Source: Acidovorax sp. 106 (lineage in GTDB: Bacteria; Pseudomonadota; Gammaproteobacteria; Burkholderiales; Burkholderiaceae_C). From it: a stretch of 64,000 nucleotides of DNA. Position numbers and translations under genes: made by a program. The DNA lies in assembly GCF_003663825.1 (NCBI RefSeq), contig NZ_RCCC01000001.1, positions 4,162,501 through 4,226,500 of the forward strand. Direction: 5' to 3'. Under the pieces are notes generated by a model that saw only the letters and a program-made list of their open reading frames with translations, was not told the origin of the DNA and ran no database searches. The stretch's first letter is position 1; the number at the start of each line of letters is the position of its first letter. Shown here one piece after another: positions 1 to 64,000 of this stretch.

Positions 1-858
1 ACGGTGTTTGAGAACGTGGCCTTCGGCCTGCGCGTCAAGCCCCGTGGCGAGCGCCCAAGCGAAGCGCAGATCAAGCAGAAGGTGACCGACCTGCTCAAGC
101 TCGTGCAGCTCGATTGGCTGGCCGACCGCTACCCCTCGCAACTGTCTGGCGGCCAGCGCCAGCGCATTGCCCTGGCCCGCGCGCTGGCGGTGGAGCCCAA
201 GGTGCTGCTGCTCGACGAGCCCTTTGGCGCGCTCGACGCCAAGGTGCGCAAGGAACTGCGCCGTTGGCTGCGCCGCCTGCACGATGAACTGCATGTGACC
301 AGCATCTTCGTGACCCACGACCAGGAAGAGGCGCTGGAAGTGGCCGACCGCGTGGTCGTGATCAACCAGGGCCGCATCGAGCAAAGCGGCTCGCCCCAGC
401 AGGTGTGGGACCAGCCCGCCAGCCCGTTTGTGTACGGCTTTTTGGGCGATGTGAACCTGTTCCATGGCCGCGCGCACGAAGGGTTGGTGCACCTGGATGG
501 CATGCAGATTGACTCGCCCGAGCACAGCCAGGCACAAAACGCCAAAGCCTTTGCCTACGTGCGCCCGCATGATCTGGATGTGGAGCGCTATTCGCCCGGC
601 GCAGGACTGGACGCCGAAGGCCGCCCACGTGGCATCGTGGCGCAGCTTAGCCGCGCCATCGTGGTGGGGCCGATTGCGCGGTTGGAACTTATTCCCTCCC
701 AAGACCACAAACCAGCGGACAATGCGTCCCCAGACCCCCTGATCGAAGCGCAGATTCCTGCGCAGCAGTTCAAGGAGCAGGGCTTCAAAGAGGGTGAAAC
801 GCTGGTGGTGACACCGCGCCGCGCCCGTGTTTTTTTAGATCACGCTGCGGGGATCTGA
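1..858 (+). CDS. cysA: Sulfate/thiosulfate ABC transporter ATP-binding protein (5' end outside the window)
   Basis: This is the ATPase subunit that powers import of sulfate or thiosulfate through the CysTW permease. The frame is open from base 1, so about 285 C-terminal residues are seen and the Walker A part lies upstream. Visible are the ABC signature [15 protein letters not shown], Walker [16 protein letters not shown] and the H-loop [15 protein letters not shown], followed by a TOBE-like C-terminal domain of the CysA/CbiO type. The signature with the [20 protein letters not shown] stretch is typical of CysA rather than other CUT1-like ATPases. No cysTWP genes follow, so they should lie upstream. 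The gene ends without a clear terminator. Confidence 0.9.
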
Positions 859-1015
859 GCCGGTTTTCTTAGGAAAGCTGCTCGCGATGCAGTGGCTTTC
901 AGCGGATGGTGATTCGACCGCATCACTAGGCGGGGCGCCGCAGACAGTGCTTTGGCACGGCAAGGCGCCCCAACGACGTGAGGCGGTTGAAGGACCATAC
1001 GCCACAAGGATAAGA

Positions 1016-1555
1016 ATGATGGTGTTGAACTGGATTGATCAGGCCCCGCGCCGCGTGCTGGCGCTGATCAGCGTGGCCTGCGTGGCCATGCTGGCTTTTG
1101 GCATGTATTTGCAGCATGTGGTGGGCCTGGAGCCTTGCCCCATGTGCATCGTGCAGCGATATGCTCTCATTTTGGTAGCTGTCTTCGCTGCATTGGCGAG
1201 CGTTAGAGGCTCAAAAGGCTGGTGGATGGGTTTTGCTGCGCTGGGCTTGCTCTCTTCAGGGTTCGGTGCTTTTGTTGCCGCCCGCCAAAGCTGGCTGCAG
1301 TGGTATCCCCCCGAAGTCGCTACCTGCGGCCGCGACTTCTACGGCATGATTGAAAACTACCCCATCGGCCGCGCCATCCCCATGATCTTCCGTGGCTCGG
1401 GTGACTGCACTGCCATCGACTGGACCTTCCTGGGTGGCTCCATCGCCAACTGGTCGTTTATTTGCTTTGTCGGCTTTGGGCTGGTGCTGCTGGCTTTGTT
1501 GGTGCGCGGCTTCAAGGGCGACCGCCGCGGTGCAGCGGGGTACTCGGCTGCTTGA
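1016..1555 (+). CDS. dsbB: Disulfide bond formation protein B (quinone-linked DsbA reoxidase)
   Basis: Inner-membrane protein of 179 residues that reoxidises periplasmic DsbA and passes electrons to ubiquinone. Four hydrophobic segments are present. The first periplasmic loop carries the CPMC pair (C41/C44) and the second carries C104 and C131, the four cysteines expected for DsbB. The start is the first of two adjacent ATGs, preceded by AAGGA at 1006-1010; a longer open frame from 887 has no such support. Bases 1160-1217, encoding about residues 49-67 in the second membrane segment, resemble the dispersed palindromic repeat (family A) found elsewhere in the window. A strong hairpin terminator follows. 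Confidence 0.93.
   Translation: MMVLNWIDQAPRRVLALISVACVAMLAFGMYLQHVVGLEPCPMCIVQRYALILVAVFAALASVRGSKGWWMGFAALGLLSSGFGAFVAARQSWLQWYPPEVATCGRDFYGMIENYPIGRAIPMIFRGSGDCTAIDWTFLGGSIANWSFICFVGFGLVLLALLVRGFKGDRRGAAGYSAA
1160..1217. repeat. Family A palindromic repeat, copy 1 (inside dsbB)
   Basis: Imperfect copy of the 50-60 bp element seen 11 times here. It shares the GTAGCTG and GAGCGTTAGAGGCTCAAAA type blocks with intergenic copies. It is in frame and encodes part of a membrane helix. The palindrome is weaker than in intergenic copies, so this assignment is tentative. Confidence 0.5.
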
Positions 1556-1580
1556 AAATTGTTGCAGGCACCGACTTGGC

Positions 1581-1613
1581 AAAAGGCGCTCTGTGGAGCG
1601 CCTTTTGTTTTTG
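1581..1613 (+). terminator. Rho-independent terminator of dsbB
   Basis: The stem AAAAGGCGCTC pairs with GAGCGCCTTTT around a TGTG loop and is followed by GTTTTTG. It lies 25 bp after the dsbB stop. Confidence 0.85.
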
Positions 1614-1743
1614 TCTGCACGCTCAACGGTACCTGTTCACGCGCTGAGGGATGTGGGCGGGCGGCCCGCCTGTAGCTGCAGGCCGTCAAGGTTGCTCGGT
1701 GCGATCCAATGTGCAAAGGGGGCTATCCCACCGCTTTCGCTGC

Positions 1744-2955
1744 TTATGTCTGGCCCGCAGTGTATGGGCTTGCGCCCTGGTGCAAAAAGGGGGCAGAAGC
1801 ACCATTCGATTCGACCCGATTGCGTCCTGCGGCCTTGCCCCGGTAAAGCGCTGCATCGGCGGCCCGCATGGCGCCTTCCAGGGCCGGAAGGCTGGCGAAG
1901 TCGCCTGAAACCCCGATCGTGACCGTACAGCGCAGCGGTTCGTCAAAGCCGCTGATTTCGATGGTTTGATTTTCAACCGCCTTGCGCACACGCTCTGCCA
2001 GTTGCAGGACACCCGCACCGTCGCTGCCTGTGCAGATGGCGACAAACTCTTCGCCGCCGATGCGGGCTGTCAGATCGCCACGGCGCACTGTGGTGCGCAG
2101 CACCTCTGCTACGCGGCACAGTACGGCGTCTCCGATCTGGTGGCCGTGGGTATCGTTGATGCGTTTGAAATGGTCGACATCCAACAGCATCAAGAAGGCC
2201 GGAGCCGCCTGGCGCAGATTGAAATACCGGTCCAGCGCCTCTGAAAGACCTCTGCGGTTGAGCAGCTGCGTCATCGGATCACGCGCTGCCATGCTGCTCA
2301 AATCATCGGTCAGGCGCCGCAGTACCAGCCAAACGATGGAGGGCGGCACCACAGTGGCCAGGGACGACATATAGATGTAGAACACCATTTGGAAATGGCT
2401 GCCCATGTGTAGCGCTTCCAGGCCGCCGTCCAGAACCTTCACGAATTTGATGGCGTTGAGCACGCAAATGCCGCCGATCAGGAGCGCAAAAAACGCCATC
2501 TCCCAATACAAATGCTTGGCAAATGTGCGAACGCCATAAAGGGCCGTCAGCGCCATCATCAGGAAAAGCAGTGCGGACATTCCTGACAGCAAGGCGTAGC
2601 GGGCCACAGGCCCCAAGCTCCATTGCACCAGCACCTGCAAGGCGGTGTACGCGATGGCAAATGCCATCAACGGCCGCAACAGGGGAGCGGGGTAGCCAAA
2701 AAACCGCATGACCCCGAGCCCGTAAGCAACGGGAGAGGCCAGCGTGAGGGTGTGGTTAACCACGCTCATCACGCTCCAGGCGGGGCCGCCCTCCACCAGC
2801 TGGAGCACATAGGCCAATCCCAGCAGGAGGTTACCCACGGCAAAAAAGTCCATGCCCATCTTCTTGCCGTGCAGGCGTTTGCTGATGAGCAAAAACATGA
2901 CGGAGAAGCACAGCAAGTGTGCACACAGCATGCCAACGAGAACGTATGCAACCAT
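1744..2955 (-). CDS. Seven-TM membrane diguanylate cyclase (GGDEF)
   Basis: A 403-residue protein. The N-terminal half has about seven hydrophobic segments that look like a membrane sensor. The C-terminal half is a GGDEF domain that should make cyclic di-GMP from two GTP. The active-site loop reads GGEEF at about residues 300-304. RRGD five residues before it fits an inhibitory RxxD I-site, suggesting product feedback. The ATG at 2955 is chosen because the sequence before it has no membrane or family character and overlaps the upstream gene. It starts 14 bp after the GST-like gene and is the last gene of a trhO-GST-cyclase operon. The signal sensed is unknown. Confidence 0.88.
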   Translation of the reverse strand: MVAYVLVGMLCAHLLCFSVMFLLISKRLHGKKMGMDFFAVGNLLLGLAYVLQLVEGGPAWSVMSVVNHTLTLASPVAYGLGVMRFFGYPAPLLRPLMAFAIAYTALQVLVQWSLGPVARYALLSGMSALLFLMMALTALYGVRTFAKHLYWEMAFFALLIGGICVLNAIKFVKVLDGGLEALHMGSHFQMVFYIYMSSLATVVPPSIVWLVLRRLTDDLSSMAARDPMTQLLNRRGLSEALDRYFNLRQAAPAFLMLLDVDHFKRINDTHGHQIGDAVLCRVAEVLRTTVRRGDLTARIGGEEFVAICTGSDGAGVLQLAERVRKAVENQTIEISGFDEPLRCTVTIGVSGDFASLPALEGAMRAADAALYRGKAAGRNRVESNGASAPFLHQGASPYTAGQT

Positions 2956-2969
2956 CTGGGCGTGACCGA

Positions 2970-3665
2970 TCAGTGATGGAACCCGGCGCTGTCGCCTGGG
3001 GCGAAAGTTGCAGCAGGGTGAGGAAACCGCACGCCCTCTGTCCCATCCACCCACGCAGGCAGCTTGTGCATCACGCTCTCCAGCAGATCGCTGGCCTGCC
3101 AATGCGCAAGCCATGCCTGCAAATGGGGCCAGGGCTGTGCTTGCCACCACGCAGAATCAATGCCCGCAAACTGGCGCACAAACGGTGCGATGGCCATGTC
3201 TGCCAAGGCCGCGCGATGGCCGAACAGGTGGTGGCGGGTGGCCAGGCGGGTGTCCAGTGCGCTCAACCAAGCCACGGCGGTGGCACGCGCGGCGCTCACA
3301 TCGGCGCCGGGGTAGCGGCTGGGGTATTTGCAGCGGTCCAGCGCTTGTTTGAAGGGACCATCGCATTCGGCGATCAACTCCAGCATGTCTTGCAATGTGC
3401 CCTGGCTCGGAGTGAGCCAGCCCTTGGGGTCGTGCAGTGCCAGGGACCAAAGCATGATGTCCAGGCTTTGCTCCAGCACTTGGCCATCTGGCAGCACGAG
3501 CACGGGGACGGTGCCTTTGGGCGAGGCTTGCAGCAGCGCCTGGGGCTTGTTCTTGAGGACCACCTCGCGCAGCTCGCACGCCTGCCTGCTCACCGCCAGG
3601 GCCAGTCGGGCACGCATGGCGTAGGGGCAGCGGCGAAAGGAGTAGAGAACGGGCAAGGTGGTCAT
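2970..3665 (-). CDS. Glutathione S-transferase family protein
   Basis: 231 residues with a thioredoxin-fold N-terminal half starting [19 protein letters not shown], whose CPYA resembles the redox-type GSTs and glutaredoxin 2, and an all-helical C-terminal half. Probable glutathione-dependent transferase or thiol reductase; the substrate cannot be told. The start is an ATG that overlaps the stop of the upstream trhO gene as ATGA (3665-3662), so translation is probably coupled. The next gene begins 14 bp after its stop. Annotated by fold and motif, so the family is firm and the reaction is not. Confidence 0.85.
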
Positions 3666-4678
3666 GCCGCGTCTTCCGTGCAGCCTGCGTCGTCTTTGCC
3701 TTCTTTGACTTCTCGCGTGCTGGGCCGTGCAGAGCTGCTGGGCTGGCGTGCGCCGATGTGTTCCTGGCCGCGCTGGGCCGCCAGCTGCATTTGCCGCTCG
3801 CGCTCGGCCAGTGCGCGTTCTTGCTCGGGCGTGCGGGTGCCGTGGCAATAGGGGCAACTCACGCCTTGCACATAGTGAGGGTGTGCCAGCTCGGCTTCGC
3901 CCAGCGGCATGCGGCAGGAGCGGCACAGCTGGTGCGGGCCACGCACCAGGCCGTGGCCTACGGAGACACGCTCATCAAACACAAAGCAGTCGCCCTGCCA
4001 GCGGGTGGCTTCTGCGGGCTCCGTCTCCAGGTATTTGAGGATGCCGCCTTCGAGGTGATAGACCTCGTCAAAGCCTTGCGACTTGAGGAAGGCGGTGGAC
4101 TTTTCGCAGCGGATGCCGCCCGTGCAGAACATGGCCACCTTGGGGTTGCCCGCCAGCACGCCGCCGGGCTGCGACTGTTGTGCCACCCAGGCCGGAAACT
4201 CGGAAAAGCTTTTCGTGTGCGGGTTGATGGCGCGCTCGAAGGTGCCGATGCCCACTTCATAGTCGTTGCGCGTATCGATGACCACCACGCTGGGGTCGTC
4301 GATGAGGGCGTTCCAGTCGCTGGGTTTGACGTAGGTGCCTGCGTTGCGCGCGGGGTTCAGGCCGGGCACGCCCAGGGTGACGATCTCTTTTTTGAGCCGT
4401 ACGCGCATGCGGTAGAAGGGCATGGCGCTGGCGGGTGCCTCTTTGTGCTGCAGGGCGGCAAAGCGGCTGTCGCTGCGCAGCCAGCCCAGCACCGCGTGCA
4501 CACCGTTGGGCGTGCCTGCGATGGTGCCGTTGATGCCTTCGTGCGCCAGCAGCAGCATGCCGCGCACGCCGTGGGCCTCGCAGAGACTTTGCAGGGGCGC
4601 TTGCAGCGCGGCAAAGTCGGGCAGATCAACGAATTGGTAGAGGGCGGCGGTGATGAAGGGAGGCGCGACCGGGTTCAC
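3662..4678 (-). CDS. trhO: tRNA uridine(34) hydroxylase, rhodanese family (long form)
   Basis: Homologue of TrhO (YceA), which hydroxylates C5 of U34 in some tRNAs using oxygen. An N-terminal ferredoxin-like domain is followed by a rhodanese domain with the active-site loop [10 protein letters not shown] (catalytic Cys about residue 185). The C-terminal extension has two CxxC pairs (CRSC and CPYC), probably a zinc site. The GTG at 4678 gives the N-terminus expected for the family (338 aa); the frame stays open to a GTG at 4747, so the start is uncertain and no good ribosome site marks either. It heads an operon with the GST and cyclase genes. A second, shorter paralogue lies at 23.4-24.1 kb. 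Confidence 0.88.
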
Positions 4679-4795
4679 GGGATAGCAAAAAGATGCGAAG
4701 TGTGGGAGATGGGGCAGGCGGGTAAACAGGGCGATGATAGCGGTCACCTTTCGTTACGATGTCGGGGTACCAAACGCAGCCGCCAGGTGAGTCGC

Positions 4796-6400
4796 ATGAG
4801 CAAGGAATCCACTATCCATCTTTTCCGCCGGCTGGAGCAGCTCAATGGCATTGGGGCAGCGTTGTCGCGCGAGCGGGACATTGAGCGGCTGCTCGAGAAC
4901 ATCCTGGAGGCCGCCAAGACCATCACTGCTGCGGACGGTGGCACGCTCTACAGCGTGACGGAAGACCAGGCGGCCCTGAAGTTTGAGATCTTGCGCACCG
5001 ACTCGTTGGGCATACGCCTGGGGGGCACCACGGGCAAACCCATTGACCTGCCACTGCTGCCCCTGCGCACCACCGATGGGGCCCCCAATGACTCGCTGGT
5101 GGCGGCGCACTCGGCCATTCACGACCGCACGGTGAACATTGCCGATGCTTACAGCGCACAGGGCTTCGATTTTTCAGGGACACGCGCTTTTGATGCGCGC
5201 ACGGGGTATCGCTCGCAGTCGTTCCTGACGGTGCCGATGAAGAACCACGACCGCGAGCTGATTGGCGTGCTGCAGCTCATCAATGCGCGTGACCCGGAGA
5301 CGGGCGAGGTGATGGCGTTTTCGCAGGCCGACCAAAGCCTGGCCGAGTCGCTGGCCTCACAGGCCGCTATTGCGCTCACCAACCGGCTGCTGGTCACGCA
5401 GCTCGAGCGCCTGTTCGAGTCGTTTGTGAACCTCATCAACCTGGCCATTGATGAAAAGTCGCCCTACACCGGGGGGCACTGCCAGCGCGTGCCCGCGCTG
5501 ACCATGATGCTGGCCGAAGCCGCCCACGCAGTGCAAGAGGGGCCGCTGGCCCACTTTGCCATGACCGACCGCGACCGCTACGAGCTGAAGATGGCCGGGC
5601 TGCTGCACGACTGCGGCAAGATCACCACCCCTGTGCATGTGGTGGACAAAGCCACCAAGCTGCAAACGCTGTACGACCGCATCGGACTGGTGGATACGCG
5701 CTTTGAAGTGCTCAAGCGCGATGCAGAACTGGCTGCCCTGCGGCGCCAGCTGGCCCTGCGCCCGGTGGCCGATGCGGCGGCGGAAGCCCAGGTGCAACAG
5801 GCCTTGCAGCAAGAGCTGGCCGTGCTGGACGCCGACCGTGATTTTTTGCGCAAGGCCAATATCGGGGGAGAGGCCATGTCGGCGGCAGACCAGCAGCGCG
5901 TGCGCGACATAGGTGTGCAGCGCCAGTGGCGCAACCCGCAGGGCATTCAAACCAGCTTTTTGACGGCCGAAGAGGTCGAGAACCTCACCATCCGCTCGGG
6001 CACGCTGACGCAGGCCGAGCGCGACATCATCAACCACCACATCGTGGCCACCAACAAGATGCTGGAGACGCTGCCCTGGCCGCGCCACCTCAAGAACGTG
6101 CCCGAGTACGCGGGCGGCCACCACGAGCGCATGGACGGGCGCGGCTACCCCAAGGGCCTGACGCGCGACCAGATGTCAGTGCAGGCCCGCATGATGGGCA
6201 TCGCTGATGTGTTTGAGGCGCTCACAGCGGCCGATCGCCCGTACAAGCGCGGCATGACGGTATCGCAGGCCGTGTCCATCATGGAGCGCATGTGCGAGAA
6301 CGGGCACATCGACCCCGATCTGTTTGCGGTGTTTATCGGGCAGGGTGTGCACGTACGCTATGCACGCCAGTTCCTCGATCCCCTGCAATGTGATTTGTGA
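4796..6400 (+). CDS. GAF and HD-GYP domain cyclic-di-GMP phosphodiesterase
   Basis: A 534-residue cytoplasmic protein. Residues about 15-205 form a GAF sensor domain. The C-terminal half is an HD-GYP domain that hydrolyses cyclic di-GMP. The HD signature LLHDCGKITTP is near residue 268 and the HHE...GYP segment, HHERMDGRGYPKGL, near 441, so both diagnostic motifs are intact. About 110 residues separate them and include a charged helical stretch. The ATG at 4796 is preceded by AGGTGAG. It is divergent from trhO with a 117 bp gap. It is the only phosphodiesterase seen; three cyclases are nearby. Confidence 0.92.
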   Translation: MSKESTIHLFRRLEQLNGIGAALSRERDIERLLENILEAAKTITAADGGTLYSVTEDQAALKFEILRTDSLGIRLGGTTGKPIDLPLLPLRTTDGAPNDSLVAAHSAIHDRTVNIADAYSAQGFDFSGTRAFDARTGYRSQSFLTVPMKNHDRELIGVLQLINARDPETGEVMAFSQADQSLAESLASQAAIALTNRLLVTQLERLFESFVNLINLAIDEKSPYTGGHCQRVPALTMMLAEAAHAVQEGPLAHFAMTDRDRYELKMAGLLHDCGKITTPVHVVDKATKLQTLYDRIGLVDTRFEVLKRDAELAALRRQLALRPVADAAAEAQVQQALQQELAVLDADRDFLRKANIGGEAMSAADQQRVRDIGVQRQWRNPQGIQTSFLTAEEVENLTIRSGTLTQAERDIINHHIVATNKMLETLPWPRHLKNVPEYAGGHHERMDGRGYPKGLTRDQMSVQARMMGIADVFEALTAADRPYKRGMTVSQAVSIMERMCENGHIDPDLFAVFIGQGVHVRYARQFLDPLQCDL

Positions 6401-6401
6401 T

Positions 6402-6458
6402 TGCTATAAAAAATATAGCTGATTGCGCTCTATTTCATTGCTATGAGGGCTCTTTGGG
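6402..6458. repeat. Family A palindromic repeat, copy 2
   Basis: TTGCTATAAAAAATATAGCTG, then GATTGCGCTC and an imperfect return arm ending GAGGGCTC. It fills the gap between two convergent genes and runs into the end of the tetR coding region, so it may act as a terminator in both directions. Confidence 0.6.
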
Positions 6459-7124
6459 TGCTGCGGTAGGCGCCCGGTCTTCCCGGGAGGGGGCGGACAG
6501 GTGCTCGGGCCGCCGCATCTCGTACGCGCGGGCAAAGGTGTTGACTGCGCGGTCGGCGCAGGCCTGGATCTCGGCAGGGGGCAGCGGGGGCAGGTTGCGG
6601 TAGTACCACCGCGGCAGCAGCTCTGCCTGTAGCAGCGAGAAAAACTGGCGCGCCGCCAGGTAGGGATCGCCGTAGCGCATGACGCCTGCGTCCATGGCGC
6701 GGCTAAAAAAAGAGCCCAGGTCCTGCACGCCCTGGTGGGGACCGGCGTCGTAGAAGAGGGCGCCCATGTCCGAGCGGCCCGCCTCTGCGAGCACCATGCG
6801 CTGTATGGCAATCAGCTGATCACTGCAGATGAAGGCGGCCAGCGTTCGTGCGAACTCATCCAGCCGCCGACCCACCCCGGCGCTGACGTCCTGCTCCATC
6901 AGCATTGCATCGAACGCTGGCCGGACATGGCGCTGGCCCACCGCCATGGTCGCCGCTTGGAAAAGCGCCTCCTTGGATGGGAAGTAGCCGTAGATGGTGG
7001 ACTTGGAGCCGCCAATGCGGCGAACGATCTCGGCCATGGACGCGCGCTCAAACCCGAACTCCAGAAAGACCTGCGAGGCGATTTCCAAAATCGCCTCGCG
7101 GCGTGCTTCCGTGCGAACTTTCAT
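6441..7124 (-). CDS. TetR-family repressor, divergent from the RND efflux operon
   Basis: 227 residues. The N-terminal helix-turn-helix (residues about 10-55, with SKSTIYGYFPSKEALF) is classic TetR, and the C-terminal half is a ligand-binding helical domain of the AcrR/AefR type. The ATG is preceded by AGGAG. It is transcribed away from the efflux operon, 170 bp upstream of it, and a palindrome between the two genes (7211-7227) is a plausible operator. The likely role is to repress the pump until a toxic compound binds. Its 3' end overlaps the family A repeat at 6402-6458. Confidence 0.9.
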   Translation of the reverse strand: MKVRTEARREAILEIASQVFLEFGFERASMAEIVRRIGGSKSTIYGYFPSKEALFQAATMAVGQRHVRPAFDAMLMEQDVSAGVGRRLDEFARTLAAFICSDQLIAIQRMVLAEAGRSDMGALFYDAGPHQGVQDLGSFFSRAMDAGVMRYGDPYLAARQFFSLLQAELLPRWYYRNLPPLPPAEIQACADRAVNTFARAYEMRRPEHLSAPSREDRAPTAAPKEPS

Positions 7125-7174
7125 GCCGTGCTCCTATGAATTTCTTTTAACCGTACCGATGAGTCCATTTTTGC

Positions 7175-7204
7175 TTGACAAGCCGAATGTGTCAAATTGA
7201 TAAT
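7175..7204 (+). promoter_or_regulatory. Probable sigma-70 promoter of the RND efflux operon
   Basis: TTGACA at 7175-7180 and GATAAT at 7199-7204 with an 18 bp spacer, about 90 bp before the adaptor gene start and just before the palindrome at 7211. Confidence 0.65.
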
Positions 7205-7210
7205 CGTCAA

Positions 7211-7227
7211 TACCGTACTGTTCGGTA
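7211..7227. promoter_or_regulatory. Putative TetR operator
   Basis: TACCGTACTGTTCGGTA has inverted TACCG/CGGTA arms. It lies at the expected transcription start of the efflux promoter, where bound repressor would block initiation. A related half-site, ACCGTACCG, lies at 7150-7158 near the tetR gene. Confidence 0.6.
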
Positions 7228-7294
7228 CAGTTAAATCGTGTTTCACCTTGTCAGGTCGGGCGTACCAAAGCGCCTGGGCCGAGGAGCTTTGTTC

Positions 7295-8503
7295 ATGCGC
7301 TTGCATCCTGCTATTCAACGACCCGTGGCCGTGTTGGCCACCGTTTCCGCCCTGGCACTGGCCGCCTGCGGCGAAGCGCCTCAGCCGCCGGCCACCGGCG
7401 GCGGGGGCGTGCCCCAGGTCCGGGTCATTACCGTGCAATCCCAGCGCCTGCCGCTGACCACCGAGCTGCCCGGCCGTGTGGCCCCTGCGCTAATTGCCGA
7501 GGTACGCCCCCAGATCACCGGGCTGGTGCTGCAGCGCCGCTTCAAAGAAGGCAGCGATGTGAAGGCGGGCGATGTGCTCTACCAGATCGACCCCGCCACC
7601 TACCGCGCCAATGTGGACAGCGCCCAGGCCACCCTGGCCAAGGCCGAGGCGAACCTGGTCACCGTGCGGCTGAAGGCCGGGCGCTTCAAGGAGCTGTCTG
7701 CCATCAAGGCCGTGAGTCAGCAGGATGCCGACGACGCCGCCGCGTCGCTGCTGCAGGCCGAGGCCGAAGTCAGCGCCGCCCGCGCCACGCTGCAAACCCA
7801 GCGCATCAACCTGGACTACACCCGCATCACCTCGCCCATCAGCGGGCGCATCGGGCGCTCCAGCGTCACCCCTGGCGCGCTGGTCACCGCCAATCAGGCC
7901 GGTGCCATGGCCACGGTGCAGCAGCTGGACCCGATCTATGTGGACGTGACGCAGTCCACCAGCACGCTGCTGGCGCTCAAGCGTTCGATGGACGCAGGCA
8001 CCCTCAAAACCGGCACCGCCAAGGTGCGTCTGGTGCTGGAGGATGGCAGCGTGTACGCGCAGCCAGGCAAGCTGCAGTTTTCGGACGTGACGGTGGACCA
8101 AAGCACGGGCGCCGTGACGCTGCGCGCCGAGTTCCCCAACCCCCGCGCCGATTTGCTGCCGGGCATGTATGCCCGCGCTGTTTTGGAAGAAGGCGTGCTG
8201 GAGCAAGCCCTGCTGGTGCCCCAGCCCGCTGTGGGCCGTGACACCACCGGTAAGCCCTACGTCTTTGTGGTCGATGGGGAAGGCAAGTTGCAGCAGCGCA
8301 GCCTGACTGCTGACCGCGCCGTGGGTGACCAGTGGCTGGTGACGGATGGGCTGAAAGCGGGCGACACCGTGGTGGTGGAAGGCCAGCAAAAAGCGCGTGC
8401 TGGCCAGCCTGTGCAAGCCCAGCCCTACACCCCCGCCGCCTTCAAAAAGACGGAAGCGGTGCAGAAGATTGCCGCCGCCAGCGCACCCTCCAGCGCCCGT
8501 TGA
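7295..8503 (+). CDS. RND efflux periplasmic adaptor lipoprotein (membrane fusion protein)
   Basis: 402 residues, AcrA/MexA family. A signal peptide ends in the lipobox LAAC, so the mature protein should be lipid-anchored in the inner membrane. The lipoyl halves, a helical hairpin (about residues 85-160) and beta-barrel regions follow in family order; the ETRL-like ends are replaced by EAVQKIAAASAPSSAR. The ATG at 7295 follows GAGGAG at 7281-7286; an in-frame GTG at 7238 would spoil the signal peptide. First gene of a three-gene pump operon, 21 bp before the transporter gene. Confidence 0.93.
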   Translation: MRLHPAIQRPVAVLATVSALALAACGEAPQPPATGGGGVPQVRVITVQSQRLPLTTELPGRVAPALIAEVRPQITGLVLQRRFKEGSDVKAGDVLYQIDPATYRANVDSAQATLAKAEANLVTVRLKAGRFKELSAIKAVSQQDADDAAASLLQAEAEVSAARATLQTQRINLDYTRITSPISGRIGRSSVTPGALVTANQAGAMATVQQLDPIYVDVTQSTSTLLALKRSMDAGTLKTGTAKVRLVLEDGSVYAQPGKLQFSDVTVDQSTGAVTLRAEFPNPRADLLPGMYARAVLEEGVLEQALLVPQPAVGRDTTGKPYVFVVDGEGKLQQRSLTADRAVGDQWLVTDGLKAGDTVVVEGQQKARAGQPVQAQPYTPAAFKKTEAVQKIAAASAPSSAR

Positions 8504-8524
8504 ACACCCCGCAAAGAGAATCCC

Positions 8525-11500
8525 ATGGCCCGTTTTTTCATCGACCGCCCCATCTTCGCGTGGGTGCTTGCCATCATCACGATGCTGGCAGGGGTGATGG
8601 CAGTGCTGACACTGCCCATCGCCCAATACCCCACCATTGCGCCGCCCGCCATCGCCATCTCGGCCACGTATCCGGGCGCTTCGTCCAAAACGCTGGAAGA
8701 CAGCGTCACCCAGGTCATCGAGCAGAAGATGAAGGGGCTGGACAAGCTCTCTTACATCGCCTCGACCAGCGAGTCCTCGGGCAGCGTGACCATCACGCTG
8801 ACCTTTGAGAACGGCACCGACCCCGACACCGCCCAGGTGCAGGTGCAAAACAAGCTGGCCCTGGCCACGCCGCTGCTGCCGCAAGAGGTGCAGCAGCAGG
8901 GCGTGCGTGTGACCAAGTCGGCCAACAACTTCCTGAACGTGCTGGCTTTTGTGTCGGAAGACGGCAAGCTCAACGGCTCGGACCTGTCCGACTACGTAGC
9001 GGCCAACGTGCAAGACCCGATCAGCCGCGTAGAAGGCGTGGGCGACACCACGCTGTTCGGCTCGCAATACGCCATGCGCATCTGGCTGGACCCGAGCAAG
9101 CTCAACAGCTTCAACCTGACGCCGCTGGACGTGAAGACCGCCATCCAGGCGCAGAACGCGCAGGTGTCTGCCGGGCAACTGGGCGGGCTGCCGTCCGCTG
9201 CCGACCAACAACTCAATGCCACCATCACTGCGCAAACGCGCATGAAGACGGCCGACGAGTTTGCAGGCATCTTGTTGCGCACCCAGGCCAACGGCGCCGC
9301 TGTGCGCCTGAGCGATGTGGCGCGTATCGAGCTGGGCGGCGAGAGCTACGCCACCGTGGCCCGCTTCAACGGCATGCCCGCTGCAGGCTTGGCCATCAAG
9401 CTGGCCACTGGCGCCAATGCGCTCAACACCGTCAAGGCGGTGGACGCCAAGCTGGCTGAGCTGGGCAAGTTCTTCCCGCAGGGCATGAAGGTCATCAAGC
9501 CTTACGACACCACGCCCTTTGTGCGCATCTCCATCCAGGAAGTGGTCAAGACCCTGGTCGAGGCTGTGGTGCTGGTGTTTGTGGTGATGTACCTCTTTTT
9601 GCAGAACTTCCGCGCCACGCTCATCCCCACCATTGCAGTGCCAGTGGTGTTGCTGGGCACCTTTGGCGTGCTGGCGGCGTTTGGGTATTCGCTCAACACG
9701 CTGACCATGCTGGCGATGGTGCTGGCCATTGGCTTGCTGGTGGACGACGCCATTGTGGTGGTCGAGAACGTGGAGCGGGTGATGAGCGAGGAGGGCTTGT
9801 CGCCCCTGGAAGCCACGCGCAAATCCATGGGCCAGATCACCGGCGCGCTGGTGGGTGTGGCCCTGGTGCTGGCCGCCGTGTTTGTGCCCATGGCCTTCTT
9901 TGGTGGCTCCACGGGTGTCATCTACCGCCAGTTCACCGTCACCATCGTGTCGGCGATGACGCTGTCGGTGCTGGTGGCCATGATCCTTACGCCCGCCTTG
10001 TGCGCCACGCTGCTCAAGCCGATTCCCAAGGGGCACGGGTTGGCCACAAAAGGGTTTTTTGGCGCCTTCAACCGTGCTTTTGATCGCAGCAACCGTGGCT
10101 ACCAAAGCCTGGTGCAGCGCATGCTTAAGCGCGGTGGGCGGTGGATGGTGGGCTACGCCATTTTGGTGGTGGCTGTAGGCTTTGTGTTCACCAAAATTCC
10201 CGCAGGCTTTTTGCCCGAGGAAGACCAGGGCACGCTGTTTGCCATCGTGCAACTGCCCCCAGGCACTACGCAAAGCAACACCGAAAAGGTGCTGGACCAG
10301 GTACAGCACCACTTTCTGGAGGAGCAAAAAGACGCGGTGGACGCTATCTTCACCGTGGCGGGCTTCAGCTTTGCGGGCAGCGGGCAGAACACGGGCTTTG
10401 CCTTCGTCAAGCTCAAGCCCTGGGGCGAACGCACGGCGCCGGGCCTCAAGGCCCAGGCCGTGGCCAACAAGGCGATGGGCGCGCTGTCGCAAATCCGCAA
10501 TGCGTCGGTGTTCGCGTTTGCACCGCCTGCGGTGTCTGAGCTGGGCAACGCCAGCGGGTTTGACCTGATGCTGCAAGACCGCGCCAACCTGGGCCACGAC
10601 GCCCTGATGGCCGCACGCAACCAACTGCTGGGCGCGCTGATGAAAGAGAAGGGCCTGGTGGCCGTGCGCCCCAACGGGATGGAAGACGCGCCCGAGTTCC
10701 GCCTGGACATTGACGAGCACAAGGCGGGTGCGCTGGGTCTGTCCATGGCCGACATCAACAACACGTTCTCGGTGGCGTGGGGCAGCAGCTACGTCAATGA
10801 CTTCCTGGACAAGGGGCGCGTGAAGAAGGTCTTCTTGCAGGCCGATGCACCGCACCGCATGGTGCCCGAGGACATCGGCAAATGGTTTGTGCGCAACAGC
10901 AGCGGCACCATGGTTCCGTTCAGCGCGTTCTCCACCTCGGGGTGGATCACCGGCTCGCCCCGCCTGGAGCGCTACAACGGCGTGCCTTCGGTGGAAATCC
11001 TGGGCATGGCCCTGCCAGGCGCCATGTCCAGCGGCCAGGCGCTGGATTTGGTGGAGCGCCACGCGGCCGAGTTGCCTGCTGGCATTGGCTTTGAGTGGAC
11101 CGGTGTGTCGCGCCAGGAGCGCGAAGCGGGCGGCCAGGCCATGCTGCTGTATGCCGTGTCTATCCTGGTGGTGTTCTTGTGCCTGGCGGCGCTGTACGAG
11201 AGCTGGTCGATTCCGTTCTCGGTGCTGCTGGTGGTGCCGCTGGGGGTGCTGGGCACGCTGGCGGGCGCGGTGCTGACGTGGAAGATGAACGATGTGTACT
11301 TCCAGGTCGGGCTGCTGACCACGGTGGGGTTGGCGTCCAAAAACGCCATCTTGATCGTGGAATTTGCCAAGGAGCTTTACGCACAGGGCCACTCGCTGGT
11401 GGATTCAGCCATCACGGCGGCACGCATGCGGCTGCGGCCTATCCTGATGACGTCGCTGGCGTTCATCTTGGGCGTGCTGCCCCTGATGCTGAGCAAGGGC

Positions 11501-11686
11501 GCGGGCGCAGGTGCGCAAAACGCCCTGGGCACGGCCGTGGTGGGTGGCATGGTCACCGGCACGGTGCTGGCCATCTTCTTCGTACCGCTGTTCTTCGTGA
11601 TCGTGCAAAAGCTGTTTGGGCGCAAGAAGCCTGCGCCTGGCACCGATGCACATGCTGCCACCCCTGTTTTGTCGGAGGGCCACTGA
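8525..11686 (+). CDS. RND multidrug efflux transporter, HAE1/AcrB family
   Basis: 1053 residues, the normal AcrB length. It is the inner-membrane proton/drug antiporter of the tripartite pump. The N-terminus [20 protein letters not shown] is diagnostic. The proton-relay pair is in [20 protein letters not shown] in TM4, and the two large periplasmic loops and twelve membrane segments are in the expected order. The [14 protein letters not shown] segment near the end is also present. AGAGAATCCC precedes the ATG. Overall resemblance is to AcrB, MexB and TtgB. Substrates cannot be read from sequence, but this clade usually exports hydrophobic antibiotics, dyes and solvents. Confidence 0.95.
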
Positions 11687-11687
11687 A

Positions 11688-13112
11688 ATGCCTCGTTCCT
11701 TGACCTTGTCCCTGCTGGCTGCTGCCTTGGTGCTGACCGGCTGTGCCAACCTGGCCCCCACCTATGAACGGCCCGCCGCGCCCGTGCCGGTGGCTTACCC
11801 GGATGCGGCCGATGGCGGCGCCCCACAAAGCGGCGCTACCGCCGACATCGACTGGCGCACGTTTTTTGCCGACGCCAAGCTGCGCAGCCTGATCGAGCTG
11901 GCCCTGGCGAACAACCGCGACCTGCGTGTGGCCGTGCTCAACATCGAACAGGCCCGCGCCCAATACCGCGTGCAAGACGCGCAAACCCTGCCCACGGTGA
12001 ACGCCACGGGCAGCGGCACGGCAGCACGCACCCCGGCCAGCCTGTCGGGCGCAGGCACGGCCGTTACCAGCCACCAGTACAGCGCCAACCTGGGCGTGAG
12101 TGCGTATGAGCTGGACCTGTTTGGCCGCGTGCGCAACCTCAGCAGCCAGGCGCTGGAGCAGTTCCTGGCCACCGAGCAGGCCCGCCGCACCACGCAGATC
12201 AGCCTGGTGGCCGAGGTGACCACGGCGTACCTGAACTGGGCAGCCGACCTGGAGCGCCTGGCTTTGGCGCAAGAGACCCTGCGCAGCCAAAGCGAGTCGT
12301 ACCGCCTCACCCAAACGCGGTTTGAGCTGGGTGCTGCCTCGGCCCTGACCCTGCGCCAACTGCAAACCAGTGTGGAAAGCGCCCGTGTGGACGTGGCCCG
12401 CTACACCGGCCAGGTGGCACAAGACCGCAATGCCCTGGCGCTGCTGCTGGGCACCGCTGTGCCTGAGGCGTTGGCGCCCGAGGTGCTGGCCGACACGCTG
12501 AATGCCTTGCCCGCACTGCCTGCGGGGGTGCCGTCTGACCTGCTGTTGCGTAGGCCCGATCTGCTGCAGTCCGAGCACCAGCTCAAGGCCGCCACCGCCA
12601 ACATCGGCGTGGCGCGGGCGGCGTTCTACCCGCGCATCAGCCTGACTGCCACGGCGGGCAGCAGCAGTGCGGACCTGTCGGGCCTGTTCAAGGCGGGCTC
12701 GGGCAGTTGGAGCTTCATCCCGCAAATCAGCCTGCCTATTTTTGATGGCGGTGCCAACCAGGCCAATCTGGACAGTGCCAAAGCCGCACAAGGCATTGCG
12801 CTCGCGCAGTACGAAAAAGCCATCCAGACCGCCTTCCGCGAAGTGGCCGATGCGCTGGCCCAGCGCAGTGCCGTGGGTGACCAGCTGCAGGCGCAAAACG
12901 CCCTGGTGCAGGCCAGTGGCGAGGTGCTGCACATGTCGCAAGCCCGGTTCGACCGGGGTGTGGACAGCTACCTGGATGTGCTGGACGCCCAGCGCTCGTG
13001 GTACAGCGCGCGCCAGACCCTCATTGGCACCCGCCTGGCCCAGCTGACCAATGGCGTCACGCTGTACAAGACGCTGGGGGGCGGTTGGTCGGGCAGTGCG
13101 TCCAGCCTGTAG
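11688..13112 (+). CDS. Outer-membrane efflux lipoprotein (NodT/OprM family)
   Basis: 474 residues. The signal peptide ends LTGC, so the protein is probably an outer-membrane lipoprotein like OprM. Two TolC-type repeats of helical hairpins are seen, with YELDLFGRV in the first half and the matching [14 protein letters not shown] in the second, as in OprM homologues. It completes the tripartite pump. The ATG lies one base after the stop of the transporter gene (TGAAATG), so the genes are tightly coupled. A longer frame from 11616 overlaps the transporter and lacks a signal sequence at its start. Confidence 0.93.
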
Positions 13113-13123
13113 CGCACGCCCCC

Positions 13124-13747
13124 ATGGTCCGCAGAACGCAAGAACAGGCGCAGGCCACCCGCCAGCGCATTCTGGAGTCTGCCGCGCAGCTTTTTGCGGA
13201 GCGTGGCTGGGCGCACAGCGCCATGCAAGAGGTGGCCCGCCGCGCTGGCGTGACGCGTGGTGCGGTGTATTGGCACTTCAGGGACCAGAGCGACTTGCTG
13301 GAGGCCCTGCTGGACGAAACGCAGCTGCCCTGGCAGGTGGTGCGGCCCTTGCCCAGTGCCGTGCAGACGGGCAGCCCTTTGGCGTTGCGGCAGGCGCTGG
13401 TGCGCCTGGGCACAGCGCCTTTGGCGTGGCTGGAGGCCTCCGTGCCAGCCCAGCGCTTGCTGTGCATCTTGGGACCGTGGAGCGTGGGGCAGGGCCACCA
13501 GCGGTTGGTGGAGGTGCTGCAGGCCCACCGCCAGGCGGGCCTGCAGTGCTTTCAAAACGCATTGGCCCAGGCCGCCGCCCAAGGCGCGCTGCGCCCAGGC
13601 ATTGAGCCTGCAGTAGCGGCGTTGGGCGTGTTCGCTTTGGTGGAGGGACTCATGCAGCAATGGCTGCGCCAGCCAGGGGCTTTTTGCCTGGCGACCGTGG
13701 GTGCCAGCGCACTGCAGACGCACTTGGCAGGGGTGTTTGTGGGCTGA
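13124..13747 (+). CDS. TetR-family regulator at the end of the efflux operon (AcrR/TtgR-like)
   Basis: 207 residues. The N-terminal domain (RRTQEQAQATRQRILESAA, then VTRGAVYWHFRDQSDLLEAL) closely follows AcrR/TtgR, the usual repressors of RND pumps, and the C-terminal domain is shorter than that of the divergent TetR. It starts 11 bp after the outer-membrane gene, so it is probably cotranscribed with the pump it may control. Having two TetR genes, one on each side of one pump, is unusual and is discussed as a finding. Confidence 0.88.
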   Translation: MVRRTQEQAQATRQRILESAAQLFAERGWAHSAMQEVARRAGVTRGAVYWHFRDQSDLLEALLDETQLPWQVVRPLPSAVQTGSPLALRQALVRLGTAPLAWLEASVPAQRLLCILGPWSVGQGHQRLVEVLQAHRQAGLQCFQNALAQAAAQGALRPGIEPAVAALGVFALVEGLMQQWLRQPGAFCLATVGASALQTHLAGVFVG

Positions 13748-13774
13748 TGGGCCACAGCCTTTCAAAGATGTTTG

Positions 13775-13831
13775 CGATCAAAAGCGTAGCTGATTGCGCT
13801 TATTCATCAAGCGCTAGAGGCCTATTTGGCT
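13775..13831. repeat. Family A palindromic repeat, copy 3
   Basis: GCGATCAAAAGCGTAGCTG, TTGCGCTTATTCATCAAGCG and CTAGAGGCC. It lies between the convergent tetR and lysR genes, just past both stops. Confidence 0.7.
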
Positions 13832-14759
13832 AATGGTCTTCAAAGGGCGCCTGCTTTGCTTCAGGCACCGCCGCATCGGGCGCGGGCAGGCCTGCGCTGG
13901 CCGAATGGGCTTGAGCCAGCAGCCACTGTGCAAACGCCTGCATAGCGGCTGTAGCGCTGCGCGACTGCAGGTGGGTGAGCCAGTAGGCACCGCGCTGTAG
14001 CTCCAGCGCAAAGGGTTGCACCAGCCGGCCTTGCTGCAACTCACGGGTGAAGAGGGCCACCGGCAGCAGGGCCACCCCGGCGCCTTGGGCGGCGGCCTCG
14101 GCCAGCGTCAGGGACGAATCAAACACCGCGCCCCGCAGCACCGGGCAGGGCAGGCCCGCCGCTGCAAACCAGGCGGTCCACTCGTCGGCGCGGTAGCTGC
14201 GCAGCAGGGGCAGCCGTGCCAGGTCAGCGGGTTGCTGCAGGCCCTGGGCCAGGGCGGGCGTGCACATGGCCGACAACGGGGCTTGCAAAATGCGCTCGGC
14301 GTGCGTGCCATGCCAGGCCCCATCGCCAAAGCGAATGGCGTAGTCCAGCCCTTCGCCCGCCATATCGACCCGGTTGTTGTGGGTGAGCAGGCGCAAGTCC
14401 ACAAACGGGCAGCTTTGCTGAAAATGCCGCAGCCGGGGCAGCAGCCAGCCCACGGCAAACGTGCCCACCACGCCCACCGTCAGCACCTCGCGCGGGCGGG
14501 TGTCGCGGATTTGCTCCAGCGCGGCCTCCATGCGGGCAAAGGCGTCGCTCAACGTGGGCAGCAACGCCTGCCCCTCATCGGTCAACGCCAGGCCACGCGG
14601 CAGGCGGCGAAACAAAGGCTTGCCCAGGCGTTCTTCCAGGTTGCGGATGTGCTGGCTCACGGCCGTTTGCGTCACATGCAGCTCTTGCGCCGCACGGGTC
14701 AGGTTCAGGTGCCGGGCAGATGCCTCAAAGGCACGCAGGGCGTTCAGGGGCAAGTGCAT
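13830..14759 (-). CDS. LysR-family regulator, AmpR/GcvA type
   Basis: 309 residues. The N-terminal winged helix (LNALRAFEASARHLNLTRAAQ, then HVTQTAVSQHIRNLEERLGK) is followed by a periplasmic-binding-like effector domain. The ALRAFEASARHL...RAAQELHVTQTAVS pattern is typical of AmpR and GcvA. It is divergent from a class A beta-lactamase gene with 129 bp between them, the arrangement seen for ampR-ampC and nmcR-nmcA, so it probably controls that enzyme, with muropeptides as the likely signal. The start is the ATG at 14759, which gives the normal LysR N-terminus. Confidence 0.85.
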   Translation of the reverse strand: MHLPLNALRAFEASARHLNLTRAAQELHVTQTAVSQHIRNLEERLGKPLFRRLPRGLALTDEGQALLPTLSDAFARMEAALEQIRDTRPREVLTVGVVGTFAVGWLLPRLRHFQQSCPFVDLRLLTHNNRVDMAGEGLDYAIRFGDGAWHGTHAERILQAPLSAMCTPALAQGLQQPADLARLPLLRSYRADEWTAWFAAAGLPCPVLRGAVFDSSLTLAEAAAQGAGVALLPVALFTRELQQGRLVQPFALELQRGAYWLTHLQSRSATAAMQAFAQWLLAQAHSASAGLPAPDAAVPEAKQAPFEDH

Positions 14760-14794
14760 GGCGTGGTGACAACTGCTGGTGCAGGTGTGTGGAG

Positions 14795-14815
14795 ATGCAT
14801 AAGTTTTTCTGGGGG
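14795..14815. promoter_or_regulatory. Possible LysR/AmpR binding region upstream of the beta-lactamase
   Basis: The AT-rich stretch GCATAAGTTTTTCTG in the divergent gap contains a T-N11-A pattern with weak dyad symmetry. Position and composition suit an AmpR box; the match is loose. Confidence 0.3.
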
Positions 14816-14888
14816 CTGGGTGCAATTATTGCCGCTGGTGGGTGCGTTGCATCCCCCGTATCGTTCGCATCTTTCTCAAACGAGGTGA

Positions 14889-15803
14889 ATGATGGCGATA
14901 CAAAGGCGAGAGTTTTCCTGGGGTCTGGCGGCGGCTGCATTGGCGCCCCTGTGGGGTTGTGCTGCAGCGCGCACGCCCAGCGCGGCCGTGGCGCAGCAGT
15001 GGCAGCAAGCCCTGGCACAGATCGAGCAAAAGGCACAAGGGCGGCTGGGCGCTGCCCTGCTGGACACGGGCAGCGGCCTGGCGCTGGGCTGGAGGCAGGA
15101 CGAGCGCTTTGCCATGTGCAGCACCTTCAAGCTGCCCCTGGCGGGCTGGATGCTGGCGCTGGTCGACCAGGGCAAAGAGCGGTTGGATGCCCGTGTGCAG
15201 TACCCGGCCAGCGAAGTGGTGGACTATTCGCCGGTGAGTGGCCCCAAGGCCGGAGCCGGTGGCGGCCTGACGGTGGGCGAGCTGTGCTCTGCCACCGTGA
15301 GCCTGAGCGACAACACCGCCGCCAATCTGCTGCTGGCACGCCAGGGTGGCCCCAGCGCGCTCACGGCCTACCTGCGCACCCTTGGCGACACGGCCACGCG
15401 GCTGGACCGCAACGAGCCCACTTTGAACGAAGCCGCAGTAGGCGATCCACGCGACACCACCACGCCACAGGCCATGCTGCAGACCATGCAAAAGCTGGTG
15501 CTGGGCGATGCCCTCACGCCCGCGTCACGTGCCACGCTGCAGCGCTGGCTGGTAGAAACAAGCACAGGCGACAAGCGCCTGCGGGCAGGCGCACCGGGTT
15601 GGAGGGTGGGGGACAAGACGGGCACAGCGGGCAGCAGCGGCACCACCAACGACATCGGCGTGCTGTGGCCCCAGGGCGGTGGTGCACCCGTGCTGTTGAC
15701 CTGCTACCTCACGCAGTCCAAGGCCAAGCCCGAACAACGCGAGGCCGCCATTGCCGAGGTGGCGCGCAGCGCCTTGGCCGCCTTGGCTGCGTCAGCAGTG
15801 TAA
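14889..15803 (+). CDS. bla: Class A serine beta-lactamase
   Basis: 304 residues. All class A motifs are present: STFK (S78 and K81), SDN (140-142), EPTLN with the general base E176, and KTG (243-245). A cysteine precedes the catalytic serine (CSTFK), as in CTX-M and the carbapenemases, but the partner position after KTG is Ala, so the Cys69-Cys238 disulfide of NMC-A/KPC is not possible. The N-terminus QRREFSWGLAAAALAPLWGC looks like a twin-arginine signal that ends in a lipobox-like LWGC, so the enzyme may be Tat-exported and lipid-anchored. Divergent from an AmpR-like gene, so probably inducible. Confidence 0.92.
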   Translation: MMAIQRREFSWGLAAAALAPLWGCAAARTPSAAVAQQWQQALAQIEQKAQGRLGAALLDTGSGLALGWRQDERFAMCSTFKLPLAGWMLALVDQGKERLDARVQYPASEVVDYSPVSGPKAGAGGGLTVGELCSATVSLSDNTAANLLLARQGGPSALTAYLRTLGDTATRLDRNEPTLNEAAVGDPRDTTTPQAMLQTMQKLVLGDALTPASRATLQRWLVETSTGDKRLRAGAPGWRVGDKTGTAGSSGTTNDIGVLWPQGGGAPVLLTCYLTQSKAKPEQREAAIAEVARSALAALAASAV

Positions 15804-15882
15804 GGGCCCAAAGCACTGGCAAGCGCAGCGGGCGGCGTCTTGCCGGGCCGGGTCAGAGCGGGGAAAGTGAAGGGGACCCCAA

Positions 15883-15904
15883 GGCGAGCCCAAGCGGGCT
15901 CGCC
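15883..15904. terminator. Hairpin between convergent genes (weak terminator)
   Basis: GGCGAGCCC pairs perfectly with GGGCTCGCC around a 4-base loop, between the ends of bla and the cyclase gene. There is no T run on either side, so intrinsic termination is doubtful. Confidence 0.4.
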
Positions 15905-15906
15905 GA

Positions 15907-16950
15907 TCAGAACAGCTCTACGTCGTCGTTGGCCACCTTGGTGGCCAACTCGCCTGAGGCAATCAGGTCTTCATAGAACCGAACCTGGTTGCGGCCGTGC
16001 TCTTTGGCGTAATATAGGGCTTGGTCGGCTTGGCCCAGGATCTCCACCGGGGAACCGCGCGAGGTACCCACAAAGCCCAGGCTCACCGTGACGTTGCCCA
16101 CTTGTGGAAAGTGGTGCTCCTGCACCGTCTCTCGGAAGCGGTTGAACACCTTGTGCGCCATGGTCAGGGTCGTGTTGCGCAGCAACACGACAAACTCTTC
16201 GCCCCCAAAGCGAAACACACGATCATGTGAGCGGAAAGACGTGCGCAGAATGTTGGCGATCAGAATCAATACTTCGTCGCCATACAGGTGGCCAAAGCGG
16301 TCGTTGACCTGCTTGAAGTGGTCTATATCCACCACAGCGAGCCAATTCTGAGCGTGTTCGCCCTCAATGGATGCTTGCTCCGGAGCCACCAGTTCGGGGC
16401 TCTTTGAGCTGCTAAGGCCTGGGGTTGTCGTGCGCGCAAACTGCTCATCAAACGTCTTGCGATTAAAAAGACCGGTCAGTGCATCGCGCTCGGAGTAGTC
16501 CAATAGGTTTTGGTAGTTTTGGTAAACCAGAAAAACGCCTTTAAGCACCTCAAGCTTGTGGGCTGAGAACTGGCGCGACTGGGTGATTTCCAGGCATGTG
16601 CTGACCTTTTCATGCATCCACACGGGCAGCCAAAGTGTGTAGCGCCCAGGGCGTGGATTTGCCAGGGCGCTGTCGCCTTGCTTGGTGACGCATTCGAACA
16701 GTTCGGGGTAACGCTCCAGGGGCTCTTTGCGTGGGTCTGCCGCAGCTTCCGAGTCGGTGGAGACCAGCTGCCCATCTTGTACCCAGGTGCGTGGCCGGAT
16801 GTGCGGCTCGCCCCCGTCGGTGAAGAGTTCAAGCGCCCGCACTTCCTTGATGCTGCTGAGCTTTTGCAGGGTGGAGAGCACCGACACTTCAAGCCGCAAG
16901 TGATCGCGGTGGCCGGTCATTTCAACCAGGTGTTGCAGTATGGGCTTCAT
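15907..16950 (-). CDS. Diguanylate cyclase (GGDEF) with an unidentified N-terminal sensor domain
   Basis: 347 residues without membrane segments. The C-terminal GGDEF domain has GGEEF at about 249-253, preceded five residues earlier by RSHD, a fitting RxxD I-site, so both catalysis and feedback look intact. The first 160 residues form a soluble domain I do not recognise, ending in a helical linker (VFLVYQNYQNLLDYSERDALT). The ATG at 16950 is used; two codons upstream lies an in-frame TTG and no clear ribosome site supports either. It lies 33 bp downstream of trmB and is probably the last gene of that operon. Confidence 0.88.
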   Translation of the reverse strand: MKPILQHLVEMTGHRDHLRLEVSVLSTLQKLSSIKEVRALELFTDGGEPHIRPRTWVQDGQLVSTDSEAAADPRKEPLERYPELFECVTKQGDSALANPRPGRYTLWLPVWMHEKVSTCLEITQSRQFSAHKLEVLKGVFLVYQNYQNLLDYSERDALTGLFNRKTFDEQFARTTTPGLSSSKSPELVAPEQASIEGEHAQNWLAVVDIDHFKQVNDRFGHLYGDEVLILIANILRTSFRSHDRVFRFGGEEFVVLLRNTTLTMAHKVFNRFRETVQEHHFPQVGNVTVSLGFVGTSRGSPVEILGQADQALYYAKEHGRNQVRFYEDLIASGELATKVANDDVELF

Positions 16951-16983
16951 AGTCAAGGAAGTACGTAAGGCCGTGTCAGGGCA

Positions 16984-17739
16984 TTAGTTGAGGCGTGTGA
17001 ACACGATATCCCACACCCCGTGCCCCAGACGCAAGCCGCGATTTTCGAACTTGGTGAGTGGACGGTACGCAGGTTGGGGGGCGTAGCCTTCGGCCGTGTT
17101 GGCGAGCAAGGGCTCCTGGCCCAGCACTTCAAGCATTTGCTCTGCGTAAGGTTGCCAGTCGGTGGCGCAGTGCAGGTAGCCACCGGGCTTGAGGCGGGCA
17201 GCCAGCTTGGCCACCAAGGGCGACTGGATCAGTCGGCGCTTGTTGTGCTTGGTTTTGTGCCAGGGGTCTGGAAAAAAGACATGGACACCATCCAGCGTAC
17301 CCAAGGGCAGCATGTGGTCGATGACCTCCACTGCATCGTGCTGGAGGATGCGGATGTTGGTGATGTCGTGCTCGCCAATGCGCTTGAGCAGCGCACCCAC
17401 ACCGGGCTCATGCACTTCGCAGCACAGAAAATTGTCATCGGGGCGCACGCGGGCAATGTGGGCGGTGGCCTCGCCCATGCCAAAACCTATTTCCAGGATC
17501 AAGGGCGCGGTGCGCCCAAAGGCGGCGGGGGCATCCAGCGGCGCGGCTTGGTAGTTCAGCAAAAAGCGGGGGCCCAGGTCTTCAAAGGCCTTGGCCTGGC
17601 CTGTGGTCGTGCGGCCAGCGCGGCGCACGAAGCTCTTGATGGTTTTGGGATAGGCCACACCAGCGGGCGCAGCACCCGCTGCGGACGTAGGCAAAGCGGT
17701 GGGCTCTGCGTCAAGGGAAATATTGTTCTGTTCGATCAC
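16984..17739 (-). CDS. trmB: tRNA (guanine-N7-)-methyltransferase
   Basis: 251 residues. It methylates G46 of tRNA with S-adenosylmethionine. The SAM-binding motif [14 protein letters not shown] and the family signature [16 protein letters not shown] are present. The start is a GTG at 17739 that overlaps the upstream gluQRS stop as GTGA, so translation is probably coupled. The first 50 residues are an Ala/Thr-rich extension that precedes the conserved core. It forms an operon with gluQRS upstream and the diguanylate cyclase gene downstream. Confidence 0.93.
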
Positions 17740-18725
17740 GATGCACCATTGTAGATTCGCGGCCAGGCCTTGACCCACAGCGCCAAGGCATCTGCTACAG
17801 AAATGTTGTGTGGATGTGCCGGCGCAGGCAAACCCAGGGCCTGCGCGGCTTCGCGCAGTGCGGCCAGTGGGTCGGTCAGGTCGAGTGCCGCTGCACCGTT
17901 TTGTTTGGAGAGCTTTTCGCCATTGGCACCCAGCACCAGCGGGGTGTGCAGGTAGGTGGGGGTGAACAGGCCCAGGGCTTGTTGCAGCAGAATTTGGCGG
18001 GGCGTGTTGTCTGCCAGGTCTTCGCCCCGCACGATGTGGGTGATGCCTTGCTCGGCATCGTCTACCACCACGGCCAACTGGTAGGCCCACAGGCCATCGG
18101 CCCGTTTGAGCACAAAGTCGCCCACGGCTTGGCAAACATCCTGGGCTTGCTTGCCCAGCCTGCGATCGTGCCAAATCAGCGGGTTGGATGCTATTGAATT
18201 GATAGCTTTTTGCGCTTTTTCTACGCGCCCTGGAGGGCGTTTTTCGATAAAACTTTCCGTATGAAAGCGCCAGGCCCTGGCAGGGCGCCCATGCAGCCCG
18301 GTGCGGCAGGTGCCTGGGTAGGGCAGCGCCGCATGCCGCTCTTTGGCGTGGCCGCGTGCGGTGTGGGCTTCTTCAATTTCTTTGCGCGAGCAGGCGCAGG
18401 GATAAGCCAGCCCCTGGGCGCACAGGGCGTCCAGTGCAGTTTGGTACAGCGCGCCGCGTTGTGATTGCCAAACCGGCGGGGCATCAGGGTGCAGGCCGCA
18501 GCGCTCCAATTGGTGGAGGATGGTCTGGTCGGCCCCGGGGATGCAGCGCGGGGTATCGACATCCTCCAGCCGCACCAGCCATTGGCCTTGGGCGGCGCGC
18601 GCATCCAGCCAGCTGGCCAATGCGGCCACCAAAGAGCCTGCATGCAATGGCCCAGTGGGCGAGGGCGCAAAGCGTCCCAGATAGCCACGGGCATTTGCAG
18701 CGTTTGAGCCTCCTGCCAGGGTCAT
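17736..18725 (-). CDS. gluQRS: Glutamyl-Q tRNA(Asp) synthetase
   Basis: 329 residues. It is a truncated GluRS paralogue that glutamylates queuosine in tRNA(Asp). The class I motif [16 protein letters not shown] and the KMSKS-like KLSKQNG are present, and [11 protein letters not shown] with a Cys pair fits the zinc site. The protein is about 30 residues longer than E. coli GluQ. The extra sequence (about residues 155-180) lies between ARAWRFHTE and LIWHDRRLG and coincides with a family A repeat at 18185-18243, so it is probably an in-frame insertion. The ATG overlaps the upstream stop as ATGA and the stop overlaps the trmB GTG. Confidence 0.92.
18185..18243. repeat. Family A palindromic repeat, copy 4 (in frame inside gluQRS)
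   Basis: Contains ATGCTATTGAATTGATAGCT and TTTGCGCTTTT, the same left arm as intergenic copies, then a GC-rich CGCCCTGGAGGGCG hairpin. It coincides with extra residues in the GluQ protein that the family normally lacks. Confidence 0.65.
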
Positions 18726-19843
18726 TTCACGGCGAGCGCCAGCTCCAGTCCGGAGATGAATGCGTCTTCCAGGCGATGTCCCAGGCACCAGTCACCACAG
18801 GCACCCAGCCCCAGGCTGGCATCCCACACATGGCTTTTGCCCAGTGCGTGGGTGGTTTGGGCGTAGGTCCAGCGTTGCAGGGCGGCGTGGGCAGGCTCTG
18901 CGCGCAGGCCAGTCACCTCGGCAAAGGCTTTGAGCAGCTTGGCCTGCACGCGGGCCTCGCTATCTTGCAGGTGCTCTGCCGACCAGGCGGGGTTGGCCTG
19001 CACCGTCCAGCGCTCAACAGAGCCTCGGCCGGGCTTGGATGATTCACGCGCCAGCCAGGCAATGCGGTGATGGGTGCTGCGGGCCACGTTCCATTGGGGG
19101 CCCAGCGTAGCCAGATCAGGGCGCACCGCTTGGGGGTATGCCAGCATCAGTGTCCAGCAGGGTGCAATGGCGACCTTGGCCAGCGATGGAGTCAAAGTGC
19201 TGTCAATGGCCGACTTGGCCAGCAAGGCTTGCGTTGCGGTGGCGGGCTGGCTCAGCAGCACGGCATCAAAGCCTGCGTACACATGCTGCGATCCGCCGGG
19301 CCCCAGGGTGCGCACTTGCCAGCCGGAGGGGTTCAACGAATCCCTTTCAATGCGATGCACTTGCGCGTTCAGCTCGATGCGCCCGGCCTGCTCTAGCGGC
19401 TGGGCCCAGGTGGCCACCAGCGACTGCATGCCGGGGCTGGCCACCCAGTGCGCCTCGCGCGACAGCAGCCCGGGCGAGGTGACTCGGCCCGAAGCGTCCA
19501 GCACGCGCACGTTGTTGGCGCTCCAGGGCTTGCACAGGCCGGGTACGGTGTCGATGGCGCGGGCAAAGCGCGGGTCGCGGACCGTGAAGTATTGGGCGCC
19601 AGCATCAAACGAGCCAAAGGCGCTATCGACGGTGGCCGTGCGCCCGCCGGGGGCGGCAGCCTGCTCAAACACCGTCACCTGGTGGCCAGCCTGGACCAAG
19701 GTGCGGGCGCAGGCAATGCCTGCCATGCCCGCGCCAATGATGGCGAAGTGGCGAGCGCCTCGGCCAGGGGCGGCGGTTGTGGCCGGGGAGGATGTGTCGG
19801 TGCGTCGGGGCCGCTTGGCGGGGCGAGGGACGGTTTTGCTCAT
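18722..19843 (-). CDS. FAD-dependent amine oxidase/renalase-like oxidoreductase
   Basis: 373 residues. A Rossmann FAD-binding motif [15 protein letters not shown] starts near residue 33, followed by the GGR-type motif [10 protein letters not shown] and a C-terminal FAD segment ([17 protein letters not shown]). It fits the renalase-like family of NAD(P)/FAD-dependent oxidoreductases, whose substrates in bacteria are mostly unknown. The ATG at 19843 is supported by AAAGG seven bases before it. First gene of an operon in which each next start overlaps the previous stop. Confidence 0.85.
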
Positions 19844-19930
19844 GGGTTGCCTTTCGGTGACAGCGTAAGAAGACGGTCGACAATGAAATCCAACAACGCC
19901 CACTCTACACGCGTGCCAGGGTGTTTCGGC

Positions 19931-20869
19931 TCAGAAATGGTGGTGGTTTTCCAGCAGAGCCTTGCGCGTGGCGGGGCTTTGCAGTTGCTGCAGCCACCAT
20001 TGCAAGGCCCGCCCCGGCGCAGTGAAGCCAGGGCCGCCCCACGCGTAGTGCAGCCGCACATAGCGCTCAGGGCGCGCCACGCGCTTGGCCACCAGGCGGC
20101 CTGCTTCCACATAGGGGCGCACCATGGGCTCGGGCAAAAAGCCGCCGCCCAGGCCCCGCAATTGCACCTGCACCTTGGCCTGCATGGTGTCCACCGTCAG
20201 CACATCTTGTCCGCCCAGCAAGCCCATGGTTATGCCGCCTCGCAAGGCCGAGTCGGCCACGGCCACGGCGCGGTGGCGCAGCATGACGGCATCGGTGATG
20301 GGCTCGGGCATGTTGGCCAGGGGGTGGTGTGGGGCCACGACATAGATGAACAGCAGTTCGCCCAACAACTCTTGCTGCAAACCCGCCACGTCTGAGGCCA
20401 TCCCAGACACGCCGATGGCGAGGTCCGCCCGGCCAGAGGTCAGCGCCTCGCGGGTGCCGGTCATGATGCCGTCGCGCAGCTTGAGCCGGGTGGGGGGCGA
20501 CATGGCGTAGAACGCATCGACCAGCTCCAGCATGGTGTGGGGGGAGATCACGCCGTCAATAGAGAGCGTGAGCTGTGGTTCCCAGCCCGTGGCCACGCGG
20601 CGCACGCGGTTGGCCACCGCATCGATGTCTTGCAACAGGCGATTGCCCTCGCGCAGCAACTCGGCCCCGGCCTCGGTTGGCTTGGCTTGCCGTGCGCTGC
20701 GGTCAAACAGCAGCACATCCAGGGCATCCTCAATCTGCCGCACCCGGTAGGTGAGTGCGCTGGGCACCAGCCCCAGCTGGCGCGCTGCGGCGGCAAAACT
20801 GCCAGCCTCAGCAATCACTTGCAGCATGGTCAGGCTGTCCGGGGTCAGGACATCGCGTGCGTTTTGCAT
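19931..20869 (-). CDS. LysR-family regulator, divergent from the pirin operon
   Basis: 312 residues. N-terminal winged helix (LTMLQVIAEAGSFAAAARQL, then VPSALTYRVRQIEDALD) and a LysR effector domain. It is divergent from a pirin gene with 106 bp between; this LysR-pirin arrangement is common in beta- and gammaproteobacteria, so it probably controls the pirin operon. The ATG at 20869 is used; a TTG seven codons upstream is possible. The LTTR-like box TTCAACCATTTTGAA lies in the gap. Confidence 0.87.
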   Translation of the reverse strand: MQNARDVLTPDSLTMLQVIAEAGSFAAAARQLGLVPSALTYRVRQIEDALDVLLFDRSARQAKPTEAGAELLREGNRLLQDIDAVANRVRRVATGWEPQLTLSIDGVISPHTMLELVDAFYAMSPPTRLKLRDGIMTGTREALTSGRADLAIGVSGMASDVAGLQQELLGELLFIYVVAPHHPLANMPEPITDAVMLRHRAVAVADSALRGGITMGLLGGQDVLTVDTMQAKVQVQLRGLGGGFLPEPMVRPYVEAGRLVAKRVARPERYVRLHYAWGGPGFTAPGRALQWWLQQLQSPATRKALLENHHHF

Positions 20870-20885
20870 GGTGGGCTTATTTTTG

Positions 20886-20900
20886 TTCAACCATTTTGAA
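20886..20900. promoter_or_regulatory. Putative LysR-type operator
   Basis: TTCAA-N5-TTGAA is a perfect 5 bp dyad that contains the LTTR rule T-N11-A (TCAACCATTTTGA), 17 bp before the lysR start in the divergent gap. Confidence 0.55.
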
Positions 20901-20975
20901 TGATGCCATCAATCGATCAGAGCCAGAAGGCCGCAGGCGAGGCCTACAGTGGAGGCATTGAAAGGAGCAATCACC

Positions 20976-21677
20976 ATGCTGACTGTTCGTAAATCCCAAG
21001 ACCGAGGTTACGCCGACCATGGCTGGCTGCAGTCGTTTCACAGCTTTTCCTTCGCAGGCTACTACGACCCGCAGCACATGGGTTTTGGCAACCTGCGCGT
21101 CATCAACGAAGACCGCATAGCCCCAGGCACAGGCTTTGGTACCCATGGTCACCGCGACATGGAAATCATCAGCTATGTGCTCTCTGGCGAGCTGGCCCAC
21201 AAGGACAGCATGGGCAATGTCAAAGGCATTCCGCCGGGCGATGTGCAGCGCATGAGTGCGGGCACGGGCGTGATGCACAGCGAGTTCAACCATGCCGAGG
21301 GCCAAACCACGCACTTCCTGCAGATCTGGATGGAGCCCAATGTGCGCGGCATTGCGCCAGGCTATGAGCAAACCGGGTTTTCTGCGGCCGAAAAGCGCGG
21401 GGCCCTGCGGTTGGTGGCGTCGCCTGACGGCGCCTTGGGCTCTGTCACGATCCACGCTGACGCGTCGCTGTATGCTGGCCTTTTTGATGGCGCCGAGACG
21501 GCCACGTTGCCATTGAAGGCTGGGCGCAAAGGCTATGTGCACGTGGTGCGCGGGCAAGTGCAGGCCAATGGAGAATGCCTGCGCACGGGCGATGCCGCCA
21601 TGCTGGTAGACGAGCCGTTCGTGACCCTGTCTGCAGGGCAGGACGCTGAGGTGCTGGTGTTCGACCTGGAAGGTTGA
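20976..21677 (+). CDS. Pirin family protein (YhhW-like)
   Basis: 233 residues with two cupin halves. The metal-binding residues of the first cupin are visible in GFGTHGHRDMEIISYV and the second motif in GTGVMHSEFNHA. YhhW and human pirin can act as quercetin 2,3-dioxygenases in vitro; the physiological substrate is unknown. The ATG at 20976 follows AAAGGAG at 20961-20967. First of a three-gene operon with a flavodoxin-fold reductase and a second pirin, divergent from a LysR gene. Confidence 0.92.
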   Translation: MLTVRKSQDRGYADHGWLQSFHSFSFAGYYDPQHMGFGNLRVINEDRIAPGTGFGTHGHRDMEIISYVLSGELAHKDSMGNVKGIPPGDVQRMSAGTGVMHSEFNHAEGQTTHFLQIWMEPNVRGIAPGYEQTGFSAAEKRGALRLVASPDGALGSVTIHADASLYAGLFDGAETATLPLKAGRKGYVHVVRGQVQANGECLRTGDAAMLVDEPFVTLSAGQDAEVLVFDLEG

Positions 21678-21758
21678 CCCCTGCATGGGCCCTTCATTGC
21701 GCAGGGCCCGCTTTGAAGTTTGTTTCGTTGTCAGTCGTTTTTCATCACAGGAGCTTTC

Positions 21759-22313
21759 ATGTCTCAAATCGTTGTGGTTTATCACTCCGGCTATGGTCAC
21801 ACCCAGCGCGTGGCGCAACTGGTGGCCGAAGGGGCTGGCGCCCAGTTGTTGGCCATTGATGCAGACGGCAATCTGCCCGAAGGGGGCTGGGACACGCTGA
21901 ATGCGGCCGATGCCATCATCTTTGGTACCCCCACCTACATGGGTGGCCCCAGCTGGCAGTTTAAAAAGTTTGCCGATGCGTCGTCCAAGGCCTGGTTCTC
22001 CCGCGCTTGGCAAGACAAGGTGTTTGCTGGCTTCACCAACAGCGCCAGCTTCAATGGCGACAAGCAAGTGACACTGGTGTACCTGCAGACCCTGGCGTCG
22101 CAGCACGGCGGCCTGTGGGTGAGCCTGGGCCTGATGCCTGCCAATGCCAAAGCCGCTACGCGCAATGATGTGAACAACCTGGGCGGCTCGGTGGGCTTGC
22201 TGGTGCAGTCTCCCTCCGATGCCTCCGTCGCTGAAATCCCCCAGGGTGACCTGGACACCGCCAAGCTGTTCGGCAAGCGCGTGGCCGACATCGCAGCGCG
22301 TTTCAAGGCTTGA
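21759..22313 (+). CDS. Flavodoxin-fold NAD(P)H-dependent oxidoreductase (WrbA-like)
   Basis: 184 residues, flavodoxin-like fold. The FMN phosphate-binding loop is YHSGYGHTQRVAQ, and the GTPTYMGGPSWQFKKF segment matches WrbA-type quinone reductases, although the protein is somewhat short. Probable FMN-dependent quinone or nitro-compound reductase. AGGAGC precedes the ATG. It sits between two pirin genes, 81 bp after the first and 98 bp before the second, suggesting joint expression in oxidative or aromatic-compound stress. Confidence 0.86.
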   Translation: MSQIVVVYHSGYGHTQRVAQLVAEGAGAQLLAIDADGNLPEGGWDTLNAADAIIFGTPTYMGGPSWQFKKFADASSKAWFSRAWQDKVFAGFTNSASFNGDKQVTLVYLQTLASQHGGLWVSLGLMPANAKAATRNDVNNLGGSVGLLVQSPSDASVAEIPQGDLDTAKLFGKRVADIAARFKA

Positions 22314-22411
22314 TTCGTCTTTGACGTGAGTGCGTGGCTGGGCGGCCGTGGTGCCACCCAGCCACCGCACTCAGCCTCAACGCTTCACCTCTGAACTGAA
22401 GGGCCGCTGCC

Positions 22412-23299
22412 ATGACTTCCATTGAACGCATCCACCCCCATGACAAAGACCTGGGCGGCGGCTTCAGAGTGCGCAGGCTGCTGCCTGCCATGGTTCGCCA
22501 GTCGGTCGGGCCTTTCTTGTTCTTTGACCACTTTGGCCCTGCCACGGTGGTGCCGGAGTCAGAGCACGATGTGCGTCCCCATCCGCACATAGGTTTGGCC
22601 ACGGTCACGTATTTGTTTTCGGGTGCGATCCAGCACCGCGACAGTTTGGGCTGCGTGCAGCAGATTGAGCCGGGTGCCATCAACTGGATGACGGCAGGGC
22701 GTGGCATCGTGCATTCCGAGCGCCGCCCAGACACCTTGGCCAACGCCACCTATGTGAACCACGGCATTCAGCTGTGGGCGGCGCTGCCGCCGGAGCATGA
22801 GGAAGTCGCCCCCAGTTTTGTGCACACGCCTGCCGATGCCATTGCACAGTTGCAAGTGGACGACGCTACGGTGCGGGTGCTGGTGGGGCAGGCCTGGGGG
22901 GCGCAGTCGCCTGTGGTCAGCTTGGCCCCGGCGTTGTACCTGGATATCCAGTTGCCCGCCAATGGCCAACTGAGGCTACCTGCAGGCATGGCGCAGGAGC
23001 TGGGCCTGTATGCGGTGGACACTGCCGTGTCAGTGGCCGATGAGATGCTGGAGCCGCACACCATGGCGGTGTTGCCCGCTGACCGCCCCCTGGCTTTGCG
23101 TGCGGGTGCTGCGCCCGTGCGCTGCATGCTGGTGGGCGGCGATGCCTTGGCGGAACGCCGCCATATCTGGTGGAATTTTGTGTCCACCCGCAAGGAGCGG
23201 ATCGTGCAGGCAGCCAGTGACTGGGAAGCGCAACACATGGGGCAGGTGCCTGGCGAGACAGAATTCATCCCCTTGCCCGCACACCGGTTCAAGCCCTGA
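22412..23299 (+). CDS. Pirin family protein (second, longer paralogue)
   Basis: 295 residues. The bicupin N-terminal half has HPHIGLATVTYLFSG and GRGIVHSERRP, the pirin metal motifs, and the C-terminal half carries the Pirin_C cupin. It is longer than, and only distantly like, the pirin at 20976-21677, and resembles the main pirin clade (FFDHFGPA near the start). Last gene of the pirin-reductase-pirin operon. The stop is followed by a family A repeat that also covers the end of the convergent trhO paralogue. Confidence 0.9.
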   Translation: MTSIERIHPHDKDLGGGFRVRRLLPAMVRQSVGPFLFFDHFGPATVVPESEHDVRPHPHIGLATVTYLFSGAIQHRDSLGCVQQIEPGAINWMTAGRGIVHSERRPDTLANATYVNHGIQLWAALPPEHEEVAPSFVHTPADAIAQLQVDDATVRVLVGQAWGAQSPVVSLAPALYLDIQLPANGQLRLPAGMAQELGLYAVDTAVSVADEMLEPHTMAVLPADRPLALRAGAAPVRCMLVGGDALAERRHIWWNFVSTRKERIVQAASDWEAQHMGQVPGETEFIPLPAHRFKP

Positions 23300-23332
23300 C
23301 GGGCGTGTTTCTTACGCAGTCGATTGTTTTTT

Positions 23333-23392
23333 GCCAAAAAATGCCTCTAGCGCTTGATGGAAAGGCGTTAGAAGCTCATTTTTTGATAGCGA
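23333..23392. repeat. Family A palindromic repeat, copy 5 (overlaps the end of the second trhO)
   Basis: AAAATGCCTCTAGCGCTTGA, AAGGCGTTAGAAGCTC and TTTTTTGATAGCGAT. It lies between convergent genes and includes the last codons and stop of the minus-strand trhO paralogue. Confidence 0.75.
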
Positions 23393-24134
23393 TATCGAGG
23401 GATTCTGGCGCTGAAAGGTCGGTGGCCAATACCGCTCTTTCGTCAAACACAAAGCAGCCGCCGTTGTAGTGCGCGCCATCGGTCTGCTCAAAGTATTTGA
23501 GGATGCCGCCTTCAAGCTGGTACACATGCTCCAGGCCTTCCTCTTGCATCAGGATGGCGGCTTTTTCGCAGCGGATGCCCCCGGTGCAAAAACTCACCAC
23601 GGTTTTGTCTTGCAGGGCGGCCTTGTGGGCTTGCAAGGCGGCAGGAAACTCGGTGAACTTGCCAATGCGCCAGTCAATGGCGTTGTTGAAAGTGCCTGCG
23701 TCTACCTCAAACGCGTTGCGGGTGTCCAGGGTCACCACCTCGCGGCCATCGTCGTCATGGCCTTGCTCCAGCCAGCGGCGCAGCGTCGCGGGGGCAACAG
23801 CCGGGGCGCGGCCTTGCGCGGGGCGGATGGTGGGGTGGTCCATGCGGATGATTTCGCGCTTGACCTTCACCAGCATCTTGCGAAACGGCACCGTGTCTGA
23901 CCAGCTCTCTTTGGGGTCCAGGTCTGCAAACCGTTCATCGCCACGCAGGGTTTCGACAAAGCCCCGCACAGAAGCAGCATCGCCCGCCAAAAAGAAATTG
24001 ATGCCTTCTTCGGCCAACAAAATCGTGCCCTTCAAGTCCAAAGCCACCGCGCTGGCATGCAGCTGCCCGCGCAGCACCTCTGCGTCAGGAAGGGGCACAA
24101 ACTTGTAGCAGGAGATGTTGAGAACAGCAGTCAC
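23376..24134 (-). CDS. Rhodanese-type tRNA uridine hydroxylase paralogue (short TrhO form)
   Basis: 252 residues with the same N-terminal ferredoxin-like and rhodanese domains as the longer trhO at 3.7 kb and the same active-site loop [11 protein letters not shown]. It lacks the C-terminal CxxC...CxxC extension. The GTG at 24134 gives a family-like start (TAVLNISCYKFVPL); an in-frame ATG at 24212 is the alternative. The final residues (AIKK) and stop lie inside a family A repeat, so the C-terminus may have been set by the repeat. Whether it is redundant with, or specialised from, the long form is unknown. Confidence 0.85.
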   Translation of the reverse strand: MTAVLNISCYKFVPLPDAEVLRGQLHASAVALDLKGTILLAEEGINFFLAGDAASVRGFVETLRGDERFADLDPKESWSDTVPFRKMLVKVKREIIRMDHPTIRPAQGRAPAVAPATLRRWLEQGHDDDGREVVTLDTRNAFEVDAGTFNNAIDWRIGKFTEFPAALQAHKAALQDKTVVSFCTGGIRCEKAAILMQEEGLEHVYQLEGGILKYFEQTDGAHYNGGCFVFDERAVLATDLSAPESLDIAIKK

Positions 24135-24310
24135 GGCAAAAGGCGGGTGTTGGGTGCGAAAGGTAGTCTTGAGAGAGGTGTGCGGCGCTCCATTGCACTT
24201 CGCCATGGGCATCGGCCACTGAGCCAGAACGAGCCCGCTGGAGAGGGCTGTATGCCAACAAGCGCAGGCTGCAGTAACACCACCCGGCCAGCGGGTGGGC
24301 TGGCGCCGGA

Positions 24311-25156
24311 CTATGTAGTCTGCGTCAGCAGCGCGGTTTCGATCTTGTTGGCCAGCTGCGAGATCGCCAGGGCCGCAGGGCAGCCTGGGGTGTTCAGCAG
24401 CAGCAGTTGCCTGCGCATCACGGCATCGCGCACCGAGGGGTCGGCTGGAATGTCGCCCATGTGAATCAGGCGCACCGGGCGGCCCGATTGGGTGCTGACA
24501 AAGCGGTCTAGCACCTGCTGCAACTGGCTGGTGATGGCCCGGCCGTCGCCAGGGCGTGCCGCCTGGTTGATCACGATGCGCACGTGTTGGCGCTTTTGCT
24601 GCATCGCCAGCACCTTGATGGCCGCATAGGCGTCTGTGAGCGACGTGGGTTCGGGCGTGGCCACGATCAGCACCTCCGACGCGAGGGAGATGGAGAACAG
24701 CACCACGTCGGAAATACCCGCGCCGGTGTCTAGCAGCACCACATCGTATTGGGGTGTCAGGGCCTGGATAACACTCAGAAACTGGCTGCGCACCTCGGGC
24801 GTGAGCCGCGAGTACTCGACCATGCCCGAACCTGCCAGCAGCACAGAAAATCCACCGGGCGCCTTGATCACGGCTTCGTCCAACGTGGCTTTGCCAGTGA
24901 ACACATCGTGCAGCGTGATCTTGGGATGCAGGTTCAGCACCACATCCAGGTTGGCCAGGCCCAGGTCGGCGTCGAGCACCAGCACACGTTGGCCTCGGCG
25001 GGTCAGCGCTGCGGCCAGGTTGGCGGACACAAATGTTTTGCCCACACCGCCTTTGCCGCTGGTCACGGCGATGATGCGTGCACCCGCCGCAGGGGTAGCC
25101 TGCTGCGGTGTGGCGTTGGGTGTAGTGGGTTGGGGGGACAGCGCGTCGCTCATCAT
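24311..25156 (-). CDS. MinD/ParA-family ATPase (FlhG/FleN-like)
   Basis: 281 residues. The deviant Walker A GKGGVGKTFVSANLAA, the switch region VLDADLGLANLDVVLN and the LLDTGAGIS segment are those of MinD-like ATPases. The DADLGLANLDVVLNL form is typical of FlhG/FleN, which set flagellar number and place. No flagellar genes lie in this window, so the role is inferred only from the family. It begins 7 bp after a diguanylate cyclase gene in the same direction, so they are probably coexpressed. The stop codon TAG lies before a 176 bp gap to the short trhO. Confidence 0.85.
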   Translation of the reverse strand: MMSDALSPQPTTPNATPQQATPAAGARIIAVTSGKGGVGKTFVSANLAAALTRRGQRVLVLDADLGLANLDVVLNLHPKITLHDVFTGKATLDEAVIKAPGGFSVLLAGSGMVEYSRLTPEVRSQFLSVIQALTPQYDVVLLDTGAGISDVVLFSISLASEVLIVATPEPTSLTDAYAAIKVLAMQQKRQHVRIVINQAARPGDGRAITSQLQQVLDRFVSTQSGRPVRLIHMGDIPADPSVRDAVMRRQLLLLNTPGCPAALAISQLANKIETALLTQTT

Positions 25157-25163
25157 CTAACTT

Positions 25164-25940
25164 TCAGTAGGCGCTGCCTGTTGCATCCAGGGGAGGCGGA
25201 AGATCGCCCCAGCCAGAAGGTGAATACAGCGGGCCAAACAACAAGCTCTTCTCTTCTGCACTGACCGTGCTGTCTGGCTGCTCCTCGATGCTCACGCGGT
25301 TGCGTCCGGCCGATTTTGCCTGATAGAGCTGGTGGTCGGCGCGGTCAATCCACAGCAATGTGGTGGAACGAATCCATTGAAGGGCAAACGCCCCGCCGAT
25401 GCTGACGGTGACGTTGAGTTCAATCGATGGAGAAATGCGAATGGGCGTGTTAGCCACGGCCCGGCGAATGCGCTCCGCCACCACGGTGCCAAAGGCAGAT
25501 TGGCAGGCGGGCAGTACCACGGCGAATTCCTCGCCACCGTATCGGGCCAGGGTGTCCATGGGGCGCACGCAAGCGGCCAAGGTGCGCGCTACCGACTGCA
25601 GCACCATGTCGCCGGCCAGGTGGCCGTGGGTGTCGTTGACCTTTTTAAAGTGGTCAATGTCCAGCATCAACAGCAAGGCTGCTTCACCCGAACGGGTCAC
25701 GCGGTCGATCTCGCGCTCCAGCACGGCCCGAAAATGGCGCCGATTGGCCAAGCCTGTCAGCGGGTCTTTCAGCGAAAGTTCGCACAGGCCGTCGATGACG
25801 CCTTGCAGGTATTGACGGGGGTGTGAACGGTCCAGGCTGGGCGCTGCGCTGCTGCCGGTCACTTGTGTAACCAGGGCATGGGCAGTATCCAGGCGCAGAT
25901 CGCGCAGGTCTACGAGGTGAGGGGCCGCCGAGTCAGACAC
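25164..25940 (-). CDS. Soluble diguanylate cyclase (GGDEF), paired with a MinD-like ATPase
   Basis: 258 residues, no membrane segments. After about 55 residues without a recognised domain comes a complete GGDEF domain: the metal site DIDHFKKVNDTHGH, an RxxD I-site (RPMD) and GGEEF. The start is a GTG at 25940 with a poor ribosome site. It lies 7 bp upstream of the MinD-like gene. This suggests a link between cyclic-di-GMP production and motility or polarity control, though only the gene order supports it. It is the third cyclase gene in the window. Confidence 0.88.
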   Translation of the reverse strand: MSDSAAPHLVDLRDLRLDTAHALVTQVTGSSAAPSLDRSHPRQYLQGVIDGLCELSLKDPLTGLANRRHFRAVLEREIDRVTRSGEAALLLMLDIDHFKKVNDTHGHLAGDMVLQSVARTLAACVRPMDTLARYGGEEFAVVLPACQSAFGTVVAERIRRAVANTPIRISPSIELNVTVSIGGAFALQWIRSTTLLWIDRADHQLYQAKSAGRNRVSIEEQPDSTVSAEEKSLLFGPLYSPSGWGDLPPPLDATGSAY

Positions 25941-26009
25941 AAATGGTTGCTTCTAAAGTTGATTGAGTGTATCAGCGGGGTTGGTCGTCCGATTGCAATT
26001 TCTGCACGA

Positions 26010-27695
26010 TCACAGAGGTGTTACCCGGGGTGGGAGTTGCTGCAGGGCGACAAGGGCGTCGGCATCGGTGCGGTAGGTGTGCAATCCGGCGGCCGCAGGC
26101 AGCAGGCCTGCTTTGCGCAGGGCCGCCTCGACCGGCAGCTTGAGTCCACTCACATGCAGGCACCCGCCCCGCGCCAGCATCTGCGCATGCAGTTGGGCAA
26201 AGGTTTCCAGGCCGGTCACGTCAATGCGGTTGACGGGCTGGGCCATCAGGCACAGGTGCTTGATCTCGGGGTGGGCGCTCAAGTGCTCCATCACCCAGCG
26301 CTCCAGGGCGCTGGCCGAGGCAAAGTCCAGCTCTGCATCCATGCGCAGCGCCAGCAGTTCGGGCGCCAGGGGGGGCAGGTTCCACAGATGGCGGTCGCGC
26401 AGGCTACCGTCCGGGTGCAGGCCTACCTCAATGATGCGGGGGTGCAGGCGCTGGTACAGAAAGTGGCACAGGTTCATCACCAAACCGGCCAAAACACCCC
26501 AGTACATGCGTGGTGCGGTGGCCAAGGTCAGGGCAAAGGTGACCAACGCGATGACCGACTCCACCCGCGACGTGCGCCACAGGCGGGTGAAGGTGGCCGG
26601 TTTGATGAGGCTGAACACCGCCGTCACCACAATGGCCGCCAGGGCCGATTGCGGCACGTAGTACAGCGCCGGGGTGAGCCACAACAGCACCACCAGCACC
26701 ACGAGGATGGAAAACACGGTGGCCCAGCCACTTTGCGCGCCTGCATACAGGTTGATGGCCGAGCGAGAAAACGAAGCGCTGGTGGCAAAGCTGCCGCACA
26801 GCCCACTGCTGATTTTGGACAGGCCCTGACCAATCAGGTCCTGGTTTTCGTTCCAGCGCTCACCGGAACGCTGGCTCTCAACCTTGGCGCTGGAGGCTGT
26901 CTCCAGGAAACTCACCAGGGTGATGACCAGCACAGGCATGAGCAGCGAAGAAAAGTCTGACCAAGGCAAAAGCCCGGGCCACTGCAAGCCTGGCAGCCCC
27001 TGCGGCAGGTGCCCCACCACCGCGCCACCCGCATCGGCGTAGCCACTGATCCAGCTGATGCCGCCCGCAAGGCCCACCACCACGATGGCGGCCGGGAAGG
27101 TGGGTTTGAGCCGCTTGGCCAGCCACAGCGCCACCACAGCGCCCAAGCCGAATGCCGCCGCCGTCAGGTCAAAAAGCCCCAGCGAAGGTGTTTGCAGCAG
27201 TGCACTGAAGTCGGCCCGCAAGCCGGTGAGTGCACCTAGCTGCGAAGACAAAATCAGCAAGGCTGCGGCCTGTGTGAAGCCACTGAGCACAGGGGAGGTG
27301 ACCACATTGACCACCCACCCAAAGCGCGCCAAGCCCATCACGCATTGCAAGGCCCCACAAAGCAGTGCAATCCACACGGCCATTTGCACCCACTGGGCGC
27401 TGCCGGGCTCGGCCAGCCCGGTCAGCGATGCGCCAATGAGCAGGCTCGTCAAGGCTGTGGGGCCCACGCCCAGCCGGGTGGAGGCGCTGAACAGCACTGC
27501 CACCAGGGCAGGCAACAGTGATGCATAAATGCCTGTGACCAGCGGCATGCCCGCCAGCGCTGCATAGGCAACCCCTTGGGGCACGAGCATGAGGCCCACC
27601 GTCATGCCCGCCCAGAATTCACCGCGCAGCAACGCGGCGCTGGGCCGGGGCCAGGCCAGAAAAGGCAACCAGGAGCTGAAGGAAATGCGAGGCAT
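26010..27695 (-). CDS. SulP-family anion transporter with STAS domain
   Basis: 561 residues. About 400 residues of hydrophobic segments with the SulP signature near the N-terminus (GVAYAALAGMPLVTGIYASL) are followed by a C-terminal STAS domain. The STAS phospho-site-like motif RIDVTGLETF is visible. SulP proteins carry sulfate, bicarbonate or dicarboxylates; the substrate cannot be told, but sulfate is plausible in a sulfur-using genome. No carbonic anhydrase is fused or adjacent. It stands alone, with a 160 bp gap to the divergent lipoprotein gene. Confidence 0.9.
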   Translation of the reverse strand: MPRISFSSWLPFLAWPRPSAALLRGEFWAGMTVGLMLVPQGVAYAALAGMPLVTGIYASLLPALVAVLFSASTRLGVGPTALTSLLIGASLTGLAEPGSAQWVQMAVWIALLCGALQCVMGLARFGWVVNVVTSPVLSGFTQAAALLILSSQLGALTGLRADFSALLQTPSLGLFDLTAAAFGLGAVVALWLAKRLKPTFPAAIVVVGLAGGISWISGYADAGGAVVGHLPQGLPGLQWPGLLPWSDFSSLLMPVLVITLVSFLETASSAKVESQRSGERWNENQDLIGQGLSKISSGLCGSFATSASFSRSAINLYAGAQSGWATVFSILVVLVVLLWLTPALYYVPQSALAAIVVTAVFSLIKPATFTRLWRTSRVESVIALVTFALTLATAPRMYWGVLAGLVMNLCHFLYQRLHPRIIEVGLHPDGSLRDRHLWNLPPLAPELLALRMDAELDFASASALERWVMEHLSAHPEIKHLCLMAQPVNRIDVTGLETFAQLHAQMLARGGCLHVSGLKLPVEAALRKAGLLPAAAGLHTYRTDADALVALQQLPPRVTPL

Positions 27696-27858
27696 GCAGT
27701 GATTGTCGCGCTGCGGGGCCGTCCGGGACGGCTGGGCACAACAAAACGCGCAGGGATTGCAGTGTTTTGTCCTACACGCCTTTCCGATCCGTCTGACCCG
27801 ACGGGGCGTGCCAGCTGTCTACAGTTCAGCCATGTCTTTATCCGCAAGGAGATTTTTG

Positions 27859-28398
27859 ATGCAAACCACCGAGATCAACCAACCCACCGTCCAGACCATG
27901 TCTATGACCTCCAAGGCAACCCGTGTTGCGTCAATGTTGGCCGTCAGCGCGCTGGCTTTGGGCCTGATGGCCTGCAGCAAGACCGAGGAGCCCACCGCGG
28001 GCCAACGCCTGGATTCAGCGGTAGAAAAGACGGAGCAAGCCGCTGCCGAGGCCCGAGCCAAAACCGAAGCCGCCGTGCAAAAGGCTGAAGTGCAAATGGA
28101 AAAGGGCGCTGAACGGGCCGAAGTGGCTGCGAAGGACCTGGGTGATTCGACCAAGCAAGCCGCCAATACCGCGATGGAGAAAATGGACGATGCTTCCATC
28201 ACGGCCCAGGTGTCTGCGGGGCTGGCCAAAGACCCTGATCTGAGCGCCATTAAGATCAATGTGGACACCCTGGGGGGCGCTGTCACACTGAACGGCCCCG
28301 CCCCCAGCCTGGCCGCCAAGGACCGCGCCCAAACCATTGCCAAGAGCGTCAAGGGCGTGACTTCGGTGACCAACCTCCTGGTGGTTTCGGCGGGCTGA
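27859..28398 (+). CDS. BON-domain lipoprotein
   Basis: 179 residues. A signal peptide ends in the lipobox LGLMAC, so the protein should be lipid-anchored. The middle is a charged Ala/Glu/Lys helix-forming region (AEKAEVQMEKG type), followed by one BON domain of about 65 residues (DASITAQVSAGLAKDPDLSA then VTSVTNLLVV). BON proteins bind membranes or envelope components and are often osmotic- or envelope-stress-induced, as OsmY is. Start ATG at 27859, preceded by AAGGAG. Confidence 0.88.
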   Translation: MQTTEINQPTVQTMSMTSKATRVASMLAVSALALGLMACSKTEEPTAGQRLDSAVEKTEQAAAEARAKTEAAVQKAEVQMEKGAERAEVAAKDLGDSTKQAANTAMEKMDDASITAQVSAGLAKDPDLSAIKINVDTLGGAVTLNGPAPSLAAKDRAQTIAKSVKGVTSVTNLLVVSAG

Positions 28399-28464
28399 CG
28401 CTTACATAACCGATGCCCAGAGCCTCCGTTGACGAGGCGCTGGGCAAGGGGCTGAAGCGCTACC

Positions 28465-29718
28465 ATGCGCGGCATGAAGCAAGAAGACCGCGCCCCTGAT
28501 ATTTCCACCCAGATCGTTCACCACCGCTACCAGCCGCCCGCAGATTTTGCGGCCCCCCAGCCAGGAGTGTTCAAAGCCTCCACCGTGATTTTTCCCAACG
28601 TGGCTGCCATGCGCAACCGTGAGTGGAAGGACAAGACGGGCTACACCTACGGCCTGCACGGCACCCCCACCACCTTTATTCTGGAAGAGCGCTTGTGCAC
28701 CCTGGAGGGTGGGCACGAATGCGTGCTGGTGCCCAGCGGGCTGGCTGCCATTGCTTCGGTGAATCTGGCATTGCTCAAAACGGGCGATGAGGTGCTGATC
28801 CCGGATAACGCTTACGGGCCAGGCAAGGATTTCGCAGCTGTGGAGCTGGCACGCTACGGTATCTCGCATGCGTTTTACGACCCACTGGACCCTGAGGACC
28901 TGGCCCGGCGTATCTCTGCTTCGGCACGCTTGGTGTGGCTGGAAGCCCCAGGGTCTGTGACCATGGAATTCCCGGACCTGTGCGAACAGGTGCGTATTTG
29001 CCGCGCTCGGGGCGTGATCACTGCGCTCGACAACACTTGGGGCGCGGGGCTGGCTTTTGCGCCGTTTGATTTGCTGGGGGATGGCAGCCTGGGGGTTGAT
29101 ATCTCTGCGCATGCCCTGACCAAGTACCCCAGTGGTGGGGGCGATGTGTTGATGGGCAGCGTCATGACCCGCTCGGCGGCTTTGCACATGAAGATCAAGC
29201 TCACCCACATGCGCCTGGGGCTGGGGGTGGGGCTGAACGATGTGGAGGCTGTGTTGCGCTCTTTGCCCAGCGTGGCATTGCGCTATGCCGCCCACGACCG
29301 CACGGCGCGTGAACTGGCCACCTGGCTCCAGTCGCAACCGGCCATTGCGCAAGTGCTGCACCCGGCGCTGCCTGGCTCGCCCGGCCATGCCCACTGGCAG
29401 GCCTTGTGTGGCGGAGCACAGGCGGGGCAGGGCGCTGCGGCGGGCTTATTCAGCGTGATGGTGGACGCCCGCTACAGCCAGACCCAGGTGGATGCTTTCT
29501 GCGATGCCTTGCAGCTGTTCAAGCTGGGCTACAGCTGGGGCGGCCCCATGAGCTTGGTGGTGCCTTACCACCTGCGCAGCATGCGTGAGGGGGCCACGCC
29601 CCATCTGCAACCCGGCACGCTGGTGCGGTTTGCGATTGGGTTGGAGGCTGCCGAAGATTTGCGCCAGGACCTGCTTCAAGCCCTGGCGGTGATGGAGCGC
29701 ACTGCACACGCAGGTTGA
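28465..29718 (+). CDS. metC: Cystathionine beta-lyase
   Basis: 417 residues, PLP-dependent Cys/Met metabolism family. It cleaves cystathionine to homocysteine, ammonia and pyruvate in methionine synthesis. The phosphate-binding and PLP-lysine regions are YTYGLHGTPTTFILEERL and SAHALTKYPSGGGDVLMGS. LGYSWGGPMSL and RFAIGLE near the C-terminus are typical of MetC rather than MetB. The first ATG at 28465 is used; one at 28474 is also possible. The stop overlaps by a few bases an open reading region leading to the membrane gene, which starts 152 bp later. Confidence 0.88.
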   Translation: MRGMKQEDRAPDISTQIVHHRYQPPADFAAPQPGVFKASTVIFPNVAAMRNREWKDKTGYTYGLHGTPTTFILEERLCTLEGGHECVLVPSGLAAIASVNLALLKTGDEVLIPDNAYGPGKDFAAVELARYGISHAFYDPLDPEDLARRISASARLVWLEAPGSVTMEFPDLCEQVRICRARGVITALDNTWGAGLAFAPFDLLGDGSLGVDISAHALTKYPSGGGDVLMGSVMTRSAALHMKIKLTHMRLGLGVGLNDVEAVLRSLPSVALRYAAHDRTARELATWLQSQPAIAQVLHPALPGSPGHAHWQALCGGAQAGQGAAAGLFSVMVDARYSQTQVDAFCDALQLFKLGYSWGGPMSLVVPYHLRSMREGATPHLQPGTLVRFAIGLEAAEDLRQDLLQALAVMERTAHAG

Positions 29719-29870
29719 GCAGGCTGCGCTGGCCGCATCGAAAACTCGCAGGGCGGGGTGGTAGTTTCCTCAGTGGCGCGCGCGGGTGGGCTGGATTACG
29801 GTGTGGTGGCGTCTGTTTCGCTCCCCGCCTCGTTCGGGGTAGTTCTTTCCTCCACTTCGCTGCGCCCCTC

Positions 29871-30689
29871 ATGCCCGACACACCCGTTACTGAGGTTTCT
29901 CCCGCCCGCGACACGGCGCCCATCACCTTGCAGCCGCTGACGCTGCTGGATCCCTTTCGCTGGCTTGCACGTGGCGCACACGATTTGAAGGCCGCGCCCG
30001 GCATCGCAGTGTTTTACGGCCTGTGTTTTTGGTTCATGGCCTTGGTGCTGGGGTGGGTGTTTCGCACCAAACCGGAGTACACCATGTCAATTGCCAGCGG
30101 CTGCTTGCTGCTGGGCCCCTTTTTGGCGATGGGCCTGTACGACACCAGCCGCAGGCGTGAAGCCGGGCTGGCGCCGCAGTTAAGCGAATCCCTGACCTGC
30201 TGGGACAGCCACATGGGCAGCATGGGCATGCTGGTGCTTGTGCTGGTGGTGCTGGAGCTGCTCTGGGGGCGAGCATCGCTGGTGGTGTTTGCGGTGTTCT
30301 TCAACACAGGTATGCCTTCGACCACCGGGGTTTTGCAAGCGGTGTTCAACCCCGAAAACTGGAGTTTTGTAGCGGTGTATGCCGTGGTGGGCGGGGTGTT
30401 TGCTGCCCTGGTGTTTTCTACCTCGGTGGTGTCTATTCCGATGATTCTGGACCGCGACACCGACGCACTGACCGCAGGCATCACCAGCATGCGCGTGGTG
30501 CTGGAGAACCCCTTGGCCATGGTGCTGTGGGGCGCCTTGATCACTGTTTTGGTGGCGGCATCGCTGTGGGCGGGCAGCGTGGCCTTGGTGCTGATTGGGC
30601 CCTTGCTGGGGCATGCCAGCTGGCACGCTTACCGGGCGGCGGTGCAACGCTTGCCAGCCGATGCGAACGCGGCGCAAGAGCCGGTTTGA
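29871..30689 (+). CDS. DUF2189 integral membrane protein
   Basis: 272 residues with about six hydrophobic segments. LLGPFLAMGLYDTSRRREAG and PMILDRDTDALTAGITSM match the DUF2189 family, bacterial inner-membrane proteins of unknown function often near respiratory genes. The ATG at 29871 opens the conserved part; a frame from 29715 overlaps the metC stop and carries no family sequence. No operon partner is obvious. A long palindromic element follows the stop. Confidence 0.82.
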   Translation: MPDTPVTEVSPARDTAPITLQPLTLLDPFRWLARGAHDLKAAPGIAVFYGLCFWFMALVLGWVFRTKPEYTMSIASGCLLLGPFLAMGLYDTSRRREAGLAPQLSESLTCWDSHMGSMGMLVLVLVVLELLWGRASLVVFAVFFNTGMPSTTGVLQAVFNPENWSFVAVYAVVGGVFAALVFSTSVVSIPMILDRDTDALTAGITSMRVVLENPLAMVLWGALITVLVAASLWAGSVALVLIGPLLGHASWHAYRAAVQRLPADANAAQEPV

Positions 30690-30705
30690 GGCTCAGCGCG
30701 CGGGG

Positions 30706-30876
30706 CTAGGCATGTCCTGCACAACTCCCTGCGGTCTGAGATAGCGCGGCGTCGGACGGTTCGCTGCGTTGCTTTTCTCGTCAATAGCCCGGCTATTGGC
30801 TGCCAAAAGACGCCTTGCGCCCCATCTCGATCCGCACTACCACCGCCTCGCGAGGGTTATGCAGAACATCCCTAGC
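30706..30876. repeat. Family B long palindromic element, copy 1
   Basis: About 170 bp. Left end CTAGGCATGTCCTGCACAAC and right end GTTATGCAGAACATCCCTAG are near-perfect inverted repeats. The centre is AATAGCCCGGCTATT, with CTGCGTTGC on its left and GCCTTGCGC on its right. The whole element is an imperfect palindrome centred near 30790. It lies just after the DUF2189 gene. Confidence 0.7.
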
Positions 30877-30912
30877 TGTTACAGTGCCCCTCTACTTCAG
30901 AAAGCAAACACC

Positions 30913-31092
30913 TTGGCAACACCTAACTACGGATACGAAAAACGCCAGCGCGAACTCGCTAAGAAACAAAAGAAAGAAGAGAAGCTGAGAGCCAAAACAC
31001 AGCGCCGGCCTGACGATCCGCACGCTGGGCCAGATGCTGGTGACCAGGCCGCTCAAGCGCCTTCTGCACCCGCGGACCCTGCGTCCAGTTAA
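30913..31092 (+). CDS. Small basic hypothetical protein
   Basis: 59 residues starting at a TTG (ATPNYGYEKRQRELAKKQKK), with a highly charged Lys/Arg/Glu first half and an Ala/Pro/Asp-rich tail. Short proteins with a YEKRQxELAKK pattern occur in many betaproteobacteria; their function is unknown. The GAAAG sequence just upstream could serve as a ribosome site. The start is uncertain. It is followed by a strong bidirectional terminator. Confidence 0.55.
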   Translation: MATPNYGYEKRQRELAKKQKKEEKLRAKTQRRPDDPHAGPDAGDQAAQAPSAPADPASS

Positions 31093-31156
31093 TGGCGGGC
31101 ATTCATGGCTTGGCTGATGTCTCACTCAGAAGCCTCGCAATGGAATGACCCACTCA

Positions 31157-31212
31157 AGAGCCCGTGCGCTGCCTTTTTCAAAAAAAGGCAGCGCACGGGC
31201 TCTTTGTTTTTG
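31157..31212. terminator. Strong intrinsic terminator (bidirectional)
   Basis: A 22 bp stem (AGAGCCCGTGCGCTGCC with its complement GGCAGCGCACGGGCTCT, flanked by T and A runs) ends in CTTTGTTTTTG. It separates the small gene from the convergent esterase gene. Confidence 0.9.
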
Positions 31213-31236
31213 CTTGTCAGTGCCTGCCCGTGGCTC

Positions 31237-31911
31237 TCAGCGCAGCAGCTTTTTTAGCTCTGGCCACACATTGGCCAGCATCTGCGGGTGGGCCTCGGCC
31301 TTGGGGTGGATGCGGTCGGCCTGAAACAAGCGCGTAGGGTCTGCGCCATCGGCCACCCCTTTGAGAAAGAACGGCACCACCGCCGCCTTGTTCGCCTTGG
31401 CCACCCCTTCAAACACCGCTGCAAAGCGGTTGGCATAGTCGGTGCCGTAGTTGGGCGGCACCTGCATGCCAATCAGCAGCACCTTGGCCCCGGCTTTTTG
31501 GGCTGACTGGGCCATGAAGCCCAGGTTGTCTTTCGTGTTTTGCAGCGGCAGGCCACGCAGCGCGTCGTTGCCGCCCAGCTCAATCACCACTTGGCTGGGC
31601 TGGTGCTGTTGCAGCAGCGCGGTAATGCGCGAGCGGCCGCCCGAGGTGGTCTCACCGCTCACACTGGCATTGATGACCCTGGCGTTGATCTTCTCTTGCG
31701 CCAATTGCTTTTCCAGCAGGGCAACCCACCCGGTGCCGCGTGCCAGGCCGTATTCCGCACTCAATGAGTCTCCCACCACCAAAATCACGGCGGGCTTGCC
31801 TGCAGCCGCCTGGGCGGTGCCTTGGGCAAACCCCCCCGGGCTGGAAATCCCCATGGCAAGGGCGGAGGCTGTGGTCAGGATAAAGTGACGCCGATGCAGA
31901 TTGCGAATCAA
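31237..31911 (-). CDS. SGNH-family arylesterase/lysophospholipase (TesA-like)
   Basis: 224 residues. GDSL block I (VVGDSLSAEYGLARGTGW), block III (GGNDALRG) and the catalytic DRIHP block V are all present, giving a TesA/arylesterase-type periplasmic hydrolase. The N-terminus HRRHFILTTASALA looks like a twin-arginine or Sec signal. The start is a TTG at 31911, with AAAGG upstream; it is divergent from the ybbA gene with only 15 bp between start codons. The E. coli tesA gene also neighbours ybbA, so the arrangement is conserved. Confidence 0.9.
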   Translation of the reverse strand: MIRNLHRRHFILTTASALAMGISSPGGFAQGTAQAAAGKPAVILVVGDSLSAEYGLARGTGWVALLEKQLAQEKINARVINASVSGETTSGGRSRITALLQQHQPSQVVIELGGNDALRGLPLQNTKDNLGFMAQSAQKAGAKVLLIGMQVPPNYGTDYANRFAAVFEGVAKANKAAVVPFFLKGVADGADPTRLFQADRIHPKAEAHPQMLANVWPELKKLLR

Positions 31912-31926
31912 AGTAAAGAGCCTTTC

Positions 31927-32622
31927 ATGTCCGAATCCCCCTCATCGCCCGTGACACCCATTATTGCGGTGGAGCATGTGTTCAAGTCGGTGACGGATTC
32001 CACCGGCACGCTCGACATTTTGCGGGATATTGATTTCCGCCTGGCGCCCAGGGAAACCGCCGCCATCGTGGGCGCTTCGGGTTCGGGCAAGAGCACCTTG
32101 CTGTCCATCATTGCCGGGCTAGACACCCCCACGCGGGGCACCGTGCGGCTGGATGGCCATGACCTGTTCGCGCTGAACGAGGACGACCGTGCCGCGCTGC
32201 GGGCGCAAAAGGTGGGGTTCGTCTTCCAGAGCTTTCAACTCATGGGCAACCTCACGGCGCTGGAGAACGTGATGCTGCCGCTGGAGCTGGCCGAGCGCCG
32301 CGATGCCCGCAAGGCCGCCACCGAGATGCTTCAGCGCGTGGGCCTGGGGCAACGGCTGGGGCACTACCCCAAGGTGCTCTCGGGCGGTGAGCAGCAGCGC
32401 GTGGCCTTGGCCCGTGCGTTTGTCGTGCAACCGGCCTTGCTGCTGGCCGACGAACCCACGGGCAGCCTGGACTTCGCCACGGGCGAATCCATCATGCAGC
32501 TGATGTTTGAGCTCAACCGCGAGCAGGGCACGACACTGGTGTTGGTGACCCACGACCGGGGGATTGCCGCGCAGTGCGAGCGGCGGATCACCATCGACGC
32601 TGGGCGGGTGGTTGAGGATTAA
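31927..32622 (+). CDS. ybbA: ABC transporter ATP-binding protein (YbbA type)
   Basis: 231 residues. Walker A GASGSGKST, signature LSGGEQQRVALARA and Walker B LLLADEPTGSLD are intact, in the LolD/MacB-type subfamily that partners with FtsX-like permeases. The ATG at 31927 is 15 bp from the divergent esterase start. The partner permease YbbP, which normally follows, is absent: the next 300 bp hold two repeats and then rlmB. It may use a permease encoded elsewhere. An AAAGAG sequence precedes the start. Confidence 0.87.
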   Translation: MSESPSSPVTPIIAVEHVFKSVTDSTGTLDILRDIDFRLAPRETAAIVGASGSGKSTLLSIIAGLDTPTRGTVRLDGHDLFALNEDDRAALRAQKVGFVFQSFQLMGNLTALENVMLPLELAERRDARKAATEMLQRVGLGQRLGHYPKVLSGGEQQRVALARAFVVQPALLLADEPTGSLDFATGESIMQLMFELNREQGTTLVLVTHDRGIAAQCERRITIDAGRVVED

Positions 32623-32630
32623 GTTCAAGG

Positions 32631-32690
32631 AAAAATAGCTGCTCGCGCTTATTGAATAAGCGCGAGCAGCTATTTAATTGATAGCAATCA
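32631..32690. repeat. Family A palindromic repeat, copy 6
   Basis: AAATAGCTGCTCGCGCTTAT and ATAAGCGCGAGCAGCTATTT are exact 20 bp inverted repeats around a short loop, followed by TTAATTGATAGCAATC. It lies 10 bp after the ybbA stop, so it probably terminates that transcript. Confidence 0.85.
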
Positions 32691-32752
32691 TAGGCCTCTG
32701 AGCACGGCCCTTGGCAGTTTCTCTGCCTGCGCCTTGGGGGCCAAGCGTCTCA

Positions 32753-32896
32753 AGTTGGAGATTCGTTTCATAAAGATGCCAAGCATCGCCGCCATGCTGC
32801 GTTGCGCATCCTCGCGATAGCGACGGCTATCGCTGTGGTTTGCGCCTTGCCTGATGACGATTTCGACCTCTTTATTTCATTAACGAACTTCCAACT
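32753..32896. repeat. Family B long palindromic element, copy 2
   Basis: About 144 bp. Left end AGTTGGAGATTCGTT and right end AACGAACTTCCAACT are inverted repeats. The centre GCGATAGC-GAC-GGCTATCGC has CTGCGTTGC to its left and GCGCCTTGCC to its right, the core shared with copy 1. It sits between ybbA and rlmB. The core of the sequence between 32623 and 32931 is explained by this element and copy 6 of family A, and I see no gene there. Confidence 0.7.
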
Positions 32897-32931
32897 CGGG
32901 ACACTGGCGGCCGCGCAACGATAATCCCTGC

Positions 32932-33681
32932 ATGTCCTCCCCCAAAGTTCTTTTCGGCTTTCACGCCGTGGGTGTGCGCCTGAAGACGGCGCCCCAATCC
33001 ATCATCGAGATTTATTACGAGTCCACCCGCCGCGACGCACGCATGCGGCAGTTTCTGGACCGTGCCAAGGAAGCCGGTGCCCGCCTGATCGAAGCCGACA
33101 GCGTGCGCATCGCCAAGCTCGCGGGCAGCCACGGCCACCAGGGCGTGGCTGCACGGGTGGAACCCGTGGCGCAGGTCACCTCGCTGGACGAGCTGCTGGA
33201 GAACCTGGAAGCCGCAGGCATAGAGCAGCCCCTGCTGCTGGTGCTGGACGGCGTGACCGACCCGCACAACCTGGGTGCCTGTCTGCGCGTGGCCGATGGC
33301 GCGGGCGCCCATGCCGTCATCGCCCCCAAGGACCATGCCGTGGGCATCAATGCCACGGTGGCCAAGGTGGCCAGCGGGGCTGCAGAGACCATGCCTTACT
33401 TCATGGTCACCAACCTGGCGCGCACGCTGGGTGAACTCAAGGAGCGCAACATCTGGTGCATTGGCACCAGTGACGATGCGCCCAAGACCGTGTACCAGGT
33501 CGACCTCAAGGGCCCTGTGGCCCTGGTGCTGGGGGCCGAGGGCGACGGCATGCGCCAGCTCACCCGCAAGACCTGCGATGAACTGGTCAGCATCCCCATG
33601 AAGGGGGCGGTGGAGAGCCTGAACGTGTCCGTGGCCAGCGGGGTGTGCCTGTACGAAGCGCTGCGCCAGCGATCACTTTGA
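32932..33681 (+). CDS. rlmB: 23S rRNA (guanosine(2251)-2'-O)-methyltransferase
   Basis: 249 residues. SPOUT-fold methylase: motif 1 [20 protein letters not shown], motif 2 [18 protein letters not shown] and motif 3 [18 protein letters not shown] are all intact, with an N-terminal L7Ae-like substrate-binding domain. It methylates the ribose of G2251 in the 23S rRNA peptidyltransferase centre. It stands alone between the family B element and a 200 bp gap containing no visible gene. Confidence 0.93.
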
Positions 33682-33883
33682 TGTGACGGTGGGGCAGGGC
33701 GACAAGGGCGACGCCACTGCAGGCCGCCAGCAGCGCGGGGCGTGCCTGCCCCCCTGTCCTGCAACCCCTGTTCACTATCTTTCACATTGTGTGGGTTGCG
33801 TAACGAATTGTCGCCTAGTCGACTCTCATTCGTTGATCTTCTGGTTAACCTGAGTGGTTTTGCACTATCCGGGCTAACTGCAT

Positions 33884-35050
33884 ATGAGTCGTCGTCACTT
33901 TCTTTTGCGAGCCACCCAAGCTGTGGCTGCCGCGGGTTTGCCCGCATGGTCCCACTCCGTTCTGGCGGCAGAAGAGGCCCTGTCTGCCAAGCATGTCACC
34001 CTGGGTTGCTCCATTGCCCTCACCGGCCCGTTGGGCATTGCGGGCTCTGAGCAAGTGGCAGGCATGAAAGCCGCCTTTGCCGAGGTGAACGCCGCAGGTG
34101 GCGTGCATGGCCGCGAAATTCGCCTGGATGTGAAGGACGACGCCTATGTGGCCAGCCGCACTGCGCAGAACGTGACGGGCATGCTGGAAGCACAGTCCAT
34201 CTTTGCCCTGATTTCGCCCCTGGGCACCGCCAACACGGCTGCCATTTTGCCCATGGTGGAAAGCAAGGGTATTCCCACCGTGGGGCCGGTGACGGGCGCT
34301 ACCTCGCTGCGCTCGGCTGACCAGCGCAACGTGTTTTTCCTGCGCCCAAGCTACCGCGAAGAATCCCTGCGCCTGGTCAAGCAGGTGGTGGAAATGGGCC
34401 TCAAGCGCATTGCCGTGGTGTATTTGGACAACCCCTTTGGCAAGGAAGTGCTCAAGGACATGTCCAAGGCGCTGGACGATGCCAAGGTGGAACGTTCGGG
34501 TGAATTTGCCCTGGCGGTCGATGGCAAAAATGCGGCCGAGCTGGCCGACAAAGTGGCTGCAGACCGCCCCGGCGCGGTGCTGCTGGCCACCACAGGCACC
34601 GCCAACACAGCCTTTGTGCTGGCGTTTCGATCCAAGGCCCAGGGCGTGCCATTGGCCGGGCTGTCCGTCGCTGTGGTGTCGTCTGAGCTGCCCAAGTTGG
34701 CTGCCGCCACCCGTGGGTTGGCGCTGGTGCAGGTGTTCCCAGACGCCAAATCGCAAAAATCGGTCGTAGTGCGCAAGTTCCAGTCCACGATGAAGGCCAC
34801 GGGAGCAAACCCTGATCACCTCAACAGCACCAGCAGCCTGGAAGGCTGGCTGAATGCGCAAGTGATGATCGAGGGCCTGAAGAACGCAGGCAAGGAACCC
34901 ACCCGAGATCGCCTGCGCAGCGGCCTGGCGAACATCCGTGCGCTGTCGTTTGGCGACTTCAGCGTGGGCTTTGGGGGCAAGGCGCCTTTTGTGGGCTCTG
35001 ACGCGCTGTACCTGGCCGTCTACGCAGAAAACGCCCGCCGCATCAGCTAA
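33884..35050 (+). CDS. Tat-exported periplasmic substrate-binding protein (branched-chain amino-acid type)
   Basis: 388 residues, Peripla_BP_6/LivJ family. The first residues MSRRHFLLRATQ are a textbook twin-arginine signal (SRRxFL), which is uncommon for this family. Ligand-binding features such as LTGPLGIAGSEQVAGMKAAF and VYLDNPFGKEVL are present. No LivHMGF permease or ATPase genes lie nearby, so its ligand and partners are unknown; it may sense rather than transport. The ATG at 33884 is chosen because it opens the signal sequence. The 200 bp gap upstream has no visible gene. Confidence 0.85.
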   Translation: MSRRHFLLRATQAVAAAGLPAWSHSVLAAEEALSAKHVTLGCSIALTGPLGIAGSEQVAGMKAAFAEVNAAGGVHGREIRLDVKDDAYVASRTAQNVTGMLEAQSIFALISPLGTANTAAILPMVESKGIPTVGPVTGATSLRSADQRNVFFLRPSYREESLRLVKQVVEMGLKRIAVVYLDNPFGKEVLKDMSKALDDAKVERSGEFALAVDGKNAAELADKVAADRPGAVLLATTGTANTAFVLAFRSKAQGVPLAGLSVAVVSSELPKLAAATRGLALVQVFPDAKSQKSVVVRKFQSTMKATGANPDHLNSTSSLEGWLNAQVMIEGLKNAGKEPTRDRLRSGLANIRALSFGDFSVGFGGKAPFVGSDALYLAVYAENARRIS

Positions 35051-35080
35051 GCCCGTTGCAGCCACTGGCCAATCTGGCCG

Positions 35081-36061
35081 TCAAGCCAGTGGCAGGTTTG
35101 GCTGCAGGGCTTGGCTTAGCTCGTCGTGCAGCGCCACCACGGCCTGCACCTCGGGGTGCACCGAGCCGCTGCCCACATCGCCCAGCCAGCGGCAAGCGGC
35201 GTATGCCTGGGCTTTTTGGTCGTATGCCTGCGTCCAGGCGGTGCGCTGGGGCATGGCTTCGGCCCGCACCGGCCACACGCCTGGGCGGGGACGCATGGGG
35301 CTGTCTATGCCCATGCGCCAAGGTTTGCCGCTCACACGGGCACGAAAGCAATGCTGGTTGTTGCACATGCGCACGTACATTGGGTCGGCCTGCACCTGGG
35401 CAAAAAAGGCCTGCACCAGGCCATCGGTAGGCTCAGCCAGGGTGTGTGTGACCAGCAAGCGCAGGCCAGCGGGTGTGCGGTAAAGCCGCAGGTTCCAATC
35501 TGGGTGCTCGGCCACAAAGGCTTGGAGCTTTTTGCGGGCCAAGGCCTCATGCCCACCTTGATAGCCAATCCACAACCGGTACAGTGCCTGGGCCGCAGTC
35601 GCCGACACAAGAGCGCCCAGCACCACGGCCATCAGCCAAACCCAGCCGCCCACGTAGGCTCGGGTGGTGGCTACGACGGCGAGCGTCAGCAGCGCAAACA
35701 TCACCCAGGCCAGTCGCGCAGGCACTTGGGTGGCAAAGTCCACATCGGCAAACACCACATCCGGCGTATTCAGGCAATGTGCGCCATAGGCATTGCGGGT
35801 GATGACGGTGCTGCCATGGCGCGCCAGCACTTCTTCGCGGATGGGCAGGCCCTGCGCGCCGTTGTAGGCCTGCTTGCGCTCGCGCCGCGCCACGGTGTGG
35901 CCCGCCCGCAAGTCCGCCATGGCCTGCGCGGCCCGTGCATCGGCCATCGCTTGCGCGTCGGCCTCGCTGGTGTCAGACCATCCCCAGCGGCGCACTGTGG
36001 CTTGGCGCTTGCCGTGGGGCTGTTGCAGGCGGGCTTCAGCCCAAAAATCAGGGACGATCAT
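35081..36061 (-). CDS. Uncharacterised two-TM membrane protein
   Basis: 326 residues. An N-terminal charged stretch (ADARAAQAMADLRAGHT) and a domain with YGAHCLNTP are followed by two membrane helices (about 112-160), then a C-terminal soluble domain. That domain has LRLYRTPAGLRLLVTHTL, then ADPMYVRMCNNQHCFRAR and SGKPWRMG. The Cys residues and the YRTPAGLRLL segment look like a conserved core, but I do not recognise the family. It converges with the substrate-binding-protein gene and is followed by a chromate transporter gene upstream in the same direction. Confidence 0.7.
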   Translation of the reverse strand: MIVPDFWAEARLQQPHGKRQATVRRWGWSDTSEADAQAMADARAAQAMADLRAGHTVARRERKQAYNGAQGLPIREEVLARHGSTVITRNAYGAHCLNTPDVVFADVDFATQVPARLAWVMFALLTLAVVATTRAYVGGWVWLMAVVLGALVSATAAQALYRLWIGYQGGHEALARKKLQAFVAEHPDWNLRLYRTPAGLRLLVTHTLAEPTDGLVQAFFAQVQADPMYVRMCNNQHCFRARVSGKPWRMGIDSPMRPRPGVWPVRAEAMPQRTAWTQAYDQKAQAYAACRWLGDVGSGSVHPEVQAVVALHDELSQALQPNLPLA

Positions 36062-36097
36062 GGAGTGCGGCGCCAGAGTATGAGAGGACGCTGGTTG

Positions 36098-36703
36098 CTA
36101 CACCCAGCCCAGCGCACCCAGCAGCGCACCAGCCCCCAGCATCCACAGCAAATGGAGCTTGGTGCGCCACACCAGCAGGGCGGCCATGGCGGTCAGGGCC
36201 CACAACGGCCAGTTGTGCAGTGACGAGCCCTGGGTGCGCGTAAGCACCCAGGCGGTGGCCAGCAGCAAACCAATCACCACCGGCGCCATGCCTTGTTTAA
36301 AGGCCCGCACGCTGCGCCGGTTGCGATTGCGGTGGCCCCAGCGCGTGGCCTGCCAGGTCAGCACGCTGCTGGGCAACATCACGCCCACCATGCACACCAC
36401 AATGCCCAGCAGGCCCAGGGCCCAGCCCATCATGCCCGGACCGCCTGCGTTCAGGCCCACGTTCCAACCCAACAAGGCGATGAACAGCACATTGGGGCCA
36501 GGCGCGGCCTGCGCAATGGCGATGGAGGTGTTGAACTGCGTGTCGGTGAGCCAGGCGTTGCGGTCCACCAAAAAGCGGTGCATGTCTGGCGCTGTGCTAA
36601 TGGCCCCCCCCACGGCCAGCAACGACAGAGACAGGTAGTACATGAACAGGTGAAACCAGTCGAGCGCAGACAGCGCGGCCATGGCGGGTGCGGTGGATGT
36701 CAT
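36098..36703 (-). CDS. chrA: Chromate transporter family protein, C-terminal-half type
   Basis: 201 residues with about five hydrophobic segments, matching one half of ChrA. QAAPGPNVLFIALLGWNVG and the segment with RHxFLVDRNAWLTDTQFNTS match the PGPN-containing repeat. In the short-chain CHR class, two genes encode the two halves of the transporter; this is the second of such a pair. Its ATG at 36703 overlaps the stop of the first gene (ATGA), so they are made in equal amounts. Whether it exports chromate or sulfate is not shown by sequence. Confidence 0.87.
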   Translation of the reverse strand: MTSTAPAMAALSALDWFHLFMYYLSLSLLAVGGAISTAPDMHRFLVDRNAWLTDTQFNTSIAIAQAAPGPNVLFIALLGWNVGLNAGGPGMMGWALGLLGIVVCMVGVMLPSSVLTWQATRWGHRNRNRRSVRAFKQGMAPVVIGLLLATAWVLTRTQGSSLHNWPLWALTAMAALLVWRTKLHLLWMLGAGALLGALGWV

Positions 36704-37287
36704 GGGGTGAGCTTTCTCCAGGTCAACACACAGGCCAGCAAGCCCACGGTGGGCAGTGTCCAGAACAGGGGCCAGCGCAGCACCGCCATGGCCACCACCG
36801 TGAGGGCCGCCAACCCCACGCACACCCACAAGCCCAGGGGATGCTTTTTCAGCGTGGACGAGAGCTTCAGGCCCATGCCTGCAATCAGCCCCGCCGCCAC
36901 CGCGCCCATGCCGCGCAACGCGCCTGCCACCGCAGGGTGATCGGCAAACTGCGCATAGACCACGGCCAGGGCCAGCACTAGCACCATCGGAAACGCCAGC
37001 ATGCCCGCCAGCGCCGCCAGCGCACCGCGCCAGCCAAAGTAGCGCTCGCCAATCATGATGGACAGGTTCACCACATTGGGGCCCGGCATGATCTGCGCCA
37101 CGGCCCAGTCTTCGACAAACTCCTCGTTGGTCATCCAGCGTTTTTTGTCGACCAGCTCGCGTTGCACCACGGCCAGCACGCCGCCAAAGCCTTGCAGCGC
37201 CAGCCAGGTAAAGGACCAAAACAGGTCAGAGCAGTTGCGGGGCTGTGGGCGTGCGCTGGCGTCGGCGGCTTCGGTCATAAATCGCAT
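36700..37287 (-). CDS. chrA: Chromate transporter family protein, N-terminal-half type
   Basis: 195 residues. LFWSFTWLALQGFGGVLAVV and WAVAQIMPGPNVVNLSIMIG are the hallmarks of the CHR family's first repeat. It is cotranscribed with the gene at 36098-36703 through an ATGA overlap, so together they give a short-chain, two-subunit transporter. The start is the ATG at 37287 or the one three codons later at 37278; neither has a strong ribosome site. A family A repeat lies directly upstream. Confidence 0.87.
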   Translation of the reverse strand: MRFMTEAADASARPQPRNCSDLFWSFTWLALQGFGGVLAVVQRELVDKKRWMTNEEFVEDWAVAQIMPGPNVVNLSIMIGERYFGWRGALAALAGMLAFPMVLVLALAVVYAQFADHPAVAGALRGMGAVAAGLIAGMGLKLSSTLKKHPLGLWVCVGLAALTVVAMAVLRWPLFWTLPTVGLLACVLTWRKLTP

Positions 37288-37290
37288 CTA

Positions 37291-37343
37291 GCATAAAAAC
37301 TGCCGCTAGCGCTTTATTTAAAAGCGCTAGCAGCTATCAAATC
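37291..37343. repeat. Family A palindromic repeat, copy 7
   Basis: CTGCCGCTAGCGCTTTATTT and AAAGCGCTAGCAGCTATCAA form a strong hairpin. It lies between the chrA start and the end of the upstream short tandem-repeat gene region. The 260 bp from here to 37605 hold no gene I can support. Confidence 0.8.
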
Positions 37344-37605
37344 AGGAGTAAATCACTGGGGCATCCCGCAAGTATCTGCGCGAAACCGGCACCTGCTGGG
37401 GCGGCAGAGTCCGCACCGCTTGCTGCAGGGGGATTCTCAGCACGCCATGGTACGCGCGGCCGCCTTGCGCCAGGCGGGCCTTGCCATCGCAGACCGGAAA
37501 GGGCGGGGCACGCTTTGGTGCATGCCACGAAATACGGGCCAGTGCGTGGGGCGCACCGAGAACGCGGGTGGAGCAACAACCTGCTCCATCTGTCCGCAGG
37601 ACAGT

Positions 37606-37893
37606 TTACTTGCCCAAGGTGCCTTGCAGCCTGTGCTCTTGCACCCGCCAGCCTGCTTGCTCAAGGTACTTCACCTTGAAGATGCGCAAATCGGCCTGCG
37701 CCTCGTATTTGACCTTGAATATCTTGAAGGTCGCCTGGCTTTCGTAGTTCACCAGATGCCAAACGGCGTCGCCCGTGGCTTGCTGCTCGTAGGGTACTTC
37801 CAGCACGGCCAGATCTGCCTGGCTTTCATAGGGGGCCTCAAACACCTTGGCATCGGCTTGGCTTTCGTATTTCACAACCAGTATTTGCGCCAT
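37606..37893 (-). CDS. Short tandem-repeat protein (DUF6150-like, YESQAD repeats)
   Basis: 95 residues built from about six units of 11-15 residues around the motif Y-E-S-Q-A (VVKYESQADAK, EAPYESQADLA, EVPYEQQATG, LVNYESQATFK, KVKYEAQADLR, KVKYLEQAG). There is no signal peptide or membrane helix. The regular aromatic-plus-acidic/Gln pattern suggests a small beta-rich or solenoid fold. This matches proteins described as DUF6150, of unknown function. The ATG at 37893 is the only clear start. It is transcribed toward the chromate transporter genes, with 260 bp between. Confidence 0.8.
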   Translation of the reverse strand: MAQILVVKYESQADAKVFEAPYESQADLAVLEVPYEQQATGDAVWHLVNYESQATFKIFKVKYEAQADLRIFKVKYLEQAGWRVQEHRLQGTLGK

Positions 37894-38044
37894 GTCAGTC
37901 CCTTGTTGGTGGTGTGCAGTCTAGCGACCTCTGCGCGGGCTCGCCGTGTTGGGCCCCGAGGGTATCCAAAAATGCCAGCCAAATCAGCCCTGGCAGACAG
38001 GCGTTACGTCTTGATGCTTTATCGGTGTGCGTGTCCGTTGGGCC

Positions 38045-39004
38045 TTATGGCGCCTGCACCGCTGGCAGCAGCATCTCCCGCTCAGTGCAAAACCGCTTGG
38101 CTTCCTCTTCCAGCCAATCGCGCACCTGCTGCATGGCGGGGCTGGGGTGGCTGGAGGTGACAAACGAGTAGGCGGCGCGAGACAGCACGCTGCGGCCCAG
38201 CAGTGGCACGAGCCGACCAGCCTTCACGTCTTGCAGAACCAGCGCCGCACGGCCCATGGCAATGCCTTGTCCGGCCAGTGCCGCCCCCAGGGCCAGTTGC
38301 GACAGGTTGAATTGCTGCCCGCCAGCCCAGGGGGGCGGCGTGGCCCCCATTTGGGTGAACCAGTGTTGCCATTCTTCGTAGGTCTCGGCGCCTTCCCATG
38401 CGCTGCTGTCGTGCAGCAGCCAGTCGCTGCGCAGGTCTTCGGGGGTGTGGAGGGTGGGGTGGCGTGCCAGGAAGTCGGGGCTGGCCACGGGAATGAGCCA
38501 TTCGTCCAGAAACACCGTGGCATTCAGGTCGGGATACAGGCCCAGGTCAAACCGCACGGCCGCTTCGATGCCGTCGCGCACCATGCGGGTGCGGTCCAGC
38601 GTATGGAATTCGCCAAACACGCGCAGCCCGGTGCGAGGGTATTGGCGAAAGAAGTCGCCCAGCCGAGGAGTGAGCCAGCTCATGGCGAACGAGGGGGAGC
38701 AACTCAGCGTCGCGGTGGTGGCCTCTGCCGGCTGGCGCATTTGCGCCAGCGTGCTTTCAATGGCGTCAAAGCTCTCGCGCAGCACCACCGCCAGCCATTT
38801 GCCCTCGGGCGTCGGAACCAAGGCCCGAGGAGTGCGCAAAAACAACGGGCGGCGCAGCCACTCTTCCAGTTGTTTCACCTGTTGGCTGACCGCACCCTGG
38901 GTGATGCACAGCTCTGCCGCGGCTTTGGTGAAGCTGCCATGGCGTGCAGCGGCATCAAAGCTGCGCAGCCAGGCCAGCAGGGAAGGGGAGAGTCGAATGT
39001 CCAT
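38045..39004 (-). CDS. LysR-family regulator of the D-amino-acid operon (GcvA/DsdC-like)
   Basis: 319 residues. The winged helix LLAWLRSFDAAARHGSFTKAA, then ITQGAVSQQVKQLEEWLRR, is of the GcvA type, followed by a complete effector domain. The ATG at 39004 is chosen because the sequence upstream has no LysR character. It is divergent from dsdA with about 90 AT-rich bases between the starts, so it is the likely activator of that operon. D-serine is the expected effector by analogy with DsdC, although sequence cannot show it. Confidence 0.87.
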   Translation of the reverse strand: MDIRLSPSLLAWLRSFDAAARHGSFTKAAAELCITQGAVSQQVKQLEEWLRRPLFLRTPRALVPTPEGKWLAVVLRESFDAIESTLAQMRQPAEATTATLSCSPSFAMSWLTPRLGDFFRQYPRTGLRVFGEFHTLDRTRMVRDGIEAAVRFDLGLYPDLNATVFLDEWLIPVASPDFLARHPTLHTPEDLRSDWLLHDSSAWEGAETYEEWQHWFTQMGATPPPWAGGQQFNLSQLALGAALAGQGIAMGRAALVLQDVKAGRLVPLLGRSVLSRAAYSFVTSSHPSPAMQQVRDWLEEEAKRFCTEREMLLPAVQAP

Positions 39005-39036
39005 TATTAATACTAATGTCTTTCTCAATATAAATG
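39005..39036. promoter_or_regulatory. Putative divergent promoter and LysR box (lysR-dsdA)
   Basis: The AT-rich stretch contains the imperfect dyad ATTAATACTAAT at 39005-39016 and TATAAA at 39029-39034. The -35 element is weak, as expected for an activated promoter. Confidence 0.4.
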
Positions 39037-39096
39037 CGTTGTGACAGCGGCGTGGGCAGCGAAAAATGCAGTCAGTTAACAATGACACGAGTGCGC

Positions 39097-40518
39097 ATGA
39101 CATCCCTTGAGTGCCAGCCTGCGGTGCCTTCCTTTCCTGCAGACCTTCGCCCAAAATCTACCCTCGCGGTAGATGCCTTGTTGGCAGCACGCCTGCGCAA
39201 TGCCCAGCCTGCGCTTTGGACCAACGCCGCTGTGCAGGCACACCCTGCGTCCGCGCTTTCGGCACTAGGGAGAACCATTAGTCTGGATGATACGAAAGCA
39301 GCTACAGCCCGGCTGGCCCGCTTTGCCGGGTTGCTGGCGCAGGTGTTTCCCGAGTTGGCTGAGACTGCGGGCCAGGTGGAGTCGCCTTTGCTGCCCGCCG
39401 ATGCCTTGCAGGCCGCCATCGGAATGGCCGAGGGGCAAGGGCGCATGTTCATCAAGGCTGACCACAGTTTGCCTGTGGCGGGTTCCATCAAAGCACGGGG
39501 CGGCATGCACGAGGTGCTGGAATTTGCCGAGCAACTGGCGCTGCAGCATGGGCTGGTTGATACGGAGGGTGACTACCGCACCTTGGCGACCCCGGCGGCG
39601 CGGGAGGTGCTGGGGCGCTACCAGGTGGCGGTGGGCTCCACGGGCAACCTGGGGTTGAGCATTGGCGTGGTGGCCTCGGCCCTGGGGTTCAAGGCCGCCG
39701 TGCACATGTCGGCCGATGCCAAAGAATGGAAAAAAGACCGCTTGCGCCAGCGGGGTGTGCAGGTGGTGGAGCACCTGGGCGACTACGAGCGCGCCGTGGC
39801 GGCAGGTCGCGCCCAGGCCAGCGCCGATCCGATGTGCCATTTTGTGGACGATGAACAGTCTTTCTCGCTGTTGCTGGGCTATAGCGCTGCGGCTTTGCAT
39901 TTGCAAACCCAACTGGCAGAGCAGAGCGTGGCGGTGGACGCAGAGCATCCGCTTATCGTGTACCTGCCTTGCGGTGTGGGCGGTGCGCCTGCGGGGATTG
40001 CGTTTGGCTTGCGCCAGCTGCTGGGGCCGCACGTGCACTGTTTTTTTGCCGAGCCCGTGCAGTCGCCATGCTTCATGGTGCAGATGCTGGCGGATGCTGC
40101 GCAGGGTCCAGGGCGGCACCCGTCGGTGTACGACTGGGGCCTGACCAACCGCACCGAAGCAGACGGCTTGGCCGTGCCGCGCGCCTCGTTGCTGGCCGCT
40201 GCGCTGATGCAGCCCCTGCTGTCGGGTGTGTTCACCGTGACCGACGACACCTTGTTCGCGCACCTGGTGCAGGTGCTGGATGCCTTGAATGAACGCATCG
40301 AGCCTTCTGCTGCTGCAGGCTTTAGCGGCCCCGCCATGCTGATAGGAACCACGGCCGGGCAGGCCTGGTTGCGCAGCACGGGCGTGGATGCCGTGCTGCA
40401 CCAGGCCACCCACTTGGTGTGGACCACCGGTGGGCTGCTGGTGCCCGATGCGCAGTACCAGGGCTTTGTGCAGCGCGGGCGCGCTGTGCTGGCCGGGCGC
40501 AGCACGCTGCCGCTTTGA
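39097..40518 (+). CDS. dsdA: D-serine ammonia-lyase
   Basis: 473 residues, fold-type II PLP enzyme that converts D-serine to pyruvate and ammonia. [19 protein letters not shown] with the PLP lysine, and the phosphate loop [11 protein letters not shown], are close to E. coli Dsd[20 protein letters not shown] is also conserved. The ATG at 39097 follows GAG at a workable distance; an in-frame ATG at 39082 is the alternative. It is divergent from a LysR gene and heads an operon with a Bug receptor, an amidase and an FAD dehydrogenase. Confidence 0.92.
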
Positions 40519-40606
40519 TGGGGTGGGCCTTCCTGCTTCGATCATTTGACTTTTGCTTTCCCCTTACTTTTTCCCTTTTACTTTTGTGACCTTTGGAGAG
40601 AACGCC

Positions 40607-41590
40607 ATGAACCGCAAGAAGCTGCTTTTGTCCGCCATGATGTGTGCCATGGGGGCTGCAGCATGGGCCCCCGCCATGGCGCAAGAGGGCAACTACCCCA
40701 CCAAGCCCATCACGCTGGTGGTGCCCTTTCCTGCAGGCGGTGCCACCGATGTGTTGGGCCGTGTGATTGCCAAGAAGCTGGGCGACAAGCTGGGCCAGAA
40801 CGTGGTGGTAGACAACAAAGGCGGCGGTGGCACCACCATTGGCGCAGCCTACGTCGCCAAGGCGGCCCCAGACGGCTACACGCTGCTGATCAGCTCGGGA
40901 ACCACCTTCACGGTGAACCCGGCGGTACGGCCCAAGCTGCCTTACGACCCTGTCAAAAGCTTTGAGCCCATCGGCATCACCGGCCGCACCGGCCTGATCC
41001 TGCTGGCCAACAAAGATGTGCCGGTGGCGGACGCAAAGCAGTTTGTGGCAGCGCTCAAGGCCGCGCCTGAAAAGTACTCCTATGGCTCGTTTGGCGCGGG
41101 TACCACCTCGCAGTTCGCGGGTGAAATGTTCTTCCACGCTGCGGGCGTGAAGATCCAGCATGTTCCCTACAAGGGCAGTGCCCCAGCCATGACGGATTTG
41201 ATTGGCGGGCAAATTCCCTTCACCGTGGACACGGTCTCGGCCGCCTTGCCGCACCTCAAGGATGGCAAGGTCAAGGCCATTGCCGTCACCACCGCCAAGC
41301 GCACTTCGTTGCTGCCCAAGGTGCCTACGCTGGCGGAGAGCGGCTATCCCGGCCTGGACATGGACACGTGGCTGGCCGTGGTGGCGCCGCGTGGCCTGCC
41401 ACCGGCTGTCAAGTCGCGCCTGGAGTTGACGCTGGCGCAGGTGGTGTCTGACCCGGAAACCCGCGATAAGCTCCTGAGCATGGGCTTTGAGCCCGCCTAT
41501 GGCTCATCCAGAGCCCTGGCAGAGCTGATTGACAAAGAACTGCCCTTGATGCGTGCCATTGCCCAGCGTGCCAACATCACCGCAGACTGA
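40607..41590 (+). CDS. Bug-family tripartite tricarboxylate-transporter receptor
   Basis: 327 residues with a cleavable signal (LSAMMCAMGAAAWAPAMA). The mature protein starts with YPTKPITLVVPFPAGGATDV, the diagnostic N-terminus of Bug/TctC receptors, and has the usual TIGAAYVAKAAPDGYTLL and FGAGTTSQFAGEMF segments. Bug proteins bind carboxylates and amino acids; the neighbours suggest an amino acid or amide ligand. No TctAB membrane genes follow, as is typical of orphan Bug genes. It is 88 bp after dsdA and 19 bp before the amidase gene. GGAGAG precedes the ATG. Confidence 0.92.
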   Translation: MNRKKLLLSAMMCAMGAAAWAPAMAQEGNYPTKPITLVVPFPAGGATDVLGRVIAKKLGDKLGQNVVVDNKGGGGTTIGAAYVAKAAPDGYTLLISSGTTFTVNPAVRPKLPYDPVKSFEPIGITGRTGLILLANKDVPVADAKQFVAALKAAPEKYSYGSFGAGTTSQFAGEMFFHAAGVKIQHVPYKGSAPAMTDLIGGQIPFTVDTVSAALPHLKDGKVKAIAVTTAKRTSLLPKVPTLAESGYPGLDMDTWLAVVAPRGLPPAVKSRLELTLAQVVSDPETRDKLLSMGFEPAYGSSRALAELIDKELPLMRAIAQRANITAD

Positions 41591-41609
41591 AGAAAGCGAC
41601 ACGCCTGAC

Positions 41610-43166
41610 ATGACCACACACAGCCCTTTGGTTGAGCTGACCGCGAACGAGTTGCGCGAGCGCATCGGCACCCGCGAGGTGTCGCCCGTTGAATTGCTGG
41701 AGGCTTGTATCGAGCGCATTGAGGCGATCAACCCCCACATCAACGCGATCACCGCTACCTGCTACGACCGTGCTCGCGTCGAAGCCAAGGCGGCCGAGCA
41801 AGCGGTGCTGCGTGGCGAGCCACTGGGCTTGTTGCATGGCTTACCGTTGGGTGTGAAGGACCTTGAAGCCACGGCTGGTCTGCTGACCACCTACGGGTCA
41901 GAAATTTACCGCGACCACATCCCCACCCAGGACAACGTGCTGGTGGCGCGCCTGCGTGCTGCGGGCGCCATCGTGACGGGCAAGACCAACATCCCAGAAA
42001 TGGGGGCGGGCGCCAATTCGCGCAACACGGTGTGGGGCGCTACGGGCAATCCCTTTAACCCCAACTTGAATGCGGGCGGCTCGTCCGGAGGGTCTGCCGC
42101 CGCGCTGGCCTGTGACCTGTTACCCGTGTGCACGGGGTCCGACACGGGCGGCTCGCTGCGCATTCCCGCATCCATCTGCGGCGTGGTGGGTTTCAGGCCC
42201 TCGCCGGGCGTGGTGCCCAGCTCCCGCAAGCTGCTGGGCTGGACACCCATCTCGGTCGTCGGCCCCATGGGCCGCACGGTGCAAGAGGCCTGCCTGCAAC
42301 TGGCCGCCACAGCAGGCATGTCGGCGGGCGACCCGCTGAGCTACCCGCTGGACCCGAGCAGCTTCCTGCTGCCCGAAACCGTGGATTTGAGCCGCTTGCG
42401 CGTGGCCTACACCGAGGACTTTGGTGCCTGTGCGGTGGACGACGGTATCCGCAACGTCTTCCGCAACAAAGTGCAGGCCATGAAGCACCTGTTTGCCAGC
42501 TGCGATGCCATTGACATCGACCTGGGTGACGTGCACCGCTGCTTTGACGTGCTGCGCGCCGAAGCCTTTGTGGCCAGCACGCGGGATGCTTACGAGCGTG
42601 ACCCTGCCAGCCTGGGGCCCAACACCCGCGCCAACTACGAAATGGGCGCCGCTATGACGCTGCTGGACAGCGCCTGGGCGCAGGCGGAGCAGACGCGCAT
42701 CCTGACACGGTTCCAAAAGCTGTATGAGCATTACGACGTGATTCTGGCGCCCACCACGCCGGTGTCACCCTTTGCCTGGACGCAGCTGTTTGCCAGCCAC
42801 ATCAACGGCGAGCCGCAGGCCAACTACTACCGCTGGCTGGCGCTGACCTATGTCACTACGCTAACCACGCACCCCGCGCTGAGCCTGCCCTGCGGGCTGG
42901 ATGCGCAGGGCATGCCGTTTGGCTTGCAGATTGTGGGCCGCTTCCGTGCCGACCGGCACACACTGGGCGTGGGGCACGCGCTGGAAAAAGCCTTCAAGGG
43001 CATTGCCGGGCTGGCACGCCCCCGGCCCGATTTGAAAAAACTGCTGGCCACCCGCGCCGAACCCGCATTGACCTCTATTGCCACCGGGGCGCCCGACCCG
43101 CGTGATGCGCGCAGTCTGCCCCGCGACGACCGTTCGGCCTCGGCCGCGCTGGTGTCTGCGGTTTGA
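41610..43166 (+). CDS. Amidase (amidase signature family)
   Basis: 518 residues. The amidase signature GGSSGGSAAALA, the Lys of GVKDLE and the catalytic Ser of GSDTGGSLRIPAS make the Ser-cis-Ser-Lys triad. The enzyme hydrolyses a carboxamide. The substrate is unknown, but its place between a Bug receptor and a D-amino-acid dehydrogenase suggests an amino-acid amide or N-carbamoyl compound. The start ATG at 41610 lies 19 bp after the Bug stop. The final 40 residues are variable and Ser/Arg-rich. Confidence 0.9.
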   Translation: MTTHSPLVELTANELRERIGTREVSPVELLEACIERIEAINPHINAITATCYDRARVEAKAAEQAVLRGEPLGLLHGLPLGVKDLEATAGLLTTYGSEIYRDHIPTQDNVLVARLRAAGAIVTGKTNIPEMGAGANSRNTVWGATGNPFNPNLNAGGSSGGSAAALACDLLPVCTGSDTGGSLRIPASICGVVGFRPSPGVVPSSRKLLGWTPISVVGPMGRTVQEACLQLAATAGMSAGDPLSYPLDPSSFLLPETVDLSRLRVAYTEDFGACAVDDGIRNVFRNKVQAMKHLFASCDAIDIDLGDVHRCFDVLRAEAFVASTRDAYERDPASLGPNTRANYEMGAAMTLLDSAWAQAEQTRILTRFQKLYEHYDVILAPTTPVSPFAWTQLFASHINGEPQANYYRWLALTYVTTLTTHPALSLPCGLDAQGMPFGLQIVGRFRADRHTLGVGHALEKAFKGIAGLARPRPDLKKLLATRAEPALTSIATGAPDPRDARSLPRDDRSASAALVSAV

Positions 43167-43183
43167 ATGGGGAGGTACAGACC

Positions 43184-44332
43184 ATGCAAACCTTACAAAA
43201 GGCAGATTACATCGTCATCGGTGCAGGCATTGCGGGGGCGTCGGTGGCTTGGCAGTTGGTGCAAGAAGCGGGGCAGGGCGCGAGCGTGCTGTTGCTCGAG
43301 CGCGAATCGCAGCCCGGCTACCACACCACGGGGCGCTCTGCGGCCCTGTACATGGCCACCTACGGCACGCCCAACATCCAGGCGCTGACCCGGGCCAGCC
43401 GCGCCTTCTACGATGCGCCGCCGCAGGAATTTGGTGACGACCCCATCCTTTCGCCGCGTGGAGTGGTGTACGTGGCTGGGCCGGACCAGCTGGACTTGCT
43501 GCGCCAGACCTATGACGAAGCCAGAGCTGCCTCTCCCAACGTAGAGTGGGTGGAACAGGCGGCCTTGCTGGCCCAGTTGCCTTGCCTTAAACCCGAAGCC
43601 GTGGCTGCAGGCATGAGCGAGCCCGAAGCCGCCGACATTGACGTGCACGCTTTGCACCAGGGCTACTTGCGGGGGCTGCGCCAGCGGGGCGGGCAGGTGC
43701 TCACCCAAGCTGAGGTCACAGCTTTGCAACGCCAGGGTGATGTTTGGCAAGTCACGCTGGCCGATGGCAGAGTCTTGGGGGCCAAAACCGTCGTCAATGC
43801 TGCGGGCGCTTGGGCCGATGTGGTGGCCGGTCTTGCGGGCGTGCCCCCCATCGGGCTGGAGCCGCGCAGGCGCACCGCGTTCACCTTTGCGGTGCCCGAT
43901 GGCATGGATGCACACCAATGGCCCGCCGTGGTGAGCGTGGACGAGAGCTTTTACTTCAAACCCGATGCGGGCCAGCTGCTGGGCTCCCCTGCCAATGCCG
44001 ACCCCACGCATCCGCACGATGTGGTGCCCGAAGAACTGGACGTGGCCACAGGCATCTACCACATTGAAGAGAAAACCACCTTTCAGATCCGCCGCCCATC
44101 CCACACCTGGGCTGGGTTGCGCTCTTTCGTGCCTGACGGGGACATGGTGATTGGCTGGGACAACCATGTCCCGGGATTTTTCTGGCTGGCCGGGCAGGGC
44201 GGCTACGGCATTCAAAGTGCCGCAGGGGCATCGCTGCTGGCGCGGCAGCTGTTGCGCGCTGAGCCACTGCCCGACAGCCTAGTCCGCGAAGGTGTCTCCG
44301 TCGAAGGCCTGTCACCCGCGCGCCTGCGCTAG
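43184..44332 (+). CDS. FAD-dependent D-amino-acid dehydrogenase (DauA-like)
   Basis: 382 residues, DAO family. The Rossmann motif IVIGAGIAGASVAWQL is followed by GYHTTGRSAALYMATYGT, which closely resembles the Pseudomonas D-arginine dehydrogenase DauA, including the active-site region. The C-terminal FAD segment GQGGYGIQSAAGASL is intact. The likely reaction is oxidation of a D-amino acid to the keto acid. It is the last gene of the dsdA operon, 17 bp after the amidase gene, with GGGGAGG before its ATG, and is followed by a terminator. Confidence 0.9.
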   Translation: MQTLQKADYIVIGAGIAGASVAWQLVQEAGQGASVLLLERESQPGYHTTGRSAALYMATYGTPNIQALTRASRAFYDAPPQEFGDDPILSPRGVVYVAGPDQLDLLRQTYDEARAASPNVEWVEQAALLAQLPCLKPEAVAAGMSEPEAADIDVHALHQGYLRGLRQRGGQVLTQAEVTALQRQGDVWQVTLADGRVLGAKTVVNAAGAWADVVAGLAGVPPIGLEPRRRTAFTFAVPDGMDAHQWPAVVSVDESFYFKPDAGQLLGSPANADPTHPHDVVPEELDVATGIYHIEEKTTFQIRRPSHTWAGLRSFVPDGDMVIGWDNHVPGFFWLAGQGGYGIQSAAGASLLARQLLRAEPLPDSLVREGVSVEGLSPARLR

Positions 44333-44360
44333 CCTTGACACTGTGCCAAGAATGGGGGAA

Positions 44361-44380
44361 GGGGCCTGTAGCCCCTTTTT
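44361..44380 (+). terminator. Rho-independent terminator of the D-amino-acid operon
   Basis: GGGGC-CTGTA-GCCCC followed by TTTTT, 29 bp after the dehydrogenase stop. Confidence 0.8.
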
Positions 44381-44408
44381 GCGTTACGCCTTGCTTGGCG
44401 CAGCGCGC

Positions 44409-44624
44409 TCAGGCAAAAGTGTTGACCTGGGTGCCCAGTGTGCCGCTGGTGGCCAGTGCGGGCTGCGGCATCGATTGCTGCATGGCATTGAGCATGGTGC
44501 TGGCCGATGTCGCCTGAATGTCCAGTGCTTTCTTGAGCACCACCATGTTCAATGCATCCGATGTTTTGGCACTGGCCAGCGAAGTGGCGGTGCTGACAAT
44601 GCTGTTGGTAAGTGCCACGTCCAT
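44409..44624 (-). CDS. YjfB-like putative motility protein
   Basis: 71 residues: MDVALTNSIV, then MVVLKKALDIQATSASTML and a flexible C-terminus. The VLKKALDIQ core and short length match the YjfB_motility family, small proteins found with flagellar and chemotaxis genes but of unproven role. No motility genes are adjacent. A GGAAT sequence precedes the ATG. Moderate confidence because the family is short and the match is by eye. Confidence 0.7.
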   Translation of the reverse strand: MDVALTNSIVSTATSLASAKTSDALNMVVLKKALDIQATSASTMLNAMQQSMPQPALATSGTLGTQVNTFA

Positions 44625-44705
44625 GGTGATTCCTTGGGTTAGTGGTTGGTTATCGGCAGGTGGGTGCTCGGTATTGAGCTCTTTTTGAGGGGAGTGGCGC
44701 GGTTG

Positions 44706-45302
44706 TTACATCTCGCGGGCTTCAATCCATCCCACCCGGCCCTGGCCGCTGTCATTGATGCGCTGTTGGCAAGCAGCGGCCTGGCTTTTCGGTAGCCGCC
44801 ATTGCAGTGTGACCAGTGACCCGTGGTCCACCCGCAGCAGCTCCGCCCCAGACGATTCAATTTCGCGGCGCAGCAGCCCCTCTAACGAATAGGGCACGCT
44901 GCATTCGAGCGTAGCCATGGCTTGTAGCACCACCTTGGGGGCGGTCAGCAGCGCCTGGGCCACGCAGTCGGTGTAGGCCCGCACCAGGCCTCCAGCGCCC
45001 AGCTTCACGCCGCCAAAGTAGCGCACCACGGTGGCCAGTACGCCTTCCAGGTCCTGGTGGCGCATCACGTCCAGCATGGGGCGGCCGGCCGTGCCGCTGG
45101 GCTCGCCATCGTCCACCGCAGCCGACTGCCCACCGGCCAGCAGTGCCCAGCACACATGGGCCGCGCCGGGGTGCTGCTTCCATAGCGCATCCACCACGGC
45201 CTGCGCACTGGCCCGGTCAGGCATGGGCTGCACGCAGCCGATGAACCGGCTTTTCTTGATGATGAGTTCGCTGTGGGCTGGAGAGGCCAGGGTTTGAGGC
45301 AT
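44706..45302 (-). CDS. YigZ/IMPACT family protein
   Basis: 198 residues. The N-terminal UPF0029 half carries KSRFIGCVQPMPDRASAQAV and the family signature DDGEPSGTAGRPML, and VVRYFGGVKLGAGGLVRAY is also conserved. The C-terminal half is the DUF1949 domain. IMPACT proteins bind ribosomes or Gcn1-like partners in eukaryotes; the bacterial role is not settled. It is transcribed on the minus strand opposite the neighbouring small gene at 45500. Confidence 0.9.
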   Translation of the reverse strand: MPQTLASPAHSELIIKKSRFIGCVQPMPDRASAQAVVDALWKQHPGAAHVCWALLAGGQSAAVDDGEPSGTAGRPMLDVMRHQDLEGVLATVVRYFGGVKLGAGGLVRAYTDCVAQALLTAPKVVLQAMATLECSVPYSLEGLLRREIESSGAELLRVDHGSLVTLQWRLPKSQAAACQQRINDSGQGRVGWIEAREM

Positions 45303-45499
45303 GGGGCGATGAGTTTAAAGCGCCAACGAGGCTCCGAGTTTGGCGCGTTTCAGCTAACGCATTTGGGTGATAGGCAGGGCGGCGCTTTCGGTTCATAGTT
45401 TGGCTACAGCACTCGCCTGCTGCAGTTTGCGGCGGCATGTGCCGATATAGGCCTGAGAACTGTTCAAAGCAAAGGTCTAGCCCCACTGAAGGAGACGCC

Positions 45500-45688
45500 A
45501 TGTTCGCCCTGCCTTTTGTCAACACCCTGCACCACGCACTCACCAATCACGCTTTTGGGCGTGGAGACCCCCAGCCGGCCAGCCCCGCGCCAGCGCCCGT
45601 TCCTGCTGCCGCAGCGGTGGGAGCCGACCGGGCAGGGGACGAGGCCCCGGACCTAGCGCAGCGGGTGCGGGATGTGGGCGAGTGGTAA
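45500..45688 (+). CDS. Small Ala/Pro-rich hypothetical protein
   Basis: 62 residues beginning MFALPFVNTLHHALTNHAFG and then Ala/Pro-rich. The evidence for a real gene is the strong AAGGAGACGCC before the ATG and a clean spacing of 7. No family is recognised. The Pro-rich middle and charged end could make it a disordered peptide. It lies alone between two minus-strand genes with a 200 bp gap before it. Confidence 0.45.
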   Translation: MFALPFVNTLHHALTNHAFGRGDPQPASPAPAPVPAAAAVGADRAGDEAPDLAQRVRDVGEW

Positions 45689-45736
45689 TCGGTTGATGCC
45701 ACCGGCAGCGGCGGCGTGGCATAGCCAGCCGCCAAG

Positions 45737-46249
45737 TTACAGCGTTTGCGCCATCACCACGCTGGGGTAGTTGGTAAAGGGTCTCCAGTCGCACTCGCCC
45801 ACCATACGGTAGCCCCAGGACGCGTACATGGCAATCAGCGCGGTTGCAGGCTGGGCGGTGTCTAGCGCCAAGGTAGTGGCTCCTGCTTGCCGCGCTACGT
45901 CCAACAAGTGGGTGTGCAACAGCTTGCCGTAGCCCTTGCCTTTGGCGCTGGGGGCAATGCAGAACTGGCTGAGCGACCAGACCTGCGGGTCGCGGTACAG
46001 CGCTACAGCAGACTCGGGCTGCGGCCGTCGCAGGGTGGCAGTGCCCACATAGTCGTCACCCTCCAGCATCACCAGCCCAATGCCCATGGCAAAGCGTTTG
46101 GCCGTGTCTTCCACCGTTTGGTGCGTGCCCCAGTAGCGCAAGCCCTGTGCCGTATGGGGGGCGTAGGCCGCGTGGATGAGGGCCGTGATGCGTGCCAAGT
46201 CATCCTGGGCGCAGACGGGGCGAATCAGCGGGGATGCGTCACAGGGCAT
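45737..46249 (-). CDS. GNAT-family N-acetyltransferase
   Basis: 170 residues. The acetyl-CoA motif QFCIAPSAKGKGYGKLLHTH is diagnostic of GNAT, and a C-terminal SWGYRMVGECDWRPF segment fits the fold. The substrate is unknown. The ATG at 46249 is used; a GTG at 46261 is possible. The stop of the next GNAT gene lies 18 bp upstream of the start, so the two acetyltransferases probably form one transcript. Confidence 0.85.
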   Translation of the reverse strand: MPCDASPLIRPVCAQDDLARITALIHAAYAPHTAQGLRYWGTHQTVEDTAKRFAMGIGLVMLEGDDYVGTATLRRPQPESAVALYRDPQVWSLSQFCIAPSAKGKGYGKLLHTHLLDVARQAGATTLALDTAQPATALIAMYASWGYRMVGECDWRPFTNYPSVVMAQTL

Positions 46250-46267
46250 AGTTGTCTGCACAGAGAG

Positions 46268-46768
46268 TCAAAGCTTCAGCTCCCAGGTTTCCCCGGTCAG
46301 GTGCTGGCCAAAGCCTTCGTAGGGCTCGGACTTCACCAGCACAAAGCCGCGCCGCGCGTAGATGTGGCGGGCGGTGGTCAGGCAGCTGTTGGTCCACAGC
46401 ACCATTTTTTTGTATCCCTTGGCGCGGGCGAAGGCAAGGCACTCGTCGGTGAGTCGCGACCCCAGCCCCAGGCCGCGTGCCGATGGCGCCAGTATCAGCA
46501 TGCGCAGTTGGGCCACCGTGCGGCTTTTGCGCACCACAAACACGGCGCCCAGACGTTCGCCGTCCCGTTCAGCGATCCAGCAACGCTCCCACTCGGGCTG
46601 AAACTTGCGCACAAACTGCGCCGCAATGTCAGCCACCAGGGCTTCAAACTGCCCGTTCCAGCCGTACTCGCGGGCGTACACCTCGCCGTGCTGCTGCACC
46701 ACCCAGCCCAGGTCGCCAGGGGCCAGTGCGCGAAGGGTGACAGGGCTGGGGGGCGTAGGGTGTGTCAT
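46268..46768 (-). CDS. GNAT-family N-acetyltransferase
   Basis: 166 residues, second of a tandem pair. The acetyl-CoA motif is [20 protein letters not shown], followed by [18 protein letters not shown]. Such short GNATs may modify small molecules or peptides; no substrate can be assigned. It is upstream of, and close to, the other GNAT gene. Its start lies 164 bp before the divergent ygiQ gene, so they may share a control region. Confidence 0.85.
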
Positions 46769-46932
46769 GGCGGGTCTCAGAGTGTGGGCGGTCCATCAGT
46801 ATAGAAACAGGCCCCCAACCTGAGGGGCCATCCGCTCGCGAGGCGACAAAAACAGGCTGGCACCGTAAAATTGCAGCCTCCCCACGATATGACTGTGGCC
46901 GCCAAGCTTCTTCGGCGGCCATTCTCCATTGC

Positions 46933-49344
46933 ATGAACGCCCCCGTTGACGTCTCCTTTTTTGCGCGCGCCGCAAAGCCTTTGACCAGCTACCGTCCGTA
47001 CTGGGCCAAACGCTTTGGCACAGCCCCATTCTTGCCAATGAGCCGCGCCGAGATGGAAAAGCTGGGCTGGGACAGCTGCGACATCATCTTGGTCACCGGC
47101 GATGCGTATGTAGACCATCCGAGCTTTGGCATGGCCGTGATCGGCCGCGCGCTGGAGGCCCAGGGCTTTCGCGTGGGCATCATCGCCCAGCCCGACTGGC
47201 AAAGCGCCGAGCCCTTCAAGGTGCTGGGCAAGCCCAACCTGTTTTGGGGCGTGACGGCTGGCAACATGGATTCGATGATCAACCGGTACACCGCCGACCG
47301 CAAGATCCGCAGCGACGACGCCTACACCCCCGGCGATGTGGGCGGCAAGCGCCCCGACCGCGCCGCCATCGTCTACAGCCAGCGCTGCCGCGAAGCCTAC
47401 AAAGACGTGCCCATCATCCTGGGCGGCATCGAAGGCAGCCTGCGCCGCATCGCCCACTACGACTACTGGAGCGACAAGGTGCGCCGCTCCATCGTGGTGG
47501 ACGCCAAGTGCGACCTGCTGCTGTACGGCAACGCTGAACGTGCCTTGATCGAAGTGGCCCACCGCATCGCAGCGCGTGAGCCTGTGGAGCAAATCACCGA
47601 TGTGCGCGGCACCGCCTTTGTGCGCCGCCCGGACGATGAAAGCGGAAAGGGCTGGTTCGAGATCGACTCCACCACGGTGGACGAGCCCGGCCGCGTGGAA
47701 GCGCACATCAACCCCTACATGACCACGAGCGAACAGGCTGCCGCCCAGGGCAGCACCTGCAGCAAGGAGGATGGGGCTGCTCCTGATTCTGTAGCTGCCA
47801 GCGCTGGTTCCATAAGCCTTAGTGGCCAAAATGATCCAAATCCTGCGATCGCGCCCATCCAGTTTGTTGCCAACCCGGCATTGAAGACCCGGCTCAAGGT
47901 GCCGCCACGCGACAAGAGCGTGATCCGCCTGCCCAGCTACGAGCAGGTGAAAAGCGACCCCGTGCTTTACGCCCACGCCAACCGCGTGCTGCACCTGGAG
48001 ACCAACCCCGGCAACGCCCGCGCACTGGTGCAGGCGCACGGCGAAGGCGTGACGGCGCGCGATGTGTGGATCAATCCGCCCCCCATCCCGCTGACCACGG
48101 CCGAGATGGACTACGTGTTTGACCTGCACTACGCCCGCGGCCCGCACCCGAGCTATGCCGACGAGAACGGCAGCCATGACGGCGCGACCAAGATCCCCGC
48201 GTGGGAGATGATCCGCTTCAGTGTGAACATCATGCGCGGCTGCTTTGGCGGCTGCACCTTCTGCTCCATCACCGAGCACGAAGGCCGCATCATCCAGAGC
48301 CGGTCCGAGGATTCGATCATCCAGGAGATCGAAGACATCCGCGACAAGGTCAAGGGCTTCACCGGCACCATCTCTGACCTGGGCGGCCCCACGGCCAACA
48401 TGTACCGCCTGGGCTGTAAGAGTCCTGAGATCGAAGCCGCCTGCCGCAAACCGAGCTGCGTGTACCCCGGCATCTGCTCCAACCTGGGCACCAACCACGA
48501 TCCGCTGATCAAGATCTACCGCCGTGGCCGTGCGCTCAAGGGCATCAAGAAGATCCTGATCGGCTCAGGCCTGCGCTACGACCTGGCAGTGAAGAGCCCT
48601 GAGTACGTGAAGGAACTGGTTCAGCACCACGTGGGCGGCTATCTCAAGATCGCGCCTGAGCACACCGAGCAGGGGCCGCTGACCAAGATGATGAAGCCGG
48701 GCATCGGCAGCTATGACAAGTTCAAGCAGATGTTCGAGAAGTTCAGCGAAGAGGCGGGCAAGAAGCAGTTCCTGATCCCGTACTTCATCGCTGCGCACCC
48801 CGGCACCAGCGACGAGGACATGATGAACCTCGCCATCTGGCTGAAGAAAAACGGGTTTCGCGCCGACCAGGTGCAGACCTTCTACCCCAGCCCCATGGCC
48901 ACGGCCACAGCCATGTACCACTCGGGCCGCAACACGCTGACCCGCGTGCGCCGCCAGATGCGCGACGAGGCGGAAGAGTCCGTGGACATCGTGCGCGGCG
49001 AAAAGCGCCGCCGCCTGCACAAAGCCTTCCTGCGCTACCACGACCCCAACAACTGGCCGCTGCTGCGCGATGCGCTCAAGGCCATGGGCCGGGCGGATTT
49101 GATCGGCAATGGCAAGCACCACCTGATCCCGACCTTCCAGCCGATGACGGATGGTGGCTACCAAAGCGCGCGCCGCAAAAACTCCACTCCGGTGGGCAAG
49201 GCCGCAGCGCCAGCGGTGCAAGGCAAGGCGGGCAAACCCAGCCAGCCGGGCCAGCCTCAAAAGGGCCGTTTGCTCACGCAGCACACGGGCCTTCCACCCC
49301 GTGTGACCGGCAGCGGCAAGCCGTCAGCACGTAAGCCCCGCTGA
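46933..49344 (+). CDS. YgiQ family radical SAM protein
   Basis: 803 residues. An N-terminal B12-binding-like domain is followed by a radical SAM core with CFGGCTFC (C437, C441, C444) that binds the 4Fe-4S cluster, then a Lys/Pro/Gly-rich tail. The YgiQ family is widespread and its reaction is unknown. Between the two domains, about residues 285-304, lies a segment encoded by a family A repeat (47785-47841), giving an insertion with no counterpart expected in the family. The start at 46933 ([20 protein letters not shown]) is chosen because the longer frame from 46762 overlaps the GNAT gene start. Confidence 0.88.
47785..47841. repeat. Family A palindromic repeat, copy 8 (in frame inside ygiQ)
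   Basis: GATTCTGTAGCTGCCAGCGC, TGGTTCCATAAGCC and TTAGTGGCCAAAATGATCC. It matches intergenic copies and is translated as part of the segment between the two YgiQ domains. Confidence 0.75.
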
Positions 49345-49360
49345 TCGCACACACGGCGTT

Positions 49361-49419
49361 TGCTATCAAAAAAGAAGCTGCCAGCGCTTTTTATATAAGC
49401 GCTGGCAGCTTCTTTTGTT
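49361..49419. repeat. Family A palindromic repeat, copy 9 (terminator-like)
   Basis: GAAGCTGCCAGCGCTT pairs with AAGCGCTGGCAGCTTC around TTTATAT, followed by TTTTGTTT. It lies 17 bp after ygiQ and works as a rho-independent terminator for it. Confidence 0.85.
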
Positions 49420-49482
49420 TAAACCCTGCTGAGCCTGGCAACCCCTTGCGAGGCCTCGCGTTGCAAGGCTGCGCCGTGCGGT

Positions 49483-49929
49483 TTAGGCAGCCGCTGCCTG
49501 CGGGGTGGCATCGGCACTGGCGTCAACCAGCAGGTTGGCAATGCGAAAGCTTAGGTAATGGAATGCGGCTGTAGCACCAGCGGCTTGCAGCACGTTGGCC
49601 AGGGCCTGGGTATCGGCCTCGGCATCGCTCACGGTGATGAGCAGACCGTGGTGCCCTTGGCGGGCCAGAGCGCCCATGCGGCGCAAGTGTTCGCCCTCCA
49701 GCCCTGCGGTGGGCAGGGTGCCGCCCGCCGCCCCCTCGGTGCGCACCAGGTCTTGCAAGATGACTTCTGGGCGGGCGTAGGCGGTCTCACCGGTGTTGGG
49801 CAGGGCTTCCAGCTCTGCCGCCACCTGGCGCACACAGCCTTCGTCCGGAAAGAGTGCAAACACATGGCCTGTGGGGTAGAACATGCCGCCGACCTGGGTC
49901 AGGGTGGAGTCGATGACGAGGGGTTTCAT
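49483..49929 (-). CDS. Hypothetical protein
   Basis: 148 residues without signal or membrane segment. It begins MKPLVIDSTLTQVGGMFYPT and includes HVFALFPDEGCVRQVAAELE; I recognise no domain. The ATG at 49929 is preceded by GGGAG, and a longer frame upstream lacks support. The region upstream to 50273 (344 bp) holds a family A copy and a family B copy and no further gene. Confidence 0.7.
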   Translation of the reverse strand: MKPLVIDSTLTQVGGMFYPTGHVFALFPDEGCVRQVAAELEALPNTGETAYARPEVILQDLVRTEGAAGGTLPTAGLEGEHLRRMGALARQGHHGLLITVSDAEADTQALANVLQAAGATAAFHYLSFRIANLLVDASADATPQAAAA

Positions 49930-50068
49930 GGGCGTCTCCCGTAAAGGTTTCAGAACCTTGGATTGGACCGTGGGAGGGCACCGAGCGCTGTAGGCCAAGA
50001 GGCTGGACGCTTGTCGGAGGAACGCAGCCAGCGCCGTCAGCACCGCATGCGGGCAAATATTGGCAATA

Positions 50069-50115
50069 TTTGCCTCTAGGGCTTATGAAATAAGCGCTGG
50101 CAGCTATCAAAATTG
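50069..50115. repeat. Family A palindromic repeat, copy 10
   Basis: ATTTGCCTCTAGGGCTTATG, AAATAAGCGCTGGCAG and CTATCAAAATTG, an imperfect palindrome between the cold-shock/DUF1294 gene end and the hypothetical gene. Confidence 0.7.
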
Positions 50116-50160
50116 AAAAGAGGCTGGCCTGCCCAGTCCACGCCGCCGCGTTGGTGACTT

Positions 50161-50275
50161 AGAGCGGCTCACAAAACTCAGCGAAGCGGCCCTGGCTAGG
50201 CGTTGCGTCGCAGGCAGTACGCGAGGTACGACAAGACGGAACAACGACGCCAGGGGAGTTTTGTTAGCCGCTCTT
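50161..50275. repeat. Family B long palindromic element, copy 3
   Basis: AGAGCGGCTCACAAAACTC at the left and GAGTTTTGTTAGCCGCTCTT at the right are 18-of-19 inverted repeats. Inside, GGCGTTGCGTCGCAGGCAGT and GACGGAACAACGACGCC flank the centre GTACGCGAGGTAC. It ends 1-2 bases before the stop of the cold-shock/DUF1294 gene. Confidence 0.75.
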
Positions 50276-51017
50276 AGCCCAGCCGTGTACCCAGCCAGCC
50301 GCTCACCCAGGCCCCCAGGGCGGCGCAGTGCACAACGATGGTGAGCCAGTACATGGCGCGGAACTCTGCCTTGCTGGATTTGTGGCGCATGCTTTGCTGC
50401 GCCAGCCACGCGGCAGGCCAGCCGCCCAGCAGGCTCAGGGTGTGCAGGTTTTTCTCAGAGGTGCGCCAGCCCCCGCGTTGGGCCGCATTCTTGTCGGCGG
50501 CGTACACGCAAAGGGTCAACACATTCAGGCCCACCAGGGCGCCCAGCACCCACAGGGGCAAGCGCTCCGTCCACAGGCCCCAAGCGATCATGCCCGCCCA
50601 CAGCAGCATGAGTGCGTAAGCCAGCCCAGCGCCCGCTGCGGGTCGGCCGTCGCCCGCACGGACTCGGGCCGATGGGCGCGCTACCGAACGAGGGGCGCGT
50701 GCGGTATCGTGGTGGGGCAATGCTTTGCTGGCGGTGGAGCGTGGGCGTTGCCGTTCTCCCGGCGCACCCAAGGCACTCGATGAACGGGCGCTGGGCACTG
50801 CAGTGGCCGCAGCCCCTGCGGGCTGCACCGCCACGGCGCGCGGGCCTTTGCCGCCCACATGCACGTCGTCATACACCACCGCCATCCCTTCGCGCGGGGG
50901 TGTGGCGCTGCGAAAGTCCTTGAGGTGAAAAAACACGTCGGCCGTGCCGCCGGGGCTGCGAATGAAGCCGAACGCGCGGGTGCTGTCCCAGCGGGTGATG
51001 GTGCCTTGCTTTTGCAT
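50274..51017 (-). CDS. Cold-shock domain fused to a DUF1294 membrane domain
   Basis: 247 residues. Residues 1-65 form a CspA-like OB fold with the RNA-binding face visible in KQGTITRWDSTRAFGFIRSP and DVFFHLKDF. A disordered Ala/Ser/Arg-rich linker follows, then from about residue 130 a DUF1294 membrane domain (AADKNAAQRGGWRTSEKNLH and LLGGWPAAWLAQQSMRHKS). The fusion joins RNA binding to the inner membrane. CSD-DUF1294 fusions exist in other proteobacteria and have no known role. The ATG at 51017 starts the OB fold. Confidence 0.9.
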   Translation of the reverse strand: MQKQGTITRWDSTRAFGFIRSPGGTADVFFHLKDFRSATPPREGMAVVYDDVHVGGKGPRAVAVQPAGAAATAVPSARSSSALGAPGERQRPRSTASKALPHHDTARAPRSVARPSARVRAGDGRPAAGAGLAYALMLLWAGMIAWGLWTERLPLWVLGALVGLNVLTLCVYAADKNAAQRGGWRTSEKNLHTLSLLGGWPAAWLAQQSMRHKSSKAEFRAMYWLTIVVHCAALGAWVSGWLGTRLG

Positions 51018-51061
51018 GCCGAAAATACGGTGAACAGGGTGGAAGGGGGCGCAATCTGTGC

Positions 51062-51952
51062 TCAAGGCAGCGTGTGCAGCGGAATGTCCTGCGCTTGCGC
51101 CAGCGCATCCAGTTGGGCGCGTGTCTGGGTGGCGATGAAGGCGGCCACCGCCACATGGGTGGCTGGGGCGCGCAAGGTGGCCGCGTCGCCCTGTGCGGGC
51201 AGGCCTGCGGCGGCGCACAGGCGGGCGGCAAAGTGGGGTTCCAACGCCGCCACGGCCACGCGGCCATTGGCGCAGGGGTAGATGCGGTAGCCCGCGTGCG
51301 CGCCGCCCACATCGCCGTCTGGGGTGGTCAGCCCCCAGTGGCGGGGCTGTGCCAGCCAGGCTGCGGCGTCGGCCAGCGCCACTTCCAACTGTTGGCCTTC
51401 GCCGGTCTGGGCGCGGCCCAGCAGGGCCTGCAGCACGGCCTCGCTGGCCATGAGGGCGCCGCCCATGTCGGCGTAGAGCGTGGGGGGCATCTCGGTGCCG
51501 GAGATCAGTCCGGCATCGGCCAAGTAGGTCAGGTCGTGGCCGGGTTCTTCCGCACGCGTGCCTGCGGCCCCCACGATCTGCACCACCGACAGGCGGGGGT
51601 AGCGCGCATGCAAGGCCGCCCAGCTCAGGCCCAGCTTGGCCAGGGCCGATGGGCGAAAGGAGGTGATCAGCACGTCGGTACGTGCCAGCTCGGCATGCAG
51701 TGTGGCCTGGCCGTCGTCCGTCTTGAGCTGGGCTTGCAGCACGGCGATGCCTTGGTGCATGTCGCTGTAGGCCTGCGGGCTGTACTGCGCCATAGGGTCT
51801 GCGCTGCGCTGGGGCGGGGTGGCGGGTGCTTCGAGCTTGGTGCAGGTGGCGCCCATGCGTGCACAGCGCAGCAAGGCGGCGGGGCCAGGCAGGTTGAGCG
51901 CCAAGCTGAGGATGCGGGTGCCGCGCAGCGGCTGCAAGGGCAGTGTAGGCAT
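51062..51952 (-). CDS. CoA-transferase family III / alpha-methylacyl-CoA racemase-like protein
   Basis: 296 residues, CaiB/BaiF family. GHDLTYLADAGLISG matches the AMACR motif GHDxxYLAxxG, with the catalytic Asp, and SFRPSALAKLGLSWAALHAR is also typical. The protein is shorter than usual (about 360-400), mainly at the C-terminus, so substrate binding may differ or it may be a distinct clade. The ATG at 51952 starts the first beta-strand (LRGTRILSLALNLPGPA); a longer frame from 52048 is unsupported. Its start region is divergent from the dioxygenase gene. Confidence 0.85.
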   Translation of the reverse strand: MPTLPLQPLRGTRILSLALNLPGPAALLRCARMGATCTKLEAPATPPQRSADPMAQYSPQAYSDMHQGIAVLQAQLKTDDGQATLHAELARTDVLITSFRPSALAKLGLSWAALHARYPRLSVVQIVGAAGTRAEEPGHDLTYLADAGLISGTEMPPTLYADMGGALMASEAVLQALLGRAQTGEGQQLEVALADAAAWLAQPRHWGLTTPDGDVGGAHAGYRIYPCANGRVAVAALEPHFAARLCAAAGLPAQGDAATLRAPATHVAVAAFIATQTRAQLDALAQAQDIPLHTLP

Positions 51953-52082
51953 GGCAAATGGGGAAATGGCTGGCGATTGAAGGAACTGAGAACCCGTTGA
52001 AAGAAGGAACTTTGCCTGGGGCGCAGCGTCCTTCACCGGGTTATACATAATTTGTTACGGTAGCTCCCTTCGCCTTTGCCCT

Positions 52083-53003
52083 ATGCAACGCAGAACTTCT
52101 TTGGCCGCCCTCGCTGGGCTGGCCGCCTCCTCGGGAGCCTTCATGACCTCTTTGTCCAGCGCCGCAGGCTTGCCGCTGCTGCAAGGCCTCAAACCATCGC
52201 CCCGCATGCCGGTGCTGTTTGTGGGCCACGGCAGCCCCATGAACGCCATTGAAGACAACGCCTGGCGCCGCAGTTGGCAGGCACTGGGCAGTGAGCTGCT
52301 GGCCCGCGCCGCGCAGCCCCAACTCATTTTGTGTGTGTCGGCCCATTGGCTCACGCGCGGCGGCTGGCAGCTCACGGGCATGGCAAACCCCAAGACCATT
52401 CACGACTTTGGCGGCTTCCCGCAGGAGTTGTTTGACCAGCAGTACCCTGCGCCCGGTGCCCCTGCTGTGGCCCGTGGCCTGGCGGCAGAGTTGAAGTCGC
52501 CCGCTACGGGCGTTGGGCTGGGTGTGGATGAGAGTGAATGGGGGCTGGACCACGGCACTTGGTCGGTGCTCAAGCCCATGTTTCCCCAAGCCCGCATCCC
52601 GGTGCTGCAACTGAGCATGGACTACAGCCGCCCGCCTGCCGAGCACTATGCGCTGGGCCAACAGCTCAAAAGCCTGCGTGAGCGTGGGGTGCTGATTGTG
52701 GGCAGCGGCAACATCGTGCACAACCTGCGTGCCAGCCGCCGGGGCAGTGCCGCCAACGAGGCGTACGACTGGGCTGCCGAGTTCGACACCGTCGTGCAAG
52801 AGCAGATCAAAAAAGGCCAGTTGGGCGCGCTGCAGGACTTTCTGGGCCTGGGTGCCATCGCCAAGCAAGCGCACCCGACGCATGAGCACTACCTGCCTCT
52901 TCTGTACGCCGTAGGCGCCGTGCAGCCCACGGAGATGCCACGGTTTTTCAACACAGGTTACCAGTCGGCATCGATTTCGATGCGGTCGGTACTGTGGGGG
53001 TGA
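52083..53003 (+). CDS. ygiD: Extradiol dioxygenase of the YgiD/LigB class (DODA-type)
   Basis: 306 residues. The zinc or iron ligands are in GHGSPMNAIEDN and SAHWLTRGG, with DHGTWSVLKPMFP and IVGSGNIVHNLR also conserved. YgiD and plant DODA open the catechol ring of L-DOPA; the bacterial substrate is less sure. A signal-like N-terminus (MQRRTSLAALAGLAASSGAF) with RR suggests export by Tat, which is unusual for this family. It is divergent from the CoA-transferase gene. Confidence 0.88.
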   Translation: MQRRTSLAALAGLAASSGAFMTSLSSAAGLPLLQGLKPSPRMPVLFVGHGSPMNAIEDNAWRRSWQALGSELLARAAQPQLILCVSAHWLTRGGWQLTGMANPKTIHDFGGFPQELFDQQYPAPGAPAVARGLAAELKSPATGVGLGVDESEWGLDHGTWSVLKPMFPQARIPVLQLSMDYSRPPAEHYALGQQLKSLRERGVLIVGSGNIVHNLRASRRGSAANEAYDWAAEFDTVVQEQIKKGQLGALQDFLGLGAIAKQAHPTHEHYLPLLYAVGAVQPTEMPRFFNTGYQSASISMRSVLWG

Positions 53004-53017
53004 GGGTAAATTGCTCT

Positions 53018-53066
53018 GCTTTTAATAGCTGCTAGCGCTTGTATTTAAAGCGCTAGTTGCCTAAAA
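53018..53066. repeat. Family A palindromic repeat, copy 11
   Basis: TTAATAGCTGCTAGCGCTTG and TTTAAAGCGCTAGTTGCC lie between the convergent ygiD and nucleotidyltransferase genes and probably terminate both. Confidence 0.8.
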
Positions 53067-53076
53067 GACTTAAATT

Positions 53077-53706
53077 TTATGAGTGGCTGGGCTGCTCATC
53101 AGCCAGCATCTCCTGAATGTCCAGCCAAGTCCAGCGCTCTTGGTAGCTTTGCGCCTTGGCCTTGAACAACGGCAGGTGCAGGCACTGTGGGTTGGGCCGC
53201 AAAATGCCGCGGTACAACTCCTGCAGGCCATAGGGCGCATACAGGGCGGGCGCTGCGGCCCGCGCTGCAGGTTGCAAGCCTACGCAGGTGCAGGGCACCA
53301 GAAACCGCTCAATCCCCTGGCGGGCAGACTGCAACGCTTCGTAGGGGTAGCCGAACCACTGTTCGTACCAAAGGTGCACGCGTGCCTGGTTCTTGGCCTC
53401 CACGGTGATCGGTAGGTCTGCAAAGAGGGCGGTGACACGGGCTTGCACCTGCTGCTCTGCCGCCTCAGACACCTCCGACGCGTCAAAGTAGAACAGGTCG
53501 TAGTCCTTGATGTGCGCCGTGGGCGAAAAGCCGCTGTGCAAGTTCCATACGGTCTGGAAGAGGCAGCCAGCCACTAACCAGGCATCCGGCAGGTCCAGAA
53601 ATGGCAAACGCTCCAGAATGGCCGCGTTGTGCGGGTTCTGGAGCGCTTCGCTGGTGAATCGGCGCCGAAGCGCCGCTTCTTCAGTCAGATCAGATGACCT
53701 TGGCAA
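53077..53706 (-). CDS. Nucleotidyltransferase-like protein (DUF925 type)
   Basis: 209 residues. The stretch DAWLVAGCLFQTVWN, then IKDYDLFYFD, is the GS...DxD core of nucleotidyltransferase folds in this family, with a helical C-terminus. Function unknown. No ATG fits: the frame overlaps the end of the upstream aminotransferase gene, and the TTG at 53706 is the best start, so it may be translated by coupling. Any start further upstream would lie inside the aminotransferase. The end abuts a family A repeat. Confidence 0.75.
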   Translation of the reverse strand: MPRSSDLTEEAALRRRFTSEALQNPHNAAILERLPFLDLPDAWLVAGCLFQTVWNLHSGFSPTAHIKDYDLFYFDASEVSEAAEQQVQARVTALFADLPITVEAKNQARVHLWYEQWFGYPYEALQSARQGIERFLVPCTCVGLQPAARAAAPALYAPYGLQELYRGILRPNPQCLHLPLFKAKAQSYQERWTWLDIQEMLADEQPSHS

Positions 53707-54898
53707 TCGCTTGGCAGACGTAGTCGATGTTTTTGCTGTTGAGCGCAGCAACGCACATGCGGCCGGTGTCGGTGCCATACACGCCGAACTCGCTGCGCAG
53801 GCGCACCATTTGGTCCTTGGACAGGCCGGAGTAGCTGAACATGCCGATCTGGGTGGTGATGAAGGACATGTCCTTGGTCACGCCAGCGGCCTTCAGGCCG
53901 TCCACCAGCTTTTGGCGCATGGCCTTGATGCGCACGCGCATTTCGCCCAGTTCCTTTTCCCACAGGGCGCGCAGTTCGGGGTTGCCGAGCACTGCAGCCA
54001 CGATGGCGCCACCGTGGGTGGGTGGGTTGGAGTAGTTGGTGCGGATGGCGATCTTCAGCTGGCTCAGCACGCGGTCGGTTTCTTCCTTGCTGCTGCCGAC
54101 CACGCTCAGGGCGCCCACGCGCTCGCCATACAGGCTGAAGCTCTTGGAGAAGCTGGTGGACACAAAGATGTTCAGGCCAGCGGCGACGAACTTGGCGATC
54201 ACGGCGCCGTCTTCAGCGATGCCGTAGCCAAAGCCTTGGTAGGCCATGTCCAGGAAGGCGGTGAGGTTGCGTTCCTTCACCACAGCAATCACTTGCTCCC
54301 ATTGGGCGGCGGTGATGTCGTAGCCGGTGGGGTTGTGGCAGCAGGCGTGCAGCAGCACGATGGTGCCTGCGGCAGCGGCCTTCAGCTTGGCCAGCATGCC
54401 GTCAAAGTTGATACCGCCCAGGCCGCCGTTGGCGCTCTGGTCGAAGTAGGGGTAGGTGTCCACCGGGAAGCCGGCGTTGGTGAACAGCGCGCGGTGGTTT
54501 TCCCAGCTGGGGTCGGAGATCAGCACGGTGGCGTTGGGGCTGATCTTCTTGAGGAAGTCGGCGCCGATCTTCAGGCCGCCGGTGCCGCCAATGGCTTGCA
54601 CGGTGGCCACGCGGCCGCTCTTGACGACGTCGGACTCAGCGCCGAAGACCAGGCCTTTCACGGCGGCGTCGTAGGCAGCGATACCGTCGATGGGCAGGTA
54701 GCCACGGGCCGTGGGCTTTTCCATCATGGTTTTTTCTGCGGCTTGCACGCATTGCAGCAGGGGCAGCTTGCCGTTGTCGTCGAAATACACGCCCACGCCC
54801 AGGTTGACCTTGTTGGGGTTGGTGTCTGCGTTGAATTGTTCGTTCAGACCCAGGATGGGGTCGCGGGGGGCCATTTCGACGGCGGTGAACAGAGACAT
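53690..54898 (-). CDS. Aromatic amino acid aminotransferase (TyrB/AspC class I)
   Basis: 402 residues. PLP lysine in STSFSKSFSLYGERVGALSV, with ACCHNPTGYD and YSNPPTHGGAIVA, which are standard for the AspC/TyrB family. It probably makes tyrosine, phenylalanine or aspartate from their keto acids. The fold is complete and the start (MSLFTAVEMAPRDPILGLNE) is standard for AspC. The overlapping nucleotidyltransferase gene follows it in the same direction. Confidence 0.9.
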   Translation of the reverse strand: MSLFTAVEMAPRDPILGLNEQFNADTNPNKVNLGVGVYFDDNGKLPLLQCVQAAEKTMMEKPTARGYLPIDGIAAYDAAVKGLVFGAESDVVKSGRVATVQAIGGTGGLKIGADFLKKISPNATVLISDPSWENHRALFTNAGFPVDTYPYFDQSANGGLGGINFDGMLAKLKAAAAGTIVLLHACCHNPTGYDITAAQWEQVIAVVKERNLTAFLDMAYQGFGYGIAEDGAVIAKFVAAGLNIFVSTSFSKSFSLYGERVGALSVVGSSKEETDRVLSQLKIAIRTNYSNPPTHGGAIVAAVLGNPELRALWEKELGEMRVRIKAMRQKLVDGLKAAGVTKDMSFITTQIGMFSYSGLSKDQMVRLRSEFGVYGTDTGRMCVAALNSKNIDYVCQAIAKVI

Positions 54899-55003
54899 GA
54901 AAATCCTTGAAAGGTTGTCAGTAGCGAAGAATCCGGGCGTGGTGTACTGTGCCGGGTTCCGCCGATTTTAACGGCCTGCCCACACCAACCGTTGACTACG
55001 CCC

Positions 55004-57094
55004 ATGCTGGAATTGACTGAAACCATGCCGCCCACGCAAGAGGGCGAATTCGTTCGCTTTCCTGATTCGCCCTTTGAGCTGTTTCAGCCGTACCCCCCTG
55101 CGGGCGACCAGCCCCAGGCCATTGCCAAGCTGGTAGAGGGGTTGCGGGATGGGGAGGCGTTTCAGACGCTGCTGGGTGTGACGGGCTCGGGCAAGACCTT
55201 CACCATGGCCAATGTGATCGCACGCATGGGCCGTCCCGCCATCGTGTTTGCACCCAACAAAACGCTGGCGGCACAGCTGTACAGCGAGTTTCGCGAGTTC
55301 TTCCCCAAGAACGCTGTCGAGTATTTCGTGAGCTACTACGACTACTACCAGCCCGAGGCCTATGTGCCGCAGCGCGATCTGTTCATTGAGAAAGACAGCG
55401 CCATCAACGAGCACATTGAGCAGATGCGCCTGTCGTGCACCAAGAGCCTGATGGAGCGCAAAGACGTGGTCATCGTGGCCACGGTGTCTGCCATCTACGG
55501 TATTGGCGAGCCCGAAAGCTACCACCGCATGGTGATGACGCTGCGCAGCGGTGACAAGCTGGGCCAGCGCGATGTGATCGCCCAGCTGATCCGCATGCAG
55601 TACCAGCGCAACGAGGCAGATTTTTCGCGCGGCAAGTTCCGCGTGCGGGGCGACACCATCGATGTGTTTCCCGCCGAGCATTCTGAGCTGGCCATCCGCA
55701 TTGAGCTGTTTGACGATGAGATCGAGAGCCTGCAGCTGTTTGACCCCCTCACGGGTCGCGTCAAGCAGAAGATTCCGCGCTTTACGGTGTACCCCAGCAG
55801 CCATTACGTGACGCCGCGCGACAAGGTGCTGGCGGCCGTGGAGACCATCAAGATCGAACTGGCCGAGCGTCTGCAGCAACTGGTGGGCGATGGCAAGCTG
55901 GTGGAAGCCCAGCGCCTGGAGCAGCGCACCCGGTTTGATTTGGAGATGCTGAGCGAAGTAGGGCACTGCAAGGGCATTGAAAACTACACGCGCCACCTGT
56001 CGGGCGCAGCGCCGGGCGACCCGCCCAGCACGCTGACCGACTACATGCCCAAAAACTCTCTGATGTTCCTGGACGAAAGCCACCAGATGATCGGGCAGCT
56101 CTCGGCTATGTACAACGGCGACCGGGCGCGCAAAACCACTCTGGTCGAGTACGGGTTTCGCCTGCCTTCGGCCATGGACAATCGGCCGCTCAAGTTTGAG
56201 GAGTTTGAGCAGCGCATGCGGCAGGCCATCTTTGTGACGGCCACCCCGGCAGACTATGAAAAGACGCACTCCGGCCAGATCGTGGACCAAGTGGTGCGTC
56301 CCACAGGGCTGGTTGATCCGATTGTGGAGGTGCGCCCCGCCACGCACCAGGTGGACGATGTGCTGCAGGAAATCCGCATTCGCGTTGAAAAGCGTGAGCG
56401 CGTGCTCATCACTACGCTGACCAAACGCATGGCCGAGCAGCTGACGGACTACCTTACCGACAACGGGGTGAAGGTGCGCTACCTGCACAGCGATGTGGAC
56501 ACCGTGGAGCGGGTGGAAATCATCCGCGACCTGCGTTTGGGGGCCTTTGACGTGTTGGTGGGGATCAATCTGCTGCGCGAGGGGCTGGACATTCCAGAGG
56601 TCTCGCTCGTGGCGATTCTGGACGCCGACAAAGAAGGCTTTTTGCGCGCTGAGCGCAGCCTGATCCAGACCATTGGCCGGGCGGCGCGCAACCTCAACGG
56701 TCGGGCCATTCTGTACGCAGACCGCATCACCGAGTCGATGAAAAAGGCCATGGGGGAGACGGAGCGCAGGCGTATCAAGCAGATTGCACACAACGAAGCC
56801 CATGGCATCACGCCGCGCAGCATTGTCAAGAGAGTAAGAGACCTGATTGACGGGGTTTACAGCGAAAAAGCGGGCAAGGATGCCGAGAGGCTGGAGCAAG
56901 AAGCCATGCAGCGCGCCCAGGTGGAGGAGATGTCAGAGAAAGACATTGCCAAAGAAATCAAGCGCCTGGAAAAGCTGATGCTGGAGCATGCGCGGAATCT
57001 TGAATTTGAGCAGGCAGCCCGCGTGCGCGACCAATTGAGCCAACTCAAGGGCCGCGCTTTTGGAGCGCATGGCGGGGACTCTGTAGCAATTTGA
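55004..57094 (+). CDS. uvrB: Excinuclease ABC subunit B
   Basis: 696 residues. UvrB of nucleotide excision repair, with Walker A GVTGSGKT, the beta-hairpin [17 protein letters not shown] that clamps DNA, helicase motifs ([26 protein letters not shown]) and the C-terminal UVR motif. It is of normal length and has no frameshift. The ATG at 55004 is used because it opens the family sequence; an in-frame TTG at 54992 is 12 bp upstream. No lexA-like box was seen in the 105 bp upstream. Confidence 0.95.
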
Positions 57095-57151
57095 AGCCCC
57101 ACTTTGTCAGGGTCAATACGTAGCTGGTGAATTTGCGACCCGTTGGTTTTT

Positions 57152-57187
57152 TAACCCGACCAATTCGATAGGGATTTGTGATATACT
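57152..57187 (+). promoter_or_regulatory. isc operon promoter with a putative IscR site
   Basis: CCCGACCAATTCGATAGGGA (57155-57174) resembles an IscR type 1 box, and TATACT at 57182-57187 is a good -10. The site would overlap the -35, as expected for repression by holo-IscR. It lies about 150 bp before iscR. Confidence 0.5.
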
Positions 57188-57339
57188 CTTACAAAATACT
57201 CAAGAACAAAGCCCAACGATGAAGGGCTCCGTGGCAGGCAAATCTGTGCGGAGTAAGGGGCGGAGACGGTGCCCGTGCTGACCACTCGCCAGCGCAGGCA
57301 GTTTCTTTAACGAACGAGCCTCAGCACAAGGAGCTTTCC

Positions 57340-57876
57340 ATGCGTCTCACCACCAAAGGCCGGTTTGCAGTCACCGCCATGATCGACTTGGCCCTGCGCC
57401 AGAACAACGGCCCCGTCACGCTGGCAGCCATCAGCCAGCGTCAACAAATTTCCCTGTCTTACCTGGAGCAGCTGTTCGGCAAGCTGCGCCGCCATGAATT
57501 GGTGGAGTCCACTCGTGGACCTGGCGGTGGATACACACTGGCCCGCAAGGCTGGCGAAATCACTGTCGCCGACATCATTGTCTCGGTGGATGAGCCCATT
57601 GATGCCACCCAATGCGGCGGTAAGGAAAACTGCCTGGGCGAAGCCGGTCGCTGCATGACCCACGAGCTGTGGGCATCGCTGAACCAACGCATGGTGGAGT
57701 TTCTGGACTCGGTCACCCTCCAAAAGCTGGTCGATGAGCAACTGGCCAAGGGTGTGCAGATTGAAGACAAGCCGGTGGTGCGCCGCGCTATTTCCACCAC
57801 GCCCGTGGTCAAACCCATCCGTGTAAACGCCCCCAATTCGGTGTTTGCACTCGGCAACGTTTTCGCCAAGTCCTGA
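57340..57876 (+). CDS. iscR: Fe-S cluster assembly transcriptional regulator IscR
   Basis: 178 residues, Rrf2 family. The N-terminal winged helix is followed by the cluster ligands C92, C98, C105 and H108 in CGGKENCLGEAGRCMTHELW, spaced one residue longer than in E. coli. It represses the isc operon when it carries 2Fe-2S. It is first in the operon, with AAGGAG before the ATG. The C-terminal 20 residues are variable, as usual. Confidence 0.95.
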   Translation: MRLTTKGRFAVTAMIDLALRQNNGPVTLAAISQRQQISLSYLEQLFGKLRRHELVESTRGPGGGYTLARKAGEITVADIIVSVDEPIDATQCGGKENCLGEAGRCMTHELWASLNQRMVEFLDSVTLQKLVDEQLAKGVQIEDKPVVRRAISTTPVVKPIRVNAPNSVFALGNVFAKS

Positions 57877-57994
57877 TGGGGCTGCGCTGAACTGGGCCTT
57901 GGGGCCGGCAGCGCCTTGAACGTTTTTCACTGTTTTCTCAACGCCAACCGTTTTTTGCTGCCAGCCAGAAACGCCAACTGAGCCAGCGATCCAC

Positions 57995-59209
57995 ATGACT
58001 CCTCACTTTCCTATTTATCTCGACTACGGTGCTACCACCCCTGTAGACCCACGCGTAGTGGATGCGATGATTCCCTGGTTGCGTGAGCATTTCGGCAACC
58101 CGGCTTCCCGCAGCCACGCCTGGGGCTGGGAGGCGGAAGAAGCCGTGGAAAAAGCACGCGTCCAGGTGGCCGACTTGATTGGCGCCGACCCCCGAGAGAT
58201 CGTCTGGACCAGCGGCGCCACAGAGTCGATCAATCTGGCCCTCAAAGGCGCAGCCCAGTTCTACAAGGGCAAGGGCAAGCACCTCATCACGCTCAAAACC
58301 GAACACAAGGCTGTGCTCGACACCATGCGTGAGCTGGAACGCCAAGGCTTTGACGCGACCTACCTGGACGTTCAGGAAGACGGCTTGGTCAACATGGACG
58401 CGCTGAAAGCGGCCATTCGCCCAGACACCATCCTGATCAGCATTCTGTTCGTGAACAACGAAATCGGCGTGATCCAGGATATTCCTGCGATCGGCACTTT
58501 GTGCCGCGAAAAGGGCATCCTGCTGCATGTGGATGCAGCGCAGGCGACAGGGCGTGTGGAGATCGACATGGCTACGCTGCCAGTTGACCTGATGAGCATG
58601 ACAGCCCACAAAACATACGGCCCCAAAGGCATTGGCGCTTTGTACGTGCGTCGTAAGCCCCGCGTGCGCCTCGAAGCACAGATGCATGGTGGCGGTCACG
58701 AGCGCGGCATGCGTTCGGGCACCTTGCCCACGCACCAGATCGTGGGCATGGGCGAGGCCTTCCGCATTGCCAAGGAAGAAATGGTCGAAGGCAATGCCAA
58801 GGCCCGTGCCTTGCAGCAGCGTCTGCTGGACGGTCTGAAGGACATCGAGCAGGTTTTCATCAATGGCAGCATGGAACGCCGTGTGCCGCAAAACCTCAAC
58901 ATGAGCTTCAACTTCGTCGAAGGCGAATCGCTCATCATGGGCATCAAAGGCCTGGCCGTGTCGTCCGGCTCCGCTTGCACATCCGCCAGCCTGGAGCCCA
59001 GCTATGTACTGCGCGCCCTGGGCCGCAGTGATGAGTTGGCGCACAGCAGTTTGCGCATGACCATCGGTCGCTTCACGACCGAAGAAGAGATTGACTACGC
59101 GATTTCCACCATCCGCGAGAACGTGGCCCGGCTGCGTGAACTCAGCCCCCTGTGGGAGATGTTCAAGGATGGCGTGGATCTGAGCACCATTCAATGGGCC
59201 GCGCACTGA
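57995..59209 (+). CDS. iscS: Cysteine desulfurase IscS
   Basis: 404 residues. The PLP lysine is in [12 protein letters not shown] and the catalytic cysteine in [15 protein letters not shown], so the sulfur-donating loop is intact. It supplies sulfane sulfur to IscU and to tRNA thiolation. The start ([20 protein letters not shown]) is standard. It lies 118 bp after iscR, with a weak intervening signal, and 30 bp before iscU. Confidence 0.96.
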
Positions 59210-59239
59210 GCGCACCCCAAACCGACCAAAGGACTTGCC

Positions 59240-59635
59240 ATGGCTTATTCTGACAAAGTGGTTGACCATTACGAAAACCCCCGCAATGTGGGCTCTTTCG
59301 ACAAGGGTGATGAATCTGTGGGCACCGGCATGGTGGGCGCGCCAGCCTGCGGTGACGTGATGAAGCTGCAGATCAAGGTGAACCCCCAGACTGGCGTGAT
59401 CGAAGACGCTCGCTTCAAAACCTATGGCTGTGGTTCTGCCATTGCCTCGTCGTCGCTGGTGACCGAGTGGGTCAAGGGCAAGACGTTGGACGAAGCGGCA
59501 GCGCTCAAGAACAGCGTGATTGCCGAAGAGCTGGCGCTGCCTCCGGTCAAAATCCACTGCTCCATCCTGGCGGAAGACGCCATCAAGGCCGCAGTGAACG
59601 ACTACAAGGCCAAGCACGCGGGTGCCGCAGCCTGA
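59240..59635 (+). CDS. iscU: Fe-S cluster scaffold IscU
   Basis: 131 residues. The three cluster cysteines are in [19 protein letters not shown] and IHCSILAED, and the LPPVK motif that HscA recognises is present just before the last Cys. It is the scaffold on which clusters are built by IscS. AAAGGAC precedes the ATG. Confidence 0.96.
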
Positions 59636-59639
59636 CGCG

Positions 59640-59963
59640 ATGGCTATCACCCTGACAGAAGCCGCAGCGCGACACGTGAGTCGGTATCTTGCCCGCCGTG
59701 GCAAGGGCTTGGGTGTGCGTCTGGGCGTCAAGACAACAGGCTGCTCCGGTTTGGCTTACAAGCTGGAGTACGTGGACGATACAGAGCCAGAAGACATCGT
59801 CTTTGAGAACCATGGCGTCAAGGTTTTGATCGACCCCAAAAGCTTGGCGTACATCGATGGAACCGAGTTGGACTTTGTGCGTGAAGGCCTGAACGAAGGC
59901 TTTAAGTTCAACAACCCCAACGAACGCGACCGGTGCGGCTGCGGAGAAAGCTTCCGAGTCTGA
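59640..59963 (+). CDS. iscA: Fe-S assembly A-type carrier IscA
   Basis: 107 residues, A-type carrier with the ligand cysteines in TTGCSGLAY and RCGCGESF. It starts only 5 bp after the iscU stop. It passes clusters to target proteins. A hairpin terminator follows, which suggests some transcripts stop here before hscB. Confidence 0.95.
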
Positions 59964-59997
59964 GCCAGGCAGCCTTCTCGCGAGGGCCCTTCGTATG

Positions 59998-60032
59998 AAA
60001 CCGCCACCGCGCTTTGTGCTGGCGGTTTTTTC
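59998..60032 (+). terminator. Rho-independent terminator after iscA
   Basis: AAACCGCCA pairs with TGGCGGTTT around a GC-rich loop, followed by TTTTTC. It lies inside the isc gene order, between iscA and hscB, and may set a step-down in expression. Confidence 0.75.
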
Positions 60033-60066
60033 TTGATACGTACCGATCTTCCTACCCAGGAGTGGC

Positions 60067-60585
60067 ATGAACCTGCAGTCCAACGATTTCGAACTTTTTG
60101 GCATCGCCGAGTGCTTTGCGCAAGACCGGCCCGCCCTGGATGCACGCTGGAAGGAGCTGCAGCGGCAGGCCCACCCTGACAAGTTCGCAGCCCAAGGCGC
60201 CGCTGCACAGCGGGTGGCCATGCAATGGTCGGTTCGCATCAATGAGGCCTATCAACGCCTGAAAGAACCATTGCGCCGTGCTGCCTACTTGTGCGAATTG
60301 CGTGGCACGCCCATACAGGCAGAAGACAACACGGCCATGCCCGCAGCATTCTTGATGCAGCAAATGGAGTGGCGTGAAGCCCTGGAGGATGCCCAGACGG
60401 CCGCAGCCATCGACGCCCTGGACGACGAAGTCATGCGGGCACGCAAGGCGGGGCTGGCGCGGTGCGAGGTGCTGATAGACCAGCAGCAAGACGTTGGCAG
60501 CGCAGCGCAGCAGGTGAGAGCCCTCATGTTCATTGCGCGATTTGCAGACGACATCGAGCGCCGCCGCGAGCAACTGGGACAATAG
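60067..60585 (+). CDS. hscB: Fe-S co-chaperone HscB
   Basis: 172 residues. J-domain with HPD motif in RQAHPDKFA, followed by a C-terminal IscU-binding helical domain. It delivers IscU to HscA and stimulates its ATPase. CAGGAG precedes the start. It follows the terminator after iscA and precedes hscA by 68 bp. Confidence 0.94.
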   Translation: MNLQSNDFELFGIAECFAQDRPALDARWKELQRQAHPDKFAAQGAAAQRVAMQWSVRINEAYQRLKEPLRRAAYLCELRGTPIQAEDNTAMPAAFLMQQMEWREALEDAQTAAAIDALDDEVMRARKAGLARCEVLIDQQQDVGSAAQQVRALMFIARFADDIERRREQLGQ

Positions 60586-60653
60586 CGTTTGCCTCTTTTT
60601 TATGAACACCGGGCCATTGCGTCCGGTTTCTTCACGTAGACCCCAAGAATCTC

Positions 60654-62534
60654 ATGGCGCTATTGCAGATTTCCGAGCCTGGACAGTCACCCGATCCCCA
60701 TCAGCGCCGCATCGCGGTTGGCATTGACCTTGGGACCACGCACTCGCTGGTGGCTGCGGTGCGCAGTGGCGCTGCCGAATGCCTGCCCGATGCGCAAGGC
60801 CGCGTATTGCTGCCGTCGGTGGTGCGTTACCTGGGGCAGGGCGGGCGCCAAATTGGCTACGACGCCGTGGCTGCACAGGCCAGCGATGCACGCAACACGA
60901 TTGCGTCGGTCAAGCGCTTCATGGGGCGCGGGCTGCACGACGTTGCGCAGGCCGGGCAACTGCCCTACGAGTTCGTCCAGCCTGCCGATGGCGCCGACAA
61001 AGCTGTGGGCGGCATGGTGAGCCTGGCCACGGCCGATGGTGTGAAATCGCCGGTGGAAGTCAGTGCCGAAATCTTGGCTACGCTGCGCTACCGCGCCGAA
61101 GACACCTTCAACGACGATCTCTATGGCGCCGTCATCACCGTGCCCGCCTACTTTGACGATGCACAGCGCCAGGCGACCAAGGATGCGGCCAAGCTCGCAG
61201 GCATCCATTTGCTGCGGCTCATCAATGAACCCACGGCGGCCGCCATTGCCTATGGGCTCGACAATGCCAGCGAGGGGATCTATGCCGTTTATGACCTGGG
61301 CGGGGGCACTTTTGATATCTCCATCCTGCGCCTGACCCAAGGCGTTTTTGAGGTCATTGCCACGGGGGGTGATTCTGCTCTGGGCGGCGACGATTACGAC
61401 GCGGCCCTGGCAGACTGGGTGCTGCAACAAACTGGCGCGGCCGTGCAAACACCCGCCGACAAAGCTGCCATTCGCATGGCAGCCCGCGCCTGCAAGGAAG
61501 CGCTGACCGCTACAGAAAAGGTAGCATTTTCCGCTGATTTGGCGGGCGGTAGCGTGCTTTTTGATGTGAAGCGTGCCGATTTCGAGGCAACGACATCCGC
61601 ACTGACGGCCCGCTCTATGGCCGCAGTGCGCCGCGCCCTGCGCGACGCCCAGCTCGCCAAGGACGAAGTGCAAGGCGTGGTCATGGTCGGTGGTTCGACC
61701 CGCATGCCGCAGGTGCAGCAAGCGGTGGCAGACTTTTTTGGGCGTGCCCCCCTCACCAACCTCAACCCCGATGAAGTGGTCGCGCTCGGGGCCGCCATTC
61801 AGGCCAATCAACTGGCAGGCAACGACACTGCAGGCGATCTGCTGCTGCTGGACGTGATCCCCCTGTCTTTGGGCATCGAAACCATGGGAGGTTTGGTGGA
61901 GCGCATCGTCGCGCGCAATGAGACCATACCCACGGCCAAAGCGCAGGACTTCACCACCTACAAGGATGGTCAGACGGCGCTGGCGATCCATGTGGTGCAA
62001 GGTGAGCGTGACCTGGTGGCGGACTGCCGCAGCCTGGCCCGCTTTGAATTGCGCGGCATTCCCGCCATGGCTGCAGGCGCGGCCCGTATCCGCGTGACCT
62101 TCACGGTGGACGCAGATGGCCTGTTGGCAGTCAGTGCCAAAGAGCAGGGCAGTGGGGTGGAAGCGCGCATTGACGTGAAGCCGTCCTATGGCTTGTCGGA
62201 CGACCAGATTGCCCAGATGCTGCAAGACGGCTTTGCCACCGCTGCGCAAGACATGCGGGCCCGCGCAGTGGTCGAAGCCCGTGTCGATGCCGACCGGATG
62301 CTGTTGGCCACCCAAAGCGCGTTGGATGCCGATGGCGACGTGCTGAGCGCCGCTGAGCGCAGTGCGATTGATGCGCTGATGGAAGCCCTTCGCCAGCAGC
62401 GCGGGGCCGATGAGGCAGCCACCATCGAAGCCGCTACGCAGGCGCTGGCCAAGGGCACAGAGGCCTTTGCCGCCCAGCGCATGAACCGTGGCATTCAGCA
62501 GGCGCTGGCGGGCAAAAACGTCCAGTCCCTCTGA
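60654..62534 (+). CDS. hscA: Fe-S chaperone HscA (Hsp70 type)
   Basis: 626 residues. The ATPase domain starts [17 protein letters not shown] and includes [13 protein letters not shown] and [15 protein letters not shown] substrate-binding domain follows. It holds IscU by the LPPVK loop and helps release clusters. Normal length and intact motifs. It follows hscB, and fdx begins 45 bp after its stop. Confidence 0.95.
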
Positions 62535-62579
62535 ATTCAAGCCCTTTCCAAGTTTCCAAGATACAAAATCCAGGACGCC

Positions 62580-62918
62580 ATGCCCGTCATCAAAATCCTC
62601 CCCCACCCCGAATACTGCCCCGCTGGCGCGGAAATCACAGCCCCCGCAGGCACTTCGGTGTGTGAAGCCCTGCTGGAACATCACATCAACATCGAGCACG
62701 CTTGCGACATGAGCTGCGCCTGCACCACTTGCCATGTGATCGTGCGCGAGGGGCTGGCTTCTTTGAACGAGGCGGAGGAGGAGGAGGAAGACCTGCTTGA
62801 CCGCGCCTGGGGCCTGGAGCCTCAATCGCGCCTGTCGTGCCAGGCCATCCTCGCCCAAAAGGACTTGGTCATTGAGATTCCAAAGTACACGATCAACCAC
62901 GCCAAGGAAAACCACTGA
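62580..62918 (+). CDS. fdx: [2Fe-2S] ferredoxin of the ISC system
   Basis: 112 residues, adrenodoxin type. The cluster ligands are in CDMSCACTTCHVIV and a later Cys in RLSCQAI. It supplies electrons for cluster assembly on IscU. The stop overlaps the dnaQ start (TGATG), so the two are probably cotranslated. Confidence 0.95.
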   Translation: MPVIKILPHPEYCPAGAEITAPAGTSVCEALLEHHINIEHACDMSCACTTCHVIVREGLASLNEAEEEEEDLLDRAWGLEPQSRLSCQAILAQKDLVIEIPKYTINHAKENH

Positions 62919-63634
62919 TGACCCGTCAGATCGTTCTGGACACGGAGACCACCGGCCTCTCGGCCGAAGGTGGGGATCGCATCATTGAGCTGGGTTGCGT
63001 AGAGCTGCTCAATCGCAAGCTCACGGGCAACAACCTGCATCTGTACTTCAACCCAGGGCGCGACAGCCATGAGGATGCCCTGAAGGTCCATGGCATCACC
63101 AACGAGTTCCTCAAAGACAAGCCCAAGTTTGCAGACATGGCGCCCCAGATCCTGGAGTACCTTCAGGGGGCTGAGATCATCATCCACAACGCGGCGTTTG
63201 ACGTTGGCTTTTTGAATAAAGAGCTGGAGCTTACAGGGCGTGCGCCGTTCAAAACCTATGTAGAAAGCGTGACCGACACCTTGGCGATGGCCAAGGAAAT
63301 GTTCCCGGGCAAGCGCAATTCTCTGGACGCTTTGTGTGACCGCTTGGAGGTGGACAACTCAGGCCGCACGCTGCACGGTGCTTTGCTGGATGCGGAGTTG
63401 CTGGCGGATGTCTACATCAACCTGACCCGTGGGCAAGACGCCTTGCTGATGGCGGACGAACCGCAAGAGAGTGCAGACGGAGTCGTGATCCCTTCGATAG
63501 ATTTGAGCCGCTTTGCACTGCAGGTGGTGGCCGCGAATGAGCAAGAGCTGGGCACCCACGAAGAGGTGATGGTGCAGATCGATAAATCGAGCGGCGGTAA
63601 AACAATTTGGAGAAAATTGCAGGCAGCCGTTTAA
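62918..63634 (+). CDS. dnaQ: DNA polymerase III epsilon subunit (3'-5' proofreading exonuclease)
   Basis: 238 residues. DEDDh exonuclease motifs: ExoI VLDTETTGLSAEGGDRIIEL, ExoII HNAAFDVGFLN and ExoIII HGALLDAELLADVY. The C-terminal tail is suited to bind the alpha subunit. The ATG overlaps the fdx stop by one base, tying proofreading to the iron-sulfur operon. The E. coli gene instead lies near rnhA. Two tRNA genes follow. Confidence 0.94.
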   Translation: MTRQIVLDTETTGLSAEGGDRIIELGCVELLNRKLTGNNLHLYFNPGRDSHEDALKVHGITNEFLKDKPKFADMAPQILEYLQGAEIIIHNAAFDVGFLNKELELTGRAPFKTYVESVTDTLAMAKEMFPGKRNSLDALCDRLEVDNSGRTLHGALLDAELLADVYINLTRGQDALLMADEPQESADGVVIPSIDLSRFALQVVAANEQELGTHEEVMVQIDKSSGGKTIWRKLQAAV

Positions 63635-63647
63635 TCTGTGCCATAAT
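63617..63647 (+). promoter_or_regulatory. Possible promoter of the tRNA-Val pair
   Basis: TTGCAG at 63617-63622 and CATAAT at 63642-63647 with a long 19 bp spacer, at the end of dnaQ and 19 bp before the first tRNA. Tentative because of the spacing. Confidence 0.4.
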
Positions 63648-63665
63648 CTAAGGCTTGACGCAAAG

Positions 63666-63740
63666 GGGTGATTAGCTCAGCGGTAGAGCACTGCCTTCAC
63701 ACGGCAGGGGTCACATGTTCGATCCATGTATCACCCACCA
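63666..63740 (+). tRNA. tRNA-Val (CAC), copy 1
   Basis: 75 bases with CCA encoded. Acceptor stem GGGTGAT pairs with ATCACCC, the anticodon stem CTGCC pairs with GGCAG around the loop TTCACAC, giving anticodon CAC, and the T arm GTTCGATCC is normal. Reads GUG valine codons. The same sequence is repeated 41 bases later. Confidence 0.95.
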
Positions 63741-63781
63741 TTTGCTGTTATGACGATGCCCAAATTTCAGGGCGTCACCTA

Positions 63782-63856
63782 GGGTGATTAGCTCAGCGGT
63801 AGAGCACTGCCTTCACACGGCAGGGGTCACATGTTCGATCCATGTATCACCCACCA
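63782..63856 (+). tRNA. tRNA-Val (CAC), copy 2
   Basis: Identical over its full 75 bases to the first copy, with anticodon CAC. Probably processed from one transcript with the first copy, since no promoter is seen in the 41 bases between them. Confidence 0.95.
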
Positions 63857-63866
63857 GATTTGAAAT

Positions 63867-63896
63867 CGCCTTGCAGCAATGCAAGGCGCTTTTTTC
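63867..63896 (+). terminator. Rho-independent terminator of the tRNA operon
   Basis: CGCCTTGC-AGCAAT-GCAAGGCG followed by CTTTTTT, 11 bp after the second tRNA. The last 104 bases of the window hold no gene I can support; an ATG at 63971 may begin one that leaves the window. Confidence 0.88.
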
Positions 63897-64000
63897 TTTG
63901 GCGTCGTGCTTCGCTCACCGCACATGGCCTCATTCTCTGAGGGCACAATGGCTCTCCACTGTCCGCCGACATGAGTCCGAGCCCGCAATTGTTCCATCGT

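Follow-up and report, generated by a model that had tools for sequence, protein, structure and literature searches.

Bacterial MITEs are commonly seen as decayed copies of insertion sequences (IS) whose interior is unimportant. A review of prokaryotic MITEs, in its available text, ties them to decayed transposons and names no shared interior (PMC10969869). MITEPsy1 of Pseudomonas syringae, in the part of its account available here, is a 100-nt element related to IS5, with 18-base inverted tips, a duplicated CTAG or YTAA target and a helper-type IS (ISPsy2, 1194 nt), and its movement has been demonstrated (PMC3189936). In the coral CMITEs the interior is better conserved between families than the tips, and a possible aid to transposition was suggested by the authors in the available sections of that paper (PMC2872659). 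According to the excerpts at hand, REPs are 20-40 bp in length, carry a GTAG or CGTC tag and are moved by RAYTs (PMC3733652, PMC6006769), and Correia/NEMIS, ERIC and YPAL are hairpin-forming, MITE-like repeats that are mostly intergenic (PMC2229807, PMC2759123).

The window analyzed here is a stretch of 64,000 bases, positions 4162501-4226500 of a host genome that consists of one contig of 4,884,083 bases. Three palindromes had been predicted in it, and reading and folding the sequences bore out their positions. Element 1, a MITE of the family designated B1, occupies 30710-30871, with the functional hairpin strand on the minus strand and CTAG on both sides (30706-30709 and 30872-30875). Element 2, a MITE of family B2, lies at 32746-32903 (minus strand) between CAAG and CTGG, which are diverged flanks of the CTAG type. 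Element 3, a MITE of family B3, lies at 50162-50273 (plus strand) between copies of TTA (50159-50161 and 50274-50276). Their core hairpin modules, at 30743-30841 (minus), 32776-32873 (minus) and 50172-50270 (plus), were matched by the structure model R2 with E-values, rough as all R2 E-values are, of 1.9e-11, 4.6e-8 and 2.9e-7, respectively. This model was made from 18 cores that included B1 and held no sequence of the B2 or B3 families. A fourth core hairpin with other arms, missing from the original prediction's count of three, was matched at 902-999 (plus strand, E 3.3e-7) and its sequence read; the frames on either side of it end at 858 and start at 1018 or 1021. Over the 64,000 bases R2 gave these four core matches, and the next two had E-values of only 1.2 and 2.4. 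The core strings said to be common to all three palindromes, namely CTGCGTTGC, a central palindrome and GCCTTGC, are common to elements 1 and 2; element 3 has neither CTGCGTTGC nor GCCTTGC on either strand, and its kinship with the other two is visible only through R2.

Other features were also observed in the window. A 41-base inverted repeat family (AGCTGCTAGCGCTTATT type), separate from the palindromes, has six copies (23342, 32637, 37301, 49376, 50071 and 53027). A strong inverted repeat (AGCCCGTGCGCTGCC...) at 31157-31204 is followed by a T-run and is terminator-like, and two identical 75-base tandem copies (63666-63740 and 63782-63856) look by eye like tRNA genes with a CCA end.

It is well supported that the palindromes belong to a modular MITE superfamily built round a covarying, strand-biased hairpin. 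We consider it probable that this hairpin is strand-specific and aids propagation, a function in propagation being the best-supported guess for the core. The window holds one member each of B1, B2 and B3. Searches of the host genome gave 10 near-full copies of B1 (77-100% identity) and one internally deleted copy, 6 full copies of B2 and, by our own count, 32 near-full copies of B3 with 2 more interrupted by other elements (~34 total). The arms had been thought specific to each copy; instead, each arm type marks one repeat family and is kept within it. The arm tips behave as terminal inverted repeats, and the elements are short, non-coding and repeated (families of 10, 6 and 34 copies), as MITEs are. 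Seven elements with other arms (L025-L031), which make up family B4, carry the B2 core at 82-88%. Further core families of this genome are B5 (L013, L014, L016, L017 and others), those of L143, L147 and L150/L151, B8 (L444-L452) and that of the element at 902-999; the core-bearing elements measure ~112-280 bp. B8 has nine copies of ~100 bp, most of them near-identical, with ATTCCATTTCC tips, and one (L444) is interrupted by an IS with a GAGCGTGTTATGAAC tip. A B3 copy at C1:2365484-2366459 is split by an IS of ~867 bp with a 273-aa frame, one of four copies of that IS.

The palindromes are MITEs, and their families can be read as mobile DNA from the inverted tips, the target duplications in some copies and, at one locus, an empty site in a relative. 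Target duplications at the insertion boundaries, raised in the original prediction, were found in part of the copies. Identical 4-base flanks occurred in 4 of 10 copies of B1, 1 of 6 of B2 and 3 of 8 of B4 (8/24 together; six CTAG, one CAAG, one CTGG), and identical 3-base flanks of the form TNA in 9 of the 29 located copies of B3 (30 given) and 2 of 7 of B5 (11/36 together). Target-site duplication is seen also in a nested case (L029), where a B4 copy stands inside a B3 copy with CTAG on both sides, and CTAG is single in intact B3 copies. A 1001-base query from the B2 locus gave matches in 39/40 genomes of the genus, own included; among the matches listed it was unbroken only in the host genome and in G022 (95%). 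The left match stops at query position 385 in both G017 and G004, and the right match starts at 621, with 29 bases between; alignment of G017 showed that the B2 element is missing at this locus.

Matches to PF01609 were present in 28/30 genomes of the genus, own included. None of the 13 matches in the host genome had B1-B4 tips, and the transposases of this genome were rejected as parents of these families. Tips of possible helpers were read at 29 loci from the PF01609 search and in 20 further stretches. Both tips of an IS of ~1190 bp were near those of B1 at five loci (L189, L190, L191, L193, L202; 2-4 mismatches in 20) and near those of B4 at six (L171, L172, L188, L194, L195, L198; 1-4 mismatches in 22), and an IS of 884 bp had tips near B5 (L173; 3-4 mismatches in 21). 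Another locus (L168) is an IS with a GCAACGCTGAACAAG tip. NCBIfam placed L189, L194 and L168 in the IS5 family above cut-off (model IS5_4), as it did one of the two frames of L173 (model IS5_3), the other falling below. At two loci an IS adjoins a B1 element with TTAG or CTAG in common (L190, both IS ends visible; L200, one end). A helper IS with B2 or B3 tips was not found in the host genome or at the loci read from the 30 genomes of the genus. As judged from their letters, the tips of three families of the host genome (B1, B4 and B5) resemble IS5-family elements of the same genus. These could be ordinary IS5-family MITEs with a functionless interior, descended from one ancestral MITE whose tips diverged and whose stems were mended by template switching. 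The flank duplications and the nested copy agree with such a descent, as does the sequence that B1, B4 and B5 share beyond the core; the invariant loops and the strand bias described below lead us to consider it unlikely.

The functional strand of the core reads 5'-C[NAGGC]GC-S1-[GCA]-S2-loop-S2'-[AA or GA]-S1'-GC[AACGNN]G-3'. The stems of the core (the outer S0, then S1 and S2) change by compensation, and AGGC and GCAAC stay. Raw harvests of cores by regular expression were mostly chance (2990 matches, 633 after one filter; 1807 in another harvest), and motif and pairing filters left 129 matches in 24 clusters. The single-member clusters L244, L257, L281 and L295 were judged chance and dropped, and the single cluster of L309 was dropped later; L257 and L309 also had real matches, which were kept. 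Covariation was tested with a pair counter using shuffles and slides, the shuffle counts not being probabilities and the alignment rows sharing ancestry. In alignment A2 of the diverse cores, 83.6% of cells were paired against 51.6% when shuffled, the structure having been named from the same sequences. Changes on both sides occurred in 22 of its 23 pairs (shuffled mean 19.6, reached by 6/500), and the covariation score was 0.757 compared with 0.191 shuffled and at most 0.229 when slid. In A3, which holds 18 of 22 group-II rows (left out: L143_1, L147_1, L321x_1, L330_1), 89.6% of cells were paired, 30/32 pairs were double-changed, and the score was 0.820 versus 0.222 shuffled and at most 0.185 slid. 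RNAalifold on 42 cores gave double changes in 25/27 pairs; 41 of the 42 rows were kept after L213, in which the apex is replaced, was dropped. The paired percentages are inflated, since the cores were partly gathered by pairing filters; the effect is smaller on the slide control and on how varied the pair types are.

Template switching can mend palindromes and so produce double changes without selection. Such mending would erase mismatched loops, yet AGGC and G.AAC were invariant in 42/42 diverse cores aligned on one strand. It also predicts no strand bias, yet on the strand reading 5'-GCAAGGCGC...GCAACGC-3' the single mismatches between Watson-Crick neighbors were 42 G.U, 4 A.C and 65 other (41 rows). 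More G.U was found in 25 rows and more A.C in 2, with 14 ties (one-sided sign test, p = 2.8e-6), and counting by arm family gave 14 vs 2 with 6 ties (p = 0.0021). The bias was weaker when the neighbor rule was lifted (G.U 87, A.C 42). No filter was seen to favor G.U, because most rows had been gathered by a filter counting Watson-Crick pairs only and R1, a model of 18 cores, was built on the opposite strand; some added rows passed filters allowing G.T, which are strand-blind only for stems inside the core. First-pass counts on the opposite strand, in which shared positions are repeated within families, were G.T 24, A.C 138 and other 180 (4.3 vs 29.2 when weighted by cluster, chance clusters included). 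Mismatches of the family consensus sequences on the functional strand were G.U 10 and A.C 4. The predicted constraint on a folded strand is thereby upheld by both the covariation and the wobble bias of one strand.

Distinct variants at paired sites within families of the host genome gave G.U/A.C ratios on the functional strand of 17/14 (B1), 11/4 (B2), 20/20 (B3) and 7/11 (B4). Together these amount to 55 G.U and 49 A.C, with little bias, B2 alone leaning in the direction of the core bias, and this near evenness counts in favor of descent from one ancestral MITE with a functionless interior. Because the variants within families are near even, the bias is mainly a property of the spreading lineages and not of the copies after insertion, and selection seems to act on those lineages. 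If the hairpin were a structured RNA serving the host, such as a signal for mRNA stability or processing like Correia/NEMIS or ERIC that was spread by MITEs, this would account for the strong covariation, for the G.U bias of one strand and for the location of most elements outside predicted genes (15/125 inside predicted ORFs; 16 without a neighbor). Such a role agrees poorly with the little wobble bias among the family variants and with the random orientation of the functional strand, which was co-directed with the upstream gene in 42/94 cases and with the downstream gene in 48/94 by a home-made gene prediction. The random orientation and the even variants would argue against a role in host mRNA and for a role in propagation. 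Rfam also gave no match on the hairpins scanned: at the gathering threshold, Rfam 15 had no matches in 30000-51000 of the window, at E ≤ 5 nothing overlapped elements 1 or 2, and on 20 loci the four sub-threshold matches were all off the hairpins. We therefore regard a host-used RNA as improbable, and the absence of Rfam matches on the hairpins scanned agrees with the original prediction of a possibly uncharacterized structured element. With respect to replication, the 52 copies were divided 21 vs 31 between the strands, against an indistinct skew.

The reach of the core was estimated with both structure models. R1 gave 44 matches in the host genome at E ≤ 0.01, matches in 40/40 genomes of the genus and, at E ≤ 1e-4, in 16/114 genomes of the class, the host genome included in both. 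R2 gave 52 copies in the host genome at E ≤ 0.001 and, at E ≤ 1e-5, matches in 56 genomes of a 200-genome sample of the phylum, own included, many of them in one family (f133) outside the host's class; 20 candidates were scored per genome in this sample, and the counts per genome are lower bounds. At L331, L345 and L362, where a contig end shortens the flank, reading at a fixed offset gave unrelated sequence. Inverted pairs of cores ~105 bases apart were found in G103, G054, G111 and G064 and in the host genome (C1:4734400-4734606, pair 4734400/4734511). A short hairpin, CCCTTCGGG or one like it, often stands between the paired cores. One such core-bearing element, searched against plasmids, matched 4 records at 72-76% (Azotobacter 2, Halomonas 1, Pseudomonas 1), and a 141-base query had no matches in a phage collection. 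A literature search that included sequence strings, with subscription papers and preprints outside its scope, recognized no description of this core.

Exchange of arms round a common core, as had been proposed, was supported by the variety of tips. A pattern for the B2/B4-type core matched at least 120 stretches in named genomes, and the matches listed (80) included Acidovorax, Rhizobacter, Ramlibacter, Comamonas, Massilia, Pseudoduganella, Castellaniella and Dechloromonas. Word-based clustering divided the 110 sets of arms unstably, into 2, 7 or 11 clusters, and tips were used instead. With 18 tip strings chosen by eye, 95 of 125 pattern matches had an identical listed tip at both ends, the other 30 falling outside the strings; 17 tip sequences, several mutually related, were present at both ends. 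Arms paired within their own element with a median of 0.67 (n = 110), versus 0.33 when arms were swapped (n = 429). In the genus, tips differ on one body, as B5-type bodies bear either AAGAACCTGTTCAA tips (L132, L135) or AAGAACGTGTTTGC tips (L131, L137, L139). The likeness of the B2 and B4 cores on different bodies, together with the inverted core pairs, could suggest that the core is an independent REP-like hairpin, moved as ssDNA by an enzyme of its own and repeatedly inserted into MITEs of different IS. Against this, in the families that were read the pairing of the arms continues to the edge of the core and shows no insertion boundary, and no core lacking paired arms was noticed among the cores collected for other purposes; we judge such an origin very improbable.

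Under the preferred reading, a modular MITE superfamily whose hairpin aids propagation, the core would fold as a single strand, either RNA or ssDNA, and act in cis; selection would keep it for propagation and not for any benefit to the host at the individual sites. Acquisition of new tips by the core would found new families, and the proposed module would therefore outlive any one transposase. More tentatively, and short of an even chance in our estimation, the elements may represent a new class, in which a strand-specific hairpin present across much of the phylum promotes its own propagation in cis, in the form of RNA or ssDNA, and survives by changing transposon ends, as a bacterial counterpart of helper-switching parasites with a conserved core. 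Here it is the ends of a MITE that change, while its interior persists and is constrained in fold and strand, which suggests a route by which a non-autonomous parasite outlives the loss of its helper. The question of whether MITE interiors work in transposition becomes directly testable, and the covariance model locates tens of elements within one genome (52 in the present host).

Compared with known systems, the present elements are like MITEPsy1 in being short MITEs, probably of the IS5 kind, with inverted tips and a target duplicated in part of the copies; the description of MITEPsy1, in its available part, mentions no structured core common to other tips (PMC3189936). The CMITEs are the nearest idea in print and likewise combine a conserved interior with variable tips, but they are eukaryotic with piggyBac-like helpers, and the available text reports no strand-specific fold or covariation (PMC2872659). 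A strand-specific, covarying core over a phylum is in neither of these accounts, as far as their accessible text extends (PMC3189936, PMC2872659). A single core under many tips is likewise absent from the available accounts of Correia/NEMIS, ERIC and YPAL (PMC2229807, PMC2759123), and the printed YPAL/RU-2 sequence in the accessible pages is by eye without AGGCGC...GCAAC (PMC2759123).

REPs and BIMEs, as portrayed in the excerpts, share with the cores imperfect hairpins, conserved unpaired letters, action of one strand and frequent inverted pairs, whereas the present cores lie in elements of ~112-280 bp with inverted tips and target duplications (PMC3733652, PMC6006769). No GTAG or CGTC tag of the REP kind was visible by eye in the aligned cores. 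In the attC sites of integrons, one folded strand with conserved unpaired bases is recognized by its structure, and the site terminates in paired R boxes, which contain GTT/AAC. The fixed letters of the present core differ in being internal loops inside IS-type tips. By analogy, both REPs and attC sites may work in part as the core does.
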